From Psychroflexus sediminis (GTDB lineage Bacteria > Bacteroidota > Bacteroidia > Flavobacteriales > Flavobacteriaceae): DNA of 64,000 nucleotides. A model generated the notes under the pieces. The model saw only the letters and a list, made by a program, of their open reading frames with translations. It was not told where the DNA came from and did not search any database. Made by a program: the position numbers and the translations under genes. Shown in pieces: positions 1 to 64,000 of this stretch (the first letter of the stretch is position 1; each line of letters begins with the position of its first letter). The stretch lies in the NCBI RefSeq assembly GCF_900099815.1, contig NZ_FNCW01000001.1, forward strand, positions 129,933-193,932. The letters run 5' to 3'.

Positions 1-263
1 GATACTTCATATGAAAAATCGACGTGTCCAGGGGTGTCGATGAGGTTGAAAACATAATCTTCCCCCTGGTAAGGGTATACCATCTGAATAGCGTGACTTT
101 TTATCGTAATGCCACGCTCGCGTTCTAAATCCATATTGTCCAAAAGCTGTTCCTTGCGCTCGCGTTCGGTTACAGATTTGGTAAAATCCAATAAACGGTC
201 GGCTAAAGTGCTTTTTCCGTGGTCGATATGGGCAATGATGCAAAAATTTCGAATGTTCTTCAT
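1..263 (-). CDS. lepA: Elongation factor 4 (LepA), N-terminal part
   Basis: Only the first 87 residues are present; the gene continues beyond the left edge. The ATG is at 263 and the protein begins [19 protein letters not shown], which holds the P-loop of a translational GTPase (AHIDHGKST, about residues 11-19). It continues through switch I (RERGITIK) to the G3 motif DTPGHVDF. This arrangement, with the very short N-terminus before the P-loop, is that of LepA/EF-4, a ribosome-associated GTPase that acts on stalled ribosomes. It is divergent from dusB, and a TATATTTG -7 box lies about 50 nt upstream. Family assignment is firm; other GTPases (TypA, EF-G) differ around this motif. Confidence 0.95.
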
Positions 264-311
264 AGTCCGTTTTCCTGATTAAAAGCTTAAAAAGCTCCAG
301 AATTTGATGTG

Positions 312-319
312 CAAATATA
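312..319 (-). promoter_or_regulatory. Putative -7 box for lepA
   Basis: The minus strand reads TATATTTG here, a perfect match to the Bacteroidota -7 consensus TAnnTTTG, about 48 nt before the lepA ATG. I see no clear -33 TTG at the expected spacing. Confidence 0.45.
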
Positions 320-391
320 CAGGAATTGTTTGGCTTAAGCGCTGTATCTGAAGCCCTCTTAAAAGCTTTATGTGAATTGTTTATAATTCCC

Positions 392-399
392 TAATTTTG
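392..399 (+). promoter_or_regulatory. Putative -7 box for dusB
   Basis: TAATTTTG matches TAnnTTTG and ends 12 nt before the GTG start of dusB, implying a very short leader. Confidence 0.45.
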
Positions 400-411
400 C
401 AATAAAAAGTT

Positions 412-1407
412 GTGGCTAAGATAGGTAACATAGATTTAGGCGAATTCCCATTGCTCCTTGCTCCCATGGAAGATGTAAGTGATCCTCCTTTTCGCGCGTT
501 GTGTAAAGAGTATGGGGCGGATATGGTGTATACCGAATTTATTTCTTCGGAAGGATTGATTCGGGATGCCGCCAAAAGTGTCATGAAGTTGGACATCTAT
601 GAGAAAGAAAGGCCTGTAGGCATTCAGATCTTTGGAGCCAACCTGGAGTCCATGCTGAGGTCTGTAGAAATCGTAGAGAAGACCAAACCCGATGTTATTG
701 ACATCAACTTTGGCTGCCCCGTAAAAAAAGTCGTGTCCAAAGGGGCCGGGGCCGGAATTTTAAAAGACATAGACCTCATGGTGAAACTGACCGATGCCAT
801 GGTAAAACACACCAACCTGCCTATAACCGTTAAAACCCGATTGGGCTGGGACCACGATTCTATCAAAATATATGAAGTTGCCGAACGCTTGCAGGACGTT
901 GGCTGTAAAGCCATTTCCATTCATGGTCGTACGCGAGCACAGATGTATAAGGGTGAAGCCGACTGGAAACCTATCGCAGAAGTCAAAAACAATCCGCGCA
1001 TGCACATTCCTGTATTCGGAAATGGCGATGTGGATACACCGGAAAAAGCGGTACTTATGCGCGATGAATATGGTCTGGACGGTGCAATGATAGGCCGAGC
1101 GAGTATTGGTTCGCCCTGGTTTTTCAAAGCAGTGAAGCATTATTTTGAAACGGGAACCCACTGCGAGCCGCCTTCTTTGGTGGAACGTGTTGATATTGCC
1201 AGACGTCATCTGCAAATGTCCATCGACTGGAAGGGTGAAAAGTTAGGTGTTTTTGAAACCCGCAGACATTATACCAACTACTTTAAAGGTATCCCTCACT
1301 TTAAAGAATACCGCATGAAAATGGTAACCTCAGACCATGCGGAAGATGTGTTTGCCACTTTCGATGAAGTAGAAGAGAAGTTTGCAGATTATCAGTTTGT
1401 AGATTAG
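412..1407 (+). CDS. dusB: tRNA-dihydrouridine synthase (DusB-type)
   Basis: 331 residues, GTG start. It reduces specific uridines in the tRNA D-loop to dihydrouridine using FMN and NADPH. Visible family signatures are the N-terminal LAPMEDVSDPPFR, the catalytic cysteine in INFGCPVKKV (C102), the phosphate/FMN-binding GNGDV and the MIGRASIGSPWFF motif near residue 230. The length is normal for the DusB subgroup. The GTG is chosen because it gives the expected N-terminus (MAKIGNIDLGEFPLLLAPM) and lies just after a -7 box. The gene is divergent from lepA and followed 53 nt later by an unrelated serine hydrolase. Exact tRNA position specificity cannot be read from the sequence. Confidence 0.95.
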   Translation: MAKIGNIDLGEFPLLLAPMEDVSDPPFRALCKEYGADMVYTEFISSEGLIRDAAKSVMKLDIYEKERPVGIQIFGANLESMLRSVEIVEKTKPDVIDINFGCPVKKVVSKGAGAGILKDIDLMVKLTDAMVKHTNLPITVKTRLGWDHDSIKIYEVAERLQDVGCKAISIHGRTRAQMYKGEADWKPIAEVKNNPRMHIPVFGNGDVDTPEKAVLMRDEYGLDGAMIGRASIGSPWFFKAVKHYFETGTHCEPPSLVERVDIARRHLQMSIDWKGEKLGVFETRRHYTNYFKGIPHFKEYRMKMVTSDHAEDVFATFDEVEEKFADYQFVD

Positions 1408-1460
1408 CTAACAGTTTTTAATTTTTTCTGAATCTGATACCGTTCACCTAATTCCTGAAA

Positions 1461-2564
1461 ATGAAGTTTTATATTTTAGTTGTATTGATGACGATGCTTG
1501 GTTTCACGACACAAGCTCAAAGTTTTGATGATAAAGCCCATCAAACTTTAAAAAACTATTTAACTGAATTTCCAAATCAAACCCAATTTTCTGTGGCGGT
1601 TCTGAATGGCAATAAAACGAATTATTATGGATTAGTTAAATTTTCAGACACCATAAATCAGTTGGATAACTCGGCTTCTGTTTTCCAGATTGGATCTGTA
1701 ACCAAAGTATTTACGTCCACATTATTGGCTCAATTAGTTTTAGAAAACAAAGTGGAGTTATCAGATTCTATTCAATATTATTTCAGTTTCCCTTTAAAAG
1801 AAAATAAAATCACTTTGGAATCTCTTTCCAACCATTCCTCGGGATTGCCCAGATTGCCTTCCAATTTAAATTTAGCAACTGCCAATCTTAAAAACCCCTA
1901 TCAGTCTTACGCAGAGGCAGATTTAGACTATTACCTAAGCACAGAAATGGAGTTCTCTTCAGGAGATCAGCCTAGCTATCAGTATTCTAATTTGGGTGCT
2001 GCTATTCTAGCCAAAGCATTAGAAAATGCAACGGGCAAAACCTTTGCTGAACTACTTTCAGAAAAGATATTTCAGCCTTTAGAAATGAAAAATTCTTCAC
2101 TGGATAAAGACTCAGTTGGTGGAAATCTGGTACAAGGACTGGATGCAAGTGGAAATCCTACACCAGTTTGGGATATGGGTCAGTTTGGAGGCGCTGGGGC
2201 TATTTTATCGACAACCACGGATCTGTCAAGGTTTGTCAATGTTCATTTTCAAAATGCCGAAGATGCGTATTCGCTGACTACACTCCCCACCTATATGGTG
2301 AATGATAACCTGAGAATTGGTCTAGGCTGGCATATTTTGCAGGACGAGCAGGACAATAATTTATACTGGCATAATGGGGGAACCGGCGGATACTCTTCGT
2401 CTGTATTTATGGTTCCGGAGACACAAAAAGCGGTCATTATTCTAAGCAATGTATCGGCTTACCATCCTAAAGCTCCAAGTATAGATGAGCTGGCGTTCAA
2501 GCTTTTGAAGAGCCTCCTACCTCCTAAGAGGGACAAGTCCAGCGTGCTTAAAGAGAACGAGTGA
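1461..2564 (+). CDS. Secreted serine hydrolase, class C beta-lactamase/PBP fold
   Basis: 367 residues with a Sec signal peptide (cleavage probably after TTQAQ, residue 20). All three motifs of the class C beta-lactamase-like fold are present: SVTK (S79/K82, catalytic serine and lysine), YSN (Y175-N177) and HNGG (H304-G307) in place of KTG. This places it with AmpC/AmpH/esterase-type serine hydrolases (Pfam Beta-lactamase). The H-N-G third motif is more typical of peptidases or esterases than of dedicated beta-lactamases, so antibiotic resistance should not be inferred. It probably acts in the periplasm on peptidoglycan peptides or D-amino-acid esters. A short lysine-rich tail follows the catalytic domain. 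Confidence 0.85.
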   Translation: MKFYILVVLMTMLGFTTQAQSFDDKAHQTLKNYLTEFPNQTQFSVAVLNGNKTNYYGLVKFSDTINQLDNSASVFQIGSVTKVFTSTLLAQLVLENKVELSDSIQYYFSFPLKENKITLESLSNHSSGLPRLPSNLNLATANLKNPYQSYAEADLDYYLSTEMEFSSGDQPSYQYSNLGAAILAKALENATGKTFAELLSEKIFQPLEMKNSSLDKDSVGGNLVQGLDASGNPTPVWDMGQFGGAGAILSTTTDLSRFVNVHFQNAEDAYSLTTLPTYMVNDNLRIGLGWHILQDEQDNNLYWHNGGTGGYSSSVFMVPETQKAVIILSNVSAYHPKAPSIDELAFKLLKSLLPPKRDKSSVLKENE

Positions 2565-2584
2565 AAGCCTCTTCCCTTTGGGAA

Positions 2585-2638
2585 TCCCGAGGCTTCGGGA
2601 GAGATGGGCTTCCTCCCCTAGCCCCTCCCAAGGAGGGG
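2585..2638. repeat. Two short palindromic hairpins downstream of the serine hydrolase
   Basis: TCCCGA-GGCT-TCGGGA (2585-2600) and CCCCTCC-CAA-GGAGGGG (2622-2638) are perfect short hairpins in the 204-nt gap before the next gene. The first lacks a T-run. They resemble the CG-rich palindromes often scattered in Bacteroidota intergenic DNA; they may help end transcription. Confidence 0.5.
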
Positions 2639-2768
2639 GATAAGGATAAGAGATATGATTTTATTTTCAGAAATAAATAAAACAATTATATTGCATTATA
2701 ATTCTACCCATTTGTTTTGATTCGGAACCGCTTCATCCTATTGAACAAAGTCTCAAAATCAAAAACTC

Positions 2769-3317
2769 ATGATTCGTAATTATTACAATGAACAATGGAA
2801 AGACGTCGTCTTTGACGACAAAATTGCCACCTTCGAGAAGTACAAAATCTCAAACTACGGCAGAATGCTTAACTGCAAAGGTGAAAATGAAGTTTTAGTC
2901 AAAGAATCTTTCATCAATGGCTACCAGACTCTTCCTTTGAAACAAGAACTGAACAAAAAATCAACCAGTCGATACGTTCATAAACTGGTTGCTGAGCATT
3001 TTCTGGAAAAAGGAGAGGGGATTTATGTGATCCACCTCAACTACGACAAGCTCGATAATAAGGTTGAAAATCTTAAATGGGCTACCAAAAAAGAAAAAGA
3101 GGAGCATCAGTTCAGCAATCCGGACTATATAAATCGTCCCAAAAAAAGAACCTATTCCAAACTTACGGAGTCCCAGGTCAGGCTGATTAAGCGCAAAATA
3201 AACGATCCCAATCGCCGTACACGGATGAAGATGATTGCCAAGCAATTTGGTATTTCAGAAATGCAGCTCTATCGTATCAAAAGTGGAGAGAACTGGGGTT
3301 CGGTGACGGATTATTAA
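2769..3317 (+). CDS. NUMOD4/HNH-like DNA-binding protein
   Basis: 182 residues. The N-terminus (EQWKDVVF to KYKISNYGRM, residues 8-35) is a NUMOD4 motif, a DNA-recognition module first described in homing endonucleases. Residues 70-110 resemble an HNH nuclease core (VHKLVAEHFL, then IHLNYDKLDNKVENLKWAT), but the usual N-H-x-D signature reads I-H-L-N, so the catalytic centre looks degenerate. The C-terminus (MIAKQFGISEMQLYRIKSGE) is a helix-turn-helix of the type found in this family. It stands alone, not inside an intron or a disrupted gene. It may be a DNA-binding regulator descended from a nuclease; nuclease activity is uncertain. Confidence 0.75.
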   Translation: MIRNYYNEQWKDVVFDDKIATFEKYKISNYGRMLNCKGENEVLVKESFINGYQTLPLKQELNKKSTSRYVHKLVAEHFLEKGEGIYVIHLNYDKLDNKVENLKWATKKEKEEHQFSNPDYINRPKKRTYSKLTESQVRLIKRKINDPNRRTRMKMIAKQFGISEMQLYRIKSGENWGSVTDY

Positions 3318-3350
3318 GGTTTTATAAAACTTACTGATTTGGTTTCAAGA

Positions 3351-3403
3351 GGTAAGCATAGCGCTCGGAGCTATACGTTCCGTCCTGGAAGGGCTTGCTT
3401 ACC
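3351..3403. repeat. Imperfect stem-loop element
   Basis: GGTAAGCA (3351-3358) pairs perfectly with TGCTTACC (3396-3403), and an inner stem ATAGC (3358-3362)/GCTAT (3370-3374) closes on a 7-nt loop. The outer stem encloses 37 nt. The element is 33 nt after the NUMOD4 stop codon and overlaps the end of the decayed reading frame described next. Confidence 0.4.
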
Positions 3404-3600
3404 ATGCTCCGCATTTAAATCCCGTTCTGTTTAATTCATCGGTGAATTTCATTACTGCCTGGGCGTAACCATCTCCCCGCAACGGCTTCCTGCACTGCCG
3501 CTTTATCATAATCCTTAAAGGTGGTTGCTGTGAAAGTGAGTTTTTGCTCAAATGCGGAGTTACTGGATGACTGATGTTTCACAATCTTAGACTGGTCTGA
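3399..3600 (-). pseudogene. Decayed coding fragment with a frameshift
   Basis: On the minus strand about 67 codons read as coding-like sequence in two frames. They start SDQSKIVKHQSSSN and continue TTFKDYDKAAVQEAVAG; after a run of four Gs near 3477 the reading continues in another frame as GDGYAQAVMKFTDELNRTGF and ends CGAW-stop. Removing one G would join the two parts. There is no start codon and an in-frame stop lies just upstream, so this is at best a gene remnant. I do not recognise the family. The rest of 3318-3887 shows nothing coding. Confidence 0.35.
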
Positions 3601-3887
3601 CTAAGACGGGAGGTATAAAGCGATATAAAGAAAACCCCTTGTGCAGCTTTTCAAAAGACACGGATTTTTCTGATTCAATCCTAATAGTTCAGATTAAGTA
3701 ATGTATTAATGACATCGAATAATTTCAATCCTTTTCATTTTTCAGAGTGAGAGGTTCTACCTGATTAACAAAAATTATATAAAAAAAAGAGGAAAGGTAG
3801 TTAAACTCCTTTTAAAAGCCCTGCATCATTTTCCATTTGGCTTTTAACTTTTAACTTTAATATGTTTAATCAAAAAAAATAAAACCT

Positions 3888-4493
3888 ATGAAACTTTTTA
3901 AAATCATATTGCCGGCTATTTTAGGTCTGTTACTTATGAGTTGCGGTTCAAATGTACAAACGGTCAGACCCAATAAAGCCGACTTAAGCCAATATGAAAC
4001 TTTCTCTTATTTGCCAAATGCCTCCATAGAAATACGCAATTCTGCGGTGCAAACCGATTTTTTAAATTCATTTATCATTGAAACTATTAATGAACAAATG
4101 AAAACTGCGGGATATACCCTGGATAGAGATAATCCAGATCTTTTGGTTCTCATTAGCATTACAACCGATCTGGAAACTGAAAGAGAGCAAGAACCTGTTT
4201 ATGCGAATTATCCTTACGTAGGTGCCGTGCCTGGAACACCAGTTAGCCCTTTTTATCAGCCTTTTTATTATAGAGGATGGTATGACTGGTACTACCCGGG
4301 CGGAGTCATTGGCTACACAACGGATACTTACTCTTATAAAGAAGGTACTGTAGTTATTGACTTAATCGACAGAGAAACCAAACAATCGGTTTGGAAAGGA
4401 ATTACGTCTGAACCTATAATGGATAAATCTGAAACCGAAGCAGTGCAGGAAGCTATCATCGATATATTTAAAGCCTATCCTTTGAATAACTAA
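3888..4493 (+). CDS. DUF4136 lipoprotein
   Basis: 201 residues. The lipobox LLMSC places the acylated cysteine at about residue 19, so it is an outer-membrane or periplasmic lipoprotein. The mature part fits the DUF4136 family: an N-terminal YETFSYLP strand, the segment INEQMKTAGYTLDRDNPDLLV, a tyrosine/proline-rich middle (YRGWYDWYYPGG) and the closing segment EGTVVIDLIDRETKQSVWKGI. The function of the family is unknown. The gene stands alone and is followed by a strong terminator. Confidence 0.85.
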   Translation: MKLFKIILPAILGLLLMSCGSNVQTVRPNKADLSQYETFSYLPNASIEIRNSAVQTDFLNSFIIETINEQMKTAGYTLDRDNPDLLVLISITTDLETEREQEPVYANYPYVGAVPGTPVSPFYQPFYYRGWYDWYYPGGVIGYTTDTYSYKEGTVVIDLIDRETKQSVWKGITSEPIMDKSETEAVQEAIIDIFKAYPLNN

Positions 4494-4530
4494 AGATTCA
4501 TAAATTAAATTCAAATTTTTTTAAAAAACA

Positions 4531-4560
4531 AAAGCCTTTCAATTTCTTGAAAGGCTTTCT
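4531..4560 (+). terminator. Rho-independent terminator
   Basis: AAAGCCTTTCAA (4531-4542), loop TTTC and TTGAAAGGCTTT (4547-4558) form a perfect 12-bp stem, 38 nt after the DUF4136 stop codon. The arm AAAGCC/GGCTTT resembles the hairpin at 7212-7237. Confidence 0.8.
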
Positions 4561-5246
4561 TTATGGTGTGGTCCCGCTTTGACAAACTTTTGAAATCGCA
4601 TGCAAAACCATGAAAATTATGGCATCGATTTGTATCTAACTTTGATTAAGTATTATTTATCGAACAATAAGCGTACAGATGAATATCAATTTTTGTACTT
4701 AACCTTCAAATCACTGACTACAGTTAATTTTCTTTAAGCAACTCGGATAAAATTAAAAAGGGAAAGCGATTAAGAGATGCAAAACTCTTAGATATCAACG
4801 GGAAACCTCAGAAGTCTTATAAGGCAAATGGGAGAGGACTTTGTTTTTAGATTTAGACTCAGATGTTAAATAGAAGGGCTGGTCCTTCAACTAAACAATG
4901 CTTTTTAAGTATCGGGAGTAAATGAAATGAGTTGACAGACTTGTGAAATCTAAACAGGACTCACTACCTGATAAGCATTTATTCTCTCAATTATGGGGGG
5001 ATCCTTTGAAGCACTCTTTTCAATTCTAATATCTCTTGGCAATGATCCAGGTTGAGGGGAATGCCATTTTTTGGGAATCTTATTTCTGCAGCGATTTCTA
5101 ATATTCAAATAAGGTGTCTTTCTGGTATGCCCTTAGCTCTCTTAAAAAAAAGACAAAGTTAAAAGGGGGCCAGCTTTAGAGAAATCTGTATGCGGAAGAA
5201 TTTATAAATTGTAATTATGTAACTTCATCTTAAAATTCAAGCAGAA
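4561..5246. other. Non-coding or decayed 0.7-kb gap
   Basis: No convincing gene is visible. Right after the terminator, GTGGTCCCGC (4568-4577) repeats a tRNA-3'-end-like decamer also present at 7248-7257. Short coding-like stretches occur on both strands (for example plus strand from about 4740, SDKIKKGKRLRDAKLL; minus strand around 5000-5100, AAEIRFPKNGIPLNLDH), but each ends in stops after 30-40 codons and I recognise none of them. Decayed coding DNA is my best reading. Confidence 0.35.
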
Positions 5247-5804
5247 ATGCCAAACATCAAAACAATTTCTCCTGAAGAAGCCGAAGGCAGACTCAAGGAT
5301 ATATATGATGATTTAATACAAAAGCGCGGAAAGCTTGCTGAAGTTCATAAAATACAAAGTTTGAGACCGGAAAGCATTATGAAACATATGGATTCATACA
5401 TGGAAATCATGTATTCCAAATCTGAACTTTCGAGAGCTCAAAGAGAAATGATGGCAGTGGTGACTTCAAAAACAAATAATTGCAAGTATTGCATAGAGCA
5501 TCACGCTAGCGCACTTCAGCCGTACTGGAAAGATGAAAAGAAGCTTGAGCGTCTCAAACAGAATTATTCAGAGGTTAACATGACTTCTAAAGACAGGGCG
5601 CTCTGTGTTTTTTCTGAACAACTGACTAAGAATGAAACGCAAGACTACACGAATTCAATAACACACTTGAAAGACGAAAACTTTAGCGACGAAGCTATTT
5701 TAGATGCAGCTTTGGTGGTGTCCTATTTCAATTTTGTGAACAGGATGGTTTTGAGTCTGGGCGTTGATCTTGAGCGTGATAAAGGCAAAGATTATAACTA
5801 TTAA
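5247..5804 (+). CDS. AhpD-like/carboxymuconolactone decarboxylase family peroxidase-related protein
   Basis: 185 residues. The redox motif CKYCIEHH (C79, C82, H85/H86) within an all-helical domain marks the AhpD/CMD superfamily, specifically the uncharacterised peroxidase-related enzyme branch (TIGR01926-like). AhpD proteins use the CxxC to reduce peroxides with electrons from a lipoyl/dihydrolipoamide dehydrogenase pair. The gene ends 10 nt before a class I flavoprotein disulfide reductase, a plausible electron donor, so the two very likely form an operon. No signal peptide is present; the protein should be cytoplasmic. The actual substrate is unknown. Confidence 0.85.
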   Translation: MPNIKTISPEEAEGRLKDIYDDLIQKRGKLAEVHKIQSLRPESIMKHMDSYMEIMYSKSELSRAQREMMAVVTSKTNNCKYCIEHHASALQPYWKDEKKLERLKQNYSEVNMTSKDRALCVFSEQLTKNETQDYTNSITHLKDENFSDEAILDAALVVSYFNFVNRMVLSLGVDLERDKGKDYNY

Positions 5805-5814
5805 TGTATTGATT

Positions 5815-7188
5815 ATGAACTATGATGCTATAATTATAGGCACAGGACAGGCAGGACCTTCTCTGGCTGCAAGCTTGGCAAAAAACGGCTCCCGAGTTGC
5901 CATAGTAGAAAAAAGCTATCTGGGCGGCACTTGTGTAAATGTAGGCTGTACACCTACCAAAGCCTACGTTGCCAGCGCAAGACGCGCTTTCATCGCCAAA
6001 AACAGTTCTGATCTTGGTATCGAAATTAAAGGCGATGTGCATATCAACCTCAAAGCAATTAAAGAAAGAAAAGATAAAATTGTCTCCGACTCTAGAAATG
6101 GGTTAGAATCTGTGTTTTCCAACAATAAAAATATTGATTTGATACGAGGGAAAGCGAAATTCTTAAGCAACACTTCTGTTGAAGTAAATGGAAAAACCTA
6201 TGAAGCAGACAGGTTTTACATCAATGTTGGCGCAAGACCCAGAATACCCAAAGGTTTTGAAAATGTAGATTTCCTTACCAATGAAAGTATTTTAGAACTG
6301 GAAACCATCCCGGAACATTTGATAATCGTTGGCGGGGGTTACATTGGACTCGAGTTTGGACAAATGTTTTCTCGTTTTGGCAGTAAAGTAAGCATCCTGG
6401 ACAGAGGTGATCAACTGCTTAAACATGAAGACCCAGAGTTTGGAAAAGCAATACAGGAAATTTTTGAAAATGAAGGAATAGAGGTGCTCTTAAATTCTGA
6501 ATGCATCACTGCTGAAAAAAATGGCGAGACCCTTGAGGTGACTATTCAAAGCGAACAACAGAAAAACAAAATTCGAGGCTCTCATCTTTTACTTGCCGCA
6601 GGGAGGTTGCCCAATACCACAGATTTGGGTCTGGAAAACACAGACGTGAGTTTAGATGATCGTGATTTCATAGAAGTAAACGATGCCTTAAAAACCAAAG
6701 CTTCCAACATCTGGGCCCTTGGAGATTGTAACGGAAAAGGGGCGTTTACGCATACAGCTTACAACGATTTTCAAATTGTAAATTCACATCTGTTTGGTGA
6801 TAAAGAGCGGAAACTTTCAGACCGGTTCACCTGTTATGCCGCCTTTATAGATCCCCCTTTAGCCAGAGTAGGAATGAATTTACAGGATATTAAAAAAGCG
6901 GGGATCAAAGCAAAAGTGGCCTCCAGACCCATGAGCAAAATCGCCCGGGCCAAGGAGATGGGAGAAACGCAGGGAATGCTGAAAATTTACATTGAAGAAG
7001 ATTCAGAAAAAATTTTAGGCGCCACGTTTTTAGGAACCGGAGCCGATGAATACATCCATACCATCATAGATCAAATGTATGCGAAACAGCCTTTTACTGT
7101 TATTCGGGATGCGGTTCATATTCATCCAACCGTAAGTGAATTATTGCCCACGATGCTCGAAAACCTAAAACCCCTGGAGGAAGAATAG
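5815..7188 (+). CDS. FAD-dependent pyridine nucleotide-disulfide oxidoreductase (MerA/Lpd-like)
   Basis: 457 residues from the ATG at 5815; this start gives the canonical MNYDAIIIGTGQAGPSLA dinucleotide-binding N-terminus. The redox disulfide is in GGTCVNVGCTPTK (C40/C45). A second Rossmann motif (IIVGGGYIGLEFGQMFSRFG, about 170-190) binds NAD(P)H, and the C-terminus carries the H-P-T dimerisation/active-site motif (HIHPTVSELLPTM). It resembles mercuric reductases but lacks the N-terminal HMA domain and the C-terminal vicinal cysteines needed for Hg(II), so mercury detoxification is unlikely. With the AhpD-like gene upstream it may supply reducing power for a thiol peroxidase system. Confidence 0.88.
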   Translation: MNYDAIIIGTGQAGPSLAASLAKNGSRVAIVEKSYLGGTCVNVGCTPTKAYVASARRAFIAKNSSDLGIEIKGDVHINLKAIKERKDKIVSDSRNGLESVFSNNKNIDLIRGKAKFLSNTSVEVNGKTYEADRFYINVGARPRIPKGFENVDFLTNESILELETIPEHLIIVGGGYIGLEFGQMFSRFGSKVSILDRGDQLLKHEDPEFGKAIQEIFENEGIEVLLNSECITAEKNGETLEVTIQSEQQKNKIRGSHLLLAAGRLPNTTDLGLENTDVSLDDRDFIEVNDALKTKASNIWALGDCNGKGAFTHTAYNDFQIVNSHLFGDKERKLSDRFTCYAAFIDPPLARVGMNLQDIKKAGIKAKVASRPMSKIARAKEMGETQGMLKIYIEEDSEKILGATFLGTGADEYIHTIIDQMYAKQPFTVIRDAVHIHPTVSELLPTMLENLKPLEEE

Positions 7189-7211
7189 TCAGGTTAAAAA
7201 AATTAATAAAA

Positions 7212-7237
7212 AAAGCCCTACATTTCTGTAAGGCTTT
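7212..7237. terminator. Terminator hairpin
   Basis: AAAGCC (7212-7217) pairs with GGCTTT (7232-7237) and TACA (7219-7222) with TGTA (7227-7230), separated by one C/A mismatch. A-rich and T-rich flanks allow use on either strand: for the flavoprotein gene (plus) and the GIY-YIG unit (minus). Confidence 0.7.
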
Positions 7238-7247
7238 GATTTTACTG

Positions 7248-7304
7248 GTGGTCCCGCATGGGACCTCCCCGATAGCTATCGGGGTATGGGCCACCTGATT
7301 ATGA
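7248..7304 (-). repeat. Partial duplicate of the tRNA-Met 3' half, interrupted by a palindrome
   Basis: The 17-mer GGGCCACCTGATTATGA at 7288-7304 is identical to 7662-7678 in the tRNA gene (anticodon stem-loop and variable region), and GTGGTCCC at 7248-7255 equals the tRNA 3' end at 7637-7644. Between them the T-arm is replaced by the 18-bp perfect palindrome CCCCGATAG-CTATCGGGG (7267-7284). The copy cannot fold as a functional tRNA. The GIY-YIG stop codon (7299-7301) lies inside it. Confidence 0.8.
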
Positions 7305-7583
7305 ATATTTTTCAATTAATCTTTTTACTATATCTGGATTAGTTTTAAGATTATGATAGTATTTTTTGCTTTTCATTCTTTTGACATGAGCTTCTATTTT
7401 TCTAGCAATCGATATATTTTCAACAGTAATTGAGAAGAAGAGTTCCCAGTCGGACGCAAAAGCAGTTGGAGCATTTTTAAATTGATGATTATTGTGCCAT
7501 TCTATTCTTCTTTTTAAATCTGATGCTTCACCAATATAATATTTGTCTTTAGAAGGGGAATGTATGATGTAAACCCAATGCAT
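7299..7583 (-). CDS. GIY-YIG nuclease family protein (small, YhbQ/UvrC-like)
   Basis: 94 residues, essentially a single GIY-YIG domain: WVYIIHS (residues 3-9), YYIGEASDLKRRIEWHN (15-31, with the catalytic arginine), and IARKIEAHVKRMKSKKY, which carries the metal-binding glutamate. This is the stand-alone family very common in Bacteroidota. Its natural substrate is not known; relatives make nicks or double-strand breaks. The gene lies on the same strand as, and downstream of, the tRNA-Met gene and its terminator, and its last codons and TAA are formed by a duplicated piece of that tRNA. This suggests the gene arrived or was duplicated as a tRNA-associated unit. Confidence 0.85.
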   Translation of the reverse strand: MHWVYIIHSPSKDKYYIGEASDLKRRIEWHNNHQFKNAPTAFASDWELFFSITVENISIARKIEAHVKRMKSKKYYHNLKTNPDIVKRLIEKYS

Positions 7584-7597
7584 GTCGTTATATACTT

Positions 7598-7628
7598 AAA
7601 AACCACCTATACGAGATAAGTGGTTTTT
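7598..7628. terminator. Bidirectional terminator after tRNA-Met
   Basis: AAAAACCAC (7598-7606) and GTGGTTTTT (7620-7628) form a perfect 9-bp stem. It lies immediately 3' of the tRNA (minus strand) and 14 nt upstream of the GIY-YIG start codon. Confidence 0.75.
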
Positions 7629-7637
7629 CTTTATTAG

Positions 7638-7711
7638 TGGTCCCACTTGGACTCGAACCAAGGGCCACCTGATTATGAGTCAGGTGCTCTAACCAGCTGA
7701 GCTATGGGACC
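7638..7711 (-). tRNA. tRNA-Met (anticodon CAT)
   Basis: A 74-nt cloverleaf is clear on the minus strand: acceptor stem GGTCCCA/TGGGACC with discriminator A, D-arm AGCTCAGCTGGTTAGAGC, anticodon stem-loop CCTGA-CTCATAA-TCAGG and T-arm CTTGG-TTCGAGT-CCAAG. CCA is not encoded. The CAT anticodon fits elongator Met; a tRNA-Ile2 read by lysidine modification cannot be fully excluded by eye. The initiator is excluded because the first pair is G-C. Confidence 0.93.
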
Positions 7712-7776
7712 AGTGCTGATTGTTAAGGAGGGCAAAAATAAGTATAAGTTTATTATCAGCCAAAATAATTCTTAAA

Positions 7777-8187
7777 TTAAAATTGAGTTTGGTCTTCACA
7801 TAACTCGACCAGCACCCCATGATTGCTTTTGGGGTGAAGAAACACGATGGATTTGCCGTCGGCTCCGGCTTTGGGTTTTTCGCTAAGTAGCTGAAAGCCT
7901 TCCTTTTGCAGTCTTTGCATTTCAGCCTGAAGATCATCTACATAAAAAGCAATATGGTGGATGCCTTCTTTCTGTTTGCTCAAATATTTTCCCACAGGGC
8001 TGTCTTCACGCGTGGCGCCTAAGAGTTCGATTTTGCTTTCACCACAGTCAAAAAAAATGGTTTTCACCCCTTCGCGCTCCACGGTCTCTGTTTTGTAAGG
8101 CGCTACATTGAGCAAGGTCTCGTAGGTTTTAGTGGCCTCTTCAAGATTATTAACGGCAATACCGATATGTTCGATTTTTTTAATCAT
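7777..8187 (-). CDS. mce: Methylmalonyl-CoA epimerase (VOC family)
   Basis: 136 residues, the normal size. It interconverts the (S) and (R) forms of methylmalonyl-CoA, linking propionyl-CoA or branched-chain catabolism with succinyl-CoA. The paired beta-alpha-beta-beta-beta modules of the VOC fold are visible: IEHIGIAVNNLEEA with metal ligand H7, a glutamate in ESKIELLGA, IHHIAFYVDD and the C-terminal GVLVELCED. It is cytoplasmic, divergent from rbfA and has its own -7 box. No mutase gene is in the window. Confidence 0.9.
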   Translation of the reverse strand: MIKKIEHIGIAVNNLEEATKTYETLLNVAPYKTETVEREGVKTIFFDCGESKIELLGATREDSPVGKYLSKQKEGIHHIAFYVDDLQAEMQRLQKEGFQLLSEKPKAGADGKSIVFLHPKSNHGVLVELCEDQTQF

Positions 8188-8212
8188 AAGATATTCTCAC
8201 AAAGTTTTGCCA

Positions 8213-8220
8213 CAAAACTA
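8213..8220 (-). promoter_or_regulatory. Putative -7 box for mce
   Basis: The minus strand reads TAGTTTTG, matching TAnnTTTG, 25 nt before the mce ATG. It lies back to back with the rbfA box. Confidence 0.45.
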
Positions 8221-8238
8221 ACATTTATATATTTATTC

Positions 8239-8246
8239 TAACTTTG
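8239..8246 (+). promoter_or_regulatory. Putative -7 box for rbfA
   Basis: TAACTTTG matches TAnnTTTG. It ends only 4 nt before the ATG at 8251, so the transcript would be leaderless or nearly so, or transcription starts elsewhere. Confidence 0.45.
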
Positions 8247-8250
8247 CAGC

Positions 8251-8643
8251 ATGGAATCAAATAGACAAAAGAAAATTGCCGGAATCCTTCAAAAAGATTT
8301 AGCCGAAGTTATTCAACTGGAGCTTAAAGCAGCAGGGACCCAAAATTTAATTATATCGGTGACTAAAGTGAGGGTGACTCCGGATTTACTTCAGGCTAAA
8401 GCGCATCTGAGTATTTTTCCTTCTGAAAAATCAGAACAAATCGTTGAAGAAATAAGAGGCAGGAAATCTAAAATTAAGCATGAAGTTGCTCAAAGAACCA
8501 AGCATCAATTGCGACGTATGCCGGAGTTGACTTTTTTCAACGATGATTCCATAGAGTATATCAATGACTTAGAGCAGGCTTTCAAAGGCAAAAACGATCC
8601 GATTAAGAACCCAGATTTGATAGACAAGCGCAAGAAAAATTGA
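8251..8643 (+). CDS. rbfA: Ribosome-binding factor A
   Basis: 130 residues. RbfA binds the 30S subunit near helix 1 of 16S rRNA and helps late maturation and cold adaptation. The type II KH-like fold is recognisable from RQKKIAGILQKDLAEVIQ at the start, ISVTKVRVTPDLLQAKAHLSI and the closing LRRMPELTFFNDDSIEYIN. The lysine/asparagine-rich tail is typical. Its stop codon overlaps the start of the next gene by four bases (TTGA), so the two are translationally coupled. Confidence 0.93.
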   Translation: MESNRQKKIAGILQKDLAEVIQLELKAAGTQNLIISVTKVRVTPDLLQAKAHLSIFPSEKSEQIVEEIRGRKSKIKHEVAQRTKHQLRRMPELTFFNDDSIEYINDLEQAFKGKNDPIKNPDLIDKRKKN

Positions 8644-9836
8644 ATGTATCCTTTTACATCGCCAAGCGTTATTTTTTCTCCAAAAGTTCCAATACGGCCA
8701 TCAATATTATCACGTGGATTGCTTCTGTAGGGGTTATTGCCGGAGCATTATCGCTTTTCGTTGTCTTATCCGCCTTTGCAGGCCTTAAAGAGTTTAGTCT
8801 TTCGTTTACCAATAAATTTGATCCTGATCTGAAGGTCATGCCTGCCTCCGGAAAGTTTTTTACTGTGGATTCCCTTCAGAAATCGAAAATCGAAGCAAAT
8901 AAAGACATTAAGATGTACTCCGAGGTCATTGAAGAGCGGGTATTGCTCAGTTTTAAATCCAAAAATACACCAGCCTACATCAAAGGGGTGGATTCGACAT
9001 ACAGCGGTATTAGTGATATTGAGAACGCTGTATTTCTCGGCCAGTGGTTAGAAGACAATGCCTATCAGGTCGTCCTGGGAAATGACCTCTCTAGAAAACT
9101 ATCCGCCGGGGTCCGCGATTATTCAGGTCTGCTAAGCCTGTATGTGCCGAAACCTGGAAAAGGTCAGATTTTGAATGTAAAAGAGGCGTTTAGAACGGCT
9201 AATGCTACGGTTGTTGGAATTTATTCCATCAACGAAGAGCTGGATAATAAATTCGCTTTTACAGATATTGGCTTCGCTAGAGATTTACTTCAACTCCATA
9301 CAAATGAAGTCTCAGCTTTGGAAGTAAACCTGTCCCCTTCAGCAGATTTAAATTCGGTAAGAAAAGAGTTGGAGGCTGTATTTGGTCAGAATATAGTTGT
9401 AAAAGATAGGATTCAGTTGAACGATAGTTTATATAAAATGTTGAATACAGAGAATTTAGCTGTGTATTTAATTTTTACGCTGGTCATCATCATCGCTTTA
9501 TTCAACGTGATAGGTTCTATCATTATGGCAGTTCTAGAAAAACGACAAAACTCTAAAACCCTGCTGAATCTGGGGTTAACTAAAACAGAAGTTCAGCGTA
9601 TTTTCTTTTTTCAGGGCGGGCTGATGAGCGTTGCCGGGGGTATTGTTGGTCTTGTCTTAGGTATTCTCCTGATTTTTTCCCAGCTTTATTTTGAGTGGAT
9701 CATGATCACACCGAGTTTAGCTTATCCGGTAAAGTTAGAATTCATCAATATTGGAATAGTCTTCTTAACCATCTCGGGTTTAGGCTTTTTAGCCTCTTAC
9801 ATCTCTTCAAAAAGCGTAAAGCGCTCGTTTCGTTAA
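8640..9836 (+). CDS. LolC/FtsX-like ABC transporter permease
   Basis: 398 residues with a TTG start inside the rbfA stop (TTGA overlap). An N-terminal transmembrane helix (about 22-45, ITWIASVGVIAGALSLFVVLSAFAG) is followed by a MacB-like periplasmic domain (about 50-265). Three C-terminal helices of the FtsX fold then follow (about 275-395, starting VYLIFTLVIIIALFNVIGSI). Family members such as LolC/LolE move lipoproteins out of the inner membrane together with a LolD ATPase, which is not encoded here. The start is supported by the conserved FYIAKRYFF segment near the N-terminus. The rbfA-permease pairing is common in Flavobacteriia. Confidence 0.88.
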   Translation: MNVSFYIAKRYFFSKSSNTAINIITWIASVGVIAGALSLFVVLSAFAGLKEFSLSFTNKFDPDLKVMPASGKFFTVDSLQKSKIEANKDIKMYSEVIEERVLLSFKSKNTPAYIKGVDSTYSGISDIENAVFLGQWLEDNAYQVVLGNDLSRKLSAGVRDYSGLLSLYVPKPGKGQILNVKEAFRTANATVVGIYSINEELDNKFAFTDIGFARDLLQLHTNEVSALEVNLSPSADLNSVRKELEAVFGQNIVVKDRIQLNDSLYKMLNTENLAVYLIFTLVIIIALFNVIGSIIMAVLEKRQNSKTLLNLGLTKTEVQRIFFFQGGLMSVAGGIVGLVLGILLIFSQLYFEWIMITPSLAYPVKLEFINIGIVFLTISGLGFLASYISSKSVKRSFR

Positions 9837-9887
9837 TATTTCCCTTTTTTTGATTAAGTTGCTAAAATAAAGCGATTTAAGAAGAAT

Positions 9888-9908
9888 TTTCGAACTAATT
9901 CTACAAGA
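9888..9908 (+). promoter_or_regulatory. 21-nt shared upstream element, copy 1
   Basis: A 21-nt stretch beginning TTTCGAACTAATTCTACAAG is identical to 14483-14503. In both places it ends 18 nt before a -7-like box and about 44 nt before the start codon of a T9SS cargo gene. The position covers the -33 region and just upstream, so it is a candidate regulator or sigma-factor recognition site. Confidence 0.6.
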
Positions 9909-9926
9909 TTTTAAGCTTTTGGCACA

Positions 9927-9934
9927 TAGTTTTG
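9927..9934 (+). promoter_or_regulatory. Putative -7 box for the PA14/T9SS gene
   Basis: TAGTTTTG matches TAnnTTTG and starts 25 nt upstream of the ATG at 9952; the shared 21-nt element lies 18 nt further upstream. Confidence 0.55.
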
Positions 9935-9951
9935 CTTCAAACTATCTTGTT

Positions 9952-12900
9952 ATGAATAAAATTACATCCTTATTAATCATTTGTTTTGTTTTTATTTTCA
10001 GTATACGAACTATTTATGCTCAGTCTATTGAAGTAACAAATACAATCCCTGGAATTGAAACTAGGACAACGTCACCTACATTTAATACAACAATTCCTAA
10101 TTTTAATCTTAACGGAGGTAATACTGTTGCAGTCTTATTTTCTGCTGAAGGTACTAACTCCTTTACAGCAACATATGATGGTCAACCTATGACAATAGTA
10201 AATACTTCTATTAGCCGTTTCTATTCAGGAATTGCTTATCTGATTAATCCCACAAGTAGTTCAGGTGATATTCAAATACAAAGCCCTTTTAGCGAAGGAG
10301 GTACTAGACTCTCTTCCGTGTATAGTGTTATTGCACTCAGTAATGTTGACGCAATAGCTGGAACGGATACAGATGCGACATCTGGAAATAATAGATCTAC
10401 GTCTCTTAGTTATAGCACATCTTTAAACGGGAGCTATGTTTTAGGTGCAGCTGGAAACAATAACTTTAATGGGCCAGCACCAAATATAGCTGGACGACCA
10501 TCACTTAACCTTTTTAGTGGAGCATCTGATGGTAATCATGCAGTAACTCATGCTCATGGTCCAGTACCTCTTTCTGGGACATTTACAGATAATTACGATG
10601 ATTTCCGTACTGCCACAACTATTGCTTTTAATGCAACCTTTGAAATCTGTGATCCTGTTACCTCAGGCAATATTGATACAGATGGAGATGGAGTTAGTGA
10701 TATTTGTGACTTAGACAATGACAATGATGGTATTTTAGATTCTGTTGAGAATTTAACTGGTTTTCTGAATTATGAATTTTATAACTCAGTTCCTGCTGGA
10801 CCTTCAGTAGATAATATTCCTACCTCTGGAGCTGTAGGAACCGGTTTTGTTTCCGATTTTGATGTTGATGCGCTTTGGGAAAATATCACCCCAGGTGATG
10901 GTAATACTTTTTCTATACGATATACTGGAAATATTAATATTTCAACAGCTGGCAGTTACACTTTTTTCACGAATTCTGATGATGGGTCTAAATTGTTTAT
11001 TGATGGAGTAGAAATAGTAAATAACGATGGAAACCATGCTGTGCAAGAAAGACAAGGAACAGTCAGCTTGACTGAAGGTTCTCATACCATTAGAGTTTTA
11101 TATTATGAAAATGCAGGGCAAGAAACACTTAGTGTGTCTTACTCCGGTCCTTCTATTGCAAAACAACCTCTTCCTTTTTCTATTTTGAGTCCTGATCCTG
11201 GTAGCGTGGATACTGATGGAGATGGAATTCCAAACTACTTGGATTTAGATTCTGACGGTGATGGATGTTCAGATGCTAATGAATATTATGGCTTATCCAA
11301 TGCAGACGGAGCAGATGATGGAGTATTTGGAGTTGGTACTCCTACGGTGGATGCTAATGGTTTGGTCGCTGGAGCTGGATATAATGGTAGTTATTTTTTA
11401 GATGTTATCGATAATTCTATAAGTCGTTCTTGTGAGGATTTTGATGGTGATTTTATTCCAGATTTTATTGATCTCGATGATGATAATGACGGTATTTTAG
11501 ATACAAATGAGGGAGATTTAACAATCGGTGAAATTAACTATGAATATTATAATTTGGTGCCGACTGGAAATACAGTAGATAATATACCAGCAAGTGGAGC
11601 AGATCAAACGGGTGTTATTTCAAATTTTGATGTTGAAGCTTTGAGTATAGCCATAACTGGTAATGCAGAAACTTATTCTGTGAGATACACTGGATTCATA
11701 AATATTGCTGCAGACGATACCTATACGTTTTTTACAAATTCTGATGATGGTTCAAAGTTATTTATTGATGGCATAGAAGTAGTTGATAATGATGGGCTTC
11801 ACAGCGCTGCAGAAGCTTCTGGAAGTATTTCTTTAACAGCAGGTTTGCATGCTATCGAAATTCTTTACTTTGAAAACACTGGAGACGATTTACTGACTGT
11901 ATCTTATCAGAGTTCAACTATTACTAAAGCACAAATACCTTTTTCAATTTTATCATCACTTTTGGGGGATTTGGACACAGATTTAGATGGTTTCCCTAAT
12001 CGGATAGACTTAGACTCTGATAATGATGGCTGTTCTGATGCTAATGAATATTATGCGCTGGCAACTGTAGATGGAGGAGATGACGGTGTATATGGAACAG
12101 GTGTTCCGGCTGTAGATGCTGATGGTCTTGTGCTATCGGCAGGGTATGATGGTGCAAATTATGCTGATGCCTTGGATGCAAATGTCAACGAAGGCTGTTC
12201 TTACATCCAAACTGTAGATGGAAACTGGAATACGGCTACCAATTGGAGAGAACAAGCTGTTCCTTCTTTAAGTCATGATGCTATTATAAGAGCAAACAGT
12301 ACGGTTTTCCAAAACCAGGCTGTAAATGATTTAATTATTGATTCTGGCTTTGCTGTTATTGTCGATTCTGGTCAGACGCTAAGTGCGAGTGGAAATTTAA
12401 CAAATAACGCCGAAGTGACAGGAGCAGGCGAAGTTATTCTCAATGGAACCTCAGCTCAAAGTATTTCTGGAACAGGATCTTATGAAAACTTAAGAATAAA
12501 TAATCCAACTACTGTTGATTTTACGGAAGCCTCAGAATTGTTTGGCGTTCTATATGTAGAACAAGGCACATTAAACACAGGGGGCAATCTTTCTTTAGGC
12601 TGTGATTTTGGAACAGGTAAAACTGCTCAGGTTGCCCCTGTATTAGGAGCCATTGTAGGCGATGTTACAGTAGAACAGTGTTACCCAGCAAGAAGAGCAT
12701 TTAGATTTATTTCTTCCTCGGTTACTACATCTACATCTATAAGAGAAAACTGGCAAGGAAACCCTACGGATTATTTAGATGATGAGCCGCTTGGATATGG
12801 AACTCATATTACAGGTTTAGAACCAGATCCTGCTGTGGATGCGAGTCCTGCTCAGGATGGTACTAATGGGTTTGATTACAGTCCATCTGGAAATTCTTCC

Positions 12901-14142
12901 ATGTTTACATTTGATAATACGGGAGCAAGCTGGAATGCGATTGCAACGACAGTACAAAACTTAGACGCAGGAGAACCCTATCGCCTTATGATCAGAGGAG
13001 ATAGAAGCATTGATATTACAGATATTGCCACCTCTCCAACAAATACCAGGTTAAGAGCTACAGGAGCGCTTACCATCGGAAATACGATTCAAAGCGTTTT
13101 ATCGAGTACGGCAGGTGGTTTCAATTTTATCGGGAATCCTTATCAGGCTCAAGTAAATATGAATTCAGTTTTATCAGGTTCAACCAACCTCTCTACAACA
13201 GAATATTACGTTTGGGATCCAACTTTAGGAGGAACACCTACACCAGGTTTGCCAGGAGGCAGAGGCGCATATGTAACGGTAGATTTGGTCACAGGCACAA
13301 ATTCATTAGGTTCAGAAGCAAACCAATATCTCCAGCCTATGCAGGCAGCTTTCGTAAGAACCGATAATGATGGGGCTTCTTCATTATTCTTTTCTGAAGC
13401 TGTTAAGGAGGTAAGTCCTGTACAGACTCAAACCAAATCCTTATCACAAGCAGAATATATCAATATTCAGTTGTTTGATGCAAACTCATTTTCTCAGGGT
13501 GAAACCCCTTCAGACGGATTACGAATTACATTTGATAAATCTTACAGCCTTTCTGCGGAAGATGATTCTCCAAAACTTGGAAATCTGGATGAAAACTTAG
13601 CCAGGGTAGAGGATAATTACTACTCAGCAATTGAAAGACGACCTTTCCCAGAAACAAGTGAAAAGTTGGACTTGTTTATCAATCAGTATAGAAGCGAAGC
13701 TTATATCATGAAGTTTGATATGACGAATAATCTAAATACTGATGTGTTTGTTGAAGACAAGTATCTAAATCAAATATCGAAAATCACTACAACTGATGAC
13801 ACATTTTCTTTTATAATAGACAAATCTATTCCGGAATCTATGGCAACAAATCGATTTAGTCTGGTCTTTGAACCTGTGAGTCTTTCAACTCAAGAAGAAA
13901 GTTTAGGAAGCTTAAGCCTATATCCTAACCCGACTAAAGGTAGCTTCCAGATAAGTGGCCAAGATTTGGGAGAGGGCGCAGAAGTAGAGATTTATAATAT
14001 GATTGGACAACAAGTTTACAACAGAAACTTGAATGGTTCATCGGGTACAGAAATCACAGATTTCAACGCTAATGCAGGGGTGTATTTAGTGAAAATAAAA
14101 AATGATCAAGGCGAAAAAACCTTCAAATTGATAAAACAATAA
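9952..14142 (+). CDS. Large secreted T9SS protein with two PA14 domains and calcium-binding repeats
   Basis: 1396 residues from the ATG at 9952, which starts a clear signal peptide (cut near residue 24, YAQ). Order: an unrecognised beta-rich region (25-240); thrombospondin type 3-like DxDxDG repeats (about 242-260, 420-435, 495-520, 673-695) that should bind calcium; PA14 domains at about 270-410 and 527-670, each with the FFTNSDDGSKLFIDG core; a region at about 750-1300 shared with the proteins at 14546 and 51927; and a type A T9SS sorting domain (about 1318-1396: LYPNPTKGSFQISG ... GVYLVKIKND). PA14 domains often bind carbohydrates, so a surface adhesin or glycan-binding role is plausible. 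The next gene starts 4 nt later. Confidence 0.85.
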   Translation: MNKITSLLIICFVFIFSIRTIYAQSIEVTNTIPGIETRTTSPTFNTTIPNFNLNGGNTVAVLFSAEGTNSFTATYDGQPMTIVNTSISRFYSGIAYLINPTSSSGDIQIQSPFSEGGTRLSSVYSVIALSNVDAIAGTDTDATSGNNRSTSLSYSTSLNGSYVLGAAGNNNFNGPAPNIAGRPSLNLFSGASDGNHAVTHAHGPVPLSGTFTDNYDDFRTATTIAFNATFEICDPVTSGNIDTDGDGVSDICDLDNDNDGILDSVENLTGFLNYEFYNSVPAGPSVDNIPTSGAVGTGFVSDFDVDALWENITPGDGNTFSIRYTGNINISTAGSYTFFTNSDDGSKLFIDGVEIVNNDGNHAVQERQGTVSLTEGSHTIRVLYYENAGQETLSVSYSGPSIAKQPLPFSILSPDPGSVDTDGDGIPNYLDLDSDGDGCSDANEYYGLSNADGADDGVFGVGTPTVDANGLVAGAGYNGSYFLDVIDNSISRSCEDFDGDFIPDFIDLDDDNDGILDTNEGDLTIGEINYEYYNLVPTGNTVDNIPASGADQTGVISNFDVEALSIAITGNAETYSVRYTGFINIAADDTYTFFTNSDDGSKLFIDGIEVVDNDGLHSAAEASGSISLTAGLHAIEILYFENTGDDLLTVSYQSSTITKAQIPFSILSSLLGDLDTDLDGFPNRIDLDSDNDGCSDANEYYALATVDGGDDGVYGTGVPAVDADGLVLSAGYDGANYADALDANVNEGCSYIQTVDGNWNTATNWREQAVPSLSHDAIIRANSTVFQNQAVNDLIIDSGFAVIVDSGQTLSASGNLTNNAEVTGAGEVILNGTSAQSISGTGSYENLRINNPTTVDFTEASELFGVLYVEQGTLNTGGNLSLGCDFGTGKTAQVAPVLGAIVGDVTVEQCYPARRAFRFISSSVTTSTSIRENWQGNPTDYLDDEPLGYGTHITGLEPDPAVDASPAQDGTNGFDYSPSGNSSMFTFDNTGASWNAIATTVQNLDAGEPYRLMIRGDRSIDITDIATSPTNTRLRATGALTIGNTIQSVLSSTAGGFNFIGNPYQAQVNMNSVLSGSTNLSTTEYYVWDPTLGGTPTPGLPGGRGAYVTVDLVTGTNSLGSEANQYLQPMQAAFVRTDNDGASSLFFSEAVKEVSPVQTQTKSLSQAEYINIQLFDANSFSQGETPSDGLRITFDKSYSLSAEDDSPKLGNLDENLARVEDNYYSAIERRPFPETSEKLDLFINQYRSEAYIMKFDMTNNLNTDVFVEDKYLNQISKITTTDDTFSFIIDKSIPESMATNRFSLVFEPVSLSTQEESLGSLSLYPNPTKGSFQISGQDLGEGAEVEIYNMIGQQVYNRNLNGSSGTEITDFNANAGVYLVKIKNDQGEKTFKLIKQ

Positions 14143-14146
14143 GCTT

Positions 14147-14353
14147 ATGAAACTAAATAAATCACATTTTTTGGTACCAGGAATTTTAATCATCATGTTA
14201 TTGGTCTCCACAGAAGCTTTTGCACAACAACTTCCTCCAGCTTTTGGGGGTGATGGTGATGATGTTAATGATCTCGCCGCTCCCATCAACGGACTCATTG
14301 CTTTAGGGCTTGCTGTTGGCGGATACCTCGGGGTCAGAAAATTAAAAAAGTAA
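14147..14353 (+). CDS. Tiny PID-CTERM-like membrane/sorting-signal protein
   Basis: 68 residues. A signal peptide (cleavage near AFAQ, about 27) is followed by QLPPAFGGDGDDVND and then by APINGLIALGLAVGGYLGVRK, ending LKK. That ending has a short P-I-N/D motif, a single hydrophobic helix and a basic tail. This matches the tripartite layout of PEP-CTERM-like sorting signals, most like the PID-CTERM group of small Bacteroidota proteins, although N replaces D. It starts 4 nt after the PA14/T9SS gene, so it is cotranscribed, and is followed by a strong terminator. Function is unknown; it could be a processed surface peptide. Confidence 0.7.
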   Translation: MKLNKSHFLVPGILIIMLLVSTEAFAQQLPPAFGGDGDDVNDLAAPINGLIALGLAVGGYLGVRKLKK

Positions 14354-14376
14354 ATTTTATTCAACTATTAGATAAG

Positions 14377-14406
14377 ACCACCTGAGAAACTCAGGTGGTT
14401 TTTTTG
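14377..14406 (+). terminator. Rho-independent terminator
   Basis: ACCACCTGAG (14377-14386), loop AAA, CTCAGGTGGT (14390-14399), then a run of Ts. It closes the two-gene unit 9952-14353. Confidence 0.85.
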
Positions 14407-14482
14407 TATAAAGCATTTTACAGATTAAGCTGGTGAAGACCTTTAAAAGATGAAATTCAGTTAAAAATGCCTATTGTATTGA

Positions 14483-14503
14483 TTTCGAACTAATTCTACA
14501 AGA
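14483..14503 (+). promoter_or_regulatory. 21-nt shared upstream element, copy 2
   Basis: Identical to 9888-9908. It is again 18 nt upstream of a -7-like box (14522-14529) and 42 nt before the start codon of a paralogous T9SS gene. Confidence 0.6.
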
Positions 14504-14521
14504 AAAAATAGGCTCAAGCAT

Positions 14522-14529
14522 TATTTTCG
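14522..14529 (+). promoter_or_regulatory. Putative -7 box for the 681-aa T9SS gene
   Basis: TATTTTCG is one base off TAnnTTTG. Its distance to the TTG start (24 nt) matches the 25 nt seen for the paralog at 9952, which supports both the box and the TTG start. Confidence 0.45.
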
Positions 14530-14545
14530 TCAAAATTCATAGTTT

Positions 14546-16591
14546 TTGAACAAAATTATACTTTTCCTTTTTTTCTCAATTTTTACTTGCATTACAGCTC
14601 CCTGTAATGCGCAGGGGACTACTTCATCCACAAATAAAACTGCTGAATATGTATTTATTTCAGATGGAGAGTGGACTAATCCTGATAACTGGAAGAACCA
14701 GAGCATTCCCCCTACATCTTCAAAGATCCTTATCCAGGCAAACCTGGTATTAAATGTTTCTGTAGTTTTAAGTGACCTTGAAATCAGGGATGGGGCTAGT
14801 ATTGCTATAAACTCTCAAACCCTGCTTTCAGTAACAGGCCATATCAAAAATGACGGGGAAATTTATGGAGAAGGTGAACTTGTTTTAAATGCTAGTTCAC
14901 CACAATACATCAGAGGAAACGGCAGTTATGTCAACTTACGACTGTCCAATCCAACTTCAGTTCACTTAAAGGATAAAATGGATGTATATGGCAATCTCTA
15001 TGTAGACGCTGGAAATTTTGTTACAAACAATAACCTGCATCTCAGATGCGATTTAACCACCGATAAAACTGCTCAGGTGGGCCGGGTTTCAGGTCACATC
15101 AGCGGAAAAGTTACAGTAGAACACTGCTATACAGCGAGACGAGCCTTTAGACTGGTAAGCCCGTCTGTAACTACATTTACTTCCATTCATAAGAATTGGC
15201 AGGAAGATGCAGACAGTTATTTTGATGAAGATGTGCCCGAAAATTACGGGACGCATATTACCGGTTTAAATCCAGGTGATGGTCCGGCTTACTTGCATCA
15301 GGACGGAGAAAAGGGTTTTGATTTCAGCCCTTCCGGCGATGCCTCCATGTTTGTTTTCAATAATCAACAGGCCGAATTTATTCCCATAGATAATACAAAT
15401 GTGAATAAATTGAAAGCAGGTTCTCCCTACAAGATTTTAGTGCGAGGCGACAGAAGCATAAATATTTATTCAAATTCTGCAAGTCCAACCCCTACGCGGC
15501 TTAGAGCTGAAGGTGAATTGGTGACAGGGGATTATACAAAAACCGACTTATCAACTGCTAAAGACGGATTTAGTTTAATTGGTAATCCTTATCACGCTCA
15601 AGTGGACATGAACAAAGTTCTGGCCAAATCAAAAAACATAAGGAAAGACGTGTACTATGTTTGGGATCCAAAACTGGGAGGAGTCCAGGATTTGGAAGAA
15701 GGTGGGGGACGGGGCGCTTATGTGGTCGTGGAGCTGCCTTCAGGCCGTAATTCGTCTAATTCTGAAGCCAGTCAATATCTTCAGCCGATGCAAGCTGCAT
15801 TTGTTCAAACCATTGATGAAAATGCGCTCACTGAACTTAATTTTTCTGAAACGGATAAGGTTTCTGAACAGGAACAAACCCAGGCATTTTCTACATCAGG
15901 TGAACGATATCTAAATATTCAGCTTTATAATGAGATTTCATTCAATGCAGCTAGTACACCTTCAGATGCTTTAAGAATAGACTTTGGCGAAAACAACTCA
16001 AATTCGGCCAATGATGACATTGGCAAACTCCCTAATATCGATGAAAACTTCGCAAGGCTTTTAGATCAAAACCTGGTGGCCTGGGAAAGGAGAGCCTTGC
16101 TTGAAGATGAAGAAATCTTACCGCTTTATATAGATCAGTACAGAAGAAAAAATTATATCCTGCATTTTGAAACTTCTGATGTCTTCGAAGCAGACATATA
16201 CCTGTGGGATCAATATTTAGAAACCGAAATTCTTATCTCAGAGGCAAATCCCACCTATGCCTTTAATGTGGACTCATCAGTCTCTGCATCTGTAGATGAA
16301 AACCGATTTTCTTTGAGACTGAAACCTGTTAGCCTTTCTGCATCAGAAACACAATTGTCAACTACTAAACTTTACCCGAATCCCACTCAGGGTTCTTTCA
16401 GCATTAGCGGGTTGGAAGGTGTTGAAGAAGTCAGTATTTACAATATGATAGGTCAGAGGGTTTATTCTCAACAAACAGCTAATCTCTCACAACTCCTTAT
16501 CAGGGACTTTAGTGCTGAAGCGGGAATTTACCTAGTCAAATTGACGTCTAAAAATCAAGAGCAGAGTTTTAAACTTCTGAAGGAGAATTAA
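14546..16591 (+). CDS. T9SS type A sorting domain protein (paralog of the PA14 protein)
   Basis: 681 residues, TTG start chosen because it gives a good signal peptide (MNKIILFLFFSIFTC ... CNAQG) and sits at the same distance from the promoter element as the paralog. The body lacks PA14 and calcium repeats but matches the middle region of the 9952 protein: NPDNWKNQSIPPTSSKILI, a stretch of beta-strand repeats, RAFRLVSPSVTTFTSI, YGTHITGL, ILVRGDRSI, GNPYHAQVDMNKVL, YVWDPKLGG, and SQYLQPMQAAFVQ. A type A T9SS domain (LYPNPTQGSFSISG, about 608-681) ends it. It is exported through T9SS to the surface or medium; its activity is unknown. Confidence 0.85.
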   Translation: MNKIILFLFFSIFTCITAPCNAQGTTSSTNKTAEYVFISDGEWTNPDNWKNQSIPPTSSKILIQANLVLNVSVVLSDLEIRDGASIAINSQTLLSVTGHIKNDGEIYGEGELVLNASSPQYIRGNGSYVNLRLSNPTSVHLKDKMDVYGNLYVDAGNFVTNNNLHLRCDLTTDKTAQVGRVSGHISGKVTVEHCYTARRAFRLVSPSVTTFTSIHKNWQEDADSYFDEDVPENYGTHITGLNPGDGPAYLHQDGEKGFDFSPSGDASMFVFNNQQAEFIPIDNTNVNKLKAGSPYKILVRGDRSINIYSNSASPTPTRLRAEGELVTGDYTKTDLSTAKDGFSLIGNPYHAQVDMNKVLAKSKNIRKDVYYVWDPKLGGVQDLEEGGGRGAYVVVELPSGRNSSNSEASQYLQPMQAAFVQTIDENALTELNFSETDKVSEQEQTQAFSTSGERYLNIQLYNEISFNAASTPSDALRIDFGENNSNSANDDIGKLPNIDENFARLLDQNLVAWERRALLEDEEILPLYIDQYRRKNYILHFETSDVFEADIYLWDQYLETEILISEANPTYAFNVDSSVSASVDENRFSLRLKPVSLSASETQLSTTKLYPNPTQGSFSISGLEGVEEVSIYNMIGQRVYSQQTANLSQLLIRDFSAEAGIYLVKLTSKNQEQSFKLLKEN

Positions 16592-16606
16592 ATTTACACC
16601 AACAAA

Positions 16607-16640
16607 AAAAGAGCGCTTTCTAAGCTGAAAGCGCTCTTTT
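16607..16640. terminator. Bidirectional terminator between convergent genes
   Basis: AAAAGAGCGCTTTC (16607-16620) and GAAAGCGCTCTTTT (16627-16640) form a perfect 14-bp stem with a 6-nt loop. It serves both the T9SS gene and the minus-strand M1 peptidase. Confidence 0.9.
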
Positions 16641-16659
16641 TATATGAAGTATTCCGTAT

Positions 16660-18483
16660 CTATTCCTCCAAAATCATGACGTTATTTTCACGATTCACAT
16701 CGGCCATAAAGCCAGACGGATCGATTTCAATTTTTTCAATTCCGTAGCGTGTGCTCGTAATCTCAAGATTATAAGTCGGATAAGCCCAGGCCCAGTCCTC
16801 TACAACAGTTCCCGCATTCGGTTTTTCCCATCTCATGATTCTCAATGGAATGTAGAAAGTTTCAGAAGTTCCGCCTTTGTAATCTACCTTCACTTCCAAA
16901 GGCATTGGCGTAAGCCCAATTCTTTCCAGAGTGATATTAGTGGTTTCCTGAGCAGTGTTGACATCCTTTATAGCATAATCAACAGTATTGGTAGTTCTGG
17001 TCCAGTCGTTGAGGTACCAGCTCAATTCTGCGCCGCTTACCTTTTCAGCTACGCGAATAAAATCATTGGGGGTAGGATGTTTAAATTTCCATTCATCAAA
17101 ATATCTGTTCAGGACCTGCTCTAAATTTTCCTTACCGATCAAATAGCCAAGCTGACCTAAAAATACGGCTCCTTTGGAATAGGCTGAGGTTCCATAAGCT
17201 TGGTTGTATGCATAACGATCGGCATGAGTAGTTTGTGGTTGCTCATAGCCGGAATTTGCTAGGCTTACATAACCCCTGTAGTTCCCGGCTGTTGGATTTT
17301 CTTTGTTTTGATCCATAACTTCATTCATGGCCAGACCGGAAATATAAGATGTAAAGCCTTCATCCATCCACTCATGCTGAGCTTCATCTGTAGCTAGAAT
17401 ATGCTGAAACCAGGCATGCGCCATTTCGTGAGCAGTAACGCCAACAAGACTTCCGAACTTTCTTTCGCCTGTAATTAAAGTGCACATGGCATATTCCATA
17501 CCGCCATCACCGCCTTGAATTACAGAATATTGATCGTAGGGATACAGACCGATATGTTCGTTGAAATAATCTAAAAGTTCAATGGTTTTAGACTGTAAAT
17601 TTTTCCAGTTTTCTTTAATATCTTCATTGTCTTTATACAGGAAATGAAGCGTCGTTCCGTCATTTCCGGTCACGGTATCATGGATGTAGTCTTTATCTGC
17701 AGCCCAGGCGAAATCGTGAACATCAGGAGCTATAAAGTGCCAGGTCAGTTTCTTTCCTCGTCGTTTTACATCAACGCCTTCATCCTCATAGCCATAACCC
17801 ACTTCGTTAGGGTTTTGGATATAACCGGAACCTCCTAATATAAAATCTTTATCGATTGTGATTTTTACGTCAAAGTCTGCCCACACGCCGTGGAATTCTC
17901 TGCCGATATAAGGGTCTGCATGCCAGCCTTCAAAGTCGTATTCAGCCATTTTAGGATACCATTGGGTCATAGACAGTTCTACGCCTTCAGCATTATTTCT
18001 GCCCGATCTTCTTATTTGCACAGGGACCTGTCCTTCAAACTCCATGGTGAAGGTTGAGGAATCACCCGGTAAAATCGGTTTGTGGAGCTCTACTTCCAGA
18101 ACGGTACCCACTAGCTCGTAATCTAAAGCAACTCCATCTTGGGTTAAGGACGTAGCTCTCATGAAGCCTATTTCACTTTCGCTAAGCTTGGAAATTCGAT
18201 CTCCAACTCTGGAGTCCGGATCCTGTATGGTTCTGGATCTCACGTCCATTTCACTGCCAGGCTGAAAAGCATTGAAATACATATGGTAAAAAACTCGGTT
18301 TAAGGTGTCCGGAGAATTATTCGAATACACGAGTTTTTGATCTCCTTGATATTGGTAATTGGTATCATCAAAGTCAATATCCATGTCATAATTGGCGTAT
18401 TGCTGCCAGTAATTCGTGTTATTTTGACCGAATAGCGTTGCTATTGAGATTAATAAAATAAAGGTTAAAGTGTGTTTGAGCAT
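16660..18483 (-). CDS. Secreted M1 family metallopeptidase
   Basis: 607 residues with a signal peptide (MLKHTLTFILLISIATLFGQ). The zinc site is HEMAHAW (H352, E353, H356) with the third ligand E375 in WMDEGFTSY, the M1 HExxH-x18-E spacing. The usual exopeptidase motif is represented by GGMEYAM. M1 enzymes are aminopeptidases; this periplasmic or secreted group is widespread in Bacteroidota and probably releases amino acids from peptides. It is the last gene of an operon: its ATG begins one base after the stop of the S8 protease gene. Confidence 0.92.
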   Translation of the reverse strand: MLKHTLTFILLISIATLFGQNNTNYWQQYANYDMDIDFDDTNYQYQGDQKLVYSNNSPDTLNRVFYHMYFNAFQPGSEMDVRSRTIQDPDSRVGDRISKLSESEIGFMRATSLTQDGVALDYELVGTVLEVELHKPILPGDSSTFTMEFEGQVPVQIRRSGRNNAEGVELSMTQWYPKMAEYDFEGWHADPYIGREFHGVWADFDVKITIDKDFILGGSGYIQNPNEVGYGYEDEGVDVKRRGKKLTWHFIAPDVHDFAWAADKDYIHDTVTGNDGTTLHFLYKDNEDIKENWKNLQSKTIELLDYFNEHIGLYPYDQYSVIQGGDGGMEYAMCTLITGERKFGSLVGVTAHEMAHAWFQHILATDEAQHEWMDEGFTSYISGLAMNEVMDQNKENPTAGNYRGYVSLANSGYEQPQTTHADRYAYNQAYGTSAYSKGAVFLGQLGYLIGKENLEQVLNRYFDEWKFKHPTPNDFIRVAEKVSGAELSWYLNDWTRTTNTVDYAIKDVNTAQETTNITLERIGLTPMPLEVKVDYKGGTSETFYIPLRIMRWEKPNAGTVVEDWAWAYPTYNLEITSTRYGIEKIEIDPSGFMADVNRENNVMILEE

Positions 18484-18484
18484 T

Positions 18485-20164
18485 TTATTTGGTTTTAGAA
18501 GCTAATATTAAAGCATTATACATGTTTACCATTTTCCCTGAAACTGAAATTTCATCAAATGGTTTGGTTTCCTGGGGATCTCCTCCAAGAATGACTTCCT
18601 GATCTGTGCTTAAGCCAGATTCCATCAGAACTTGTTTTACCTGGGCAGCACTTAATGAGGGATATATTGACCTGATCATGGCAGCGACTCCTGCAACATT
18701 GGGAGCGGCCATAGAAGTACCCTGAAGGAACTCGTAGGTGTTTAAAGGAGTTGTAGCATAAATAGATGAGCCAGGAGCAAATACATCTACACTGCTTTTT
18801 CCATAGTTTGAAAATCCTGAAACAAGATTTTTACCATATTCAGAGGTGATCGAGCCTACATTGATAAAATTATCTACAATGTTAGCAGGGTTTTCTGGAG
18901 TCTCATCGTTGGGGTATACCCGTTTTTTATCCAGGTTTATGCCCTCATTACCAGCAGCGTTGACGATCAGGACATCATTTTTCTCGGCATATTTTATAGC
19001 ATCGTTAACCCATCCAGGGTGCTTTGAGAAATATTTCCCAAAAGATGTATTGATAATACTAGCTCCGTTATCTACAGCATAACGGATGCCTAAAGCAATA
19101 TCTTTATCATATTCATCTCCATCCGGTACAGCTCTTATAGGCATGATCAAAACATTTTCAGCAACCCCTTTAATCCCTTTCTGATTTGCCCTGTTGGCAG
19201 CTATAATACCAGCTACATGAGTTCCGTGTTTTGCATCTTCTTTATCTTCATTAGGTCCACTCACCTCATTGTTGCCGTAAATTTTGCTTGAAAAATCATC
19301 TGCATCATCTCCTAGTATTTTGGCTCTGGCATAAAGACCCAGATTGAGATGGTATTTGATTTTATTTTTAAAATACGCCATGGCTTCAGCTAATTGATCC
19401 TGGATATCTTGAAGATCTTCACCAATATTATTCATCACATTCAGCAAAAGCATTTTTTGATTGGTGGCAATGTCATCTTGTGGCTTAAAGGCTGTCACGT
19501 TTTCTATAGTAAGAACATCGGTATCAAGTTCGATTTTTATGCTTTCCTCGGCTTCCTGTAATTGATTGTTCATCATAACATATCTATCCAGGTTGGCTTG
19601 AGCCATATTCAATTCTTTATCATATTCAGCTTTGGCAGCTTTGTAAAGTTTAAAATCTTCCAGATTTTCCTCAGCTATTTCACTCTCCAGCTTTCCTTCA
19701 AATGAATCTTGAAAATCTCTTACAATCCTGGTGAATTCGAGATTTTCCTCCACTACATCACCGAGAAAATTCCACCCGTGAATATCATCTATAAAACCAT
19801 TGTTATCATCGTCTGTTCCATTCTCTGGTATTTCATCTATATTGGTCCACACAACGCCTTCCAGGTCTTCGTGTTCTATATCGATTCCGCTATCCAAAAC
19901 GGCTACGATTACCGTTTTTCCTTCGTAATCCTTGAGGAGTTCCTCATAAGCTCTGTTGACACTCATTCCGGGAATAGTATCATTGAGTAAGTCTTTACTT
20001 CCCCAGTACTGAAGCTCCTCTTCTGTGAGTTCTACGGTTTTTTCATTGACACTTTGTAAATTGGGAATAGGTTCGGACGAAAACCTGGGCCCGGTAGCAC
20101 AACCGATTAAAAAGGCTGAGACTAAAAGGCTTAAGCCTCCAGTTTTGAAAAAATTATTGTTCAT
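18485..20164 (-). CDS. Subtilisin-like (S8) serine protease, lipoprotein
   Basis: 559 residues from the ATG at 20164; this start gives a lipoprotein signal with lipobox FLIGC. The triad is D91 (VIVAVLDSGID), H313 (HGTHVAGIIAA) and S484 (GTSMAAPNVAGV). About 220 residues separate D and H, far more than the usual 30-60; the insertion is helical and charged (EEVEENLEFTRIV-like and long Glu/Lys/Leu stretches to about 280). The protein is expected to be anchored in an outer or inner membrane leaflet. It lies between an MBL-fold hydrolase gene (10 nt upstream) and an M1 peptidase gene (1 nt downstream), so all three are cotranscribed. Substrate unknown. Confidence 0.9.
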   Translation of the reverse strand: MNNNFFKTGGLSLLVSAFLIGCATGPRFSSEPIPNLQSVNEKTVELTEEELQYWGSKDLLNDTIPGMSVNRAYEELLKDYEGKTVIVAVLDSGIDIEHEDLEGVVWTNIDEIPENGTDDDNNGFIDDIHGWNFLGDVVEENLEFTRIVRDFQDSFEGKLESEIAEENLEDFKLYKAAKAEYDKELNMAQANLDRYVMMNNQLQEAEESIKIELDTDVLTIENVTAFKPQDDIATNQKMLLLNVMNNIGEDLQDIQDQLAEAMAYFKNKIKYHLNLGLYARAKILGDDADDFSSKIYGNNEVSGPNEDKEDAKHGTHVAGIIAANRANQKGIKGVAENVLIMPIRAVPDGDEYDKDIALGIRYAVDNGASIINTSFGKYFSKHPGWVNDAIKYAEKNDVLIVNAAGNEGINLDKKRVYPNDETPENPANIVDNFINVGSITSEYGKNLVSGFSNYGKSSVDVFAPGSSIYATTPLNTYEFLQGTSMAAPNVAGVAAMIRSIYPSLSAAQVKQVLMESGLSTDQEVILGGDPQETKPFDEISVSGKMVNMYNALILASKTK

Positions 20165-20174
20165 GTTGTTTAAT

Positions 20175-21035
20175 TTAAGTAGTGAAAAGTTCATTGAAGT
20201 TAAATTTTGAATCAAGTCTGGCTCCTTTTTCGGTATCCTTCAAATTGATAACTTCGTTATGGGCATCGTGTTCTAAAAACAGGTAGTAGTTGTTGTTGAC
20301 CGCTTCTTTCAAAAAAAGTTTCTTTTCCGTCAGCGTTTTCAGAGGTCTAGTGTCGAAACCCATCACATAGGGTAATGGTATATGTCCGGCCGTAGGAAGT
20401 AAATCTGCAGTAAAGACCAGTTTTTTATCCTGATACTCAATAATGGGGATCATCTGCTTATCGGTATGTCCATCAACAAAAAGAACTTCAAATCCCAGAT
20501 TCTCATAAAAATGACGGTTTTTGGATCTTTTTAAAAAATTTAAATGACCAGACTCCTGCATAGGGAGTAAGTTTTCCTTCAGGAAAGAAGCCCTTTCTCT
20601 GTCGTTAGGATTAATCGCCCAGTCCCAGTGTTCTTGGTTGGACCATATCTTTGCATTTTTAAAAGCAGGTTCATAACCTGTTTTGTCTTTATTCCATTGG
20701 ATGGTTCCTCCGCAATGATCGAAATGCAAGTGCGTTAAAAATACATCCGTAATATCATCTCTATGAAATCCGTGTTTTTTTAAAGAGCTATCAATGGAAT
20801 GGTCTCCCCATCTGTGGTAGTGACTAAAAAATTTTTCGCTTTGTTTATTTCCCAGGCCTGTATCTATAAGGATGAGTTGTTTGCCGTGTTCTATCAAAAG
20901 GCTAGTAGCAGCAATGTCTATCATATTGTTGGCATCTGCCGGGTTCGTGCGTTGCCAGAGTGATTTTGGAACAACACCAAACATGGCTCCTCCGTCAAGT
21001 TTAAAATGTCCGGTTTCAATGGGATATAATGTCAT
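20175..21035 (-). CDS. MBL-fold metallo-hydrolase (lactonase-like)
   Basis: 286 residues. The metal signature HLHFDH is at about 101-106, followed by further ligands in FVDGHTDKQ and VFTADLLPT. The N-terminal TGHFKLDGGAMFGVVPKSLW and IDTGLGNK segments resemble the quorum-quenching lactonase/AttM-like branch of the metallo-beta-lactamase superfamily. Substrate cannot be deduced. It has no signal peptide, so it should be cytoplasmic, unlike its two operon partners downstream. First gene of the MBL-S8-M1 operon; divergent from the NhaP antiporter. Confidence 0.85.
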   Translation of the reverse strand: MTLYPIETGHFKLDGGAMFGVVPKSLWQRTNPADANNMIDIAATSLLIEHGKQLILIDTGLGNKQSEKFFSHYHRWGDHSIDSSLKKHGFHRDDITDVFLTHLHFDHCGGTIQWNKDKTGYEPAFKNAKIWSNQEHWDWAINPNDRERASFLKENLLPMQESGHLNFLKRSKNRHFYENLGFEVLFVDGHTDKQMIPIIEYQDKKLVFTADLLPTAGHIPLPYVMGFDTRPLKTLTEKKLFLKEAVNNNYYLFLEHDAHNEVINLKDTEKGARLDSKFNFNELFTT

Positions 21036-21059
21036 ATAATTATATTTTAGAGCAAAATA

Positions 21060-21096
21060 CTAAAAGAGTCTTAACTTTGGAATTCGAGTCTTTTAG
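21060..21096 (+). promoter_or_regulatory. -7 box framed by an inverted repeat, before the NhaP gene
   Basis: TAACTTTG (21072-21079) matches TAnnTTTG, 52 nt before the start. It is framed by CTAAAAGAGTC (21060-21070) and GAGTCTTTTAG (21086-21096), an 11-nt inverted repeat with one mismatch. A repressor site over the promoter is possible. Confidence 0.4.
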
Positions 21097-21131
21097 ATTA
21101 TGCTATTTTTAACGACTCAAACTTAACATTT

Positions 21132-23117
21132 ATGATTGAACTGGCAGGAATTATAATATTAGGGATTTTAGCTCAGTGGTTTGCATGGCGTTTTAAAATT
21201 CCTGCGATTTTACCACTTATTCTTATTGGACTTCTGGTAGGTCCCTTAGCTACTTTATATACTGAAGATGGGTCCAAGTTAATCGAACCTATCTGGAATG
21301 GTGAATCCGGATTGTTTCCCGGGGAGAGTTTGTTTTACTTTGTTTCACTTGCTATTGGTATTATTCTTTTTGAAGGCGGACTTACTTTAAGACGTGGTGA
21401 AATTCTCCACGTGGGACCAGTAATCGTCAAACTGATTACAGTTGCGGTAGTCGTTACCTTTATTGGGGCAGGTATGGCTGCACACTGGATTCTTGGACTG
21501 AGCTGGCAAATTTCCCTCCTGTTTTCAGGTCTCATCATTGTCACTGGTCCAACCGTTATCACCCCTATTTTAAGGAATATACCTCTAAAAAAAGATGTGT
21601 CTACGATTTTAAAATGGGAGGGGATTTTAATCGATCCCATAGGCGCTTTGGTAGCCGTATTGGTGTTTGAATTTATTTCAGCCGGAGGTGGAGAAGCGGT
21701 GACTTCTACGGTATTGATTGAATTTGGTAAAATTGTGCTTTTTGGATTTACATTTGGATTCACATTTGCCAAAGCTCTGGCTTTAGCCATTAAATCCAAG
21801 GTGATCCCACATTATTTACTGAATGTGGTTACCCTTGCTGCGGTTTTAGGTGTGTTTGTTTTAGCCGATCATTTTGCTCACGAAAGTGGGCTGCTTGCTG
21901 TGGTTATCATGGGTATTATCATGGGGAATACCAACCTGCCAAATTTGAAAGACCTGCTCTATTTCAAAGAATCACTTAGTGTATTACTGATCTCCATACT
22001 TTTTATTTTGCTGGCGGCTAATATCAATTTAGAAAATCTGCTCCTGGTAATTAACTGGGAGACACTCATCCTTTTTGCTGTGGTCGTCTTCCTGGTCAGA
22101 CCACTGGGTGTTTTCTTAAGCAGTTATAAATCGTCTTTAGAAACCAATGAAAAACTTTTCATCAGCTGGGTAGGACCAAGAGGTATTGTGGCTGCCGGGG
22201 TGGCTTCTCTGTTTGGGCTTAAACTCGTAGAACAAGGTATCCCCAGTGCCGAATTAATCACACCTCTGGTATTTATAATAGTATTGGGTACTGTTCTTTT
22301 AAATGCGACTACAGCCAGGCCTTTTGCCAAGCTGGTGGGTGTGTTTTTAAAAGAATCTCAGGGTATATTAATCGTTGGATCGTCTTCTTTTTCAAGAATT
22401 ATCGCCAAATATCTTAAGGATAACGATCGGCATGTGGTGATCGTGGACAACAACAAAAGCAATATTGATAAGGCTAAAGAGATGGGACTGGAAGCTATAA
22501 ATGCCAATATTTATTCAGATGACTTGATAGATAATGTAGAATTGAGTGATGTCGGTTATCTTATGGCTTTAACCGGGAATACAGCGGTCAATAAAAAAGC
22601 TATCGAGAATTTTGCCAAGCAATTTGGTGAGCGAGGCACTTACCGGGTGATCTCTTCTGAAGAAATGGAAGACCCGGAAAACAACCCTGATGACGGTTTA
22701 TTCTCTCAAACCGACGATTACATCAAACTTGTAAATCTTACGAGAAAATATCCTGAAATTCATGAAATAGCTCTCAATTCTCACGAACACTTTGAAGGCT
22801 TAATCGAAATAACAAAAGTAGAGCCTGAAATTATCCCGCTCTTTATAAAGACCCCTGAGGGGCAACTTGAGATTTTACCAAACAACGCCAAAGAACTTGA
22901 TGTAGAGCCTGAATCTAAATTGGTTTATCTGGGAAAATCCTTTGACAAGGAGCCCTCCAAGATGGTGGTGGAAGATCAATCCATAAAGGAAGAGGAAGGT
23001 GATAAAGAAATAGAGAGGGAAAAGAATCAAGATCAAAAAGAAAAAGACTCTGGTGAAGATTCTGAGGAGGATAAAGAAACTGAAGAAGAGAATGATAAAG
23101 ATAAGAAGGAGTCTTAA
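21132..23117 (+). CDS. NhaP-type Na+(K+)/H+ antiporter with RCK domain
   Basis: 661 residues. About twelve transmembrane helices (1-400) form a CPA1 cation/proton antiporter; conserved parts include GLLVGP, ILFEGGLTL, SGLIIVTGPTVITPIL, and WEGILIDPIGAL with the ion-binding aspartate. A TrkA-N/RCK nucleotide-binding domain follows (about 410-540, starting ILIVGSSSFSRIIAKYL), then a TrkA-C-like segment. The last 50 residues are an extremely charged Glu/Lys/Asp tail. It should expel Na+ or K+ under salt or alkaline stress, gated by a nucleotide or ion binding to the RCK part. dprA follows 11 nt later. Confidence 0.9.
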   Translation: MIELAGIIILGILAQWFAWRFKIPAILPLILIGLLVGPLATLYTEDGSKLIEPIWNGESGLFPGESLFYFVSLAIGIILFEGGLTLRRGEILHVGPVIVKLITVAVVVTFIGAGMAAHWILGLSWQISLLFSGLIIVTGPTVITPILRNIPLKKDVSTILKWEGILIDPIGALVAVLVFEFISAGGGEAVTSTVLIEFGKIVLFGFTFGFTFAKALALAIKSKVIPHYLLNVVTLAAVLGVFVLADHFAHESGLLAVVIMGIIMGNTNLPNLKDLLYFKESLSVLLISILFILLAANINLENLLLVINWETLILFAVVVFLVRPLGVFLSSYKSSLETNEKLFISWVGPRGIVAAGVASLFGLKLVEQGIPSAELITPLVFIIVLGTVLLNATTARPFAKLVGVFLKESQGILIVGSSSFSRIIAKYLKDNDRHVVIVDNNKSNIDKAKEMGLEAINANIYSDDLIDNVELSDVGYLMALTGNTAVNKKAIENFAKQFGERGTYRVISSEEMEDPENNPDDGLFSQTDDYIKLVNLTRKYPEIHEIALNSHEHFEGLIEITKVEPEIIPLFIKTPEGQLEILPNNAKELDVEPESKLVYLGKSFDKEPSKMVVEDQSIKEEEGDKEIEREKNQDQKEKDSGEDSEEDKETEEENDKDKKES

Positions 23118-23128
23118 TCAAGCTTAAG

Positions 23129-24229
23129 ATGCAAGAACAAGAACTGCTAAATTTATTGATGTTACAAAACATCCCTGGCATAGGACATATCAATGCCAAG
23201 AAATTGGTGCAGTACTTTGGGAATGCCACCAATCTTTTCCAGGCTAATATCAAGCAGTTATCTGAAGTAGAAGGTATTGGTGATAAGCGCTTAAAAAGCC
23301 TTAAGGATTCAGCCTACCTCAGAGAAGCTGAAAAAGAACTTGAATTTATTAAAAAAAATAATATTGAGGTTCACTACTATCAGGATGAAGATTATCCTTT
23401 TCGGCTAAAGCAGTGCATAGACGGGCCCTTACTCCTTTTTTCCAGAGGAAAAATCGACCTGAAAAACAAGCCGATCTTGAGCATTGTCGGTACCCGCCAA
23501 ATTACCAGTCACGGGATTGCTTTTTGCGAAAAATTTATCAGTGATCTGGCTCCCTTGAAGCCGGTGATTGTCTCTGGTTTTGCCTACGGAACCGATATTG
23601 TGGCGCATAAAGCAGCTATGGATCATAATTTGCAAACCATAGGTTGTCTTGCGCACGGGCTCGATCAAATTTACCCCAAAGCACATCAAAAATATACCGC
23701 TGCCATAGAGAATAACGGAGGGTTTTTTACAGATTTTTGCAGTCACCATACCTTCGATAGAAAAAACTTCCTGAGCAGAAACAGGATTGTTGCAGGCCTC
23801 AGTGAAGCAACGGTGGTGATTGAAAGCGCTGAAAAAGGAGGTTCTCTGGTCACTGCAGATATCGCTCATTCTTACGACCGGGAAGTTTTCGCAATTCCTG
23901 GACGACCACAGGATAAATTCAGTAAAGGCTGTAATATGCTTATCAAGCAGCAAAAGGCTCAAATGATTACCAGCGCTGCCGACCTTGTTTACTTTCTCAA
24001 CTGGGACCTTACGGCGCAAAACAAAAATAAGCAAGCCCAGCTTTTTGTTGATCTTAAAGGAGAAGAAAAACTAGTTTTTGAAAAACTTAAGGAAATTGGC
24101 AAAGCCGAGATTGATGCCTTATCTTTGGCATGTGATTTACCCACGTATAAGTTGGCTTCTGTCTTGATTAGTCTGGAACTATCAGGATGTGTAAGGCCCT
24201 TGCCGGGTAAACAGTTTGAAATTATTTAA
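23129..24229 (+). CDS. dprA: DNA processing protein DprA
   Basis: 366 residues with the complete layout: an N-terminal helix-hairpin-helix/SAM-like part (IPGIGHINAKKLVQYFG, EVEGIGDKRL), the Rossmann-like DNA-binding core (SIVGTRQITSHG, VSGFAYGTDIVAHKAAM, HGLDQIYPKAH, SRNRIVAGLSEATVVIES, GSLVTADIA, FAIPGRPQDKFSKGCN) and a C-terminal winged helix (about 300-366). DprA loads RecA on incoming single-stranded DNA in natural transformation. No other competence genes are in the window. It appears to be in one transcript with the antiporter upstream. Confidence 0.95.
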   Translation: MQEQELLNLLMLQNIPGIGHINAKKLVQYFGNATNLFQANIKQLSEVEGIGDKRLKSLKDSAYLREAEKELEFIKKNNIEVHYYQDEDYPFRLKQCIDGPLLLFSRGKIDLKNKPILSIVGTRQITSHGIAFCEKFISDLAPLKPVIVSGFAYGTDIVAHKAAMDHNLQTIGCLAHGLDQIYPKAHQKYTAAIENNGGFFTDFCSHHTFDRKNFLSRNRIVAGLSEATVVIESAEKGGSLVTADIAHSYDREVFAIPGRPQDKFSKGCNMLIKQQKAQMITSAADLVYFLNWDLTAQNKNKQAQLFVDLKGEEKLVFEKLKEIGKAEIDALSLACDLPTYKLASVLISLELSGCVRPLPGKQFEII

Positions 24230-24237
24230 ACCCTAAA

Positions 24238-24714
24238 ATGACAACGATGAAAACATTTTTTAAAATTTTAAGTATAGCCGTTTTAGTTAGTGTGTCTTCA
24301 TGCCAGGAAGAAAAGTCTGAAGACGCAAAAGCCTTTGAAGCTCAGATGAAAGAAACCATCAAAATTCACGATGAGGTTATGCCTAAACTGAGTACAATCA
24401 ACAGCATGATTTCCAGGCTGGAGCGTGAAAAAGAAGAAGTGGCAGAGACTGAAACGAGTTCAGAAGAAGTGGCATTATACAATGAGGCTATAGCGGATTT
24501 GGAGAAATCTCACGATCTTATGATGTCCTGGATGAAGAACTTCAGTTATTCCTTTTCCAGAACAGAAATCAATCAAGGCTTAGCTACCATAGACAGGGAT
24601 AGCGTAAAAGCCAAATTAGAAAATTTGCAGATTCAATATAAATCTGCTGAAGAGATGAGAGATTTCACCAATGAATCTATCGAAAACGCTCAGGCACTCC
24701 TGGCTGAAGAATAA
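24238..24714 (+). CDS. Small coiled-coil lipoprotein of unknown function
   Basis: 158 residues (149 to 155 if translation begins at the second ATG, 24247). The signal ends in lipobox SVSSC, giving a lipoprotein of about 135 residues that is nearly all helical and rich in Glu, Lys and Ser with heptad-like spacing (LSTINSMISRLEREKEEVAE). Similar proteins in Flavobacteriia are annotated only as hypothetical or viral A-type inclusion-like. It begins 8 nt after dprA and is followed by a terminator. No function can be assigned. Confidence 0.75.
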   Translation: MTTMKTFFKILSIAVLVSVSSCQEEKSEDAKAFEAQMKETIKIHDEVMPKLSTINSMISRLEREKEEVAETETSSEEVALYNEAIADLEKSHDLMMSWMKNFSYSFSRTEINQGLATIDRDSVKAKLENLQIQYKSAEEMRDFTNESIENAQALLAEE

Positions 24715-24733
24715 GATTTTGGCAACTGAATTT

Positions 24734-24758
24734 AAACCAGCTTCGGCTGGTTTTTTTT
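24734..24758 (+). terminator. Rho-independent terminator with UUCG tetraloop
   Basis: AAACCAGC (24734-24741), loop TTCG, GCTGGTTT (24746-24753) and a run of eight Ts. C(UUCG)G is an exceptionally stable tetraloop. Confidence 0.9.
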
Positions 24759-24806
24759 ATGGGGTAAAACCTTTAAAATCCCCTTTAAAATAAGAAATAC
24801 TAATAG

Positions 24807-24825
24807 TAATTATTCTAAATAATTA
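24807..24825 (+). promoter_or_regulatory. Inverted repeat upstream of the suf promoter
   Basis: TAATTATT-CTA-AATAATTA is a perfect 8-bp dyad centred about 44 nt before the -7 box. It is a candidate binding site for an iron- or redox-responsive regulator; the regulator is not identified. Confidence 0.45.
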
Positions 24826-24859
24826 TGTTAAGTGATACGCCAAAATAATTCATTAATCT

Positions 24860-24881
24860 TATATTTGTTTCTAATTTAGAA
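24860..24881 (+). promoter_or_regulatory. suf operon -7 box with overlapping downstream dyad
   Basis: TATATTTG (24860-24867) matches TAnnTTTG. Just after it, TTCTAA-T-TTAGAA (24869-24881) is a perfect palindrome at the expected transcription start, a classic repressor position. The ATG of sufA is 14 nt further on. Confidence 0.55.
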
Positions 24882-24895
24882 TTAATTCATATAAT

Positions 24896-25225
24896 ATGAT
24901 TAAAGTAAGTGAAACCGCTAAGCGAAAAATCATCAATTTAATGGCTGAAGATGGCTTCAATACTAGTGATCACTTCGTGAGAGTTGGTGTGAAAAGCGGT
25001 GGTTGTTCGGGTTTGTCTTACGAGTTGAATTTCGATCAAACTCAGCTGGAACAAGACAAGGTTTTTGAAGATAACGATGTTAAAATCGTCATCAATAAAA
25101 GCAGTTTTTTATACTTAATAGGAACGACTCTGGAATACTCCGGAGGATTGAACGGAAAAGGGTTTGTTTTCAACAATCCTAATGCGCAAAGAACATGTGG
25201 TTGTGGTGAAAGTTTTTCACTTTAA
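24896..25225 (+). CDS. sufA: A-type iron-sulfur carrier, SufA/ErpA family
   Basis: 109 residues, typical length. The three cluster-binding cysteines are present: C37 in [10 protein letters not shown] and C101/C103 in TCGCGESF. A-type carriers accept a [2Fe-2S] or [4Fe-4S] cluster from the SufBCD scaffold and hand it to apo-enzymes. It opens the suf operon; sufB starts 14 nt downstream. Confidence 0.93.
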
Positions 25226-25239
25226 TTAAAAAAAAGAAT

Positions 25240-26685
25240 ATGGCTTATACAGAGCAAGAACTCGAGAAAGAACTTCAAAATAAAGAGTACGAATACGGTT
25301 TTTACACGGAGATGGAAGCGGATACGTTTCCACCCGGACTAAATGAGGATGTGGTTATTGGCATTTCCAAAAAGAAAGGTGAGCCGGACTGGATGACCCA
25401 GTGGAGGCTGGAAGCTTACAGGCATTGGTTAACTATGAAAGAGCCTAACTGGGCAAACATCGGTTATGAAAAACCAAATTACCAGGCGATATCTTACTAT
25501 TCTGCACCTAGCACAAAACCGAAGTACGACAGCTTAGACGAAGTAGATCCGGAAATGCTGGAGACTTTCAAAAAGTTGGGTATTTCTATAGATGAACAAA
25601 AAAAATTGGCTGGTGTGGCGATGGACGTAGTTATGGATTCAGTTTCAGTAACAACGACTTTTAAAAAGACTTTAGCTGAAAAAGGAATTATATTCTGCTC
25701 AATTTCAGAGGCGATTAAGGAACATCCTGAACTTGTCAAAAAATATATCGGGAGTGTAGTTCCCACTTCAGACAATTACTTTGCAGCTTTAAATTCCGCA
25801 GTATTTAGTGATGGGTCATTCTGTTACATCCCAAAAGGGGTAAGATGTCCAATGGAATTATCGACTTATTTCAGAATCAATCAGGCAGGAACCGGACAGT
25901 TTGAAAGAACTTTGGTGATCGCTGAAGATTCGAGTTATGTGAGCTACCTCGAAGGATGTACAGCTCCTTCTCGTGACGAAAATCAATTGCATGCTGCGGT
26001 TGTAGAACTTGTCGCTATGGATAATGCGGAGATTAAATATTCAACCGTTCAAAACTGGTATCCAGGTAATAAAGAAGGAAAGGGCGGGGTTTATAACTTC
26101 GTCACCAAACGTGGAATTTGTGAAAAGAACGCTAAAATAAGCTGGACACAGGTTGAAACGGGTTCTGCAGTGACCTGGAAATATCCAAGCTGTATCTTAA
26201 AAGGCGATAACTCTACAGGGGAGTTTTATTCTATTGCTGTAACCAACAATTTTCAGCAGGCAGATACAGGCACAAAGATGATTCACCTGGGTAAAAATAC
26301 CAAGAGTACCATTATTTCTAAAGGTATTTCAGCAGGGAAATCTCAAAATAGCTACCGAGGCCTGGTGCAAATCAATAAGCGTGCGGAGAATGCAAGAAAC
26401 TTTTCTCAGTGTGATTCCTTATTGATGGGAAACAAGTGTGGAGCACATACCTTCCCTTACATCGAAGCTAGAAATAAAACCGCTCAGGTGGAGCATGAGG
26501 CGACGACCAGTAAAATTGGAGAAGATCAAATTTTCTACTGTAACCAGCGTGGGATTGATACTGAAAAAGCCATCGCCTTAATTGTGAACGGATTTAGTAA
26601 AGAAGTCCTGAACAAGTTACCGATGGAATTTGCAGTAGAAGCACAGAAATTGCTCGAGATTTCCTTGGAAGGATCAGTTGGATAA
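25240..26685 (+). CDS. sufB: Fe-S cluster assembly scaffold SufB
   Basis: 481 residues, full length. SufB forms the SufBC2D scaffold on which clusters are built. Visible hallmarks are [27 protein letters not shown], the beta-helix core with EGCTAPSR, and the C-terminal [16 protein letters not shown], the motif shared with SufD that contacts SufC. The N-terminal [20 protein letters not shown] region is as in other SufB proteins. Second gene of the operon. Confidence 0.96.
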
Positions 26686-26691
26686 ATAACT

Positions 26692-27087
26692 ATGAGAAAC
26701 CTTATTTTTCTTTTTGCGATCTGCGTCTTGTTTTTAGGATCCTGTAAGTCAGATTCTAAAACCTCTGATGCCGAAACAAAGAAGGTTCAAACGGAATCCG
26801 ATCTAGAATTCAATTCGATTTCAGGTGAATTCATTTACACCGATTCTGTTGCAGTTTTCAGTAAGCAAGATGAAATTTACGGGGTTGTGATGAATGTAAA
26901 AGCCAGGCAGCTAATCGCTCAAGCTCGGGAATTAAATTCAGATCCATATGCTTCTTTTGAAGTGACTCTGAAAGCCGATATCAAAGAGAATCCAGAAAAA
27001 GATGCTTGGCCACAAGTCATCGATATTCAACATATAATTAAAGTAAAGCCGCTGTCCAACGATGATAGCTTGAGATTAAATAAATAA
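26692..27087 (+). CDS. Lipoprotein of unknown function inside the suf operon
   Basis: 131 residues with lipobox FLGSC (cysteine at about residue 18). The mature part is a small beta-rich domain: GEFIYTDSVAVFSKQDEIYGVVMNVKARQL followed by a charged end. It begins 6 nt after sufB and ends 9 nt before sufC, so it must be cotranscribed. No metal-binding motif or known domain is visible. An envelope lipoprotein between two cytosolic assembly genes is unexpected; I do not recognise the family. Confidence 0.75.
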   Translation: MRNLIFLFAICVLFLGSCKSDSKTSDAETKKVQTESDLEFNSISGEFIYTDSVAVFSKQDEIYGVVMNVKARQLIAQARELNSDPYASFEVTLKADIKENPEKDAWPQVIDIQHIIKVKPLSNDDSLRLNK

Positions 27088-27096
27088 GAATAAGTT

Positions 27097-27858
27097 ATGT
27101 TAAAGATAAAAAATTTACACGCCAGCGTAGAGGGTGAAAAAATATTAAAGGGAATCAATCTGGAAATTAATCCAGGTGAGGTTCACGCTATAATGGGGCC
27201 TAACGGTTCCGGAAAAAGCACACTTGCTTCTGTAATTGCAGGAAACGAAGATTTTGAAGTGACCAAAGGTGATATCCTGTTTGAAAAAGCAAATATTTCG
27301 GAATTGTCTCCGGAAGAAAGAGCTCATAAAGGCATTTTCTTATCCTTTCAGTATCCAGTAGAAATCCCAGGAGTTTCAGTGACCAATTTTATCAAAACCT
27401 CTATCAACCAGGTTAGAAAAGCTCAAGGTCAAAAGGACATGCCGGCTAATGAAATGCTGAAAAAAATTAGAGAGAAATCAGCTTTGCTGGAGATGGATAG
27501 AAAATTCCTTTCCAGATCACTGAACGAAGGTTTTTCCGGTGGAGAAAAGAAAAGGAATGAAATCTTCCAAATGGCTATGCTGGAACCTAAACTGGCAATT
27601 TTAGATGAAACCGATTCCGGTCTGGATATCGACGCTTTGCGCATCGTTGCCGATGGTGTTAATAGATTGAAGACCAAGGAGAATGCTACATTGGTGATTA
27701 CGCACTATCAGCGTTTATTGGATTATGTTATTCCAGACGTTGTTCATGTATTGATGGATGGTAAAATAGTTAAAACTGGTGGTAAAGAATTAGCCAAAGA
27801 ACTGGAAGAAAAAGGATACGACTGGCTGAAAGAGGAACGCGCAGAAATGACTTCATAA
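27097..27858 (+). CDS. sufC: Fe-S assembly ATPase SufC
   Basis: 253 residues. All ABC ATPase motifs are present: Walker [10 protein letters not shown] (about 33-41), Q-loop [15 protein letters not shown], signature [14 protein letters not shown], Walker [13 protein letters not shown] and H-loop VITHYQR. The ETDSGLD variant is diagnostic for SufC. It powers conformational changes of the SufBCD complex in the cytoplasm. Confidence 0.96.
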
Positions 27859-27879
27859 GCACCAAAACGATTGAAAACT

Positions 27880-29193
27880 ATGGAACTTAAAGATAAATTA
27901 ATGTCTTCTTATCTTGCTTTTGAAGAGCAGGTCGATTTGGAGAACGATATTCACGAAGTACGAAATAAAGCGATAAAGTTCTTTGAACATACAGGCTTTC
28001 CTACCAAAAAGGAGGAGGCATGGAAATATACCTCGCTCAATTCCATTTTGAAAGAGGATTACAGCATATTTCCTAAAAAGGAGGATGCTATTGATTATAA
28101 AGACATCAAGAAATACCTGATTCACGACATAGATACCTACACGATTGTATTTGTAGACGGTATTTATTCTTCTCATCTGTCCAGAACCACGCATGATAAA
28201 CTGGATGCATGTTTGATGTCTTCTGCTTTGGATAAAGAAAAGTATAAGCCTGTTATCGAGAAGTATTTTAATAAAATTGTCCCTGAAGACAGTATGTCTT
28301 CTTTGAATACGGCTTTTGCCAAGGAAGGGGCTTACATCAGAATACCAAAGAACGTGGTCGCTGAAAAGCCTATTCAAATCATGAATTTCTTCACTAGCAA
28401 TGAAGCTGCTTTGATGGTTCAGCCTAGGAATTTAATCATCGCAGAAGAAGGTTCTCATGTGCAAATTATAGAAAGGCATCAGAGTTTGACAGATAACCCT
28501 GTGCTTACCAATTCAGTGACTGAAGTTTATGTAGGCAAAAATGCTGAGGTAGACTATTACAAAATTCAGAATGACAGAATCACCTCGTCCCTAATCGATA
28601 ATACCTTTATCAAACAGGAACGCGACAGTAAATGCTCCATGCACACCTTCTCACTGGGTGGAAAAATTACCAGAAATAATCTGAAGTTCTATCAGCACGG
28701 AGAAAACTGTGATTCAGTATTAAAAGGGGTGACTATTTTAGAAGACAAGCAGCATGTCGACCATAACACCCTGGTGCATCATACCCAGCCTAATTGTGAA
28801 AGTCATCAGGATTACAAAGGCATTTTTTCAGAAAAATCTGTCGGGGTGTTTAATGGAAATGTACTTGTAGACAGAGTGGCACAGAAGACTAATGCGTTTC
28901 AAAGCAATAACAATATCTTAATTGACGATACAGCCACCTGTAACTCAAAGCCACAGTTGGAAATTTTTGCAGATGATGTGAAATGCAGTCACGGTTGTAC
29001 GATTGGTCAGCTGGATAACGAGGCCTTATATTATTTAAGAACGCGTGGTATTCCTAAAAAGGAGGCTAGAGCTTTGCTGATGTTTGCCTTTGCCAACAAG
29101 GTTTTGAGCAGTGTTAAGATACCGGAAATTAAAAAAAGAATCACTAAACAAATTGCATTGAAATTAGGCGTAGAACTAGGGTTTAACCTGTAA
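27880..29193 (+). CDS. sufD: Fe-S cluster assembly protein SufD
   Basis: 437 residues from the ATG at 27880; an in-frame TTG nine bases upstream is a less likely start. The beta-helical core and the SufC-binding end SHGCTIGQLDNEALYYLRTRGI identify SufD. FSEKSVGVFNGNVLVDRVAQKTNAFQ is the conserved segment shared with SufB. It forms the scaffold with SufB and SufC. Confidence 0.94.
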   Translation: MELKDKLMSSYLAFEEQVDLENDIHEVRNKAIKFFEHTGFPTKKEEAWKYTSLNSILKEDYSIFPKKEDAIDYKDIKKYLIHDIDTYTIVFVDGIYSSHLSRTTHDKLDACLMSSALDKEKYKPVIEKYFNKIVPEDSMSSLNTAFAKEGAYIRIPKNVVAEKPIQIMNFFTSNEAALMVQPRNLIIAEEGSHVQIIERHQSLTDNPVLTNSVTEVYVGKNAEVDYYKIQNDRITSSLIDNTFIKQERDSKCSMHTFSLGGKITRNNLKFYQHGENCDSVLKGVTILEDKQHVDHNTLVHHTQPNCESHQDYKGIFSEKSVGVFNGNVLVDRVAQKTNAFQSNNNILIDDTATCNSKPQLEIFADDVKCSHGCTIGQLDNEALYYLRTRGIPKKEARALLMFAFANKVLSSVKIPEIKKRITKQIALKLGVELGFNL

Positions 29194-29242
29194 AAATTTC
29201 AATTCAGTCAACTTGTTTAGAAGTAAATAAACGAAACGAAAC

Positions 29243-30481
29243 ATGACGAATACTTCTGAACAAATTTTAGATATAGACAAAATACGCAAAGACTTTCCAA
29301 TACTCAGAAGAGAAATCAATGGAAAGCCTTTAGTGTATTTTGATAATGCAGCGACTTCGCAAACTCCAACGCAGGTCATCGACTGTATCGTAGATTATTA
29401 CGAAAACAAAAACGCTAATATCCATAGAGGGGTTCATTCTCTTTCTCAAATTGCCACCGATGCCTATGAAGCTGCCCGGGAAACAGTAAGAAAGCATTTC
29501 AATGCTGAATTTGCCCACGAAATCATTTTAACGGCAGGAACCACACACAGCATCAATCTGGTTGCTAACGGGTATGCTTCTGTTTTGAAACCTGAAGATG
29601 AAATCCTGGTTTCGGCAATGGAACACCACTCCAATATTGTGCCCTGGCAAATGCTTTGTCAAAAAACGGGCTCTCAGTTAAAAGTGATACCGATGCTGCA
29701 TACGGGTGAGCTGGATATGGAGGCTTATAAAGAACTTCTGAATGCAAATACGAAGCTGGTTTTTGTCAATCACGTCTCAAATGCTTTAGGAACCATCAAT
29801 CCGATTGAGCAGATTATCAACTTGGCTCATGGAGTGGATGCCAAAGTTTTAATCGATGGTGCACAGGCAGCACCCCATCTTAAAGCAGACGTTCAGGCTC
29901 TGGATGTCGATTATTACACCGTTTCGGCGCATAAGATCTACGGACCTACCGGTGTTGGTATGCTCTACGGAAAAGAGGAGCTTTTGAATATGCTGCCCCC
30001 TTATCAGGGTGGCGGTGAAATGATTTCAGAAGTGACTTTTGAAAAAACAACCTATGCTGGCTTACCGCATAAATTTGAAGCAGGGACCCCAAACATCTCG
30101 GGGGGAATTGCTTTTGGAGCTGCTTTAGATTATATGAATGACATCGGTTTTGAGGCGATTGCAGCCTATGAAATGGAATTGCTGAACTATGCCACTACAG
30201 AAATTCAAAAAATAGAAGAGGTCGAGATTTACGGGACTTCGCCAGATAAAAAAACAGCGGTCTTGTCGTTCAATATTCAGGGACTTCATCCTTACGATAT
30301 AGGAACGCTTTTAGATAAAATGGGAATTGCTGTGAGAACCGGGCATCATTGCGCTCAGCCTATCATGGAATTTTATAAAATTCCAGGAACCGTGCGGGCT
30401 TCCTTTTCATTTTATAACACCAAAGAAGAAATAGATTCTTTTATAACTGCTTTGAAAAAGGCAAAATCCATGCTATTATGA
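29243..30481 (+). CDS. sufS: Cysteine desulfurase SufS
   Basis: 412 residues, group II cysteine desulfurase. PLP lysine is K231 in TVSAHKIYGPTG and the persulfide-carrying cysteine is C370 in RTGHHCAQP. The N-terminal PLVYFDNAATSQTP is typical. It mobilises sulfur from cysteine and passes it to SufE. Its last four bases (ATGA) overlap the start of the META-domain lipoprotein gene. Confidence 0.96.
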   Translation: MTNTSEQILDIDKIRKDFPILRREINGKPLVYFDNAATSQTPTQVIDCIVDYYENKNANIHRGVHSLSQIATDAYEAARETVRKHFNAEFAHEIILTAGTTHSINLVANGYASVLKPEDEILVSAMEHHSNIVPWQMLCQKTGSQLKVIPMLHTGELDMEAYKELLNANTKLVFVNHVSNALGTINPIEQIINLAHGVDAKVLIDGAQAAPHLKADVQALDVDYYTVSAHKIYGPTGVGMLYGKEELLNMLPPYQGGGEMISEVTFEKTTYAGLPHKFEAGTPNISGGIAFGAALDYMNDIGFEAIAAYEMELLNYATTEIQKIEEVEIYGTSPDKKTAVLSFNIQGLHPYDIGTLLDKMGIAVRTGHHCAQPIMEFYKIPGTVRASFSFYNTKEEIDSFITALKKAKSMLL

Positions 30482-30894
30482 AAGGAATTTTAAATTCGGG
30501 TATCCTTGTGGTGTCTTTAGTCATAATACTTGGATCGTGTAAAGCTCAGAAGAGGACTTCAGATCAATTGATAGCCCAGGAATACGCAATAACACAACTA
30601 GGGGATAAGGAGGTTTCTGAGTCTGAATTGACCTTAAAAGTAAATCCGGAGAATTCTGTGATATCGGGATATGCAGGCTGTAACAATTATAGCTACAGCT
30701 ATAAACTGAAAGAGGGAAAACTCAATTTAGGTTATGCGACAGCTACCAAAATATACTGTGAGGACTCCATGGAACTTGAAAATTTATTCTTTCAAAAAAT
30801 GTCCTCAGTGACTCAGTTTGAAAGTTCAAAACAAGCCATTTATTTTAAAAACGAAGACGGTAAAATCCTCGTCAAAGCAAAAAAGAAAGATTAA
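30478..30894 (+). CDS. META/HslJ-domain lipoprotein in the suf operon
   Basis: 138 residues with lipobox IILGSC. The domain has the META/HslJ pattern: a query-like start (YAITQLGDKEV), the G-x-x-GCNNYS motif (SGYAGCNNYSYSYK), ATATKIYCEDSMELENLFF and a final strand. META-domain lipoproteins are envelope proteins often linked to stress or antibiotic tolerance, with unclear biochemistry. It overlaps sufS by 4 nt and ends 1 nt before the sufE GTG, so translation of all three is probably coupled. Confidence 0.85.
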   Translation: MKGILNSGILVVSLVIILGSCKAQKRTSDQLIAQEYAITQLGDKEVSESELTLKVNPENSVISGYAGCNNYSYSYKLKEGKLNLGYATATKIYCEDSMELENLFFQKMSSVTQFESSKQAIYFKNEDGKILVKAKKKD

Positions 30895-30895
30895 C

Positions 30896-31330
30896 GTGAA
30901 TAGTATTCAAGAAAGACAAGAAGAGATTATAGAAGAATTCAGCATGTTTGAAGACTGGATGCAGCGCTATGAATATATGATAGAACTTGGTAAATCTCTG
31001 CCGCTTATCGATGAAAAGCATAAAACAGAAGAAAACATCATCAAAGGCTGCCAGAGTAGAGTCTGGGTGTATGCGGAAATGGATGATGATCAGGTGGATT
31101 TTACAGCAGATAGCGATGCCATAATTACCAAAGGCATCATTGCTATTCTCATTAGAGTTTTTTCAGGTCAGAAACCTGAAGATATCATCAATGCCAAGAC
31201 CGATTTTATAGACGAAATCGGCCTTAAAGAACACTTGTCACCCACCAGAGCAAATGGTTTGGTGAGTATGATAAAACAAATGAAAATGTATGCTATTGCT
31301 TACAATAGCCAACAAAACAATAAAGCTTAA
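30896..31330 (+). CDS. sufE: Sulfur acceptor SufE
   Basis: 144 residues with a GTG start immediately after the META lipoprotein stop. Conserved EEFSMFEDWMQRYEYMIELG opens the protein and the sulfur-accepting cysteine is C52 in IIKGCQSRVW. SufE stimulates SufS and carries its persulfide to SufB. A longer version that starts in the preceding gene is rejected because it would overlap most of the last 80 nt of that gene. Confidence 0.94.
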   Translation: MNSIQERQEEIIEEFSMFEDWMQRYEYMIELGKSLPLIDEKHKTEENIIKGCQSRVWVYAEMDDDQVDFTADSDAIITKGIIAILIRVFSGQKPEDIINAKTDFIDEIGLKEHLSPTRANGLVSMIKQMKMYAIAYNSQQNNKA

Positions 31331-31334
31331 GAAA

Positions 31335-31658
31335 ATGGCTGAAGAAAGAAATACAGAAGAATTGGGAGAAGACATCGTAAGGGTTTTAAAAACCATTTAC
31401 GATCCGGAAATTCCTGTTGATATCTACGAATTAGGTCTTATCTATGACGTATTTGTCAATGAAGATAACGACGTCAAAATACTGATGACTTTAACCTCAC
31501 CCAACTGTCCGGTTGCAGAATCTTTACCCCAGGAGGTCAAAGAAAAGGCCGCCTCTTTAGATTGGGTCAATGAATGTGAGGTGGAACTGACTTTTGATCC
31601 TGCCTGGTCACAAGATTTGATGAGTGAAGAAGCGAAACTGGAACTGGGAATGCTGTAA
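31335..31658 (+). CDS. SufT-like MIP18/DUF59 protein
   Basis: 107 residues from the ATG at 31335. DPEIPVDIYELGLIYDVF and MTLTSPNCPVAESLP are signature segments of the DUF59/MIP18 family, whose members (SufT, CIA2, N-terminus of ApbC/Mrp) help mature Fe-S proteins. The cysteine in PNCP is the likely functional residue. Between sufE and DUF2480, 4 nt after the former. Confidence 0.9.
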   Translation: MAEERNTEELGEDIVRVLKTIYDPEIPVDIYELGLIYDVFVNEDNDVKILMTLTSPNCPVAESLPQEVKEKAASLDWVNECEVELTFDPAWSQDLMSEEAKLELGML

Positions 31659-31661
31659 TCT

Positions 31662-32171
31662 ATGGCAGAAATAGTCAATAAAGTAGCCCTGAGTTCTCTC
31701 AAAACCTTCAATCTGGAAGATTACTATCCGGTGGGTGAACGCAAATCTATTGATATTAAAGACTGGTTGTTCGAAGGGATTATTCTTAAAGAAAAAGACT
31801 TTAGAGAAGCTTTAAAAAATCATGACTGGTCTCAGTATCAGGATGCCTATGTGGCTCTAGACTGCTCAAGCGATGCCATCGTTCCGGGCTGGGCTTACTT
31901 ATTGATTACCTCTTACTTGCAAGGCTTTACAAAAAAAGTAGTATTTGGAAATCTGGAATTTCTCAACGCTTTACTTTACCAGGAAGCATTGCAGGATGTG
32001 GATTTTACTGAATATCAGGATAAGCCGGTCATCATTAAAGGCTGTTCCAACAAACCCGTTCCGGAAAATGCTTATTTACTGGCCTTACAAAAACTTCAGC
32101 CGGTGGCCAAGTCGATTATGTACGGAGAAGCCTGTTCTGCAGTGCCGCTTTATAAGAGACCTAAGAAATAA
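31662..32171 (+). CDS. DUF2480 family protein
   Basis: 169 residues, the normal DUF2480 length. Segments VALDCSSDAIVPGWAYLLI and IIKGCSNKPVPENAYL are characteristic, with conserved cysteines C66 and one near 130 and another in GEACSAVPLYK. This Bacteroidota-restricted family usually sits at the end of suf operons; its role there is unknown. The cysteines would suit Fe-S or sulfur handling, but that is inference. It starts 3 nt after the SufT-like gene. Confidence 0.88.
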   Translation: MAEIVNKVALSSLKTFNLEDYYPVGERKSIDIKDWLFEGIILKEKDFREALKNHDWSQYQDAYVALDCSSDAIVPGWAYLLITSYLQGFTKKVVFGNLEFLNALLYQEALQDVDFTEYQDKPVIIKGCSNKPVPENAYLLALQKLQPVAKSIMYGEACSAVPLYKRPKK

Positions 32172-32249
32172 TTGATAAAAGTTACAAAAAACCAAACTTT
32201 TAAATAGTTATCTTTTGGTTTCATAGATTTGTTTTTAAAAACTTTAAAA

Positions 32250-33155
32250 ATGAGACCTCACTATTTTTTATGTTCCTTCTTGTTTTTTTTGGCTACTTTT
32301 TTTGCTTCAGCTCAGTCTGATGACAACAAGTTGACCAAAAAGGATACAATCTGGACCACTGAAGGAACCTTCCAGTTTTTAATCAACCAGGCTGCTTTCA
32401 ACAGCGATTGGCAAGGGGGTGGGACGAGCAACTACTCGGTAAATGCTGTGGTCAATTATGACATCAGTTATAACAAAGGGAAATACACCTGGGACACCAA
32501 GCTTCTTGGAGATTACGGAATCAGTAAAACCAAAGACCAGGAATTCAATCGAAAAACCAGCGACCGTCTGGAAATCAATTCTACCGTTGGTCGTCAGATC
32601 AACCAGTCGAACTGGTATACCTCCGCCTTTGTAAATTTCAGAACTCAGTTTGATAACGGTTATACGTTTGGGGAAGATGCCGACGGCAATGAAAGCAGAA
32701 CACTCAGAACTCAGTTTATGTCTCCGGCCTTCACGCAGTTAGGTTTGGGGGCTTTGTGGAAAAAAAGTGAGGATATACGGGTGAATATTTCGCCTGTTAC
32801 GGGCCGTATCATCACAGCCAATAGCAGATTCACAACTGGACCAGACTACGTCGATGGAGACTTTTTCGGTTTGGATCAGGGGAAAACTATACGTACAGAA
32901 TTTGGGGCCTCTGTCAATGCCTTTGTGAAGTTCAAATTGATGGAAAACATCACGGTAGACAACATTTTGGGCTTGTATTCCAACTATCTGGAAGATCCTC
33001 AAAACGTCGATATCGACTATACCCTCAATTTGATTATGGATGTGAATAAGTACATTTCGGCCAATTTCATTTTTCAGGCCATTTATGATGACAATGCCGT
33101 ACAGGGCTTTCAAATACGAGAGAGCCTTGGCGTAGGATTCAATTATAATTTCTGA
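32250..33155 (+). CDS. DUF3078 outer-membrane-type protein
   Basis: 301 residues from the ATG at 32250, which gives a clear signal peptide (LFFLATFFASAQS). The mature part alternates amphipathic strands with many Tyr/Asn/Asp (FLINQAAFNSDWQGGGTSNYS, YTWDTKLLGDYGIS) and ends in an aromatic residue (FNYNF), as outer-membrane beta-barrels do. This matches DUF3078, common in Bacteroidota and without known function. It lies alone, downstream of the suf operon by 78 nt. Confidence 0.85.
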   Translation: MRPHYFLCSFLFFLATFFASAQSDDNKLTKKDTIWTTEGTFQFLINQAAFNSDWQGGGTSNYSVNAVVNYDISYNKGKYTWDTKLLGDYGISKTKDQEFNRKTSDRLEINSTVGRQINQSNWYTSAFVNFRTQFDNGYTFGEDADGNESRTLRTQFMSPAFTQLGLGALWKKSEDIRVNISPVTGRIITANSRFTTGPDYVDGDFFGLDQGKTIRTEFGASVNAFVKFKLMENITVDNILGLYSNYLEDPQNVDIDYTLNLIMDVNKYISANFIFQAIYDDNAVQGFQIRESLGVGFNYNF

Positions 33156-33161
33156 TTTTTT

Positions 33162-33318
33162 GGGCGCTTACCTGCTATCCGTTACAACCCGCTAGCGGTT
33201 TTTTTACAGTTGTAAGCTGTTGGAAGGCTTTTCCTTTGGTCAAGCTCACAACAAGCACAACTTTATAAAAAAAAACTGCTCGCGGGGTTTCCACTTCTAT
33301 AAGGAGCGCGGGGTTTTT
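33162..33318. other. Structured intergenic element, candidate repeat or ncRNA
   Basis: The 434-nt gap 33156-33589 holds a GC-richer block bounded by GCGCT (33164-33168) and AGCGC (33305-33309). Inside, TTACAAC (33182-33188) pairs with GTTGTAA (33209-33215) around CGCTAGCG and a T-run that may end the DUF3078 transcript. The internal phrases CTATCCGTTACAA and TTTCCACTTCTAT look like a dispersed Bacteroidota intergenic element I recall, but I cannot verify this here. The remaining 270 nt show nothing. Confidence 0.45.
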
Positions 33319-33589
33319 CACTAAATTCAATGACTTTTTCAAATCTTAAAGCTTTTTGAAATTACTTTTCTAATTTTTGCTGCTGCAAGCGCCTCACTTG
33401 CATCAAACCTATTCATTAATCAAACTTTAAATTCAAAGTTCATTTCCAAAATTAAAGGCTAGTCATGATCATACCTTTTCTTTTTGATGTTTCTAAATAG
33501 TAAATGAGACTTCCAAAAAAATCTCTCATGGCATGTAACAACTTAAGTTAATATTAGTCAATATGGTTATTATCTAAACCTTAATTATC

Positions 33590-34975
33590 ATGAAACACCT
33601 TTTTGTTTTACTTACCTTTTTAGGGAGTCTTTCGCTTTTTGCTCAGCCTAAATTAGATACACTGGCCTATCAGACGTTTCAAAACGAACGCTTTCCGATA
33701 GTCAACTTCGAGACCCTGGGCAAAGAGGTCGATAGCGCCTCGGTTATTCAGTACCTTAGTATGGAGGAGAAAATCCAGGCCTTAAGTACAGTATGGCATG
33801 AAGCTAAATTTAATTTTGCCAATTTTGATCTGATCCCCCATGTGCAATGGGATAGCCTGTATCGAGCTTATCTTCCCAAAGTCATAGCCACGGAGCATAT
33901 CATGGAAACTTATACTGTTTTGATGCAGTTCAATCAGCATTTAAGAGATGGTCACACGCGCATACTTCCGCCTTTATACCATTTCAAAAAGCAAAAATTA
34001 AACTTTGTTCCTATCCATTTTAAGCAGATAGAAGGCAAAACAGTGGTGTATAAGGTAAATTCCAAAGATCCAGTGTACTCTAATATCACAATAGGAATGG
34101 TTTTGGAACATATAGACGGTATGCCCGTGCAGGAGTACATTCACAAGCAGATCACTCCTACGCTTCATTTTTCTACTGCACAGGATAGTATTGGCAGAAT
34201 TTACCACCATGAATTGCTTAGGGGAGCCGAAAATACGGTCGTTGCTTTAGATTTTAAAACTCCTCGGGGAAAGTTGATCCGTGAAACCTTTACGCGGCAG
34301 CCTTATGACTGGAACGTCAGGAAATCTGTGGCTTTCAAAATTTTGCCCGGTAATGTAGGCCATTTAACGATCGACAGTTTTGCAAATGAGGATACGTTTA
34401 CCGAATTCAAAAAACACTTCCCGGATATTCTAAACACCAGTGCTTTAATTATTGATGTTCGACATAACGGAGGAGGTAACGGGCACTGGGGTCACGAGAT
34501 TATAGGCTATTTAACCAAAGATCCTTTTTATCCTTCCATGACTTTAATGAATACTTACCACCCTTCAGAACGCGCCTGGGGAGGTCAGGCTATTCAATCC
34601 AAAAAAACGATATACGACTGGAAACCTTACCATACAGAAACCTATAAAAAACCTGTGGTGGTCCTTATTAGTGAACTGACTTACTCTGCAGCTGAAGATT
34701 TCAGTTCTGCTTTTAAAATGGCTCAAAGGGGTGTTTTGATAGGGACAGCTACGGGAGGCAGCACAGGCCAGCCCCTTGGATATCATCTGCCGGGTGGCGG
34801 CGTTGGTTTTGTGTGTACGAAACGGGACGCCATGTACGACGGTACAGAATTCGTTGGCCTAGGTATACAGCCCGATGTTGAAGTAAAACTCACTTTAGAA
34901 GGCTTGCAAAATGGCAAAGACGAAGTGCTGGACGCTGCTTTGAAGTATGTAAAGCAACAGAAAAATAAAAGTTAG
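33590..34975 (+). CDS. Secreted S41 family peptidase
   Basis: 461 residues with a signal peptide (cleavage near SLFAQP). The C-terminal half is an S41 (tail-specific/C-terminal processing protease-like) domain: LIIDVRHNGGGN, LISELTYSAAEDF with the likely catalytic S366, IGTATGGSTGQP and FVGLGIQPDVEV. The N-terminal half (about 30-200) includes a PDZ-like region. This is the group often found as exported peptidases in Bacteroidota. It stands alone. Confidence 0.87.
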   Translation: MKHLFVLLTFLGSLSLFAQPKLDTLAYQTFQNERFPIVNFETLGKEVDSASVIQYLSMEEKIQALSTVWHEAKFNFANFDLIPHVQWDSLYRAYLPKVIATEHIMETYTVLMQFNQHLRDGHTRILPPLYHFKKQKLNFVPIHFKQIEGKTVVYKVNSKDPVYSNITIGMVLEHIDGMPVQEYIHKQITPTLHFSTAQDSIGRIYHHELLRGAENTVVALDFKTPRGKLIRETFTRQPYDWNVRKSVAFKILPGNVGHLTIDSFANEDTFTEFKKHFPDILNTSALIIDVRHNGGGNGHWGHEIIGYLTKDPFYPSMTLMNTYHPSERAWGGQAIQSKKTIYDWKPYHTETYKKPVVVLISELTYSAAEDFSSAFKMAQRGVLIGTATGGSTGQPLGYHLPGGGVGFVCTKRDAMYDGTEFVGLGIQPDVEVKLTLEGLQNGKDEVLDAALKYVKQQKNKS

Positions 34976-35030
34976 ACGCAGCTATGTTGGTCAAACACAC
35001 TTAGGGTAATAAGTCAAAATCTGTTAACTA

Positions 35031-35053
35031 CCCCGAACGGCATTGCCTCGGGA
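35031..35053. repeat. Short cccga...tcggg inverted repeat
   Basis: CCCGA (35032-35036) and TCGGG (35048-35052) frame an 11-nt loop in the gap between the convergent S41 and 79-residue genes. It resembles the palindromes at 2585 and 7267. Confidence 0.35.
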
Positions 35054-35122
35054 TAGATTTTTAATATGCATGAACCCGACGGTCAAGCCAGACTCGTGCC
35101 GTTACATAGATAGGTTTTAGCT

Positions 35123-35362
35123 TTAGCCGGAATACACCTGTCCGCGATGTGGTTTTAAGCGGTCTCTTAGGTCTTTCATCTGGTCTTCCTCCACGACGAG
35201 AAAAGCCAAACAATGAAATTCATTGAGGCATTCTACACCGGTAGGATGATTTTCCATAGCATTCATCTTCAGGAAATCTTTAAGATGGATTTCATGATGT
35301 TCAGCTGTTTTTTCGGCATGAGGACCTCGGAAGTCCCAGATTAATTTGAGTTGTCTGTTCAT
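35123..35362 (-). CDS. Small conserved hypothetical protein next to trehalose synthesis
   Basis: 79 residues. It opens LKLIWDFRGPHAEKTAEHHEIHLKDF, rich in histidines, and has a second half VECLNEFHCLAFLVVEED that looks like a small alpha-beta fold. I do not recognise a named family. It starts 7 nt after the otsAB-type gene stop on the same strand and is therefore its operon partner, which hints at a link to trehalose or stress, by context only. Confidence 0.7.
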   Translation of the reverse strand: MNRQLKLIWDFRGPHAEKTAEHHEIHLKDFLKMNAMENHPTGVECLNEFHCLAFLVVEEDQMKDLRDRLKPHRGQVYSG

Positions 35363-35369
35363 GAAATTT

Positions 35370-37577
35370 CTATTCAGCTATCGCTTTTAAAAAGGCTCTC
35401 ACCTCCTCAATTGTTTTTACATAGTACTTTGCTTTGGTTTTTCGAACGCCTACTTTTACGGTTTGAGAGCGCTCCGGCAGTTCTTCAAACATAAATTCAT
35501 CGGTCCAGTCATCGCCAAAGGCAAACACATGCTCTGATGGAAACTGATTGAGCAGACTGGAACAGGCTCTTCCTTTGTTCACTTTGCTGCTTTTGATTTC
35601 GATGACTTTATTGCCTTCCAGCAAGGTAAGGTCTGTATTGGATATAAAACTTGTGAGTACGGTTTTGATTTCAACCAGTCTTTTTTCAGCTAGTTCTACA
35701 TCGGTATTTCTATAATGCCAGGCCAGAGAGTATTTCTTTTTTTCCACCAAAGTCCCTGGTGTTCTGTCTACGAAGGTTTCTAAAATCGGTAGAATGTCTT
35801 CCATCCACTCTGTTTTTAAACGTTCCGTAGTTTTCCACTCTTCATTTTCAATTCTCATGGAAACCCCATGATCCGAGACCAGGGTATAGGGGGTATGCCC
35901 AAACCAGTTGTTGAGGGTTTCCTTATCCCGACCGCTGATGAGGACCAATTTAAGGCCTTGGATGGCGTGAAGTTTTTCTAAAATAGAGAATAATTCTTTG
36001 TCTGGCTTAGCATCCTGAGGATTGTTTGTAAAATTGACCAAAGTTCCATCGTAGTCCAGGAACATTATTTTTTTCTCATCGGATCTGAGTTTTTTAATAA
36101 AAATGGCTTTGATATTTTCATCAACTTTTTCAGCTTCAATGACATTATATACCTTGTGCACCTGGTCGAGGGAATTCATAAATTCGTTGGCCCATTTTTT
36201 TACACTATACCGGGAAACCCGATTTTGCAGGGCCTGCATTCTTTGTTTTTGTTCAGCTTTGGGCATTTCTAAAGCCTGCTTGATACTGTCTGCAATCTCC
36301 TCGAAATTGAAGGGATTGATGAGCAGAGCTTCATTCATTTCTATAGAAGCACCAGCCATTTCACTTAAAACCAATACCCCGTCTTTTCGAGTTCTCGTGG
36401 CTACATATTCTTTAGCCACCAGATTCATGCCATCCCTCACCGGCGTAATCAGTGCCACATCGGAAGAGGTGTAGAGGTCGATTAAATTTTCGAAGGGTAA
36501 AGCTCTGTAAAAGTACCAGATGGGTGTCCAGCTCACAGTGGAATATTCCCCGTTGATTCTTCCGACAAGCTCGTCGGTTTCCTGTTTCAGCTTTTGGTAT
36601 TGAGGAACCTGAGAACGCGAGGGGACGGCCAGCATAATCAGGCGGATTTTCTCTTGAAACTGGGGGTATTTTCTCAAGAAATATTCAAAGGCTTTAATAC
36701 GGTTGGGGATGCCTTTGGTATAATCCATCCGGTCGATAGAAAGTATCATTTTTATACCATCTTCATTTTGCAAATGCTGGTCCAGGCGTTTTTGGATTTC
36801 AGATTTGTCACCTTCATTCATCTGGTTGTGATCCAGGGCTGCATTTTCAAATTTTTCATAATCAATTCCCATAGGAAAGGAGTCCACCCTTATGATGCGA
36901 TTATCGTAAGTGATCTTGTTAAAACTAACATCTAAACTCAAAATTCGTTTGACTGAGCTTAAAAAATGCCTTTCATAATCATAAGTGTGAAAACCGATGA
37001 GATCTGCTCCAAGCATGCCTTCCAATAATTCCTTACGCTTGGGAAACGTTCTAAAAATCTCATAGGAAGGAAAGGGGATGTGGTTGAAGAAACCTATCGA
37101 AATATCAGGTCTCTTTGCTTTCACCATAGCAGGCACCAGCAGTAATTGATAGTCTTGTATCCAGACGTTATCACCTTCGTTCACCTGTTCCAATACCGTA
37201 TCGGCAAACTTTTGGTTCACGCTTTTGTAGACCTCCCAGGATTCCGGATTGTATTCTGTGTATTCTATAAAATAATGAAATAAGGGCCAAAGCGTTCGGT
37301 TGCTAAACCCATAGTAATAATGATCCAAGTCCCTTTGAGTAAGATTTACCGAAACACACTGCTCTTTGGTGACAGCTTTTGAGATTTTGGTCTCCAGTTC
37401 AGGGGTCAATTCTTCCTGTGTAATTCCGCTCCATCCAATCCAAATACCGTTGCTTTCTTTATGTACAGATTTAAGTCCAGTAGCAAGCCCTCCCACACTG
37501 GGTGTCACTTCTATTTGATCGTTTTCAATAATGACTTGAAGAGGTAATCTGTTGGAAACAATTATTGTTTTATTCAT
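35370..37577 (-). CDS. Bifunctional trehalose-6-phosphate synthase/phosphatase
   Basis: 735 residues in two domains. Residues 1-470 are a GT20 trehalose-6-phosphate synthase: IIVSNRLPLQV, VGGLATGL, IQDYQLLLVPAMV, IGFFNHIPFPSYEIFRT, SIDRMDYTKGI, and RDGMNLVAKEYVA. Residues 495-735 are an HAD phosphatase of the OtsB type, with nucleophile motif FLDYDGTLV, SGRD and FGDDWTDEFMFE. Together they turn UDP-glucose and glucose-6-phosphate into trehalose, an osmoprotectant. Fused enzymes are common in Bacteroidota. It is divergent from a GH15 gene. Confidence 0.95.
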   Translation of the reverse strand: MNKTIIVSNRLPLQVIIENDQIEVTPSVGGLATGLKSVHKESNGIWIGWSGITQEELTPELETKISKAVTKEQCVSVNLTQRDLDHYYYGFSNRTLWPLFHYFIEYTEYNPESWEVYKSVNQKFADTVLEQVNEGDNVWIQDYQLLLVPAMVKAKRPDISIGFFNHIPFPSYEIFRTFPKRKELLEGMLGADLIGFHTYDYERHFLSSVKRILSLDVSFNKITYDNRIIRVDSFPMGIDYEKFENAALDHNQMNEGDKSEIQKRLDQHLQNEDGIKMILSIDRMDYTKGIPNRIKAFEYFLRKYPQFQEKIRLIMLAVPSRSQVPQYQKLKQETDELVGRINGEYSTVSWTPIWYFYRALPFENLIDLYTSSDVALITPVRDGMNLVAKEYVATRTRKDGVLVLSEMAGASIEMNEALLINPFNFEEIADSIKQALEMPKAEQKQRMQALQNRVSRYSVKKWANEFMNSLDQVHKVYNVIEAEKVDENIKAIFIKKLRSDEKKIMFLDYDGTLVNFTNNPQDAKPDKELFSILEKLHAIQGLKLVLISGRDKETLNNWFGHTPYTLVSDHGVSMRIENEEWKTTERLKTEWMEDILPILETFVDRTPGTLVEKKKYSLAWHYRNTDVELAEKRLVEIKTVLTSFISNTDLTLLEGNKVIEIKSSKVNKGRACSSLLNQFPSEHVFAFGDDWTDEFMFEELPERSQTVKVGVRKTKAKYYVKTIEEVRAFLKAIAE

Positions 37578-37657
37578 AAGAAAGCTTTGTTTTACTCAGA
37601 TTATTTACTTTTATTTAATCAAAAATATGATTTTAATTTTCGAAATACTTCAAATTG

Positions 37658-39433
37658 ATGAATAATCTAAATTACGGAATTATAGGCAATTGCAGAACGG
37701 CAGCTTTAGTTTCAGATACCGGGTCGCTGGATTGGTGCTGTTTGCCTGAGTTCGATTCTGCTTCTGTTTTTGCAAAACTACTTGACGAAAAAAAAGGAGG
37801 GCAATTTGCTTTTCAGGTCGATGCGGCTTATACTGTCACTCAAACTTATGTTGAAAATACCTGTATTCTAAAAACCGAATTCAGATCTGAAAAAGCGAGT
37901 TTTGAAGTTCATGACTTCCTCCCCCGGTATCCCAAAAAAGATAAAACTTATCACGCTCCCCCCGAAGTCATCAGGTATCTGAAAGTGACCAAAGGCACTC
38001 CAAAGCTTAACATTGACTATAGTCCCAAACTTGAATATGCCTTAGGGAATACCGAAATTTACGTAAAAGATAATTTTATCGTTGCGCTCACCGAAGCCGA
38101 TGAATTTGACACTTTATTTTTATACACGTCACTTTCAAAAGAAGCAGTGGTGAATTCAGAAGAAATTGAACTCACTGAAGATGCATTCTTTTTAATGTCT
38201 TATAATGAAAAAATCGATTTGCCGGGCATGGAGTCGATAGGTCAGGATTATGAAAAGACACTGGCTTACTGGACCTACTGGAATGATAGTACGCAGCGTT
38301 TTGAAAATTATAATGACATGATCTCAAGAAGTGCCATGACGCTTAAGTTGTTGAGTTATGATAAAACAGGGGCTGTTCTTGCCGCTGCAACCACTTCTCT
38401 GCCAGAGACCATCGGTGAAGTCAGGAATTGGGATTATAGGTTCTGCTGGATACGAGATGCGTCTATGGTGGTGAGAGTGGTTTCGCAACTAGGGCATGCG
38501 AGAATGGCTAAGCGTTATCTTCAGTTTATCATTGATTTGATTCCCGATAAAAATGAGAAGCTTCAAATCATGTATGGCATTAATAAGGAAAAGCAGCTGA
38601 CCGAAAAAATATTGACGCATCTTTCTGGTTACAAGGATTCTGCACCTGTAAGAATCGGGAATGCCGCCTATGCTCAAAAACAGAATGATATTTATGGCAT
38701 TTTAGTGGATGTTATACATCAGGAGTTGATGAAATTCAAATCAGATACTGATAATAAAGAGGAATTATGGACGATTACCAAAGGTATTGCCTGGGTGGTT
38801 GGTAAGCATTGGCAGGAAGCAGATAAAGGGATTTGGGAGTTTAGGACGGAAGACCGCCACTTTACCTTTTCCAAAGTCCTGTGCTGGGTAGCGATTGACA
38901 GGGCCATAAAAATTTCAGAACTGTTTCATAAAACTTCCAAACTCGAAAGATGGAAAACCCTGGAACAAGCCATTCGACATGATATTCACGAAAATGCCTG
39001 GAATGAAGAAATGCAGGCCTTTACACAATCCTATGGCTCAACAGATATGGACGCTTCAGTGCTCCTGATGGAATCTTATGGATTTATAGAGGCCAAGCAT
39101 CCAAAGTTTATAAGTACAGTCAAAGCTGTTGGCAAACACCTCACCAATGACGGACTTCTATACCGGTATAAGAATAAAGATGATTTTGGTTTGCCAAGTT
39201 CATCATTTACCATTTGTACGTTTTGGTATATCAATAGTTTGATTAAAATAGGTGAAGTTAAAGAAGCAAAGCAACAATTTGAAAGGCTGATAAGTTACTC
39301 CAATCACTTAGGTTTGCTGAGTGAAGATATCGATTTTAAAACTAAGCGTTTACTGGGAAATTTTCCACAGGCTTATTCCCATCTGGCCTTAATTGAAACG
39401 GCTATCAATTTGTCTAAAGCAGAACAGATCTAG
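37658..39433 (+). CDS. Glycoside hydrolase family 15 protein
   Basis: 591 residues from the ATG at 37658 (a TTG one codon upstream is also possible). The N-terminal GIIGNCRTAALVSDTGSLDWCCLPEFDSASVFAKLL and the (alpha/alpha)6-barrel segments WDYRFCWIRDASMVV, IGNAAYAQKQNDIYG and EDIDFKTKRLLGNFPQAYSH are those of bacterial GH15 glucoamylase/trehalase proteins. No signal peptide, so cytoplasmic. Divergent from the trehalose synthase gene, so trehalose or trehalose-derived glucans are plausible substrates; glucoamylase activity is the alternative. Its stop overlaps that of the convergent T9SS gene within CTAG. Confidence 0.88.
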   Translation: MNNLNYGIIGNCRTAALVSDTGSLDWCCLPEFDSASVFAKLLDEKKGGQFAFQVDAAYTVTQTYVENTCILKTEFRSEKASFEVHDFLPRYPKKDKTYHAPPEVIRYLKVTKGTPKLNIDYSPKLEYALGNTEIYVKDNFIVALTEADEFDTLFLYTSLSKEAVVNSEEIELTEDAFFLMSYNEKIDLPGMESIGQDYEKTLAYWTYWNDSTQRFENYNDMISRSAMTLKLLSYDKTGAVLAAATTSLPETIGEVRNWDYRFCWIRDASMVVRVVSQLGHARMAKRYLQFIIDLIPDKNEKLQIMYGINKEKQLTEKILTHLSGYKDSAPVRIGNAAYAQKQNDIYGILVDVIHQELMKFKSDTDNKEELWTITKGIAWVVGKHWQEADKGIWEFRTEDRHFTFSKVLCWVAIDRAIKISELFHKTSKLERWKTLEQAIRHDIHENAWNEEMQAFTQSYGSTDMDASVLLMESYGFIEAKHPKFISTVKAVGKHLTNDGLLYRYKNKDDFGLPSSSFTICTFWYINSLIKIGEVKEAKQQFERLISYSNHLGLLSEDIDFKTKRLLGNFPQAYSHLALIETAINLSKAEQI

Positions 39434-40845
39434 TTGATAATAAGTTTTCTGGTAAATGAATTATTGATTCTAAGCATGTATAAACCCGCTTTAAAAGATT
39501 CGACATTAATTGTAAGATCACGCTTGTCTTTGAATTTTTTGGAATAGACTTTTTGTCCTAATAGGGTGTACAATTCTACGCTTTGGATGGATCGAGAGCT
39601 GTTCTTAATCTGCACATAAGAACTTGCCGGGTTAGGAAAAATGGAAAAATCTTCCTGAGTAAAATCAGAGGCGCTTAAAGTGCCGGATTTCCTAATCAGG
39701 AAAAATCCGCGTTCGATATCACTCACAAGGATATTTCCGCTTTCAAAAAACGGATAATTGCTCCAGGAACCACTGAAGCTTGTGCTATTATTTTCAGGAT
39801 GGGTGTCAAAAAAACCAATTTCTGAGAGGGATTGAGAAGCCACATTGGTCACATCTATAATTTTAATTCCAGCCGTGTAATTGGATAAATAGAACAGGTT
39901 ATTATTGAGGTAGCCATTGTGATCTATCGCAGAGGTTGGTCCAAAATATTCCTGGTGTTGAACTGGATTGTTCAGATCTTGTAAATCAAAAACAAGCGTC
40001 CTGGTATTCAATGCGAAATCGCGTTCATCCAGCTCATCCCCTAAGAAAAAATACCTTTGATTCTCGGTTAACCAGCCTTGGTGTGGATAACCGATATCGC
40101 TATAGGTCATCGTTGAAATCAAAACTGGACTTCCGGGGACGGTCACATCTACAATAACAGCCTCTTCTTCATTACATCCCAGAAAAATTTCTTTTCCGGT
40201 ATAGTCAGTGTCCGGACCATTATAGGTAACAACCTGAGCATCGTGAGTGTATAAACTCCCTGCATATCCTCCAGCTAAAACAGGGTTTAGGGGATTGCTT
40301 ATATCAATGATATGAGGCCCTCCTTCATAGGTTGATGTTCCCACGACATAAGCATAAGCTTTACCAGTGCTGATAACAATATTATGGGCATTTCCAAATC
40401 CATCATAATGGGCATCGCTATTAAAAGTAACCGGTGTATTAGTAGAATTACGAAGTCTCCTGAGGTCAAAAACCTGCATGCCGTGATTTGGAGCTTCCGA
40501 AACTATAAACGCATAATTATCGTATACTTTCATATCCCTCCACGGGCTAGACTGGGTGTGTGTAGGGAGTTTGCCAAGGTATACAGGAGCTGTTGGATCG
40601 GAAACATCTATAAAAGCCGTGCCGTTGTTTAAGCCCATCAATGCGTATTCTTTACCATCCTGTGGATCTGTCCAGCCCCAGGAATCATTTCCTGCAGTAG
40701 CCGAAAGAGCTTCCAGGCTAATCTGTGACATAAGGTCGTAACCATCACAGGGATATGCTCCTGCGAGGCCGTTTTCACAAGGCGTTTGAGAACATACCGT
40801 AATACTTAAAAAAAGCCCTAATGTACTGAAGTATAGTTTTTTCAA
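39430..40845 (-). CDS. Choice-of-anchor B family protein with T9SS type A domain
   Basis: 471 residues from a TTG at 40845, chosen because it gives the signal peptide MKKLYFSTLGLFLSITVCSQ. An in-frame TTG 18 nt upstream lies inside the -7 box TATATTTG and so is probably not transcribed. Residues 60-390 carry LVIVD-like repeats (FIDVSDPTAPVYLG, IDISNPLNPVLAG) that form a beta-propeller-like structure, as in the choice-of-anchor B family. The last 70 residues are a T9SS sorting domain (FSIFPNPASSYVQ ... GLYMLRINN). Secreted or surface-attached; partner unknown. Confidence 0.87.
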   Translation of the reverse strand: MKKLYFSTLGLFLSITVCSQTPCENGLAGAYPCDGYDLMSQISLEALSATAGNDSWGWTDPQDGKEYALMGLNNGTAFIDVSDPTAPVYLGKLPTHTQSSPWRDMKVYDNYAFIVSEAPNHGMQVFDLRRLRNSTNTPVTFNSDAHYDGFGNAHNIVISTGKAYAYVVGTSTYEGGPHIIDISNPLNPVLAGGYAGSLYTHDAQVVTYNGPDTDYTGKEIFLGCNEEEAVIVDVTVPGSPVLISTMTYSDIGYPHQGWLTENQRYFFLGDELDERDFALNTRTLVFDLQDLNNPVQHQEYFGPTSAIDHNGYLNNNLFYLSNYTAGIKIIDVTNVASQSLSEIGFFDTHPENNSTSFSGSWSNYPFFESGNILVSDIERGFFLIRKSGTLSASDFTQEDFSIFPNPASSYVQIKNSSRSIQSVELYTLLGQKVYSKKFKDKRDLTINVESFKAGLYMLRINNSFTRKLIIN

Positions 40846-40860
40846 AATTATTATTTGAGT

Positions 40861-40868
40861 CAAATATA
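40861..40868 (-). promoter_or_regulatory. Putative -7 box for the choice-of-anchor B gene
   Basis: The minus strand reads TATATTTG, a perfect TAnnTTTG. It overlaps the upstream alternative TTG codon and lies 16 nt before the chosen start. Confidence 0.5.
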
Positions 40869-41081
40869 AAGAAAAGATTTACTGACTTGGCAGTTTTAAG
40901 AATAGTCTATGGATATAAGTAAATGCTAAGCCTTCAAAAATACGGCGGCCTGCATTAATCCCTGTTAACGCTTATTTTTTAAGTTAAACACTAAATCGAA
41001 AAGAGGGTTGACTTAAAATTTTTAAAGTTTAGAAAACACCAGTCTTAGCATATGGTTTAGAACTTTACAAAACCTTTTGAG

Positions 41082-41089
41082 TAACTTTG
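41082..41089 (+). promoter_or_regulatory. Putative -7 box for thiL
   Basis: TAACTTTG matches TAnnTTTG and ends 19 nt before the thiL ATG. Confidence 0.5.
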
Positions 41090-41108
41090 CCATTCAAAAC
41101 AAAAAGAC

Positions 41109-42158
41109 ATGTTTCAAAACACGAAAGACAGCAAAACCAAATTATCAGAACTGGGAGAATTTGGTTTGATAGATCATCTCACTCAGTTTTTTAAGGTGAA
41201 ACATAGCTCGACCGTAAAAAGCATAGGGGATGACGCTGCTGTGCTCCACCACGATAAACATAGCGTGGTAACCACCGATCTTTTGGTAGAAGGAATCCAT
41301 TTTGATTTGGCTTACATGCCTTTAAAACATTTGGGTTATAAAGCGGTGATGGTCAATCTGTCTGATGTGTATGCCATGAATGCTCAGGCTGAGCAAATTA
41401 CGGTTTCCATAGCCTGTTCCAACAGGTTTACAGTGGAGGCGCTTGAAGAAATTTACAGCGGTATAACCACTGCTGCAGAGCTTTATAATATAGATGTAGT
41501 TGGAGGTGATACCACTTCAGCTATAAAGGGTCTAACCATCAGCATCACGGCCATTGGGCAGGCTAAAGCGGAAGATATTACCTACAGAAGTGGAGCAAAA
41601 CCAAACGATTTGCTAGTGGTTTCAGGGGATTTAGGCGGTGCCTTTTTAGGTTTAAAAGTCTTACAGAGAGAGAATGAAGTCTTTAAAGTAAACCCTAATG
41701 CTCAGCCCGATCTTGAAAAATATACTTATATTGTAGAGCGACAACTGAAGCCGGAAGCCAGAAAGGATATTGTAGAATTATTAAAAGCTTTGGAAGTCAA
41801 GCCAACAGCTATGATCGATATAAGTGACGGATTGTCTTCAGAAGTGATGCATTTATGCAAGCATTCTAAAGTAGGGGCTAATGTGTTTGAAGATAAACTG
41901 CCTTTAGATCCTATGAGTATTTCCACTTGTGAAGAATTTGAGCTGGACTCAACAACGGTTGTACTCAATGGTGGAGAAGATTATGAGTTGTTGTTCACCA
42001 TCGATCAATCGGATTTCGATAAGATTAAGGCCAATCCAAATCTTAGTGTCATTGGACATATGGCAGAGCAAAGCGAGGGGATTCACCTTATTTCTAGAAT
42101 GAATACCAAAATACCAATAAAAGCCAGAGGCTGGAATGGAATGCAGGAAGAAGATTAA
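41109..42158 (+). CDS. thiL: Thiamine-monophosphate kinase
   Basis: 349 residues. ThiL phosphorylates thiamine monophosphate to the active diphosphate. The AIR-synthase-like fold is clear: IGDDAAVL with the metal-binding aspartates, TTDLLVEGIHFD, VNLSDVYAMNA, VGGDTTSA, MIDISDGLSSEV and NGGEDYELLFT. Length and motif order are standard. It is first in a likely operon with the DUF2007 gene, 12 nt downstream. Confidence 0.95.
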   Translation: MFQNTKDSKTKLSELGEFGLIDHLTQFFKVKHSSTVKSIGDDAAVLHHDKHSVVTTDLLVEGIHFDLAYMPLKHLGYKAVMVNLSDVYAMNAQAEQITVSIACSNRFTVEALEEIYSGITTAAELYNIDVVGGDTTSAIKGLTISITAIGQAKAEDITYRSGAKPNDLLVVSGDLGGAFLGLKVLQRENEVFKVNPNAQPDLEKYTYIVERQLKPEARKDIVELLKALEVKPTAMIDISDGLSSEVMHLCKHSKVGANVFEDKLPLDPMSISTCEEFELDSTTVVLNGGEDYELLFTIDQSDFDKIKANPNLSVIGHMAEQSEGIHLISRMNTKIPIKARGWNGMQEED

Positions 42159-42170
42159 AACCTAAAACAT

Positions 42171-42374
42171 ATGGATAAGAAAGTATATTACACCAAGTCT
42201 AAAGTTGAAATGATGGGAGTCAAAAACTTATTGGAATCTGAAGGCATCGAATGCTACGAAGTGGATAAGGTGGATTCCTCCTATGGCGGAGTATTTGGAG
42301 ATTATCAGCTTATGGTAGATGAAAGCGATGAAGAAAAAGCCAAAGCACTTATCGAGAAATTTGAGTCGGAGTAG
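42171..42374 (+). CDS. DUF2007 (putative signal-transducing) protein
   Basis: 67 residues, a single DUF2007 domain: VYYTKSKVEMMGVKNLLESEGI, then GGVFGDYQLMVDESDEEKAKALI. The ferredoxin-like alpha-beta fold resembles PII-type regulators, hence the family name, but no function is established. The spacing of 12 nt suggests cotranscription with thiL. Confidence 0.85.
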   Translation: MDKKVYYTKSKVEMMGVKNLLESEGIECYEVDKVDSSYGGVFGDYQLMVDESDEEKAKALIEKFESE

Positions 42375-42454
42375 ACTACGGGCTTTAGGTTAATTTTTAT
42401 TAAAAACTTAAGGTGCAGAGCTTATAATAATTATTTTTATAAAAAATAAAGACA

Positions 42455-42865
42455 ATGAAAAGACACGCTACAGCCATTTGGAAAGGAAGTATAAAGGAAG
42501 GAAATGGAACGCTAAGTTCGCAGAGTGGAGTTTTAGATAACACCCAGTACTCGTTCAAATCCCGATTTGAAGAGGGGAAAGGTACAAACCCGGAAGAATT
42601 AATCGCAGCGGCCCATGCAGGTTGTTTTGCCATGCAGTTATCCGCTTTTTTAACAGAAGAAGATTTTGAAATAGGAAGCCTGGAGGCCAAGGGCGAAATC
42701 ACTTTAAAAGATGGAAACATTACCAAATCCCATATCACACTTGAAGCTAAGATCGATAATATTGACCAGGAGAAATTTGATGAATTAGTCAATAAGGCCA
42801 AAAAACAATGTCCGGTTTCAAAACTTCTGGATACTGCGATTTCAGTAGAATCAAGCTTACATTAA
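42455..42865 (+). CDS. OsmC family peroxiredoxin
   Basis: 136 residues. The two peroxidatic/resolving cysteines are in AAHAGCFAMQLS (C65) and KKQCPVSKLL (about C117), with the conserved arginine upstream (FKSRFEEGKGTNPEELI). OsmC proteins reduce organic hydroperoxides in the cytoplasm and respond to osmotic or oxidative stress. Its own terminator follows. Confidence 0.93.
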   Translation: MKRHATAIWKGSIKEGNGTLSSQSGVLDNTQYSFKSRFEEGKGTNPEELIAAAHAGCFAMQLSAFLTEEDFEIGSLEAKGEITLKDGNITKSHITLEAKIDNIDQEKFDELVNKAKKQCPVSKLLDTAISVESSLH

Positions 42866-42883
42866 ATATTAGTCACTATTCTT

Positions 42884-42915
42884 AAAAATGCTGTTGAATT
42901 TTCAACAGCATTTTT
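42884..42915 (+). terminator. Rho-independent terminator after osmC
   Basis: AAAAATGCTGTTGAA (42884-42898) and TTCAACAGCATTTTT (42901-42915) form a near-perfect 14-15-bp stem ending in a T-run. Confidence 0.88.
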
Positions 42916-42958
42916 GTTTAAAATACCCCCGGTGTTTTTTCAATTAAATACCAAAGTA

Positions 42959-42998
42959 CACAAAGAGCCGCTCTCTTTGTGAAATATAGATATATTTG
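42959..42998 (+). promoter_or_regulatory. Dyad and -7 box before the mrp operon
   Basis: CACAAAGAG-CCGCT-CTCTTTGTG (42959-42981) is a perfect 9-bp inverted repeat, directly upstream of TATATTTG (42991-42998), which matches TAnnTTTG. The dyad covers the -19 to -41 zone, a position suited to a repressor or activator of the antiporter operon. Confidence 0.5.
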
Positions 42999-43015
42999 CA
43001 AAAATAAATTTAAGC

Positions 43016-45322
43016 ATGCTAGAAGCAGTACTTTTAGGTTTTTTATTCTCTTTATTCCTAGTCTTCGCTGGATCTTACTTTAGAGGTAAGCTTGCAGTTC
43101 TGTCCTCTATAATTCCAATAAGTCTTTTTGTTTATTTTCTAAGTTTTATCCCTGAAGTTTCAAACGGGGAGGTGATTTATGAAAATCACGAGTGGATTCC
43201 GAGCTTTGGAGTCAATTTGAGCTTTACTTTAGATGGCTTAGCGCTTCTTTTTGTTTTGATGATCACCGGGATTGGTTCCTTGGTATTTCTATATACCTCT
43301 GCCTACCTGAAAAATCATAATTATCTAGATAGATTCTATGGCTATTTAAGTTTATTTATGGCCTCCATGCTTGGTCTGGTGCTATCAGACAATCTGATGT
43401 CCCTGTTTATTTTCTGGGAACTGACCAGCATTTCTTCGTTCTATTTAATCGGCTTCAATAACGATAAAGCCGACTCGAGAAAATCGGCACTTGTTGCTTT
43501 AGGAATTACCGGAATTGGAGGTTTATTGCTTCTGGGGGGTGCTGTTTTACTTGGAGATGTCGCTGGCACTTATCGCATTTCAGAAATGCTATCCATGAGA
43601 GATGCTATTACAGACAGCTCCCATTATATACTGATTTTACTCCTAATTTTTGGAGCAGCCTTTACCAAATCAGCTCAGTTTCCCTTCCATTTCTGGTTAC
43701 CGGGAGCCATGAAAGCCCCGACACCGGTTTCTACCTATTTGCACTCTGCAACCATGGTAAAAGCCGGAGTCTATTTATTGTTCAGGATGACGCCTGTACT
43801 CAATGGAGGTGAAATTTGGCATACTATTTTGATTGCCGTTGGAGGAATAACCATGCTCTATTCTGCAATACATATTATTTTCAGAACAGACCTGAAAGGA
43901 ATATTAGCGTATTCCACGATTTCGGCCTTAGGCATACTTGTTTTTCTCATAGGGATCGGTACTCAGGCTGCACTTATTGCAGCAGCAGTGTTTATCGTAG
44001 TACATGCCCTTTATAAGGCTTCTCTATTTTTGATTACAGGCATTATCGATCATGAAACAGGAACCCGAGACGTTACCCAGTTAGCTGGCTTACGCAAGGT
44101 TTTACTGCCGGTTGCCATCGCTGGATTTATAGCAGCACTAATCAGCGGAGGCGTTCCGCCAACTTTAGGTTTTGTTGGTAAAGACCTGATTTACGAGTCG
44201 ACTTTACATTTTACCAGTAATGCTGTATTACTCACCATCATCGCCATTTCAACAAATGTGCTCTTGTTTTATGCCGGTTTTGTGGCAGGGGTGAAACCCT
44301 TTATGGGGCAGCTTCCTAAAAAATTTGAAAACATACACCTTCCAAGTCCGTTGATGTGGGTTCCCCCTCTAATTATGACCTTTGCCGGGGTCGTATTTGG
44401 TATTTTTCCAGGCCTTATCGAATCTGCTTTTGCTAAACCTATAGCTATGACTCAGGCCATCGCGTTTGAAGACTTCCACCTAAAACTATGGCACGGTTTC
44501 AACACGATTTTAGGTTTGAGCGCCATTACACTGGTGCTGGGAACCGTTTTATATTTAAAACTGTCACCCAGGCATGCTCTTGAAAACAGCATCGCAAAAT
44601 TTGATTTCATCAGTCCTAAGGTTTTGTTTTTGAAGTTATCTGAAGGTTTTGCAGTTTTTTCAAAATATTGGACAAACTTCTTTCAGACAGGCTATTTAAG
44701 GCATTATATTTCCACAATTGTTGCCTTTTTAATTTTACTTCTAGGCTATCTTATTTTTTCGGATTTCTCTCTTGAAACCGATTTTACAGCCTTAGCTGAC
44801 TTGACGATTTACGAGATTTCAATTTTATTGATGTTATTAGCAGGAGTTCTTTACACGGTTTTTACAAAGTCACGATTAGCTGCTGTTGCCGCCCTTGGAG
44901 TGGTTGGATTATCTTTTAGCCTGCTGTTTTTGTTTTATAGCGCACCAGATTTAGCGATGACTCAGTTTTCAGTAGATACCCTTACAGTCATTTTATTCGT
45001 ATTGGTCCTTTACAAGTTACCCAGATACCTCAACCTTTCTGAAAAGTGGCTTAGAATTAAACACGGCATACTGTCCGTCAGTTTTGGAATTCTGATTACA
45101 TTGCTGATATTGAGAGTATTAACTGAGCCAAAAAATACGGAGATTACAGAATTTTATGCTGAAAATGCTTATAAGCTCGCTCACGGAAAAAATGTGGTTA
45201 ATGTTATTTTAGTCGACTTTAGAGGGATTGATACCATGATAGAGATTTCGGTACTGATTGTCGCTGCTTTAGGCGTTTTTGGATTATTAAAACTAAGATT
45301 GAAAACAAGAGATAAAAAATAA
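43016..45322 (+). CDS. mrpA: Mrp Na+/H+ antiporter subunit A
   Basis: 768 residues, highly hydrophobic with about 20 helices. The proton-pumping NuoL-like core is recognised by [57 protein letters not shown] and [10 protein letters not shown]. The C-terminal MrpB-like portion ([25 protein letters not shown], then [17 protein letters not shown]) is fused, as normal for MrpA. It works only as part of the seven-subunit complex that extrudes Na+ in exchange for protons. First gene of the operon. Confidence 0.94.
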
Positions 45323-45323
45323 G

Positions 45324-45737
45324 ATGAGAACGATAATATTAAAATCTGCTTCGAGTTACCTCCTTCCAGTATTATTACTGTTTTCAGTATTTATCTTGTT
45401 AAGAGGTCATTATTTGCCTGGCGGAGGCTTTGTTGGTGGTCTTGTAGCGGCCATTGCTTTTGTCCTGGATGCCTTTTCTAACGGACTGGATAAAGCTAAA
45501 AAGATTTTAAAATTTCACCCCGGGTTTTTAATGCCCGTGGGATTAATGATAGCTTTTTTAAGTGGTATATCACCCATGCTATTGGCAGATTTACCAATGA
45601 TGACAGGAATCTGGGCAGAAAATCCGATACCCGTTATCGGGGCCATCGGCTCTCCTTTATTTTTCGATATAGGCGTTTATCTGGTTGTTATAGGATCGTC
45701 CTTAACCATCATATTTACAATTTCTGAATCTGTATAA
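45324..45737 (+). CDS. mrpB: Mrp Na+/H+ antiporter subunit B
   Basis: 137 residues with four predicted helices. [21 protein letters not shown] and the ending [19 protein letters not shown] are the MnhB signature segments. The gene starts 1 nt after mrpA and ends directly before mrpC. Confidence 0.93.
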
Positions 45738-46091
45738 ATGGAAATAATATTAGCAGTTATAACCGGTGTTCTTTATGCTTCTGGCATATATATGATTTTG
45801 CGAAGAAGTATGGTAAAGCTTATTCTGGGTATTATCTTACTGGGGAACGGCGTTAATTTATTGATTTTTTTACTTGGTAGGATCACCAAAGGTGAGCCCC
45901 CTATTATAGATTCTGCAGAAAAAGTTCTTGAGGGGGTGTACGCAGACCCTATTCCTCAGGCCTTAATACTCACAGCTATTGTTATCAGTTTTGGTTTACA
46001 GTCCTTTGCAATCATACTTGTAAAACGAACCTACAAAGTATTAAAAACAGACGATTTAGATCAACTTAATACTACAGACGAAGATTCATGA
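45738..46091 (+). CDS. mrpC: Mrp Na+/H+ antiporter subunit C (NuoK-like)
   Basis: 117 residues, three helices. [29 protein letters not shown] and [17 protein letters not shown] match MnhC/NuoK. It begins immediately after the mrpB stop and its own end overlaps mrpD by 4 nt (ATGA). Confidence 0.93.
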
Positions 46092-47596
46092 CAAACGATA
46101 TCATCATACTGCCCCTGGTAGTCCACTTTTTTTTAAGTATTCTCCTGATGTTTTTCTGGAATAAACTGAATTTCCAAAAAATCGTCAGTGTGGTGGGTAA
46201 TGCTGTGGCTCTAGGCGTTGCGATCTGGGCATTTACTTTTGTTTACAATAACGGTACCCAGATCGTAGAATCCGGAGACTGGCCTGCCCCTTTTGGGATT
46301 GTTTTTGTTGGAGATATGCTGGCTGTTACTTTGGTCCTGCTTACAGCCATTGCCGGCTTTGCTGTGTCTATCTTTTCAACGATTTCTGTTATCAAAGCAA
46401 GATTGCGCTTTGGATATTTTAGTGTATTTCATTTTCTGCTCTTGGGACTTAACGGAGCTTTTTTAACAGGTGATATTTTTAACCTGTATGTTTGGTTTGA
46501 GATTATTATTATCAGTTCGTTTGTGTTGATAAGCATTGGAGGAGAGAAGAGTCAGCTGGAAGGCGCTGTCAAATATTTTGCTTTAAATTTCTTTGCTTCC
46601 ATGATTTTCCTTACAGCCTTAGGGGTTTTATATGGGCTGGTAGGCACCTTAAACATGGCGGATATTTCGCTTAAAATTGCTGAGGTTAAAGATACTACGC
46701 TTGTAGAAATAAGCGCCGTTTTATTCCTGGTGGGTTTTGGGATTAAGTCGGCTATATTCCCTTTATATTTTTGGTTGCCGGCTTCCTACCATACACCCCC
46801 TTCAGCGGTGTCTGCTATTTTTGCAGGTTTACTTACCAAAGTTGGTGTTTACGCCTTGATTCGAATATTTACATTGATTTATGGGGGGGATTCTTTCCTA
46901 ACGATCTTATTGTTAACCTTAGCCATCATGACCATTTTCAGTGGAGGGGTGGGAGCAATTATTCAAAACAACATCAAGAAGGTTTTTATGTATTTTATCA
47001 TTTGTCATATTGGTTTTATGATTGGTGGTTTAGCCTTGTTTACCGAAGTGGCTATGGCTGGTGTGATTTTTTATCTCATTCACGATATCATCATCAAAAC
47101 GAATTTGTTCTTGATCAGCGGCTTGATTTATAGAATAAAAGGCACGACCAATATGAAGAAGCTTGGGGGCTTATATGCAAATTATCCCAAGCTGAGTTTA
47201 CTTATGGCCATCCCCTTATTTTCTTTGATTGGAATACCGCCACTTTCCGGTTTCTGGCCAAAAATATCACTTATTTTAGCCAGCTTTAATGCCCAGGAAT
47301 ATTGGTTTTTTGGAGCTTTGATTTTTGGGAGTTTAATCACTCTTATCGTCATCGCAAAACTCTGGTCTGAGGTGTTTTGGAAAAACCAGCCTGAAATCAG
47401 CTTTCCTGAAAAGTTTATTTATTTCAATCAACTGAGATTTGGCCAAAAGTTCACCTTTATATTTCCTATAGCATTTCTAACTTTTGTAACTTTATACATA
47501 GGATTCGGTGCAGAGCATATTCAGCAGTTATCCCAAAGAATTGCTACAGAGCTAATCAATAATGAATTATACATCGATGCCGTTTTAAAAAGATAA
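46088..47596 (+). CDS. mrpD: Mrp Na+/H+ antiporter subunit D (NuoN/M-like)
   Basis: 502 residues, about 14 helices. The antiporter-type module is visible in [41 protein letters not shown] and [12 protein letters not shown], plus [12 protein letters not shown]. It overlaps mrpC by 4 nt. Together with MrpA it forms the ion-translocating part. Confidence 0.94.
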
Positions 47597-47602
47597 ATCC
47601 AG

Positions 47603-48085
47603 ATGAAAACTAAATTTCTTTCTAACATATTATTGATGCTTATCTGGGTGTTCCTTACGGGTGAATACAACTTTAATAATTTTTTATTTGGTTTTTTACT
47701 GAGCTTCATTATTCTCTGGATTTTGAGTGGATTTGAAGATAAAAGCGCTAAAAAATACTTTAAAATTATTCCGAAAATTATAAGTTTCTTTTTGTTTTTT
47801 ATCTGGGAGTTAACCAAGGCAAATATCCAGGTAGCTTATGAAGTGATTACACCAAACTTAAATATGAAACCTGGTATTGTGGGTTTGCCACTCGATGCCA
47901 AAACAGATTTGGAAATTACACTTTTGGCCAATTTGATTACCCTTACTCCGGGGACCCTTGCTCTGGATGTATCTACAGACCGAAGTGTTTTGTATGTTCA
48001 CGCCATGTATGTGGTAGATAAAAAGGATTTTATAGAGGACATTAAACAAGGTTTTGAAAAACGCTTATTAGAAATATTGAGATGA
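47603..48085 (+). CDS. mrpE: Mrp Na+/H+ antiporter subunit E
   Basis: 160 residues. Two N-terminal helices are followed by a cytoplasmic domain with LLANLITLTPGTLALDVSTDRSVLYVHAMYV, the classic MnhE signature. It overlaps mrpF by 4 nt. Confidence 0.92.
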   Translation: MKTKFLSNILLMLIWVFLTGEYNFNNFLFGFLLSFIILWILSGFEDKSAKKYFKIIPKIISFFLFFIWELTKANIQVAYEVITPNLNMKPGIVGLPLDAKTDLEITLLANLITLTPGTLALDVSTDRSVLYVHAMYVVDKKDFIEDIKQGFEKRLLEILR

Positions 48086-48357
48086 ATGTACACGACTTTT
48101 TATATTATATCATTTTGCCTATCCTGTCGGTTTCATCGCTACTGGTGTTTGTAAGGTTTTTCAAAGGGCCCAGCATCATAGACCGGGTTGTTGCTTTGGA
48201 TTTATTGATTACCATTGGCATAGGTATTATAGCCATTTATAGCATATTGAGCGATAAACCCACATTTTTGGACATCTCTCTTGTGCTAGCACTCATCGCC
48301 TTTTTAGGTTCGGTCGCCTTTGCCTATTATCTCGAAAAACGCAATAAAAATGAATGA
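48082..48357 (+). CDS. mrpF: Mrp Na+/H+ antiporter subunit F
   Basis: 91 residues, three helices. RFFKGPSIIDRVVALDLL is the conserved MnhF motif. It overlaps mrpE by 4 nt and mrpG by 8 nt. Confidence 0.92.
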   Translation: MNVHDFLYYIILPILSVSSLLVFVRFFKGPSIIDRVVALDLLITIGIGIIAIYSILSDKPTFLDISLVLALIAFLGSVAFAYYLEKRNKNE

Positions 48358-48745
48358 TATTTTAGTTTACATCACTTCTGGCTTAGGAGCATTGTTTGTC
48401 TTGCTGGCTGCAATAGGCACACTGAGAATGCCAGATCAATACCTGAGAATCTCTGTAAATACCAAAGCAGCAACTCTGGGCGTCGGACTTTTACTCACCG
48501 CTGCAGCCTTGTTTTTCCTGGATTTGTCTGTAACTACACGTGTTATAGCTGTTATCATCTTTATTTTTATCACGGCTCCTGTATCCGCTCACCTTATCGG
48601 AAGAACGTCTTATTTTATCGGAAATAAGCTTTGGGAGAATTCTTATATCGATGATCTAAAGGGAAAATACAACAAATCGACTCACGAACTTAAAGGGATT
48701 AACCAAAGGGAGGATAATGAAGAAGAAACGGAAGAAAAATCCTAA
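48350..48745 (+). CDS. mrpG: Mrp Na+/H+ antiporter subunit G
   Basis: 131 residues from the ATG at 48350, which overlaps the mrpF end by 8 nt. Three helices with GTLRMPDQYLRISVNTKAATLGVG and ITAPVSAHLIGRTSY are MnhG hallmarks. The C-terminus is a longer acidic tail (EDNEEETEEKS). Its last 29 nt overlap the start of bioF in another frame. Confidence 0.92.
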   Translation: MNDILVYITSGLGALFVLLAAIGTLRMPDQYLRISVNTKAATLGVGLLLTAAALFFLDLSVTTRVIAVIIFIFITAPVSAHLIGRTSYFIGNKLWENSYIDDLKGKYNKSTHELKGINQREDNEEETEEKS

Positions 48746-49892
48746 AACTGATTTCCCCTGGTCACTGAACCGAAAACTAAATCAGCGTAAGGATCAAGGG
48801 ACTTTAAGATCACTTAAAAGCTCTGCGCTGAACTTAGTGGACTTTTCTTCCAACGATTATTTAGGATGTTCTCACAATGAACGTATTACTGAATATGCCT
48901 TAGATAAACTTAAAGCTTATCCTCATCACTTTCACGGAGCAACTGGCTCCAGACTTCTCACTGGGAATTACCCTATGATTGAAGACTTTGAGTCTTATTT
49001 AGAATACTATTACAATTCCGACACTGCCACCCTGTTTAATTCTGGTTATGATGCCAACCTCGGTCTTCTGTCATCCATCGGTCAACGTCAAAATTTGATT
49101 TTGTATGATGAGCTGAGTCATGCATCCATACGAGATGGCATAGGCTTGAGCAAAGCCAAAGCCTATAAGTTTCAACATAACGATCTAAAGGATTTGGAAC
49201 TGAAACTGATAAAGTTCAGGGATCAGTTTGATACGATCTACGTCATTACAGAACATGTTTTTTCTATGGATGGGGACAGTGCAGACGTGGATGATTTAGT
49301 TCAACTCTGCTCTGAATTTGGTGTTTATTTGATTTTAGATGAAGCCCACTCTGTAGGAACGATTTCCAAAAAGGGATGTGCAAATTTTAACGGAGAAATA
49401 TTTGCCAGAATCATCACTTTTGGAAAATCCTTTGGGTCTCATGGAGCCGCAGTTTTGGGAACAGACCAATTGAAACAGTATTTAATCAATTTTGCCAAAA
49501 GCTTTATCTATACCACAGCGCCAAGTGTAGAAACAACAGCCAGAAACTGGGCTGCACATCTGTATTTAGAATCCAGCTCAGTCGAGTATGAAACGCTAAG
49601 ATCAAATATTGAGTATTTTCAGAACCAAATCGAAGCAAATCACCTTTTTGATTTTTTTATTAAAAGTCAGTCGGCAATTCAGTCCTGTGTGATTCGTGGA
49701 AATGAAAAAGTAAGATCAATTTCAAGTCAACTTCAGCAAGAAGGATTTGATGTCAGACCCATTTTGTCTCCCACGGTTCCAAAAGGGAAAGAGAGGCTTC
49801 GGTTTTGCCTTCATGCTTATAATAGTGAAGAGGAAATCAAAACTGTTTTAAAATCTTTAGCAAACCATCTAATTCAAAAAGAAAATGAATAA
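48717..49892 (+). CDS. bioF: 8-amino-7-oxononanoate synthase (BioF-type)
   Basis: 391 residues, alpha-oxoamine synthase family. Condenses pimeloyl-ACP or -CoA with L-alanine in biotin synthesis. Signatures: FSSNDYLGCS, GATGSRLLTGN, DELSHASIRDG, ILDEAHSVGTISKKG and the PLP lysine in TFGKSFGSHGAA (about K237). The start at 48717 lies within mrpG; the next in-frame ATG would lose conserved N-terminal sequence, so the 29-nt overlap is accepted. Assignment as BioF rather than a ketone-body or sphingolipid paralog rests on the adjacent bioD and bioA. Confidence 0.9.
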   Translation: MKKKRKKNPKTDFPWSLNRKLNQRKDQGTLRSLKSSALNLVDFSSNDYLGCSHNERITEYALDKLKAYPHHFHGATGSRLLTGNYPMIEDFESYLEYYYNSDTATLFNSGYDANLGLLSSIGQRQNLILYDELSHASIRDGIGLSKAKAYKFQHNDLKDLELKLIKFRDQFDTIYVITEHVFSMDGDSADVDDLVQLCSEFGVYLILDEAHSVGTISKKGCANFNGEIFARIITFGKSFGSHGAAVLGTDQLKQYLINFAKSFIYTTAPSVETTARNWAAHLYLESSSVEYETLRSNIEYFQNQIEANHLFDFFIKSQSAIQSCVIRGNEKVRSISSQLQQEGFDVRPILSPTVPKGKERLRFCLHAYNSEEEIKTVLKSLANHLIQKENE

Positions 49893-50508
49893 GACTTACT
49901 TTATTACAGGAATCGGAACCGAAGTTGGAAAAACAATGGTTTCGGCTATCGTCACAGAAGCACTGCAGGCAGATTATTTTAAGCCCATTCAGGCAGGAGA
50001 TTTAGATTACTCCGATACGCACAAAGTCAAAGCCATGTTAAGCAATTCAAAATCAAAGTTCTTTGACAATGCCTATGCTTTGAAAACACCTATGAGTCCT
50101 CATGCTGCTGCCGATATTGACAATTTAGAGATTCAGCTCAAAGACATCCAAAGGCCGGAAACTGAAAACACACTGGTGATTGAGGGAGCCGGAGGTTTGT
50201 TGGTTCCTCTAAACTCAAAAGACTGCATCATCGATTTGATCGAGAAAACCGATAAAATCATTCTGGTCTCCAGGCATTATTTGGGGAGCATTAATCACAC
50301 GCTTCTGTCGATTGAAGCTTTAAAGAGCAGGGGCTTTTCCAACATCGGGATGATTTTTAGCGGCGACGAACACCCCACGACAGAAAGCATCATTTTAGAA
50401 AAAACCAATTTAACCTGTGTAGGAAGAATTGAGGAGGAAGCGGAATTTTCTAAAGCCGTAGTTTCTAAGTATGCACAGAAGCTTAAACTAAATATAGAAA
50501 AGCTTTAA
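49885..50508 (+). CDS. bioD: Dethiobiotin synthetase
   Basis: 207 residues. P-loop GIGTEVGKTMVSA (about 8-20), KPIQAGDLDYSD, SPHAAAD and VIEGAGGLLVPL are the BioD motifs. It uses ATP and CO2 to form the ureido ring. It overlaps bioF by 8 nt, so it is translationally coupled. Confidence 0.94.
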   Translation: MNKTYFITGIGTEVGKTMVSAIVTEALQADYFKPIQAGDLDYSDTHKVKAMLSNSKSKFFDNAYALKTPMSPHAAADIDNLEIQLKDIQRPETENTLVIEGAGGLLVPLNSKDCIIDLIEKTDKIILVSRHYLGSINHTLLSIEALKSRGFSNIGMIFSGDEHPTTESIILEKTNLTCVGRIEEEAEFSKAVVSKYAQKLKLNIEKL

Positions 50509-50520
50509 ATCAGCGAGATT

Positions 50521-50553
50521 AAACCCGCCTGCGCGTCTTGTACGGGCAGGTTT
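50521..50553. terminator. Hairpin between bioD and bioA
   Basis: AAACCCGCCTG (50521-50531) and CGGGCAGGTTT (50543-50553) form an 11-bp stem with one mismatch and one G-T pair around an 11-nt loop. No T-run follows, so this may be a dispersed palindrome rather than an efficient terminator. Confidence 0.45.
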
Positions 50554-50583
50554 AGCAGAAAAAATGATTAGCTTTGATAAGTC

Positions 50584-50591
50584 TACCTTTG
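50584..50591 (+). promoter_or_regulatory. Putative -7 box for bioA
   Basis: TACCTTTG matches TAnnTTTG and ends 16 nt before the bioA ATG, suggesting bioA can be transcribed separately from bioFD. Confidence 0.5.
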
Positions 50592-50607
50592 TTATAAATA
50601 CGAGCCC

Positions 50608-51924
50608 ATGAAACTTTTTGGCAAACATATTTCTTTACCCTTCACTACACCTTCTATTTCCAGACGAGACCAGAAGCATATCTGGCATCCGCTGACTCAG
50701 CATAAATTAAACCCTGAGATTTTAGCTATCAAATCTGCTAAAGGTGCTTTATTAAAAGATGAATCTGGTAAAGCGTATATCGATGGCATAGCGTCCTGGT
50801 ACACCAGTATGTATGGACATTGCCATCCACATATTGTCAAAAAAGTGAAAGCTCAGTTGGAAACACTGGATCAGGTGGTGTTTAGCGGGTTTACTCACGA
50901 GCCTGCGGTGGAGTTGTCTGAAAAGCTGATGGAAATCTTACCTAAAAATCAGGACAAGCTCTTCTTCAATGACAACGGCTCTACGGCGACCGAAATCGGT
51001 ATCAAAATGGCCTTGCAGTATCATCATAACCTTGGTAATAACAAGAATGTTATGTTGGCCCTGGAAGATGGATTTCACGGCGACACCTTTGGGGCGATGT
51101 CTGTGTCCGGATTGTCGGTTTACAATGGAGCCTTCGAAGATCATTTTATAGAAGTAAGAAGGCTTCCCAAACCCAACGGACTCAACAATGCCGAAGTCCT
51201 TTCTCAATTGAAAACCATACTGAAAGAAAATGCAATTGCGGGCTTTATATACGAGCCCCTGGTGCAAGGTGCGGCAGCAATGCAAACCTACGATATAAAA
51301 GGCCTCAACGATGTTTTGAAATTGTGCAAAGCCAATGATGTTGTTTGTATTGCCGATGAAGTCATGACCGGTTTTGGGAAAACAGGAAAGCATTTTGCTT
51401 CAGATTATTTATCCGAAAAGCCAGATGTGATGTGTTTGAGCAAAGCTTTATCTGCAGGAATGGTGGGGATGGGCATTACAAGCTGTACCAAAAAAATTTA
51501 CAAAGCTTTTTATGCCGATCAGATTTCTAAAGGGCTTTTCCACGGACATACCTACACAGGAAATCCTCTGGCTTGTGCTGCAGCCATTGCGGGTATAGAA
51601 TTATTGCGTTCTCCGAAAATACAGGGGTCTATTAAAAACATCATGAGTCTCAATCAGATGTTTGCAGACAAGATGCGAAAACATATACTTATTCGAGAAG
51701 TGAGACAAATAGGTGTGATTTTGGCGTTGGATTTAGATATTGAAATGGAACGCTACGGAAATGCAAGAGATGAGATGTTCAATTACTTTATGAGCAAAGG
51801 TATTTTCTTAAGACCGCTTGGTAGAACCATTTATATCCTGCCACCTTATGTGATCACTGAAGCTCAACTGGCTAAAATCTATGCTGCCATCGAAGATTAC
51901 TTGGAGGAATTGAAACAGAAATAA
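50608..51924 (+). CDS. bioA: Adenosylmethionine-8-amino-7-oxononanoate aminotransferase
   Basis: 438 residues. Class III PLP aminotransferase that uses SAM as amino donor for biotin synthesis. HIWHPLTQHK, IDGIASWYTSMYGHCHP, FNDNGSTATEIGIKMALQYH, DEVMTGFGKTG and the PLP lysine in CLSKALSAGM fit BioA rather than generic aminotransferases. Together with bioF and bioD it covers three of the late biotin steps; bioB is not in the window. Confidence 0.94.
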   Translation: MKLFGKHISLPFTTPSISRRDQKHIWHPLTQHKLNPEILAIKSAKGALLKDESGKAYIDGIASWYTSMYGHCHPHIVKKVKAQLETLDQVVFSGFTHEPAVELSEKLMEILPKNQDKLFFNDNGSTATEIGIKMALQYHHNLGNNKNVMLALEDGFHGDTFGAMSVSGLSVYNGAFEDHFIEVRRLPKPNGLNNAEVLSQLKTILKENAIAGFIYEPLVQGAAAMQTYDIKGLNDVLKLCKANDVVCIADEVMTGFGKTGKHFASDYLSEKPDVMCLSKALSAGMVGMGITSCTKKIYKAFYADQISKGLFHGHTYTGNPLACAAAIAGIELLRSPKIQGSIKNIMSLNQMFADKMRKHILIREVRQIGVILALDLDIEMERYGNARDEMFNYFMSKGIFLRPLGRTIYILPPYVITEAQLAKIYAAIEDYLEELKQK

Positions 51925-51926
51925 AT

Positions 51927-53747
51927 TTAATTCTTGATAAATTTTAAAGTTTCCTTTATATGTTTATTGTCTGTTATGACAATTAAATAGACGCCTGTTG
52001 ACAGTGAGGAAATGTTGTAGTTCGTTATTTTATCTTCAAAATCACCTTGAGACACTTTTTGTCCTAAAAGTGAATAAATTTCAAAATTTAATTTCTTGTT
52101 TTGAGAATTTAAGGCTGCAATATTGAGTACATCTTTGGCAGGATTGGGATAAATGATGAAGTTCTCAGAAACAAATTCTGCATCAGACAAGGTTTCAGAT
52201 TCTATGATGAATCCGAATCTCAATTCTGGTTCTCCTTCTGCAACGAGATAATCTACAGTCAAATTTTCGCTTTCTTTTAGAGGATAGGACTTATCCAGGT
52301 AAAAATCCTTCAGTACAATATCTGACGAGGAAAGCCCTGTGCTGTTCATCACTAGTTTGTAGTGGTCTTGTCTTTTTTGATGTAAATAAATTTCTACAGT
52401 ATCTCCAGCCTGAAGAAAATCACGCTCTTCAATGCTTAGGTATTTTCCTTGCGAATAGATGCTGAGGCTTTCATCATAATTCCAAAACTTTTTAGCGTCA
52501 TTTAAATCTACTTCAGAATTTGCTCCGTGTTTCAGCTTTAAGCTTAAACCATCTATAGTTTCACTATCTTTTTGAAGTTTCAGGTTGATTCTGCTATTCA
52601 GGCTAAAGGTTTGTACCTGAGGTTGCGAAACATTTTTGTCATTTTCAGAAAATGATAGGTTCAAAGTGGTTGCACCTGTGTTTGTTGCTTCAACAAATGC
52701 GGCTTGCCAGGCTTGAATAAATTGGTTGGCTTCAGACCCTTGTCCGTTGGAGCCGCCAGGTAACTCTACAATGGCATAAGCCCCTCTGGTATTGAGGGTA
52801 GGATCATAAACATAAATAAAATTATTATTTAACCCGGTGTTATTTTGTAGTACCAGATTAGCATCTATAATACTGTGATAAGGATTGCCTAATAACACGA
52901 AACTATTATCTTCTATTAAATCAATTTGCTTGGTGAAATTAAGAATAGTAGGATTTCCTGTCAGCCTCAGAGTTGTCTCTGGCCCAACAGCTGTGTTGGA
53001 GTTAAGGCTAGTCTCTCGACTTCCACGTATCAAAACGGCAAAGCTTTCGCCTTTGTCGAGGGTTCTCGTATCTGTATTGTCTGTAGCCATCCAGGACTGA
53101 GAAGATTCTATCCAGTCGAAAAAGGAAGCGTTTCCCGTAGAAGTGGCATCAAAACCCTTGGAGCCGTTTTTAGACCCTGTAATATGGGTTCCATACCCAA
53201 TAGAATCATTGAGGTTATCTGCAGGATAATTGGTCCCTGTATTGTTTTGCCCTTCCTGTAGATTATATCTAATGCTATTTGACGTTGAGACAGGTGAGGA
53301 AATATAGCGAAAAGCTCTATTAGATTTAGGGATATAGCGTTCGCTAATTATATCTCCAGTAATCGTACCGCCAGTATTTTGACCCATTTGAGCAGTAAGG
53401 GTATCAACACTTTTTAAAGTTAAATTGGCTTTAGGTAGAAAAGTACCGCCATGAATTTCAAAAAGCCTTAGGACATCTTGATTACCACTGGCGATTTCAG
53501 CTTGTCCAGACGTTTTCCTTAAGCTGAACTTTTCTAGTTCGCCATTTCCATAAATGAGTTGTGACTTATCGCCGACAAGTTGTATAAACCCAGTGCCAAC
53601 AATATGGCCATTGTTATTTAATTCTCCTGCTACGGAAAGATCGACCTCATTTATCAAGTTTATAGTGGCGTTTTCAGCAACAAATACCTGAGACCATAAC
53701 GCGTTTGAAACAAATATAAAATTTAATAACAATAAGTAAGTTTTCAT
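51927..53747 (-). CDS. T9SS type A sorting domain protein (third paralog)
   Basis: 606 residues, signal peptide cleaved near NALWSQ. It aligns by eye with the proteins at 9952 and 14546: RAFRYISSPVSTSNSIR, YGTHITGSKNGS, FAVLIRGSRET, GNPYHSIIDANLVL, YVYDPTLNTRGAYAIVELPGG and EANQFIQAWQAAFVEA. The T9SS domain (FIIYPNPAKDVLN, about 527-606) ends it. It lacks PA14 and calcium repeats. It is convergent with bioA, 2 nt apart, and divergent from the tail-fibre-like gene. The promoter element shared by the other two paralogs is absent here. Confidence 0.85.
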   Translation of the reverse strand: MKTYLLLLNFIFVSNALWSQVFVAENATINLINEVDLSVAGELNNNGHIVGTGFIQLVGDKSQLIYGNGELEKFSLRKTSGQAEIASGNQDVLRLFEIHGGTFLPKANLTLKSVDTLTAQMGQNTGGTITGDIISERYIPKSNRAFRYISSPVSTSNSIRYNLQEGQNNTGTNYPADNLNDSIGYGTHITGSKNGSKGFDATSTGNASFFDWIESSQSWMATDNTDTRTLDKGESFAVLIRGSRETSLNSNTAVGPETTLRLTGNPTILNFTKQIDLIEDNSFVLLGNPYHSIIDANLVLQNNTGLNNNFIYVYDPTLNTRGAYAIVELPGGSNGQGSEANQFIQAWQAAFVEATNTGATTLNLSFSENDKNVSQPQVQTFSLNSRINLKLQKDSETIDGLSLKLKHGANSEVDLNDAKKFWNYDESLSIYSQGKYLSIEERDFLQAGDTVEIYLHQKRQDHYKLVMNSTGLSSSDIVLKDFYLDKSYPLKESENLTVDYLVAEGEPELRFGFIIESETLSDAEFVSENFIIYPNPAKDVLNIAALNSQNKKLNFEIYSLLGQKVSQGDFEDKITNYNISSLSTGVYLIVITDNKHIKETLKFIKN

Positions 53748-53791
53748 ATAGCAATATTACTAAATTAACAACAATAAAAATATATATTGTT

Positions 53792-55213
53792 ATGAAAAAA
53801 GGTCTTTATTTTATTTGTGCTCTTTTATTGTGTTTTCAGTTCACACTGGCACAGGTGGGTATAGGTACAGACACCCCTTCCACATCCTCTATTTTGGATG
53901 TTGAATCCACTACAGCTGGTGTTTTGTTCCCTAGAATGACGACCGGGCAAAGAACGGCAATCACCTCCCCAGCCAACGGGCTTACTGTTTTTGACACCGA
54001 TATCCAGGCTTACCTTTTTTATAATGCGATTGAAGCTACATGGGAACGTTTGCATTCCTCGCGATTAGAGAGAGAAAACTATATTTTAGTTAAAAATCAA
54101 AGTGATTTTCCTGCAGCTACAGCAGGAAGCATAGTGCTTGATGAAAATACCTTTTATGAAATTAATGGTAACATTGCTTTAGATGCGCCTATAGACTTAA
54201 ACGGAGCCTATATAGCTGGATTGGATGCTAATGAAGACGTGCTGTCAAGAGTTTCCGGTAACGTTTTTGAGGGGAGTGGAGGCAGCATAAGAAATATCAC
54301 AATAACCGGAGCTGGTAGTGCTTTTTCTATATCCAGCGGAACTTCGTTCTTAGTTCAAAATACCATAATTGCTAATATGACTAAGGTTGGTACAGTTTCT
54401 AATTTGAGTTTTGTGTTTTTTAGCAATGTTCAATATATAAATAATTCTGATGGAGTTGTGTATTCAGATATTTTAAATTTATCCCTTAACAATCAAGCCT
54501 GGCAAGGCGATAATACGGGAACTTATGAAAAATTTGAGGGTGTATTCGAACTGATTCAAAAAGAGAGTGGATATTCTATCGCCAATGGGACTGCTATTTC
54601 TATTGATGTTTCGGCCAATCCGACGGTTCATGGTGGTGTGATTATAGGAACTGCATTTTCTGGAACCTCACTTAATTATGTTGAGCGGTATACTACGGGG
54701 GTTTCTGCGGATTTAAATTTCACAAAAGAATGGTTTGTGCAAGCTCCAGGAATACAAAATGAATATGACGATATTGCATCAGGAAATATATTTTATAACG
54801 GTGAATTAGACACGGGGTACTCAATTATATCTGCCGAGGTTAATGTTCCGTTCAAACTCACTGGAGGCGCAACTACTGCGAATTTACATCGGTTCACTTC
54901 AGATGCTAATAACAGGCTGCGATATGAGGGTGAAGAATCTGCTACCTTTTCAGTAAATGCTTCACTTTCGGTAAGAGGAAGTAATAATCAGGGGGTGTTT
55001 TTTTCTTTTTTTATCAGAAGAAACGGAACTGAAACCTTGAATAGGACAAATAGTATTTTCTATGTCACTACTACCACAAATGTATCTACCGTTGCAATAA
55101 ATGGAACTGTTACACTTGAACCAGATGATTATATTGAAATTTGGGGTCAAAAGTTAACCGGATCAGGAACAAGTAGTTTGATTATTTTTTCTCAGACTTT
55201 AAACATACATTAA
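53792..55213 (+). CDS. Secreted tail-fibre-like protein
   Basis: 473 residues with a signal peptide (LLLCFQFTLAQ). Just after it comes VGIGTDTPSTSSILDVESTTAGVLFPRMTTGQRTAI-type sequence followed by GLTVFDTDIQAYLFYN, a motif very common in Bacteroidota exported proteins and phage-tail-like proteins. The next 200 residues are beta-rich, with hydrophobic repeats resembling a right-handed beta-helix (about 100-230); the end is C1q- or TNF-like in pattern but not certain. No T9SS domain is present. Possibly a trimeric adhesin. Divergent from a T9SS gene, 44 nt apart. Confidence 0.7.
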   Translation: MKKGLYFICALLLCFQFTLAQVGIGTDTPSTSSILDVESTTAGVLFPRMTTGQRTAITSPANGLTVFDTDIQAYLFYNAIEATWERLHSSRLERENYILVKNQSDFPAATAGSIVLDENTFYEINGNIALDAPIDLNGAYIAGLDANEDVLSRVSGNVFEGSGGSIRNITITGAGSAFSISSGTSFLVQNTIIANMTKVGTVSNLSFVFFSNVQYINNSDGVVYSDILNLSLNNQAWQGDNTGTYEKFEGVFELIQKESGYSIANGTAISIDVSANPTVHGGVIIGTAFSGTSLNYVERYTTGVSADLNFTKEWFVQAPGIQNEYDDIASGNIFYNGELDTGYSIISAEVNVPFKLTGGATTANLHRFTSDANNRLRYEGEESATFSVNASLSVRGSNNQGVFFSFFIRRNGTETLNRTNSIFYVTTTTNVSTVAINGTVTLEPDDYIEIWGQKLTGSGTSSLIIFSQTLNIH

Positions 55214-55851
55214 AACACATAACCCACAGAAAAACTGAAAATACTGTTGTATTGATCGCCTGCCATAGTTTTATTGATGTCGTTTAAACTTTGAGTGTAT
55301 CTGGCTTGAATCATGAAATTCTGACTCAGTTTATAGCGTAATCCCCCTGCAATGCCTAGATCTATACGTTCATAATTGTCGGTTTTTCCAATGGTTTCAG
55401 TAGTACTATTTACCTCACCAGCGGAGTCTAAGGTAACAGTTTCCTCTTCAGCTTCAGCTTTTGCTAGATAACCAACTTGCACACCCCCTTCAACCCACAA
55501 GTTTTCAATCACATTGTAGCTCGCTAAAACAGGAAGGTTGATATACTGCATTCTTAAGATTTCTTCTATTTTTTCAACATCTGCTGCATCAGGAATACGG
55601 TCATTAGAAAACCCCTGTTCAGAATAAAGCAACTCAGCCTGTATGCCTAGTTTTGGAAGGATTTTATAGACGCCATAAGCACCAATATGCATTGAGGTTT
55701 TGGTTTCATAGTTTGAAGTGCCATCTCCTGAGATATTGGATAAATTGATTCCGCCTTTAAATCCATATTCAAAATACTCTTGCTGAGCATTTAAAGTTGT
55801 TATGGATAAGGAGAACAGAATGGCAACGGAAATAAAATATAGTTTCATCAT
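55210..55851 (-). CDS. Outer-membrane beta-barrel protein (PorT-like family)
   Basis: 213 residues. Signal peptide (SITTLNAQ), then YFEYGFKGGINLSNISGDG, a typical opening of the Bacteroidota porin/PorT outer-membrane barrel family. Alternating strands follow and the chain ends in FSVGYVF with a C-terminal aromatic residue, as barrel proteins require for membrane insertion. Eight strands are likely. Function unknown. Its stop overlaps that of the upstream convergent gene in a four-base TTAA. Confidence 0.83.
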   Translation of the reverse strand: MMKLYFISVAILFSLSITTLNAQQEYFEYGFKGGINLSNISGDGTSNYETKTSMHIGAYGVYKILPKLGIQAELLYSEQGFSNDRIPDAADVEKIEEILRMQYINLPVLASYNVIENLWVEGGVQVGYLAKAEAEEETVTLDSAGEVNSTTETIGKTDNYERIDLGIAGGLRYKLSQNFMIQARYTQSLNDINKTMAGDQYNSIFSFSVGYVF

Positions 55852-55928
55852 TTAAATTTTAATAAAATTAGCCTTTTTGAAGGTTTAGAGAGCCTCCTTA
55901 ATTCAATTTTAACCTTGAAATTGATTTA

Positions 55929-55942
55929 GTAACCATTGTTAC
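55929..55942 (+). promoter_or_regulatory. GTAAC-N4-GTTAC dyad before the YeeE pair
   Basis: A perfect 5-bp dyad with 4-nt spacer, 47 nt before the first YeeE gene. It has the size of CRP/FNR-type sites, but the regulator is not known. Confidence 0.35.
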
Positions 55943-55988
55943 AATCAGAATGTGAAATAAGGTTTTAATTTGCATAAAAATAGAAATT

Positions 55989-56543
55989 ATGGAATGGATT
56001 ATGAATCCCTGGCCCTGGTATGTTTCAGGACCACTTATTGCCTTAGTTATGTTCGCTTTGCTTTTTGTAGGTAAGCAATTTGGAATGTCTTCCAATTTGA
56101 GAACAGCCTGCTCTATTGGTGGAGCTGGAAAAGCAGCAGACTTTTTTAAGTTCGACTGGAAAAAAGAGCGCTGGAATTTGATCGTGGTTCTTGGGGCAAT
56201 CATCGGAGGATTTATATCTGCTAATTACCTTTCAGAAAATACGGTAGAAATAAATCCTGAAGTTTCAGAACAACTTGAAAGTTATGGTATTACAAGTACG
56301 GGAGATGCTTATTTGCCAACTGAAATTTTTGGATCAGAAAATCTGAATGATCCCAAAATTTTCGCCATACTCCTTATAGGTGGATTTTTGGTAGGATTTG
56401 GGGCAAGGTATGCCGGGGGTTGTACTTCGGGACATGCTATATCAGGATTGAGTAATCTTCAATTGCCTTCTCTGATAGCTGTTATTGGATTTTTTATTGG
56501 AGGTCTGGTCATGATTAATTTTATATACCCTTTAATTTTTTAA
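55989..56543 (+). CDS. YeeE/YedE family sulfur-compound transporter, part 1
   Basis: 184 residues, four or five helices. The conserved cysteine lies in GARYAGGCTSGHAISGLSN, the hallmark of the YeeE/YedE (thiosulfate transport) family. The protein covers one half of the fold of full-length YeeE; the next gene supplies the other half. Together they should import thiosulfate or a similar sulfur species. Confidence 0.88.
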   Translation: MEWIMNPWPWYVSGPLIALVMFALLFVGKQFGMSSNLRTACSIGGAGKAADFFKFDWKKERWNLIVVLGAIIGGFISANYLSENTVEINPEVSEQLESYGITSTGDAYLPTEIFGSENLNDPKIFAILLIGGFLVGFGARYAGGCTSGHAISGLSNLQLPSLIAVIGFFIGGLVMINFIYPLIF

Positions 56544-56546
56544 GAT

Positions 56547-56960
56547 ATGAAAACATTAGTTTACTTAATTATAGGAACTTTTTTTGGCATCGTCATGTAT
56601 AAGTCTGAAGCAGCATCCTGGTTCAGGATTTATGAAATGTTTGAGTTTGGCTCTTTCCATATGTATGGGATAATAGGTTCTGCTTTAGCTCTTGGTGTGA
56701 TAGGTACTCAGCTTATAAAGCGAAATAATATTAAAGCCTTAGGCGGTCAGGATATGATGCTGAAACCCAAAGAAATGAGTATCCCTCGTTATCTGGTTGG
56801 AGGAATTTTATTTGGTTTAGGCTGGGCACTTGCCGGCGCATGTCCTGGCCCCATGTATGTCCTGGCAGGTGCTGGCTATGGCTCGATTTTGATCGTGATT
56901 TTTGGAGCACTTGCAGGAACTTTTGTCTATGGTCTTCTCAGACATAAATTACCACACTAA
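56547..56960 (+). CDS. YeeE/YedE family sulfur-compound transporter, part 2 (DUF6691)
   Basis: 137 residues, four helices. LFGLGWALAGACPGPMYVLAGAG holds the conserved cysteine of the second half-transporter. It starts 3 nt after its partner, so the two are coexpressed. Such split pairs are common in Bacteroidota and often neighbour rhodanese or MBL persulfide dioxygenase genes; none is adjacent here. Confidence 0.87.
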   Translation: MKTLVYLIIGTFFGIVMYKSEAASWFRIYEMFEFGSFHMYGIIGSALALGVIGTQLIKRNNIKALGGQDMMLKPKEMSIPRYLVGGILFGLGWALAGACPGPMYVLAGAGYGSILIVIFGALAGTFVYGLLRHKLPH

Positions 56961-56980
56961 AACCAATCTTTTAAAATCTT

Positions 56981-57009
56981 AAGCTCTGCACTAGCAGAGC
57001 TTTTTTTTT
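56981..57009 (+). terminator. Rho-independent terminator
   Basis: AAGCTCTGC (56981-56989), loop ACTA, GCAGAGCTT (56994-57002) and a run of Ts. It closes the YeeE pair. Confidence 0.9.
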
Positions 57010-57100
57010 AGGCCTTAAATTAAACCATTCACAACTTTCTAAGTCTTAGTTTAAATCGCAATTGATAGCTCTCAATTGTTTTAAAAAACCACATTACATT

Positions 57101-59590
57101 ATGTTTAAAAAATTAGTTTACTACACATGTGTTGCTGGGTTGGCAGTTTCGATGTCATCTTGTTCCATTCTTGAAGGAAAAAAAGACGATAAATCGGCTG
57201 CTCAATCTCCCAAAAAGGAATCCAAAAATGGTATAAAACCTTACGCTAAAATTATCACAAGCAAAGCTAAATCAGACGCAGGCTTGTTTAAAGTTCATAA
57301 AGTCGATGAGGACTATTTCTTCGAAATTCCAGATTCGCTTTTCAACAGAGAAATGTTGATGGTCACTCGAATAGCCCAGACGGCTCAAGGCTTAGGCTTT
57401 GGGGGAGGGAAGCAAAACGAACAAGTTTTGCGCTGGCAGAAAAAAGGAGATAAAGTTTACCTAAGAGTGGTCTCTTATGATATTACCGCAGCCGATTCTT
57501 TACCAATAAGTCAGGCAGTTGTCAATTCTAATTTTGAGCCAATTCTTTATTCTTTTGACGTTAAAGCTTACAAAAAAGACTCGATCAACAACAATACAGT
57601 TATTGATGTTACAGATTTATTTCAAAAGGATGTTGAGGCTATTGGCCTTCAGGGCAGAAGAAGGAAATCTTACAAAATTTCTCGCTTAGATAATAGTCGG
57701 TCTTATATAGACACTATTAGAAGTTATCCTGAGAATATTGAAATAAGACACGTAAAAACTTACAATGCAGGGAATCCTCCATCAAATTCTAGTACGGGTT
57801 CTGTGTCGCTGAAATTTAGTAACTCCATGGTGCTTTTGCCAAAAGTACCGATGAAAAGACGTTATTTCGATCAGCGCGTGGGCTGGTTTACAAGTAATCA
57901 AACCGATTATGGTCTTGATAATCAAAAGTCAGAAACAGTTACTTATTTAGACCGTTATCGTCTTGAAGTCAAAGAGGAGGATATCGAGAAATTTAAGAAT
58001 GGTGAATTGGTAGAACCAAAAGAACCGATCATTTATTATATTGACAGAGCTACTCCAGAAAAATGGAGAAAATACATCAAGCAGGGTATCGAAGACTGGC
58101 AGGTAGCTTTTGAAGCAGCAGGCTTCAAAAATGCTATTTTAGCTATGGATCCTCCAACTAAAGAAGAAGATCCGGACTGGAGTCCAGAAGATGTTAGATA
58201 TTCCGTGGTAAGATATCTGGCCTCTCCAATTCCAAACGCCAATGGGCCTCACGTCAGTGATCCACGTTCTGGTGAAATTTTAGAGTCTGATATCAACTGG
58301 TATCATAACGTCATGACCTTATTGCGTAATTGGTATTTTGTTCAAACTGCTGCCATCAATCCGGAAGCAAGAGGTGTGGAATTCAAAGATGAGGTGATGG
58401 GCCGATTGATCCGTTTTGTTTCTTCTCACGAAGTAGGGCATACACTGGGTTTACCCCACAATATGGGAAGTAGTGTGGCTTACGATGTAGAAGATCTTAG
58501 GGATCCGGAATTTACCAAAGAATACGGTACAGCGCCTTCTATTATGGACTATGCGAGATTTAACTATATCGCACAGCCAGGAGATGGTGATGTGTCGTTA
58601 ATGCCGAATGTTGGCCCTTACGATAAGTATTCTATTGCCTGGGGGTATAGACCTATTTTAGATAAATCTCCAAAAGAAGAAAAACAAATTCTTGATAATT
58701 GGATTCTTGAAAAAGCGGGCAATCCTATTTACAGATTTGGACAACAGCAATCTGGAGGGGTAATCGATCCAAGTTCTCAAACTGAAGATTTAGGAGACGA
58801 TTCTATGGAAGCTAGTACCTATGGGATTGCAAACCTAAAAAGGATTGTTCCCAACTTAATTGAATGGACTGCAGAAGATGGTAAGAATTATGAAGATTTA
58901 GAAGATTTGTATGGTCAGGTATACGCTCAGTATAATCGCTATATGGGACATGTAGCTGCCAATATGGGCGGAGTTTACGAAATCTTTAAAACCTACAATC
59001 AGGATGGCGCGGTTTATACGCACGTTCCCAGGGATAAACAAGTGAGAGCTATGGAATTTCTTCAGGAAGAGCTTTTCGAAACTCCGGAATGGTTAATAGA
59101 TAAAGATATTTTCAACAAAATCCAATTTGATGGTTATTTAGAAAAAATCAAATCTTACCAGGAAAGAGCTTTAAATAATGTACTGGATTTTGGTCGTTTT
59201 GCCAGAATGATGGAGAACGAAGAGCTTAATGAAGATGCTTACACTATTGTAGAGATGATGCAAAACCTCAGATCTGGACTTTTCTCCGAATTGAGAAGAG
59301 GAGAGGAGATCAGCAGAATCAGAAGAAATCTTCAAAGAGTATATCTTACTAGAATGGAACATTTGATGACAGAAGAACAATCTAATATTCCGGCTCAGTA
59401 CAGAAGATACATAAGCAGAAGTAATATAGATGTAGAAACAAGTGATATAAGACCACTGGTAAGAGCAGAATTGAATAGGCTGCAAAGCGATATGAGAAGA
59501 GCGATAAACAGAACAAGAGATACAATGACTAGATATCATCTTGAGGATGCTGTAGAAAGAATTGAAAACATTCTAAATCCCGACGCTTAA
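57101..59590 (+). CDS. Zinc-dependent metalloprotease lipoprotein (DUF5117/DUF4953 type)
   Basis: 829 residues from the ATG at 57101, giving a lipobox VSMSSC signal. The zinc site is HEVGHTLGLPH (H443, E444, H447, H453), the extended metzincin motif, and the Met-turn may be SIMDYARF. The N-terminal part (about 45-360) matches the DUF5118/DUF5117 modules that precede the protease domain in this Bacteroidota family; the C-terminal quarter is helical and arginine-rich. An exported protease of unknown substrate. It stands alone between two terminators. Confidence 0.9.
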   Translation: MFKKLVYYTCVAGLAVSMSSCSILEGKKDDKSAAQSPKKESKNGIKPYAKIITSKAKSDAGLFKVHKVDEDYFFEIPDSLFNREMLMVTRIAQTAQGLGFGGGKQNEQVLRWQKKGDKVYLRVVSYDITAADSLPISQAVVNSNFEPILYSFDVKAYKKDSINNNTVIDVTDLFQKDVEAIGLQGRRRKSYKISRLDNSRSYIDTIRSYPENIEIRHVKTYNAGNPPSNSSTGSVSLKFSNSMVLLPKVPMKRRYFDQRVGWFTSNQTDYGLDNQKSETVTYLDRYRLEVKEEDIEKFKNGELVEPKEPIIYYIDRATPEKWRKYIKQGIEDWQVAFEAAGFKNAILAMDPPTKEEDPDWSPEDVRYSVVRYLASPIPNANGPHVSDPRSGEILESDINWYHNVMTLLRNWYFVQTAAINPEARGVEFKDEVMGRLIRFVSSHEVGHTLGLPHNMGSSVAYDVEDLRDPEFTKEYGTAPSIMDYARFNYIAQPGDGDVSLMPNVGPYDKYSIAWGYRPILDKSPKEEKQILDNWILEKAGNPIYRFGQQQSGGVIDPSSQTEDLGDDSMEASTYGIANLKRIVPNLIEWTAEDGKNYEDLEDLYGQVYAQYNRYMGHVAANMGGVYEIFKTYNQDGAVYTHVPRDKQVRAMEFLQEELFETPEWLIDKDIFNKIQFDGYLEKIKSYQERALNNVLDFGRFARMMENEELNEDAYTIVEMMQNLRSGLFSELRRGEEISRIRRNLQRVYLTRMEHLMTEEQSNIPAQYRRYISRSNIDVETSDIRPLVRAELNRLQSDMRRAINRTRDTMTRYHLEDAVERIENILNPDA

Positions 59591-59614
59591 GATTTAAACC
59601 CATTTATTTTTACT

Positions 59615-59646
59615 AAAGCCACTTTCTTAGGAAAGTGGCTTTTTTA
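59615..59646 (+). terminator. Rho-independent terminator
   Basis: AAAGCCACTTTC (59615-59626), loop TTAG, GAAAGTGGCTTT (59631-59642) then Ts. Confidence 0.9.
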
Positions 59647-59794
59647 ATTTCTGAGTATTTAGCTTTAACAAAAACTCAATCTAAGAATCTTATATAATTT
59701 ATATAAATTGATTTTATTTGTATTTTATTGCTGATATAAAATCTATTCAATATATTTAAATTTTATGATCAAATGCTCGATTTTATACCATGTT

Positions 59795-60652
59795 ATGAAA
59801 TGTCAAAATCTGTTGCTTTTGCTCTTAATCGGTTTTTTTGTCGAACTGTCCGCACAAGAGACTATTTATTTCAATGATTTTGAATCTGGAAATTTAAAGG
59901 GTGCAGAATATGAAGGACAGCCTGTGGTTTCAGATCATATATCCTTTTCAGTTTGGACAAATAATTCAGGGAATTTTGAACAGCAAGATGGTGCAGTCGG
60001 AGATGGTATAAGTATAAAAGGAAATGGAACAAAATCTATTTTTTTTAAAATTCAAATTGAGGAAGGGTATCAGCTAGATATTACAGGCTATAATTTTTGG
60101 GCTAGAAAGACAAAAGCTGCTCAGGGTTGGACTTTTGTAATGAATAGTGTTGAATATGCTAATGGAGAAACAGATCCTGACGGGAGTTATATTACTGGCA
60201 ATTTTACACCTGAATTACTTAATCAAACAGGTACAATTGAAGTAGAATTTAGAGTGAATGGTATGGGAAATGGATATTACATTCTGGACAATTTCGAACT
60301 TTTTGGCCAGGTGAGTCCCATTTGCGATGAAGACTTCATTGAGTCTCAACCACAGGATGAAATGGTTTGCAGGGGTGATGATGCCGAATTTTCTGTAGCC
60401 CTTTTTTCAGGAGAAAATAAGACGTATCAATGGCAAGTCCTCTTAGATGGTAACTGGAAGGATTTAACCAATGATGTAATTTACGATAATGTAAACTCAT
60501 CTACCCTAACTATTGTAGACACTACCGATGTTTTGAACCAAAACGAATACAGATGTATAGTTACAGAAGACGAATGTGATAAAATTTCAGATCAAGTGAC
60601 TTTAACTGTCATCCCATTACCCGATACAGACCCTATACAATATAATAATTAA
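59795..60652 (+). CDS. Secreted protein with Ig-like domain and PIQYN tail
   Basis: 285 residues from the ATG at 59795, which gives a signal peptide (LLLLLLIGFFVELSAQE). Residues 25-175 form a beta-sandwich-like region (FNDFESGNLKGAEYEG ... YYILDNFELFG), as in carbohydrate-binding or MAM-like modules. Residues 190-275 resemble an Ig-like domain (GENKTYQWQVLLDGNWKDL ... NEYRCIVTEDEC). The chain stops just after PLPDTDPIQYNN, a tail like that of the next protein (PVTSPIQFN). No sorting domain follows. First gene of a three-gene surface cluster; exact role unknown. Confidence 0.75.
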   Translation: MKCQNLLLLLLIGFFVELSAQETIYFNDFESGNLKGAEYEGQPVVSDHISFSVWTNNSGNFEQQDGAVGDGISIKGNGTKSIFFKIQIEEGYQLDITGYNFWARKTKAAQGWTFVMNSVEYANGETDPDGSYITGNFTPELLNQTGTIEVEFRVNGMGNGYYILDNFELFGQVSPICDEDFIESQPQDEMVCRGDDAEFSVALFSGENKTYQWQVLLDGNWKDLTNDVIYDNVNSSTLTIVDTTDVLNQNEYRCIVTEDECDKISDQVTLTVIPLPDTDPIQYNN

Positions 60653-60682
60653 ACGAAATAAACCGACCTAAACCATAACCCG

Positions 60683-62197
60683 ATGAAACAACTTAACTTA
60701 AAATTTTATCTGCTTGCCATTTTATGCTTTGCTGGGCTTACCGCAAGTGCTCAAGACACTCAGGAAATTTGCATTGGTGATACCAAAAATTACTCCGTGA
60801 CTGAAAACCCGGGATCGACGTATGCATGGGAAGTTGAAGAGCCAACTTTTGAAGGTACAATTAAACCTATTGGAGCTGGTAATGAAATTGATATCGACTG
60901 GGGAACTACACCCATAGGAACTTATACCTTAACAGTTATCGAGACCAATAATGAAAATTGTCCAGGCAAACCTGTTTCTGCGATGATTAACATCAATCCT
61001 CTTCCAGATATACCTCAAGTTGCATTAACTCAGCCGGGTTGTGGTGAAGAGTTTGGGAGTATGATAGTCACTTCTCCTACAGACGCAGATATACAGTATA
61101 GCATAGACGATGGTACAAACTTCCAGTCTGATGTAAATTTTACAGACCTAAATCCAGGAACTTATGAAGTGATTGCGCAAAATGCTTTGGGATGTACCTC
61201 TGAACCGAAAGAATTTGTAATCAATGATCCATTAGAATTTCCGCAGACTCCTGTGGTAGATGTAACTCAGCCAGAATGTGGTGATACAAATGGTTCATTA
61301 GAAATTACTGAACCTACTGGAACTGGATTAGAATATAGTATAGACGGAGGAACAACCTTTACCACAGACTTGGTTTATGCTAATTTAACTCCAGGCGATT
61401 ATACAGTGGTAGTTTCTAACGGAGATTGTGAATCTCAAGATGTATTCACTATTGACCCAGCTCCAACTGTACCTGAAACTCCAGCTGTAACGGTCACTAA
61501 CCCCGAATGTGGAGATACCACGGGTTCATTAAAAATTACTGCACCCACTGAAACAGGATTAACATATAGTATAAATGGTGGTGCTTTTACTACAGACCTG
61601 GTTTATGCTAATTTAACTCCAGGCGATTATACAGTGGTAGTTTCTAACGGAGATTGTGAATCTCAAGATGTATTCACTATTGACCCAGCTCCAATTGTAC
61701 CTGAAACTCCAGTTGTAACGGTCACTAACCCCGAATGTGGAGATACCACGGGTTCATTAAAAATTACTGCACCCACTGAAACAGGATTAACATATAGTAT
61801 AAATGGTGGTGCTTTTACTACAGACCTGGTTTATGCTAATTTAACTCCAGGCGATTATACAGTGGTAGTTTCTAACGGAGATTGTGAGTCTCAAGATGCA
61901 TTCACTATTGACCCAGCTCCTTCAGTACCTGCAGATCCGGAATTCTCGATTCTAAATCCTGGCTGTGGTGAAACCGAAGGAACAATAACTATTACTAAGC
62001 CTCTAGGCTCAGATTTAGAATATAGTGCAGATGGCGGAACAACCTGGAAAACTGATCCAGAATTTGTTTTATCAGCAAATGCTATTTACCAAATTCAGGT
62101 GAAGAATACGTTAAGTGGCTGTACTTCAAGAATTGTTGATGCAACGATTCAAGAAGCTCCAGAAGTGCCAGTAACATCCCCAATTCAGTTTAACTAA
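60683..62197 (+). CDS. SprB-repeat secreted protein with PIQFN tail
   Basis: 504 residues, signal peptide cut near TASAQD. Residues 25-110 form an N-terminal domain (CIGDTKNYSV ... STYAWEVEEPTFEGTI ... IDWGTTPIGTYTLTVIETNN) that is homologous to the start of the next protein. Residues 110-485 are about five SprB-type repeats of 76-77 residues (PECGDTTGSLKITAPTETG ... LTPGDYTVVVSN); two are nearly identical in DNA. SprB is the mobile adhesin of gliding flavobacteria. The protein ends PVTSPIQFN without a T9SS domain, so its export or anchoring may depend on a partner. Confidence 0.8.
   Translation: MKQLNLKFYLLAILCFAGLTASAQDTQEICIGDTKNYSVTENPGSTYAWEVEEPTFEGTIKPIGAGNEIDIDWGTTPIGTYTLTVIETNNENCPGKPVSAMININPLPDIPQVALTQPGCGEEFGSMIVTSPTDADIQYSIDDGTNFQSDVNFTDLNPGTYEVIAQNALGCTSEPKEFVINDPLEFPQTPVVDVTQPECGDTNGSLEITEPTGTGLEYSIDGGTTFTTDLVYANLTPGDYTVVVSNGDCESQDVFTIDPAPTVPETPAVTVTNPECGDTTGSLKITAPTETGLTYSINGGAFTTDLVYANLTPGDYTVVVSNGDCESQDVFTIDPAPIVPETPVVTVTNPECGDTTGSLKITAPTETGLTYSINGGAFTTDLVYANLTPGDYTVVVSNGDCESQDAFTIDPAPSVPADPEFSILNPGCGETEGTITITKPLGSDLEYSADGGTTWKTDPEFVLSANAIYQIQVKNTLSGCTSRIVDATIQEAPEVPVTSPIQFN
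61491..61946 (+). repeat. Two tandem 228-nt repeats in the SprB-like gene
   Basis: Copies at 61491-61718 and 61719-61946 are identical for about 170 nt and differ only at a few positions near the end. A third, diverged copy precedes them but shares about 100 identical nt from around 61367. This points to recent tandem duplication or gene conversion. Confidence 0.85.
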
Positions 62198-62247
62198 CTG
62201 AAGCTGGATTGTGAACTGTTTTAAAAAACATAGCTGTAATTTTGAAG

Positions 62248-62281
62248 CAGGTGTGAAAAGGAAGATGCCTTTTTACACCTG
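62248..62281 (+). promoter_or_regulatory. 14-bp hairpin with the start codon in its loop
   Basis: CAGGTGTGAAAAGG (62248-62261) pairs with CCTTTTTACACCTG (62268-62281) along 14 positions with one G-T wobble. The 6-nt loop AAGATG holds the ATG (62265-62267) of the type B T9SS gene. It could control translation; see findings. Confidence 0.55.
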
Positions 62282-63557
62282 CTTAGCTGTGTTTTTTTGT
62301 TTTTATTTCAGTTCAGCTCAAGACCAAATCAGTTGTGGTTCAGAATTAGATTTCTTTAGTGTCGATATGGATGAAAATAATGGCTCCGGTTCAACAAATT
62401 CAACCTACGAATGGTATGTTCGTGAAGATGAATTTGAAGGGGAAATTCTACCTCAAACTTCATCTGGTAATCAAATTATTATTGACTGGCTAAACACGCC
62501 GGAAGGTGAGTACACTGTTTTTGTTAAAGAAATTAATGGTGAGGCTTCTTGTTTGCCGGAGCCTCAACACATACAGGTTCTGTTTGAAAATGTCTTTCCA
62601 GAACAAATTTTAGGCCCAAGTTATGTGTGCGAGGGGGAAACAATTCCCTTAAAACATCCTTTTTTAGAGAAGGGTGAATGGACAATAGAAAATGAAAACA
62701 TCGGGCGAGTAGATCAAAATGGGAATTTTGAAGCTGTTCAAACAGGTGAGACCATTGTGAATTTCAGCTATATGACTAAAGCCTGTGAGTTTACGGTTTC
62801 TAAAGTAATTCAAGTTCAGCCCAGACCAAAACCAAAACTCGAGAACCAAGAAATCTGTATAGATATTGAGGGAAAAGAAATGATTATATTAAATTCAGGT
62901 TTGCCTCAAGAAAATCTCGAATTTAAATGGTATTATAATGATCAACCTATCCCTAACACACAGAACCATATTTCTGTATCAGATATCGGAGAGTATAAGC
63001 TTCAGGTTATAAACTTGGATACTGGATGTTCCTCAGATATAATTACTACAAAAGTGAAAGCACTTCCAAAACCTTCTATTTCTGCAAATGTTGACACAGA
63101 CTTTCATGATAACCAAAGAATCGTTGTCAATATAGATAATCCTCAGGCGTATCTTTTTAAACTGGAAGACGGCGAGTTTCAGGATAGCCCTGTTTTTAAT
63201 AATATTACTACAGAAGGGACGCACCATATTTCAATTAAAGCAAAGCAAGGCTGCTTTACAAAAGAAATTAAAGTTATAGTTATAAACTATCCAAAATTCT
63301 TCACACCCAATGATGACGGCTATAATGACACCTGGAATATCGATAGTTTAAAAGATGATCCGACAGCAGAAATCTTTATTTTTGACAGGTATGGCAAGTT
63401 GTTAAAAATGATTTCTCCCTCATCACAAAAAGGTTGGGATGGAATATATAATGGAAAAGCAATGCCTACGGATGACTATTGGTTTCGAGTGGATTATACT
63501 GACAGGAATGCTGCTGTACAGAAAAGTTATAAATCCAACTTTACTTTAAAACGCTAG
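62265..63557 (+). CDS. T9SS type B sorting domain protein, gliding-motility-associated
   Basis: 430 residues from the ATG at 62265, chosen over an upstream GTG (62211) because it starts right at the signal peptide (MPFYTCLAVFFCFYFSSAQD). The N-terminal domain (STYEWYVREDEFEGEI ... IDWLNTPEGEYTVFV) is homologous to that of the preceding SprB-repeat protein. Ig/Big-like modules follow (about 115-300). The end is a type B T9SS domain: FFTPNDDGYNDTWNI ... FDRYGKLLKMI ... GWDGIYNGKAMPTDDYWFRVDY (about 350-430). Type B domains deliver large adhesins to the surface. Third gene of the cluster. Confidence 0.85.
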   Translation: MPFYTCLAVFFCFYFSSAQDQISCGSELDFFSVDMDENNGSGSTNSTYEWYVREDEFEGEILPQTSSGNQIIIDWLNTPEGEYTVFVKEINGEASCLPEPQHIQVLFENVFPEQILGPSYVCEGETIPLKHPFLEKGEWTIENENIGRVDQNGNFEAVQTGETIVNFSYMTKACEFTVSKVIQVQPRPKPKLENQEICIDIEGKEMIILNSGLPQENLEFKWYYNDQPIPNTQNHISVSDIGEYKLQVINLDTGCSSDIITTKVKALPKPSISANVDTDFHDNQRIVVNIDNPQAYLFKLEDGEFQDSPVFNNITTEGTHHISIKAKQGCFTKEIKVIVINYPKFFTPNDDGYNDTWNIDSLKDDPTAEIFIFDRYGKLLKMISPSSQKGWDGIYNGKAMPTDDYWFRVDYTDRNAAVQKSYKSNFTLKR

Positions 63558-63596
63558 CGTAAATATGTAAGTAAGCCCGAAACAACTAAGTATAAT

Positions 63597-64000
63597 TTAC
63601 AATACCAGTTCCGGTTCGCCTGTTTTTAGTTCTACACGCTTTTCTGCAAATCTCAGTTGGGCTTTAGCCTTTTTAATTATTTGCTTTTGGAAATAGTGTT
63701 TTCTTTTGTTCTGTGTATGGGTCATCACGATAACAACAAGATCACTTTTAGGATAATAAACCAGTCCATTTCTAAAACCGTCCCAAAGACCATTATGAAA
63801 AATAACAGGTTCATTTCCTTTGTTTTCAAGTCTAAATCCCATACCATAGCGTCTGTTTTCTCCCCCTTTATCTCTGCCAAACATCAGATCGACACTCTCT
63901 TCTCTCAGGATTTTACCATTTTTGAGATCGCGAAACCAGATGTGCAGGTCTTTAGCAGACGCATAAATACCTTTATCTCCTATGGCGTTGTTATGGTAGC
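63597..64000 (-). CDS. Serine hydrolase (beta-lactamase family), C-terminal part
   Basis: The last 134 codons of a gene that continues past the right edge. GIYASAKDLHIWFRDL is the usual segment after the active-site domain of class C beta-lactamase-like hydrolases, and RRYGMGFRLENKG ... IFHNGLWDGFRNGLVYYPKSDLVVIVM carries the H-N-G third motif. The catalytic SxxK part is outside the window, so activity cannot be judged. Convergent with the type B T9SS gene. Confidence 0.8.
   Translation of the reverse strand, partial: YHNNAIGDKGIYASAKDLHIWFRDLKNGKILREESVDLMFGRDKGGENRRYGMGFRLENKGNEPVIFHNGLWDGFRNGLVYYPKSDLVVIVMTHTQNKRKHYFQKQIIKKAKAQLRFAEKRVELKTGEPELVL

Follow-up and report, generated by a model that had tools for sequence, protein, structure and literature searches.

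A small GIY-YIG nuclease gene between an intact tRNA-Met gene and its palindrome-broken copy in Psychroflexus sediminis: a probable member of a family of tRNA-directed mobile units in Bacteroidota

The window, the whole stretch of DNA analysed here, comprises 64,000 nucleotides of Psychroflexus sediminis. Its reverse strand carries an intact tRNA-Met(CAT) gene (7637 to 7711; ARAGORN, and 74.8 bits with the Rfam tRNA model) at the head of a compact unit. The unit continues on the same strand with a terminator-like hairpin, AAAAACCACTTATCTCGTATAGGTGGTTTTT (7598 to 7628), a GIY-YIG nuclease gene encoding the catalytic domain only (7299 to 7583; 94 amino acids, from the open reading frame list and PF01541), and a broken copy of tRNA nucleotides 34 to 50 (7288 to 7304), found by repeat search. 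The T-arm segment of the copy is replaced by an 18-bp perfect palindrome, CCCCGATAGCTATCGGGG (7267 to 7284, on neither strand in particular), followed within the copy by a second hairpin, GGTCCC-GCAT-GGGACC (7250 to 7265, likewise without strand; seen in sequence and fold), and by a copy of the tRNA 3' end, GGGACCAC (7248 to 7255, reverse strand). A terminator (7208 to 7237, reverse strand) lies further downstream, and a glyoxalase-family gene on the other side (7777 to 8187, reverse strand), recognized by its Pfam domains and by the neighbourhoods of relatives, serves as synteny anchor. The tRNA-Met gene is contiguous by both ARAGORN and Rfam and stands beside the nuclease gene, and an intron was rejected because nothing interrupts the tRNA and no splicing is involved. 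A NUMOD4/HNH homing-endonuclease-like gene of 182 amino acids lies 4 kb from the unit (2769 to 3317, forward strand).

The preliminary description of this DNA had reported a 17-nt tRNA repeat 374 nt away and an 18-bp palindrome, and both are exact. The repeat, TCATAATCAGGTGGCCC (tRNA nucleotides 34 to 50), has exactly two sites in the 64-kb window, 7662 to 7678 and 7288 to 7304, an offset of 374, with 0 expected from 100 shuffles; GTGGTCCC, from the tRNA 3' end, is found again at 7248 to 7255; and CCCCGATAGCTATCGGGG has a single site in the window even with 2 mismatches allowed, again with 0 expected. The nuclease reading frame ends in TCA-TAA, the TAA lying inside the copied anticodon-loop stretch, so the gene does take its stop codon from the tRNA copy, as had been proposed. 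Replacement of the T-arm by the palindrome also holds at this locus; as a general statement it fails, since the palindrome usually takes the place of 3 to 6 loop nucleotides. In the sister unit of another Psychroflexus genome, G013, the second hairpin is absent and the palindrome sits cleanly in the T-loop (GGCCCATG-palindrome-CGAGCCAAGTGGGACCAC), which suggests that the copy in P. sediminis has probably been rearranged once more.

The 94-residue product matches PF01541 (E=1.9e-11) and no further Pfam domain besides an overlapping T5orf172 match, and its AlphaFold model is a single confident domain (pLDDT 96.4); neither AlphaFold nor Pfam indicates a further domain that could bind a long DNA site. 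That a protein with nothing beyond the catalytic fold could cut a tRNA locus sequence-specifically is thus not obvious. Invariant columns among 43 proteins include Y5, Y16, G18, R26, H30 and E64, of which the catalytic ones are, we presume, those assigned from I-TevI. The nearest solved structures by Foldseek, all at E > 0.001, are UPF0213 BH0048, HIGLE and Slx1, the I-TevI catalytic domain ranking lower, and a sequence profile matched UPF0213 proteins (E 2.5e-5 and 4e-4). The stand-alone UPF0213 GIY-YIG proteins (1zg2, 1ywl) and Slx1 are thereby the closest solved sequences and folds; we know of no tRNA-linked mobile units formed by either. A PHROG homing-endonuclease family was matched over residues 1 to 35 (E 1e-4). 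No phage record matched the protein at E 1e-3, on which ground a phage origin was rejected; a defence role was also rejected, PADLOC giving only weak similarity, over short stretches, to the candidate PDC-S14 (E 0.0003 to 0.0009). Among 20 hand-chosen pairs of nuclease genes, two showing no differences and two of unequal length being skipped, dN/dS lay between 0.04 and 0.36 in the remaining 16, the pair from P. sediminis and G013 having 0.18, and these values indicate purifying selection on the protein. The copy begins inside the nuclease reading frame in 24 of 65 units with the tRNA upstream among the matches listed, and the C-terminus of the tRNA-Asn nuclease, KLAQLVRVPHVRD, common to four genomes (L138, L143, L147 and L163), is read from the tRNA and the palindrome.

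The anchor gene and tRNA-Met are neighbours in the genus, which allows the site to be compared between species. In G004, the nearest relative by anchor DNA (90.8%), tRNA-Met runs directly into ...GGGACCACCAGTAAAATCAAAGCC, the same sequence that is found 3' of the broken copy in P. sediminis, and the hairpin AAAAACCACTTATCTCGTATAGGTGGTTTTT is missing. Since the trailer of the G004 tRNA equals the sequence beyond the P. sediminis copy, a unit of 389 bp (7248 to 7636) has been inserted, pushing the original trailer with its terminator (7208 to 7237) downstream, and the copied 3' end at 7248 to 7255 marks the end of the unit by this comparison. The trailer that now follows the intact tRNA in P. 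sediminis differs from that of G004 and is common to G013, where AAAAACCACTTATCTCGTATAGGTGGTTTTT is near-identical in both trailers.

The census of this site covers 18 informative genomes, P. sediminis included, out of 27 of the genus; the others had a locus ending at most 9 bp from the tRNA (L017, L031), no tRNA in the stretch (L021, L028, L032, L033) or no usable locus (G006, G007, G024). A nuclease is present in 2 of the 18, P. sediminis (G000) and G013, the latter also with a second, truncated nuclease gene; a nuclease-free copy (score of at least 11) is present in another 2 (G011, G012); and in the remaining 14, which include G004, the score shows neither, though one of these genomes (G025) retains a remnant of the tRNA copy that is visible by eye and scores below 11. 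In G017 a GIY-YIG gene lies about 1 kb beyond the site on the other strand. The tRNA-Ala site is similarly variable: two nuclease units in P. sediminis, none in G013, G001 and G005, nuclease-free remnants in G008 and G016 and broken nuclease remnants in G011 and G006 (both kinds of remnant by eye), and in G004 a nuclease-free tandem array of 7.6 copies of a 91-bp unit (L316, 758 to 1450), each consisting of the tRNA-Ala 3' end with palindrome and terminator. The expectation that relatives would carry nuclease-bearing and empty alleles of the tRNA-Met locus was thus borne out, with the qualification that nuclease-free copies occur as well.

Lateral transfer is seen where the nuclease gene is more alike than its surroundings. 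Between P. sediminis and G013 the nuclease DNA is 95.8% identical, with 6 synonymous codon changes in 95, against 85.2% and 38 in 137 for the adjacent gene. At the tRNA-Asn genes of G008 and G001, the first nuclease gene is identical at 306 of 306 positions and the second at 97.3%, against 78.0% for the 994 bp before the tRNA and 78.3% for the anchor gene located elsewhere. Identity begins within the terminator and stops within the broken copy, and in both genomes the tRNA and its copy keep the host-specific T-arm. The ends were therefore supplied by the recipient or converted later; simple insertion would not give this result, which calls for gene conversion or for an older unit having been replaced. 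On these comparisons the nuclease units have spread laterally beyond their flanks, and together with the empty sites at tRNA-Met and tRNA-Ala they support the earlier proposal of a mobile unit that leaves an intact tRNA behind. A nuclease tree points the same way. Using the best 80 of 322 matches, amino-acid identity of the adjoining tRNA changes 8 times over 63 rows (mean 35.5 and minimum 30 in 200 shuffles) and the tRNA gene label 13 times (36.7 and 32), against 11 changes of host order over 52 rows (13.8 and 12), a control with little room because 14 of the 52 rows lie outside Flavobacteriales. There is some slight host-order signal, 11 being below all 200 shuffles; by these counts the tree follows tRNA identity far more than host order, single branches meaning little in a short alignment with many open forks. 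In a wider tree of 101 rows from the matches listed, polarity changed 15 times.

The arrangement recurs widely. Of nine GIY-YIG matches in the P. sediminis genome, two belong to long open reading frames of 603 and 457 codons and seven are stand-alone, four of these seven lying beside tRNAs (Met, Ala twice, Cys). Across the genus, 26 of 27 genomes have 3 to 25 matches each among those listed, long repair proteins included; to our knowledge, no role has been assigned to most of its short GIY-YIG genes. In loci taken from the best-scoring, not random, GIY-YIG matches in 60 relatives together with the P. sediminis loci, 50 of 154 distinct GIY-YIG reading frames among the matches listed lie within 800 bp of a tRNA, a zone that in P. 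sediminis covers at most about 2% of the genome (35 tRNA-model matches in 2.97 Mb). A wider scan with seven tRNA-linked proteins as queries, of which the best 80 of 322 matches were kept, gave 79 loci, all in Bacteroidota, where 84 of 97 GIY-YIG frames (fragments and a few already present in other loci included) lie within 800 bp of a tRNA, all 84 on its strand. Among the matches listed, 102 non-identical GIY-YIG genes have a same-strand tRNA within 300 bp, upstream in 72 and downstream in 30, and 90 of them have a far-side copy of their own tRNA at a score of at least 12; the controls gave 4 when a tRNA from a different family was used and 2 when the reverse strand was. The other 12 genes showed no copy at score 12. 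Among these rows the downstream tRNA of L098, L111 and L122 is an ARAGORN match on the broken copy itself, the copy in L176, L177 and L194 is or overlaps a second ARAGORN tRNA, five loci (L063, L112, L144, L177 and L238) contribute two rows each, and relatedness by descent makes independent events fewer than rows. The alignment of GIY-YIG loci with partial tRNA copies that had been suggested as a check thus gave a positive result, and the generality supposed for the phylum is supported by recurrence at many tRNA genes and by a tree that follows tRNA type.

The broken copies share a regular build. Among the matches listed, 69 consist of two collinear segments around one interruption, which contains a hairpin stem of at least 6 in 61 cases (1.2 expected from shuffles) and measures 18 nt in 34 copies and 16 nt in 11; the first matched segment may start anywhere from tRNA nucleotide 7 to 72. 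In 46 clean replacements among the matches listed, 3 to 6 native nucleotides are lost. With the tRNA upstream these belong mainly to the T-loop (21), the variable region (6), the anticodon loop (3) or a stem (2), and with the tRNA downstream mainly to the D-loop (7) or to stem positions (7, all around nucleotides 23 to 26 of tRNA-Arg(CCT)). Loop or variable region thus predominates in 37 of the 46 and stem in 9, and the unpaired fraction of the replaced nucleotides is 0.72 against 0.54 for random windows (maximum of 5000 resamplings 0.73), a loop preference that is real but modest. Copies of the commoner polarity often extend precisely to the tRNA 3' end and have a terminator-like hairpin behind them; units of the other polarity carry a copy of the tRNA 5' part before the nuclease gene and the intact tRNA after it, L191, L199 and L249 having a duplicated leader that L187 and L193 lack. 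The first proposal, in which the 3' half of the tRNA is regenerated, therefore applies to the commoner polarity and not to the second, which copies the 5' part.

The palindromes are related in sequence and are not confined to tRNA genes. In the 34 inserts of 18 nt a CCGA core is near-constant, the centre has mismatches like a hairpin loop, and the outer pairs co-vary (pair 1 is T-A in 22 and C-G in 12; another outer pair is C-G in 30, T-A in 3 and G-C in 1). The core CCGA...TCGG is common to Asn, Leu, Phe, Met and Arg-cct units of both polarities, and the palindrome varies with the nuclease subfamily, being TCCGCC..GGCGGA at initiator-type tRNA-Met and CCCGAC..GTCGGG at Arg-tct. Up to 300 bp from a nuclease gene such palindromes number 0.73 per kb (154 sites), and in the rest of these loci 0.050 per kb (23 sites), with overlapping loci left unmerged. 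Exact CCCGATAGCTATCGGG occurs in 18 of 60 relatives searched and at four sites in the P. sediminis genome: in the tRNA-Met unit, about 150 bp from another GIY-YIG gene, in the RNase P RNA gene, and at one place in neither setting. On these findings the idea that the palindrome is exclusive to the tRNA units was rejected. The RNase P RNA of P. sediminis (L041, 1375 to 1745; G000:C25 near 177065) carries the palindrome and two similar inverted repeats, and since these fall at insertions or loops of the Rfam alignment, palindromes appear to enter other structured-RNA genes as well.

Copies without a nuclease are frequent. In P. sediminis, 10 of 34 tRNA genes have a tRNA copy within 550 bp at a score of at least 13, against 0 of 34 in the control, and seven of the ten have no adjoining nuclease, two neighbouring Lys genes scoring one and the same copy. 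Nuclease-free copies lie beside tRNA-Lys (the two neighbouring genes), Pro, Val (5' type), Gln, Ser, Leu-CAA and Leu-TAG, the last scoring only 11, with TCCCGAAGCTTCGGGA; the loci are L297, L301, L305, L307, L311, L312 and L314, and several contain hairpins. Since a single site can be empty, nuclease-free or nuclease-bearing in different members of the genus, we read such copies as units that may have been stripped of their nuclease or served in trans. The preliminary description had named partial tRNAs without the nuclease in many genomes as an observation that would speak against it; nuclease-free copies are indeed common, so this is in part the case, and their frequency weakens a simple homing account. 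Away from tRNA genes, 60% of 122 GIY-YIG genes with no tRNA within 450 bp have a flanking direct repeat with a score of at least 18, against 1% in controls, in an automatically defined set in which genes truly away from tRNAs stand alongside internal genes of tRNA-linked tandem arrays.

Taken together, the arrangement of these sequences makes it probable that the tRNA-Met unit belongs to a large Bacteroidota family of free-standing, homing-type units directed to tRNA genes. Such a unit would comprise a small GIY-YIG gene beside an intact tRNA, closed by a partial tRNA copy in which a loop segment has given way to a palindrome. The nuclease would cut a unit-free tRNA gene in a loop-coding segment, mostly the T-loop and otherwise the D-loop, anticodon loop or variable region, and a copy that carries the unit would serve for recombinational repair of the break, with homology provided by the tRNA sequence flanking the cut. 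The locus would then hold an intact tRNA and the nuclease gene, with the half left over from the recipient's tRNA lying beside a palindrome at the former cut site, the palindrome being either an abolished cut site or a recognized end. The cut, its position, the repair route and the role of the palindrome are what we infer here. The features expected of a homing gene are present, namely a GIY-YIG domain with conserved residues, no intron or intein, gene-free alleles and horizontal spread; by analogy, the unit may be said to work like the free-standing GIY-YIG homing endonucleases, with a reservation for its single-domain protein. The intact tRNA left behind tells against homing, since an enzyme that cleaves intact tRNA genes would also attack the chromosome that encodes it.

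The closest parallel is SegB, an enzyme larger than the 94-residue nuclease that reportedly secures preferred inheritance of its own gene. In the parts of the published accounts available to us, SegB of phages T4 and T6 is a free-standing GIY-YIG homing endonuclease in a tRNA cluster (PMC13096335, PMC2988022), which breaks DNA within tRNA genes, the motif RAWTSGAAC, helpful and not required, being present at 23 of 83 sites (PMC13096335). The same portions describe enrichment of segB genes near tRNAs in phages and tandem amplification of tRNA-Tyr with segB, in which short regions of similarity at the 5' end of the tRNA and the 3' end of segB probably recombine, and likewise leave open how intact tRNA genes escape their own cutter (PMC13096335). 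By our own reading, the reverse complement of the motif, GTTCSAWTY, would correspond to the T-loop, and this match with the commonest place of the palindrome favours homing at tRNA loops. As far as these portions go, the likeness extends to a free-standing, tRNA-adjacent GIY-YIG gene, a T-loop-like motif and tandem amplification; unlike phage-borne SegB, the units of the P. sediminis type form a bacterial chromosomal family with two polarities and a palindrome-broken tRNA copy.

Other readings shift the weight between these elements. The palindrome itself might be the target of the nuclease, in the manner of REP elements, with the tRNA fragment and palindrome forming a mobile module, nuclease-free copies moved or amplified in trans, and tRNA genes favoured because their loops take up palindromes. 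This seems unlikely to us, even though a core is common to many tRNA units of both polarities with co-varying outer pairs, palindromes cluster near nuclease genes (0.73 against 0.050 per kb) and occur in RNase P RNA, nuclease-free fragments stand at seven P. sediminis tRNA genes and in the 7.6-copy array of 91-bp units in G004, direct repeats flank 60% of the 122 tRNA-less genes (1% in controls), and the structure-selective Slx1 is among the nearest folds. The palindrome sequence varies between nuclease subfamilies, no lone palindrome was observed moving, and the tree strongly follows tRNA identity, which a pure hairpin target does not predict. Better odds, still short of even, are given to a tentative reading of the family as a separate class of minimal mobile unit. 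A GIY-YIG gene for the catalytic domain only, with a tRNA fragment bearing a recognized palindrome, would enter structured-RNA genes in either polarity and spare them, nuclease-free derivatives would be amplified in trans, and the principle of a nuclease between hairpin repeats would underlie most stand-alone GIY-YIG genes of Bacteroidota.

Accounts that deny the nuclease a part in DNA mobility fare worse than the homing-type reading. An old tandem duplication, immobile now, with decayed tRNA duplicates and a captured nuclease gene retained because it serves the host (in DNA repair, phage defence or tRNA dosage), would fit purifying selection, the tandem arrays and the weak PADLOC similarity to PDC-S14; it is improbable given empty sites in near relatives, a nuclease far more alike than its flanks between species, presence in 2 of 18 genomes at the tRNA-Met site, and a palindrome in most copies where decay would leave random changes. 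The empty sites, the transfer and the regularity of the palindrome led to the rejection of simple duplication and decay. It is very improbable that the units are tiny satellites with the nuclease as cargo, which a tyrosine recombinase supplied in trans has put at tRNA 3' ends: commoner-polarity copies often end exactly at the tRNA 3' end, like att sites, but the distal copy is broken by a palindrome, its start varies from tRNA nucleotide 7 to 72, 5'-polarity units and D-loop replacements exist, the nuclease clade follows the tRNA as cargo would not be expected to, and the only reading frame of at least 60 amino acids confined to 7248 to 7636 is the nuclease. With no recombinase gene and two polarities, an integrase-type island was rejected. 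Least credible of all is action at the RNA level, on the tRNA, with transcripts of the broken copy as decoys or guides and a secondary DNA layout: leaders duplicated before the copy in L191, L199 and L249 suggest that it may be transcribed, but empty sites and transfer would be left unexplained, and the GIY-YIG enzymes known to us act on DNA.

Several known systems resemble the homing-type unit in part. Integrase-type islands have an intact tRNA at one end and a partial tRNA at the other; the tRNA-Met unit differs in its lack of an integrase, its 389 bp, the palindrome in the copy and the existence of a 5' polarity. In REP/RAYT systems a small nuclease-type gene lies between hairpin repeats, which RAYT transposases recognize, and gene-free copies occur; hairpin repeats beside the gene and gene-free copies elsewhere are found with the GIY-YIG units too, which differ in having a GIY-YIG and no Y1 transposase gene and a hairpin embedded in a tRNA copy. 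Group I introns with homing endonucleases use tRNA genes as targets and keep a working tRNA, whereas the tRNA-Met gene is contiguous and needs no splicing. A literature search with partial coverage yielded no report of palindrome-bearing tRNA copies associated with GIY-YIG genes, and within the literature searched this tRNA-sparing, palindrome-ended anatomy is apparently undescribed. The tRNA-linked units offer many short GIY-YIG genes a target, a unit boundary and a model of mobility, in which tRNA genes are entered and spared without an integrase; the model also accounts for recurrent palindrome-bearing tRNA fragments and tandem arrays of tRNA fragments, and many natural nucleases with differing tRNA preferences are at hand for studying site recognition by a domain of about 94 residues.

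Some loci show these elements in multiplied form. The extreme is L129, with eight nuclease reading frames in a row and broken copies like initiator-type tRNA-Met, in a stretch where no intact tRNA was called. In L128, the intact initiator-type tRNA-Met gene and its nuclease unit are preceded, on the reverse strand (330 to 1235), by a broken form of this tRNA that has inserts at two points and is repeated seven times in tandem, each repeat measuring about 127 bp. GIY-YIG genes within REP-like repeats were noted in L001, L003 and L005 of P. sediminis, in L053 to L055, in L057 and in others, the repeats being, for example, of the types GTCATCCCGACGATAGGAGGGATCT or TTCGAG..CTCGA, with direct repeats on both sides of the genes. 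In L139 (108 to 1662), a tmRNA gene is followed by two GIY-YIG genes with degenerate repeated segments between them.
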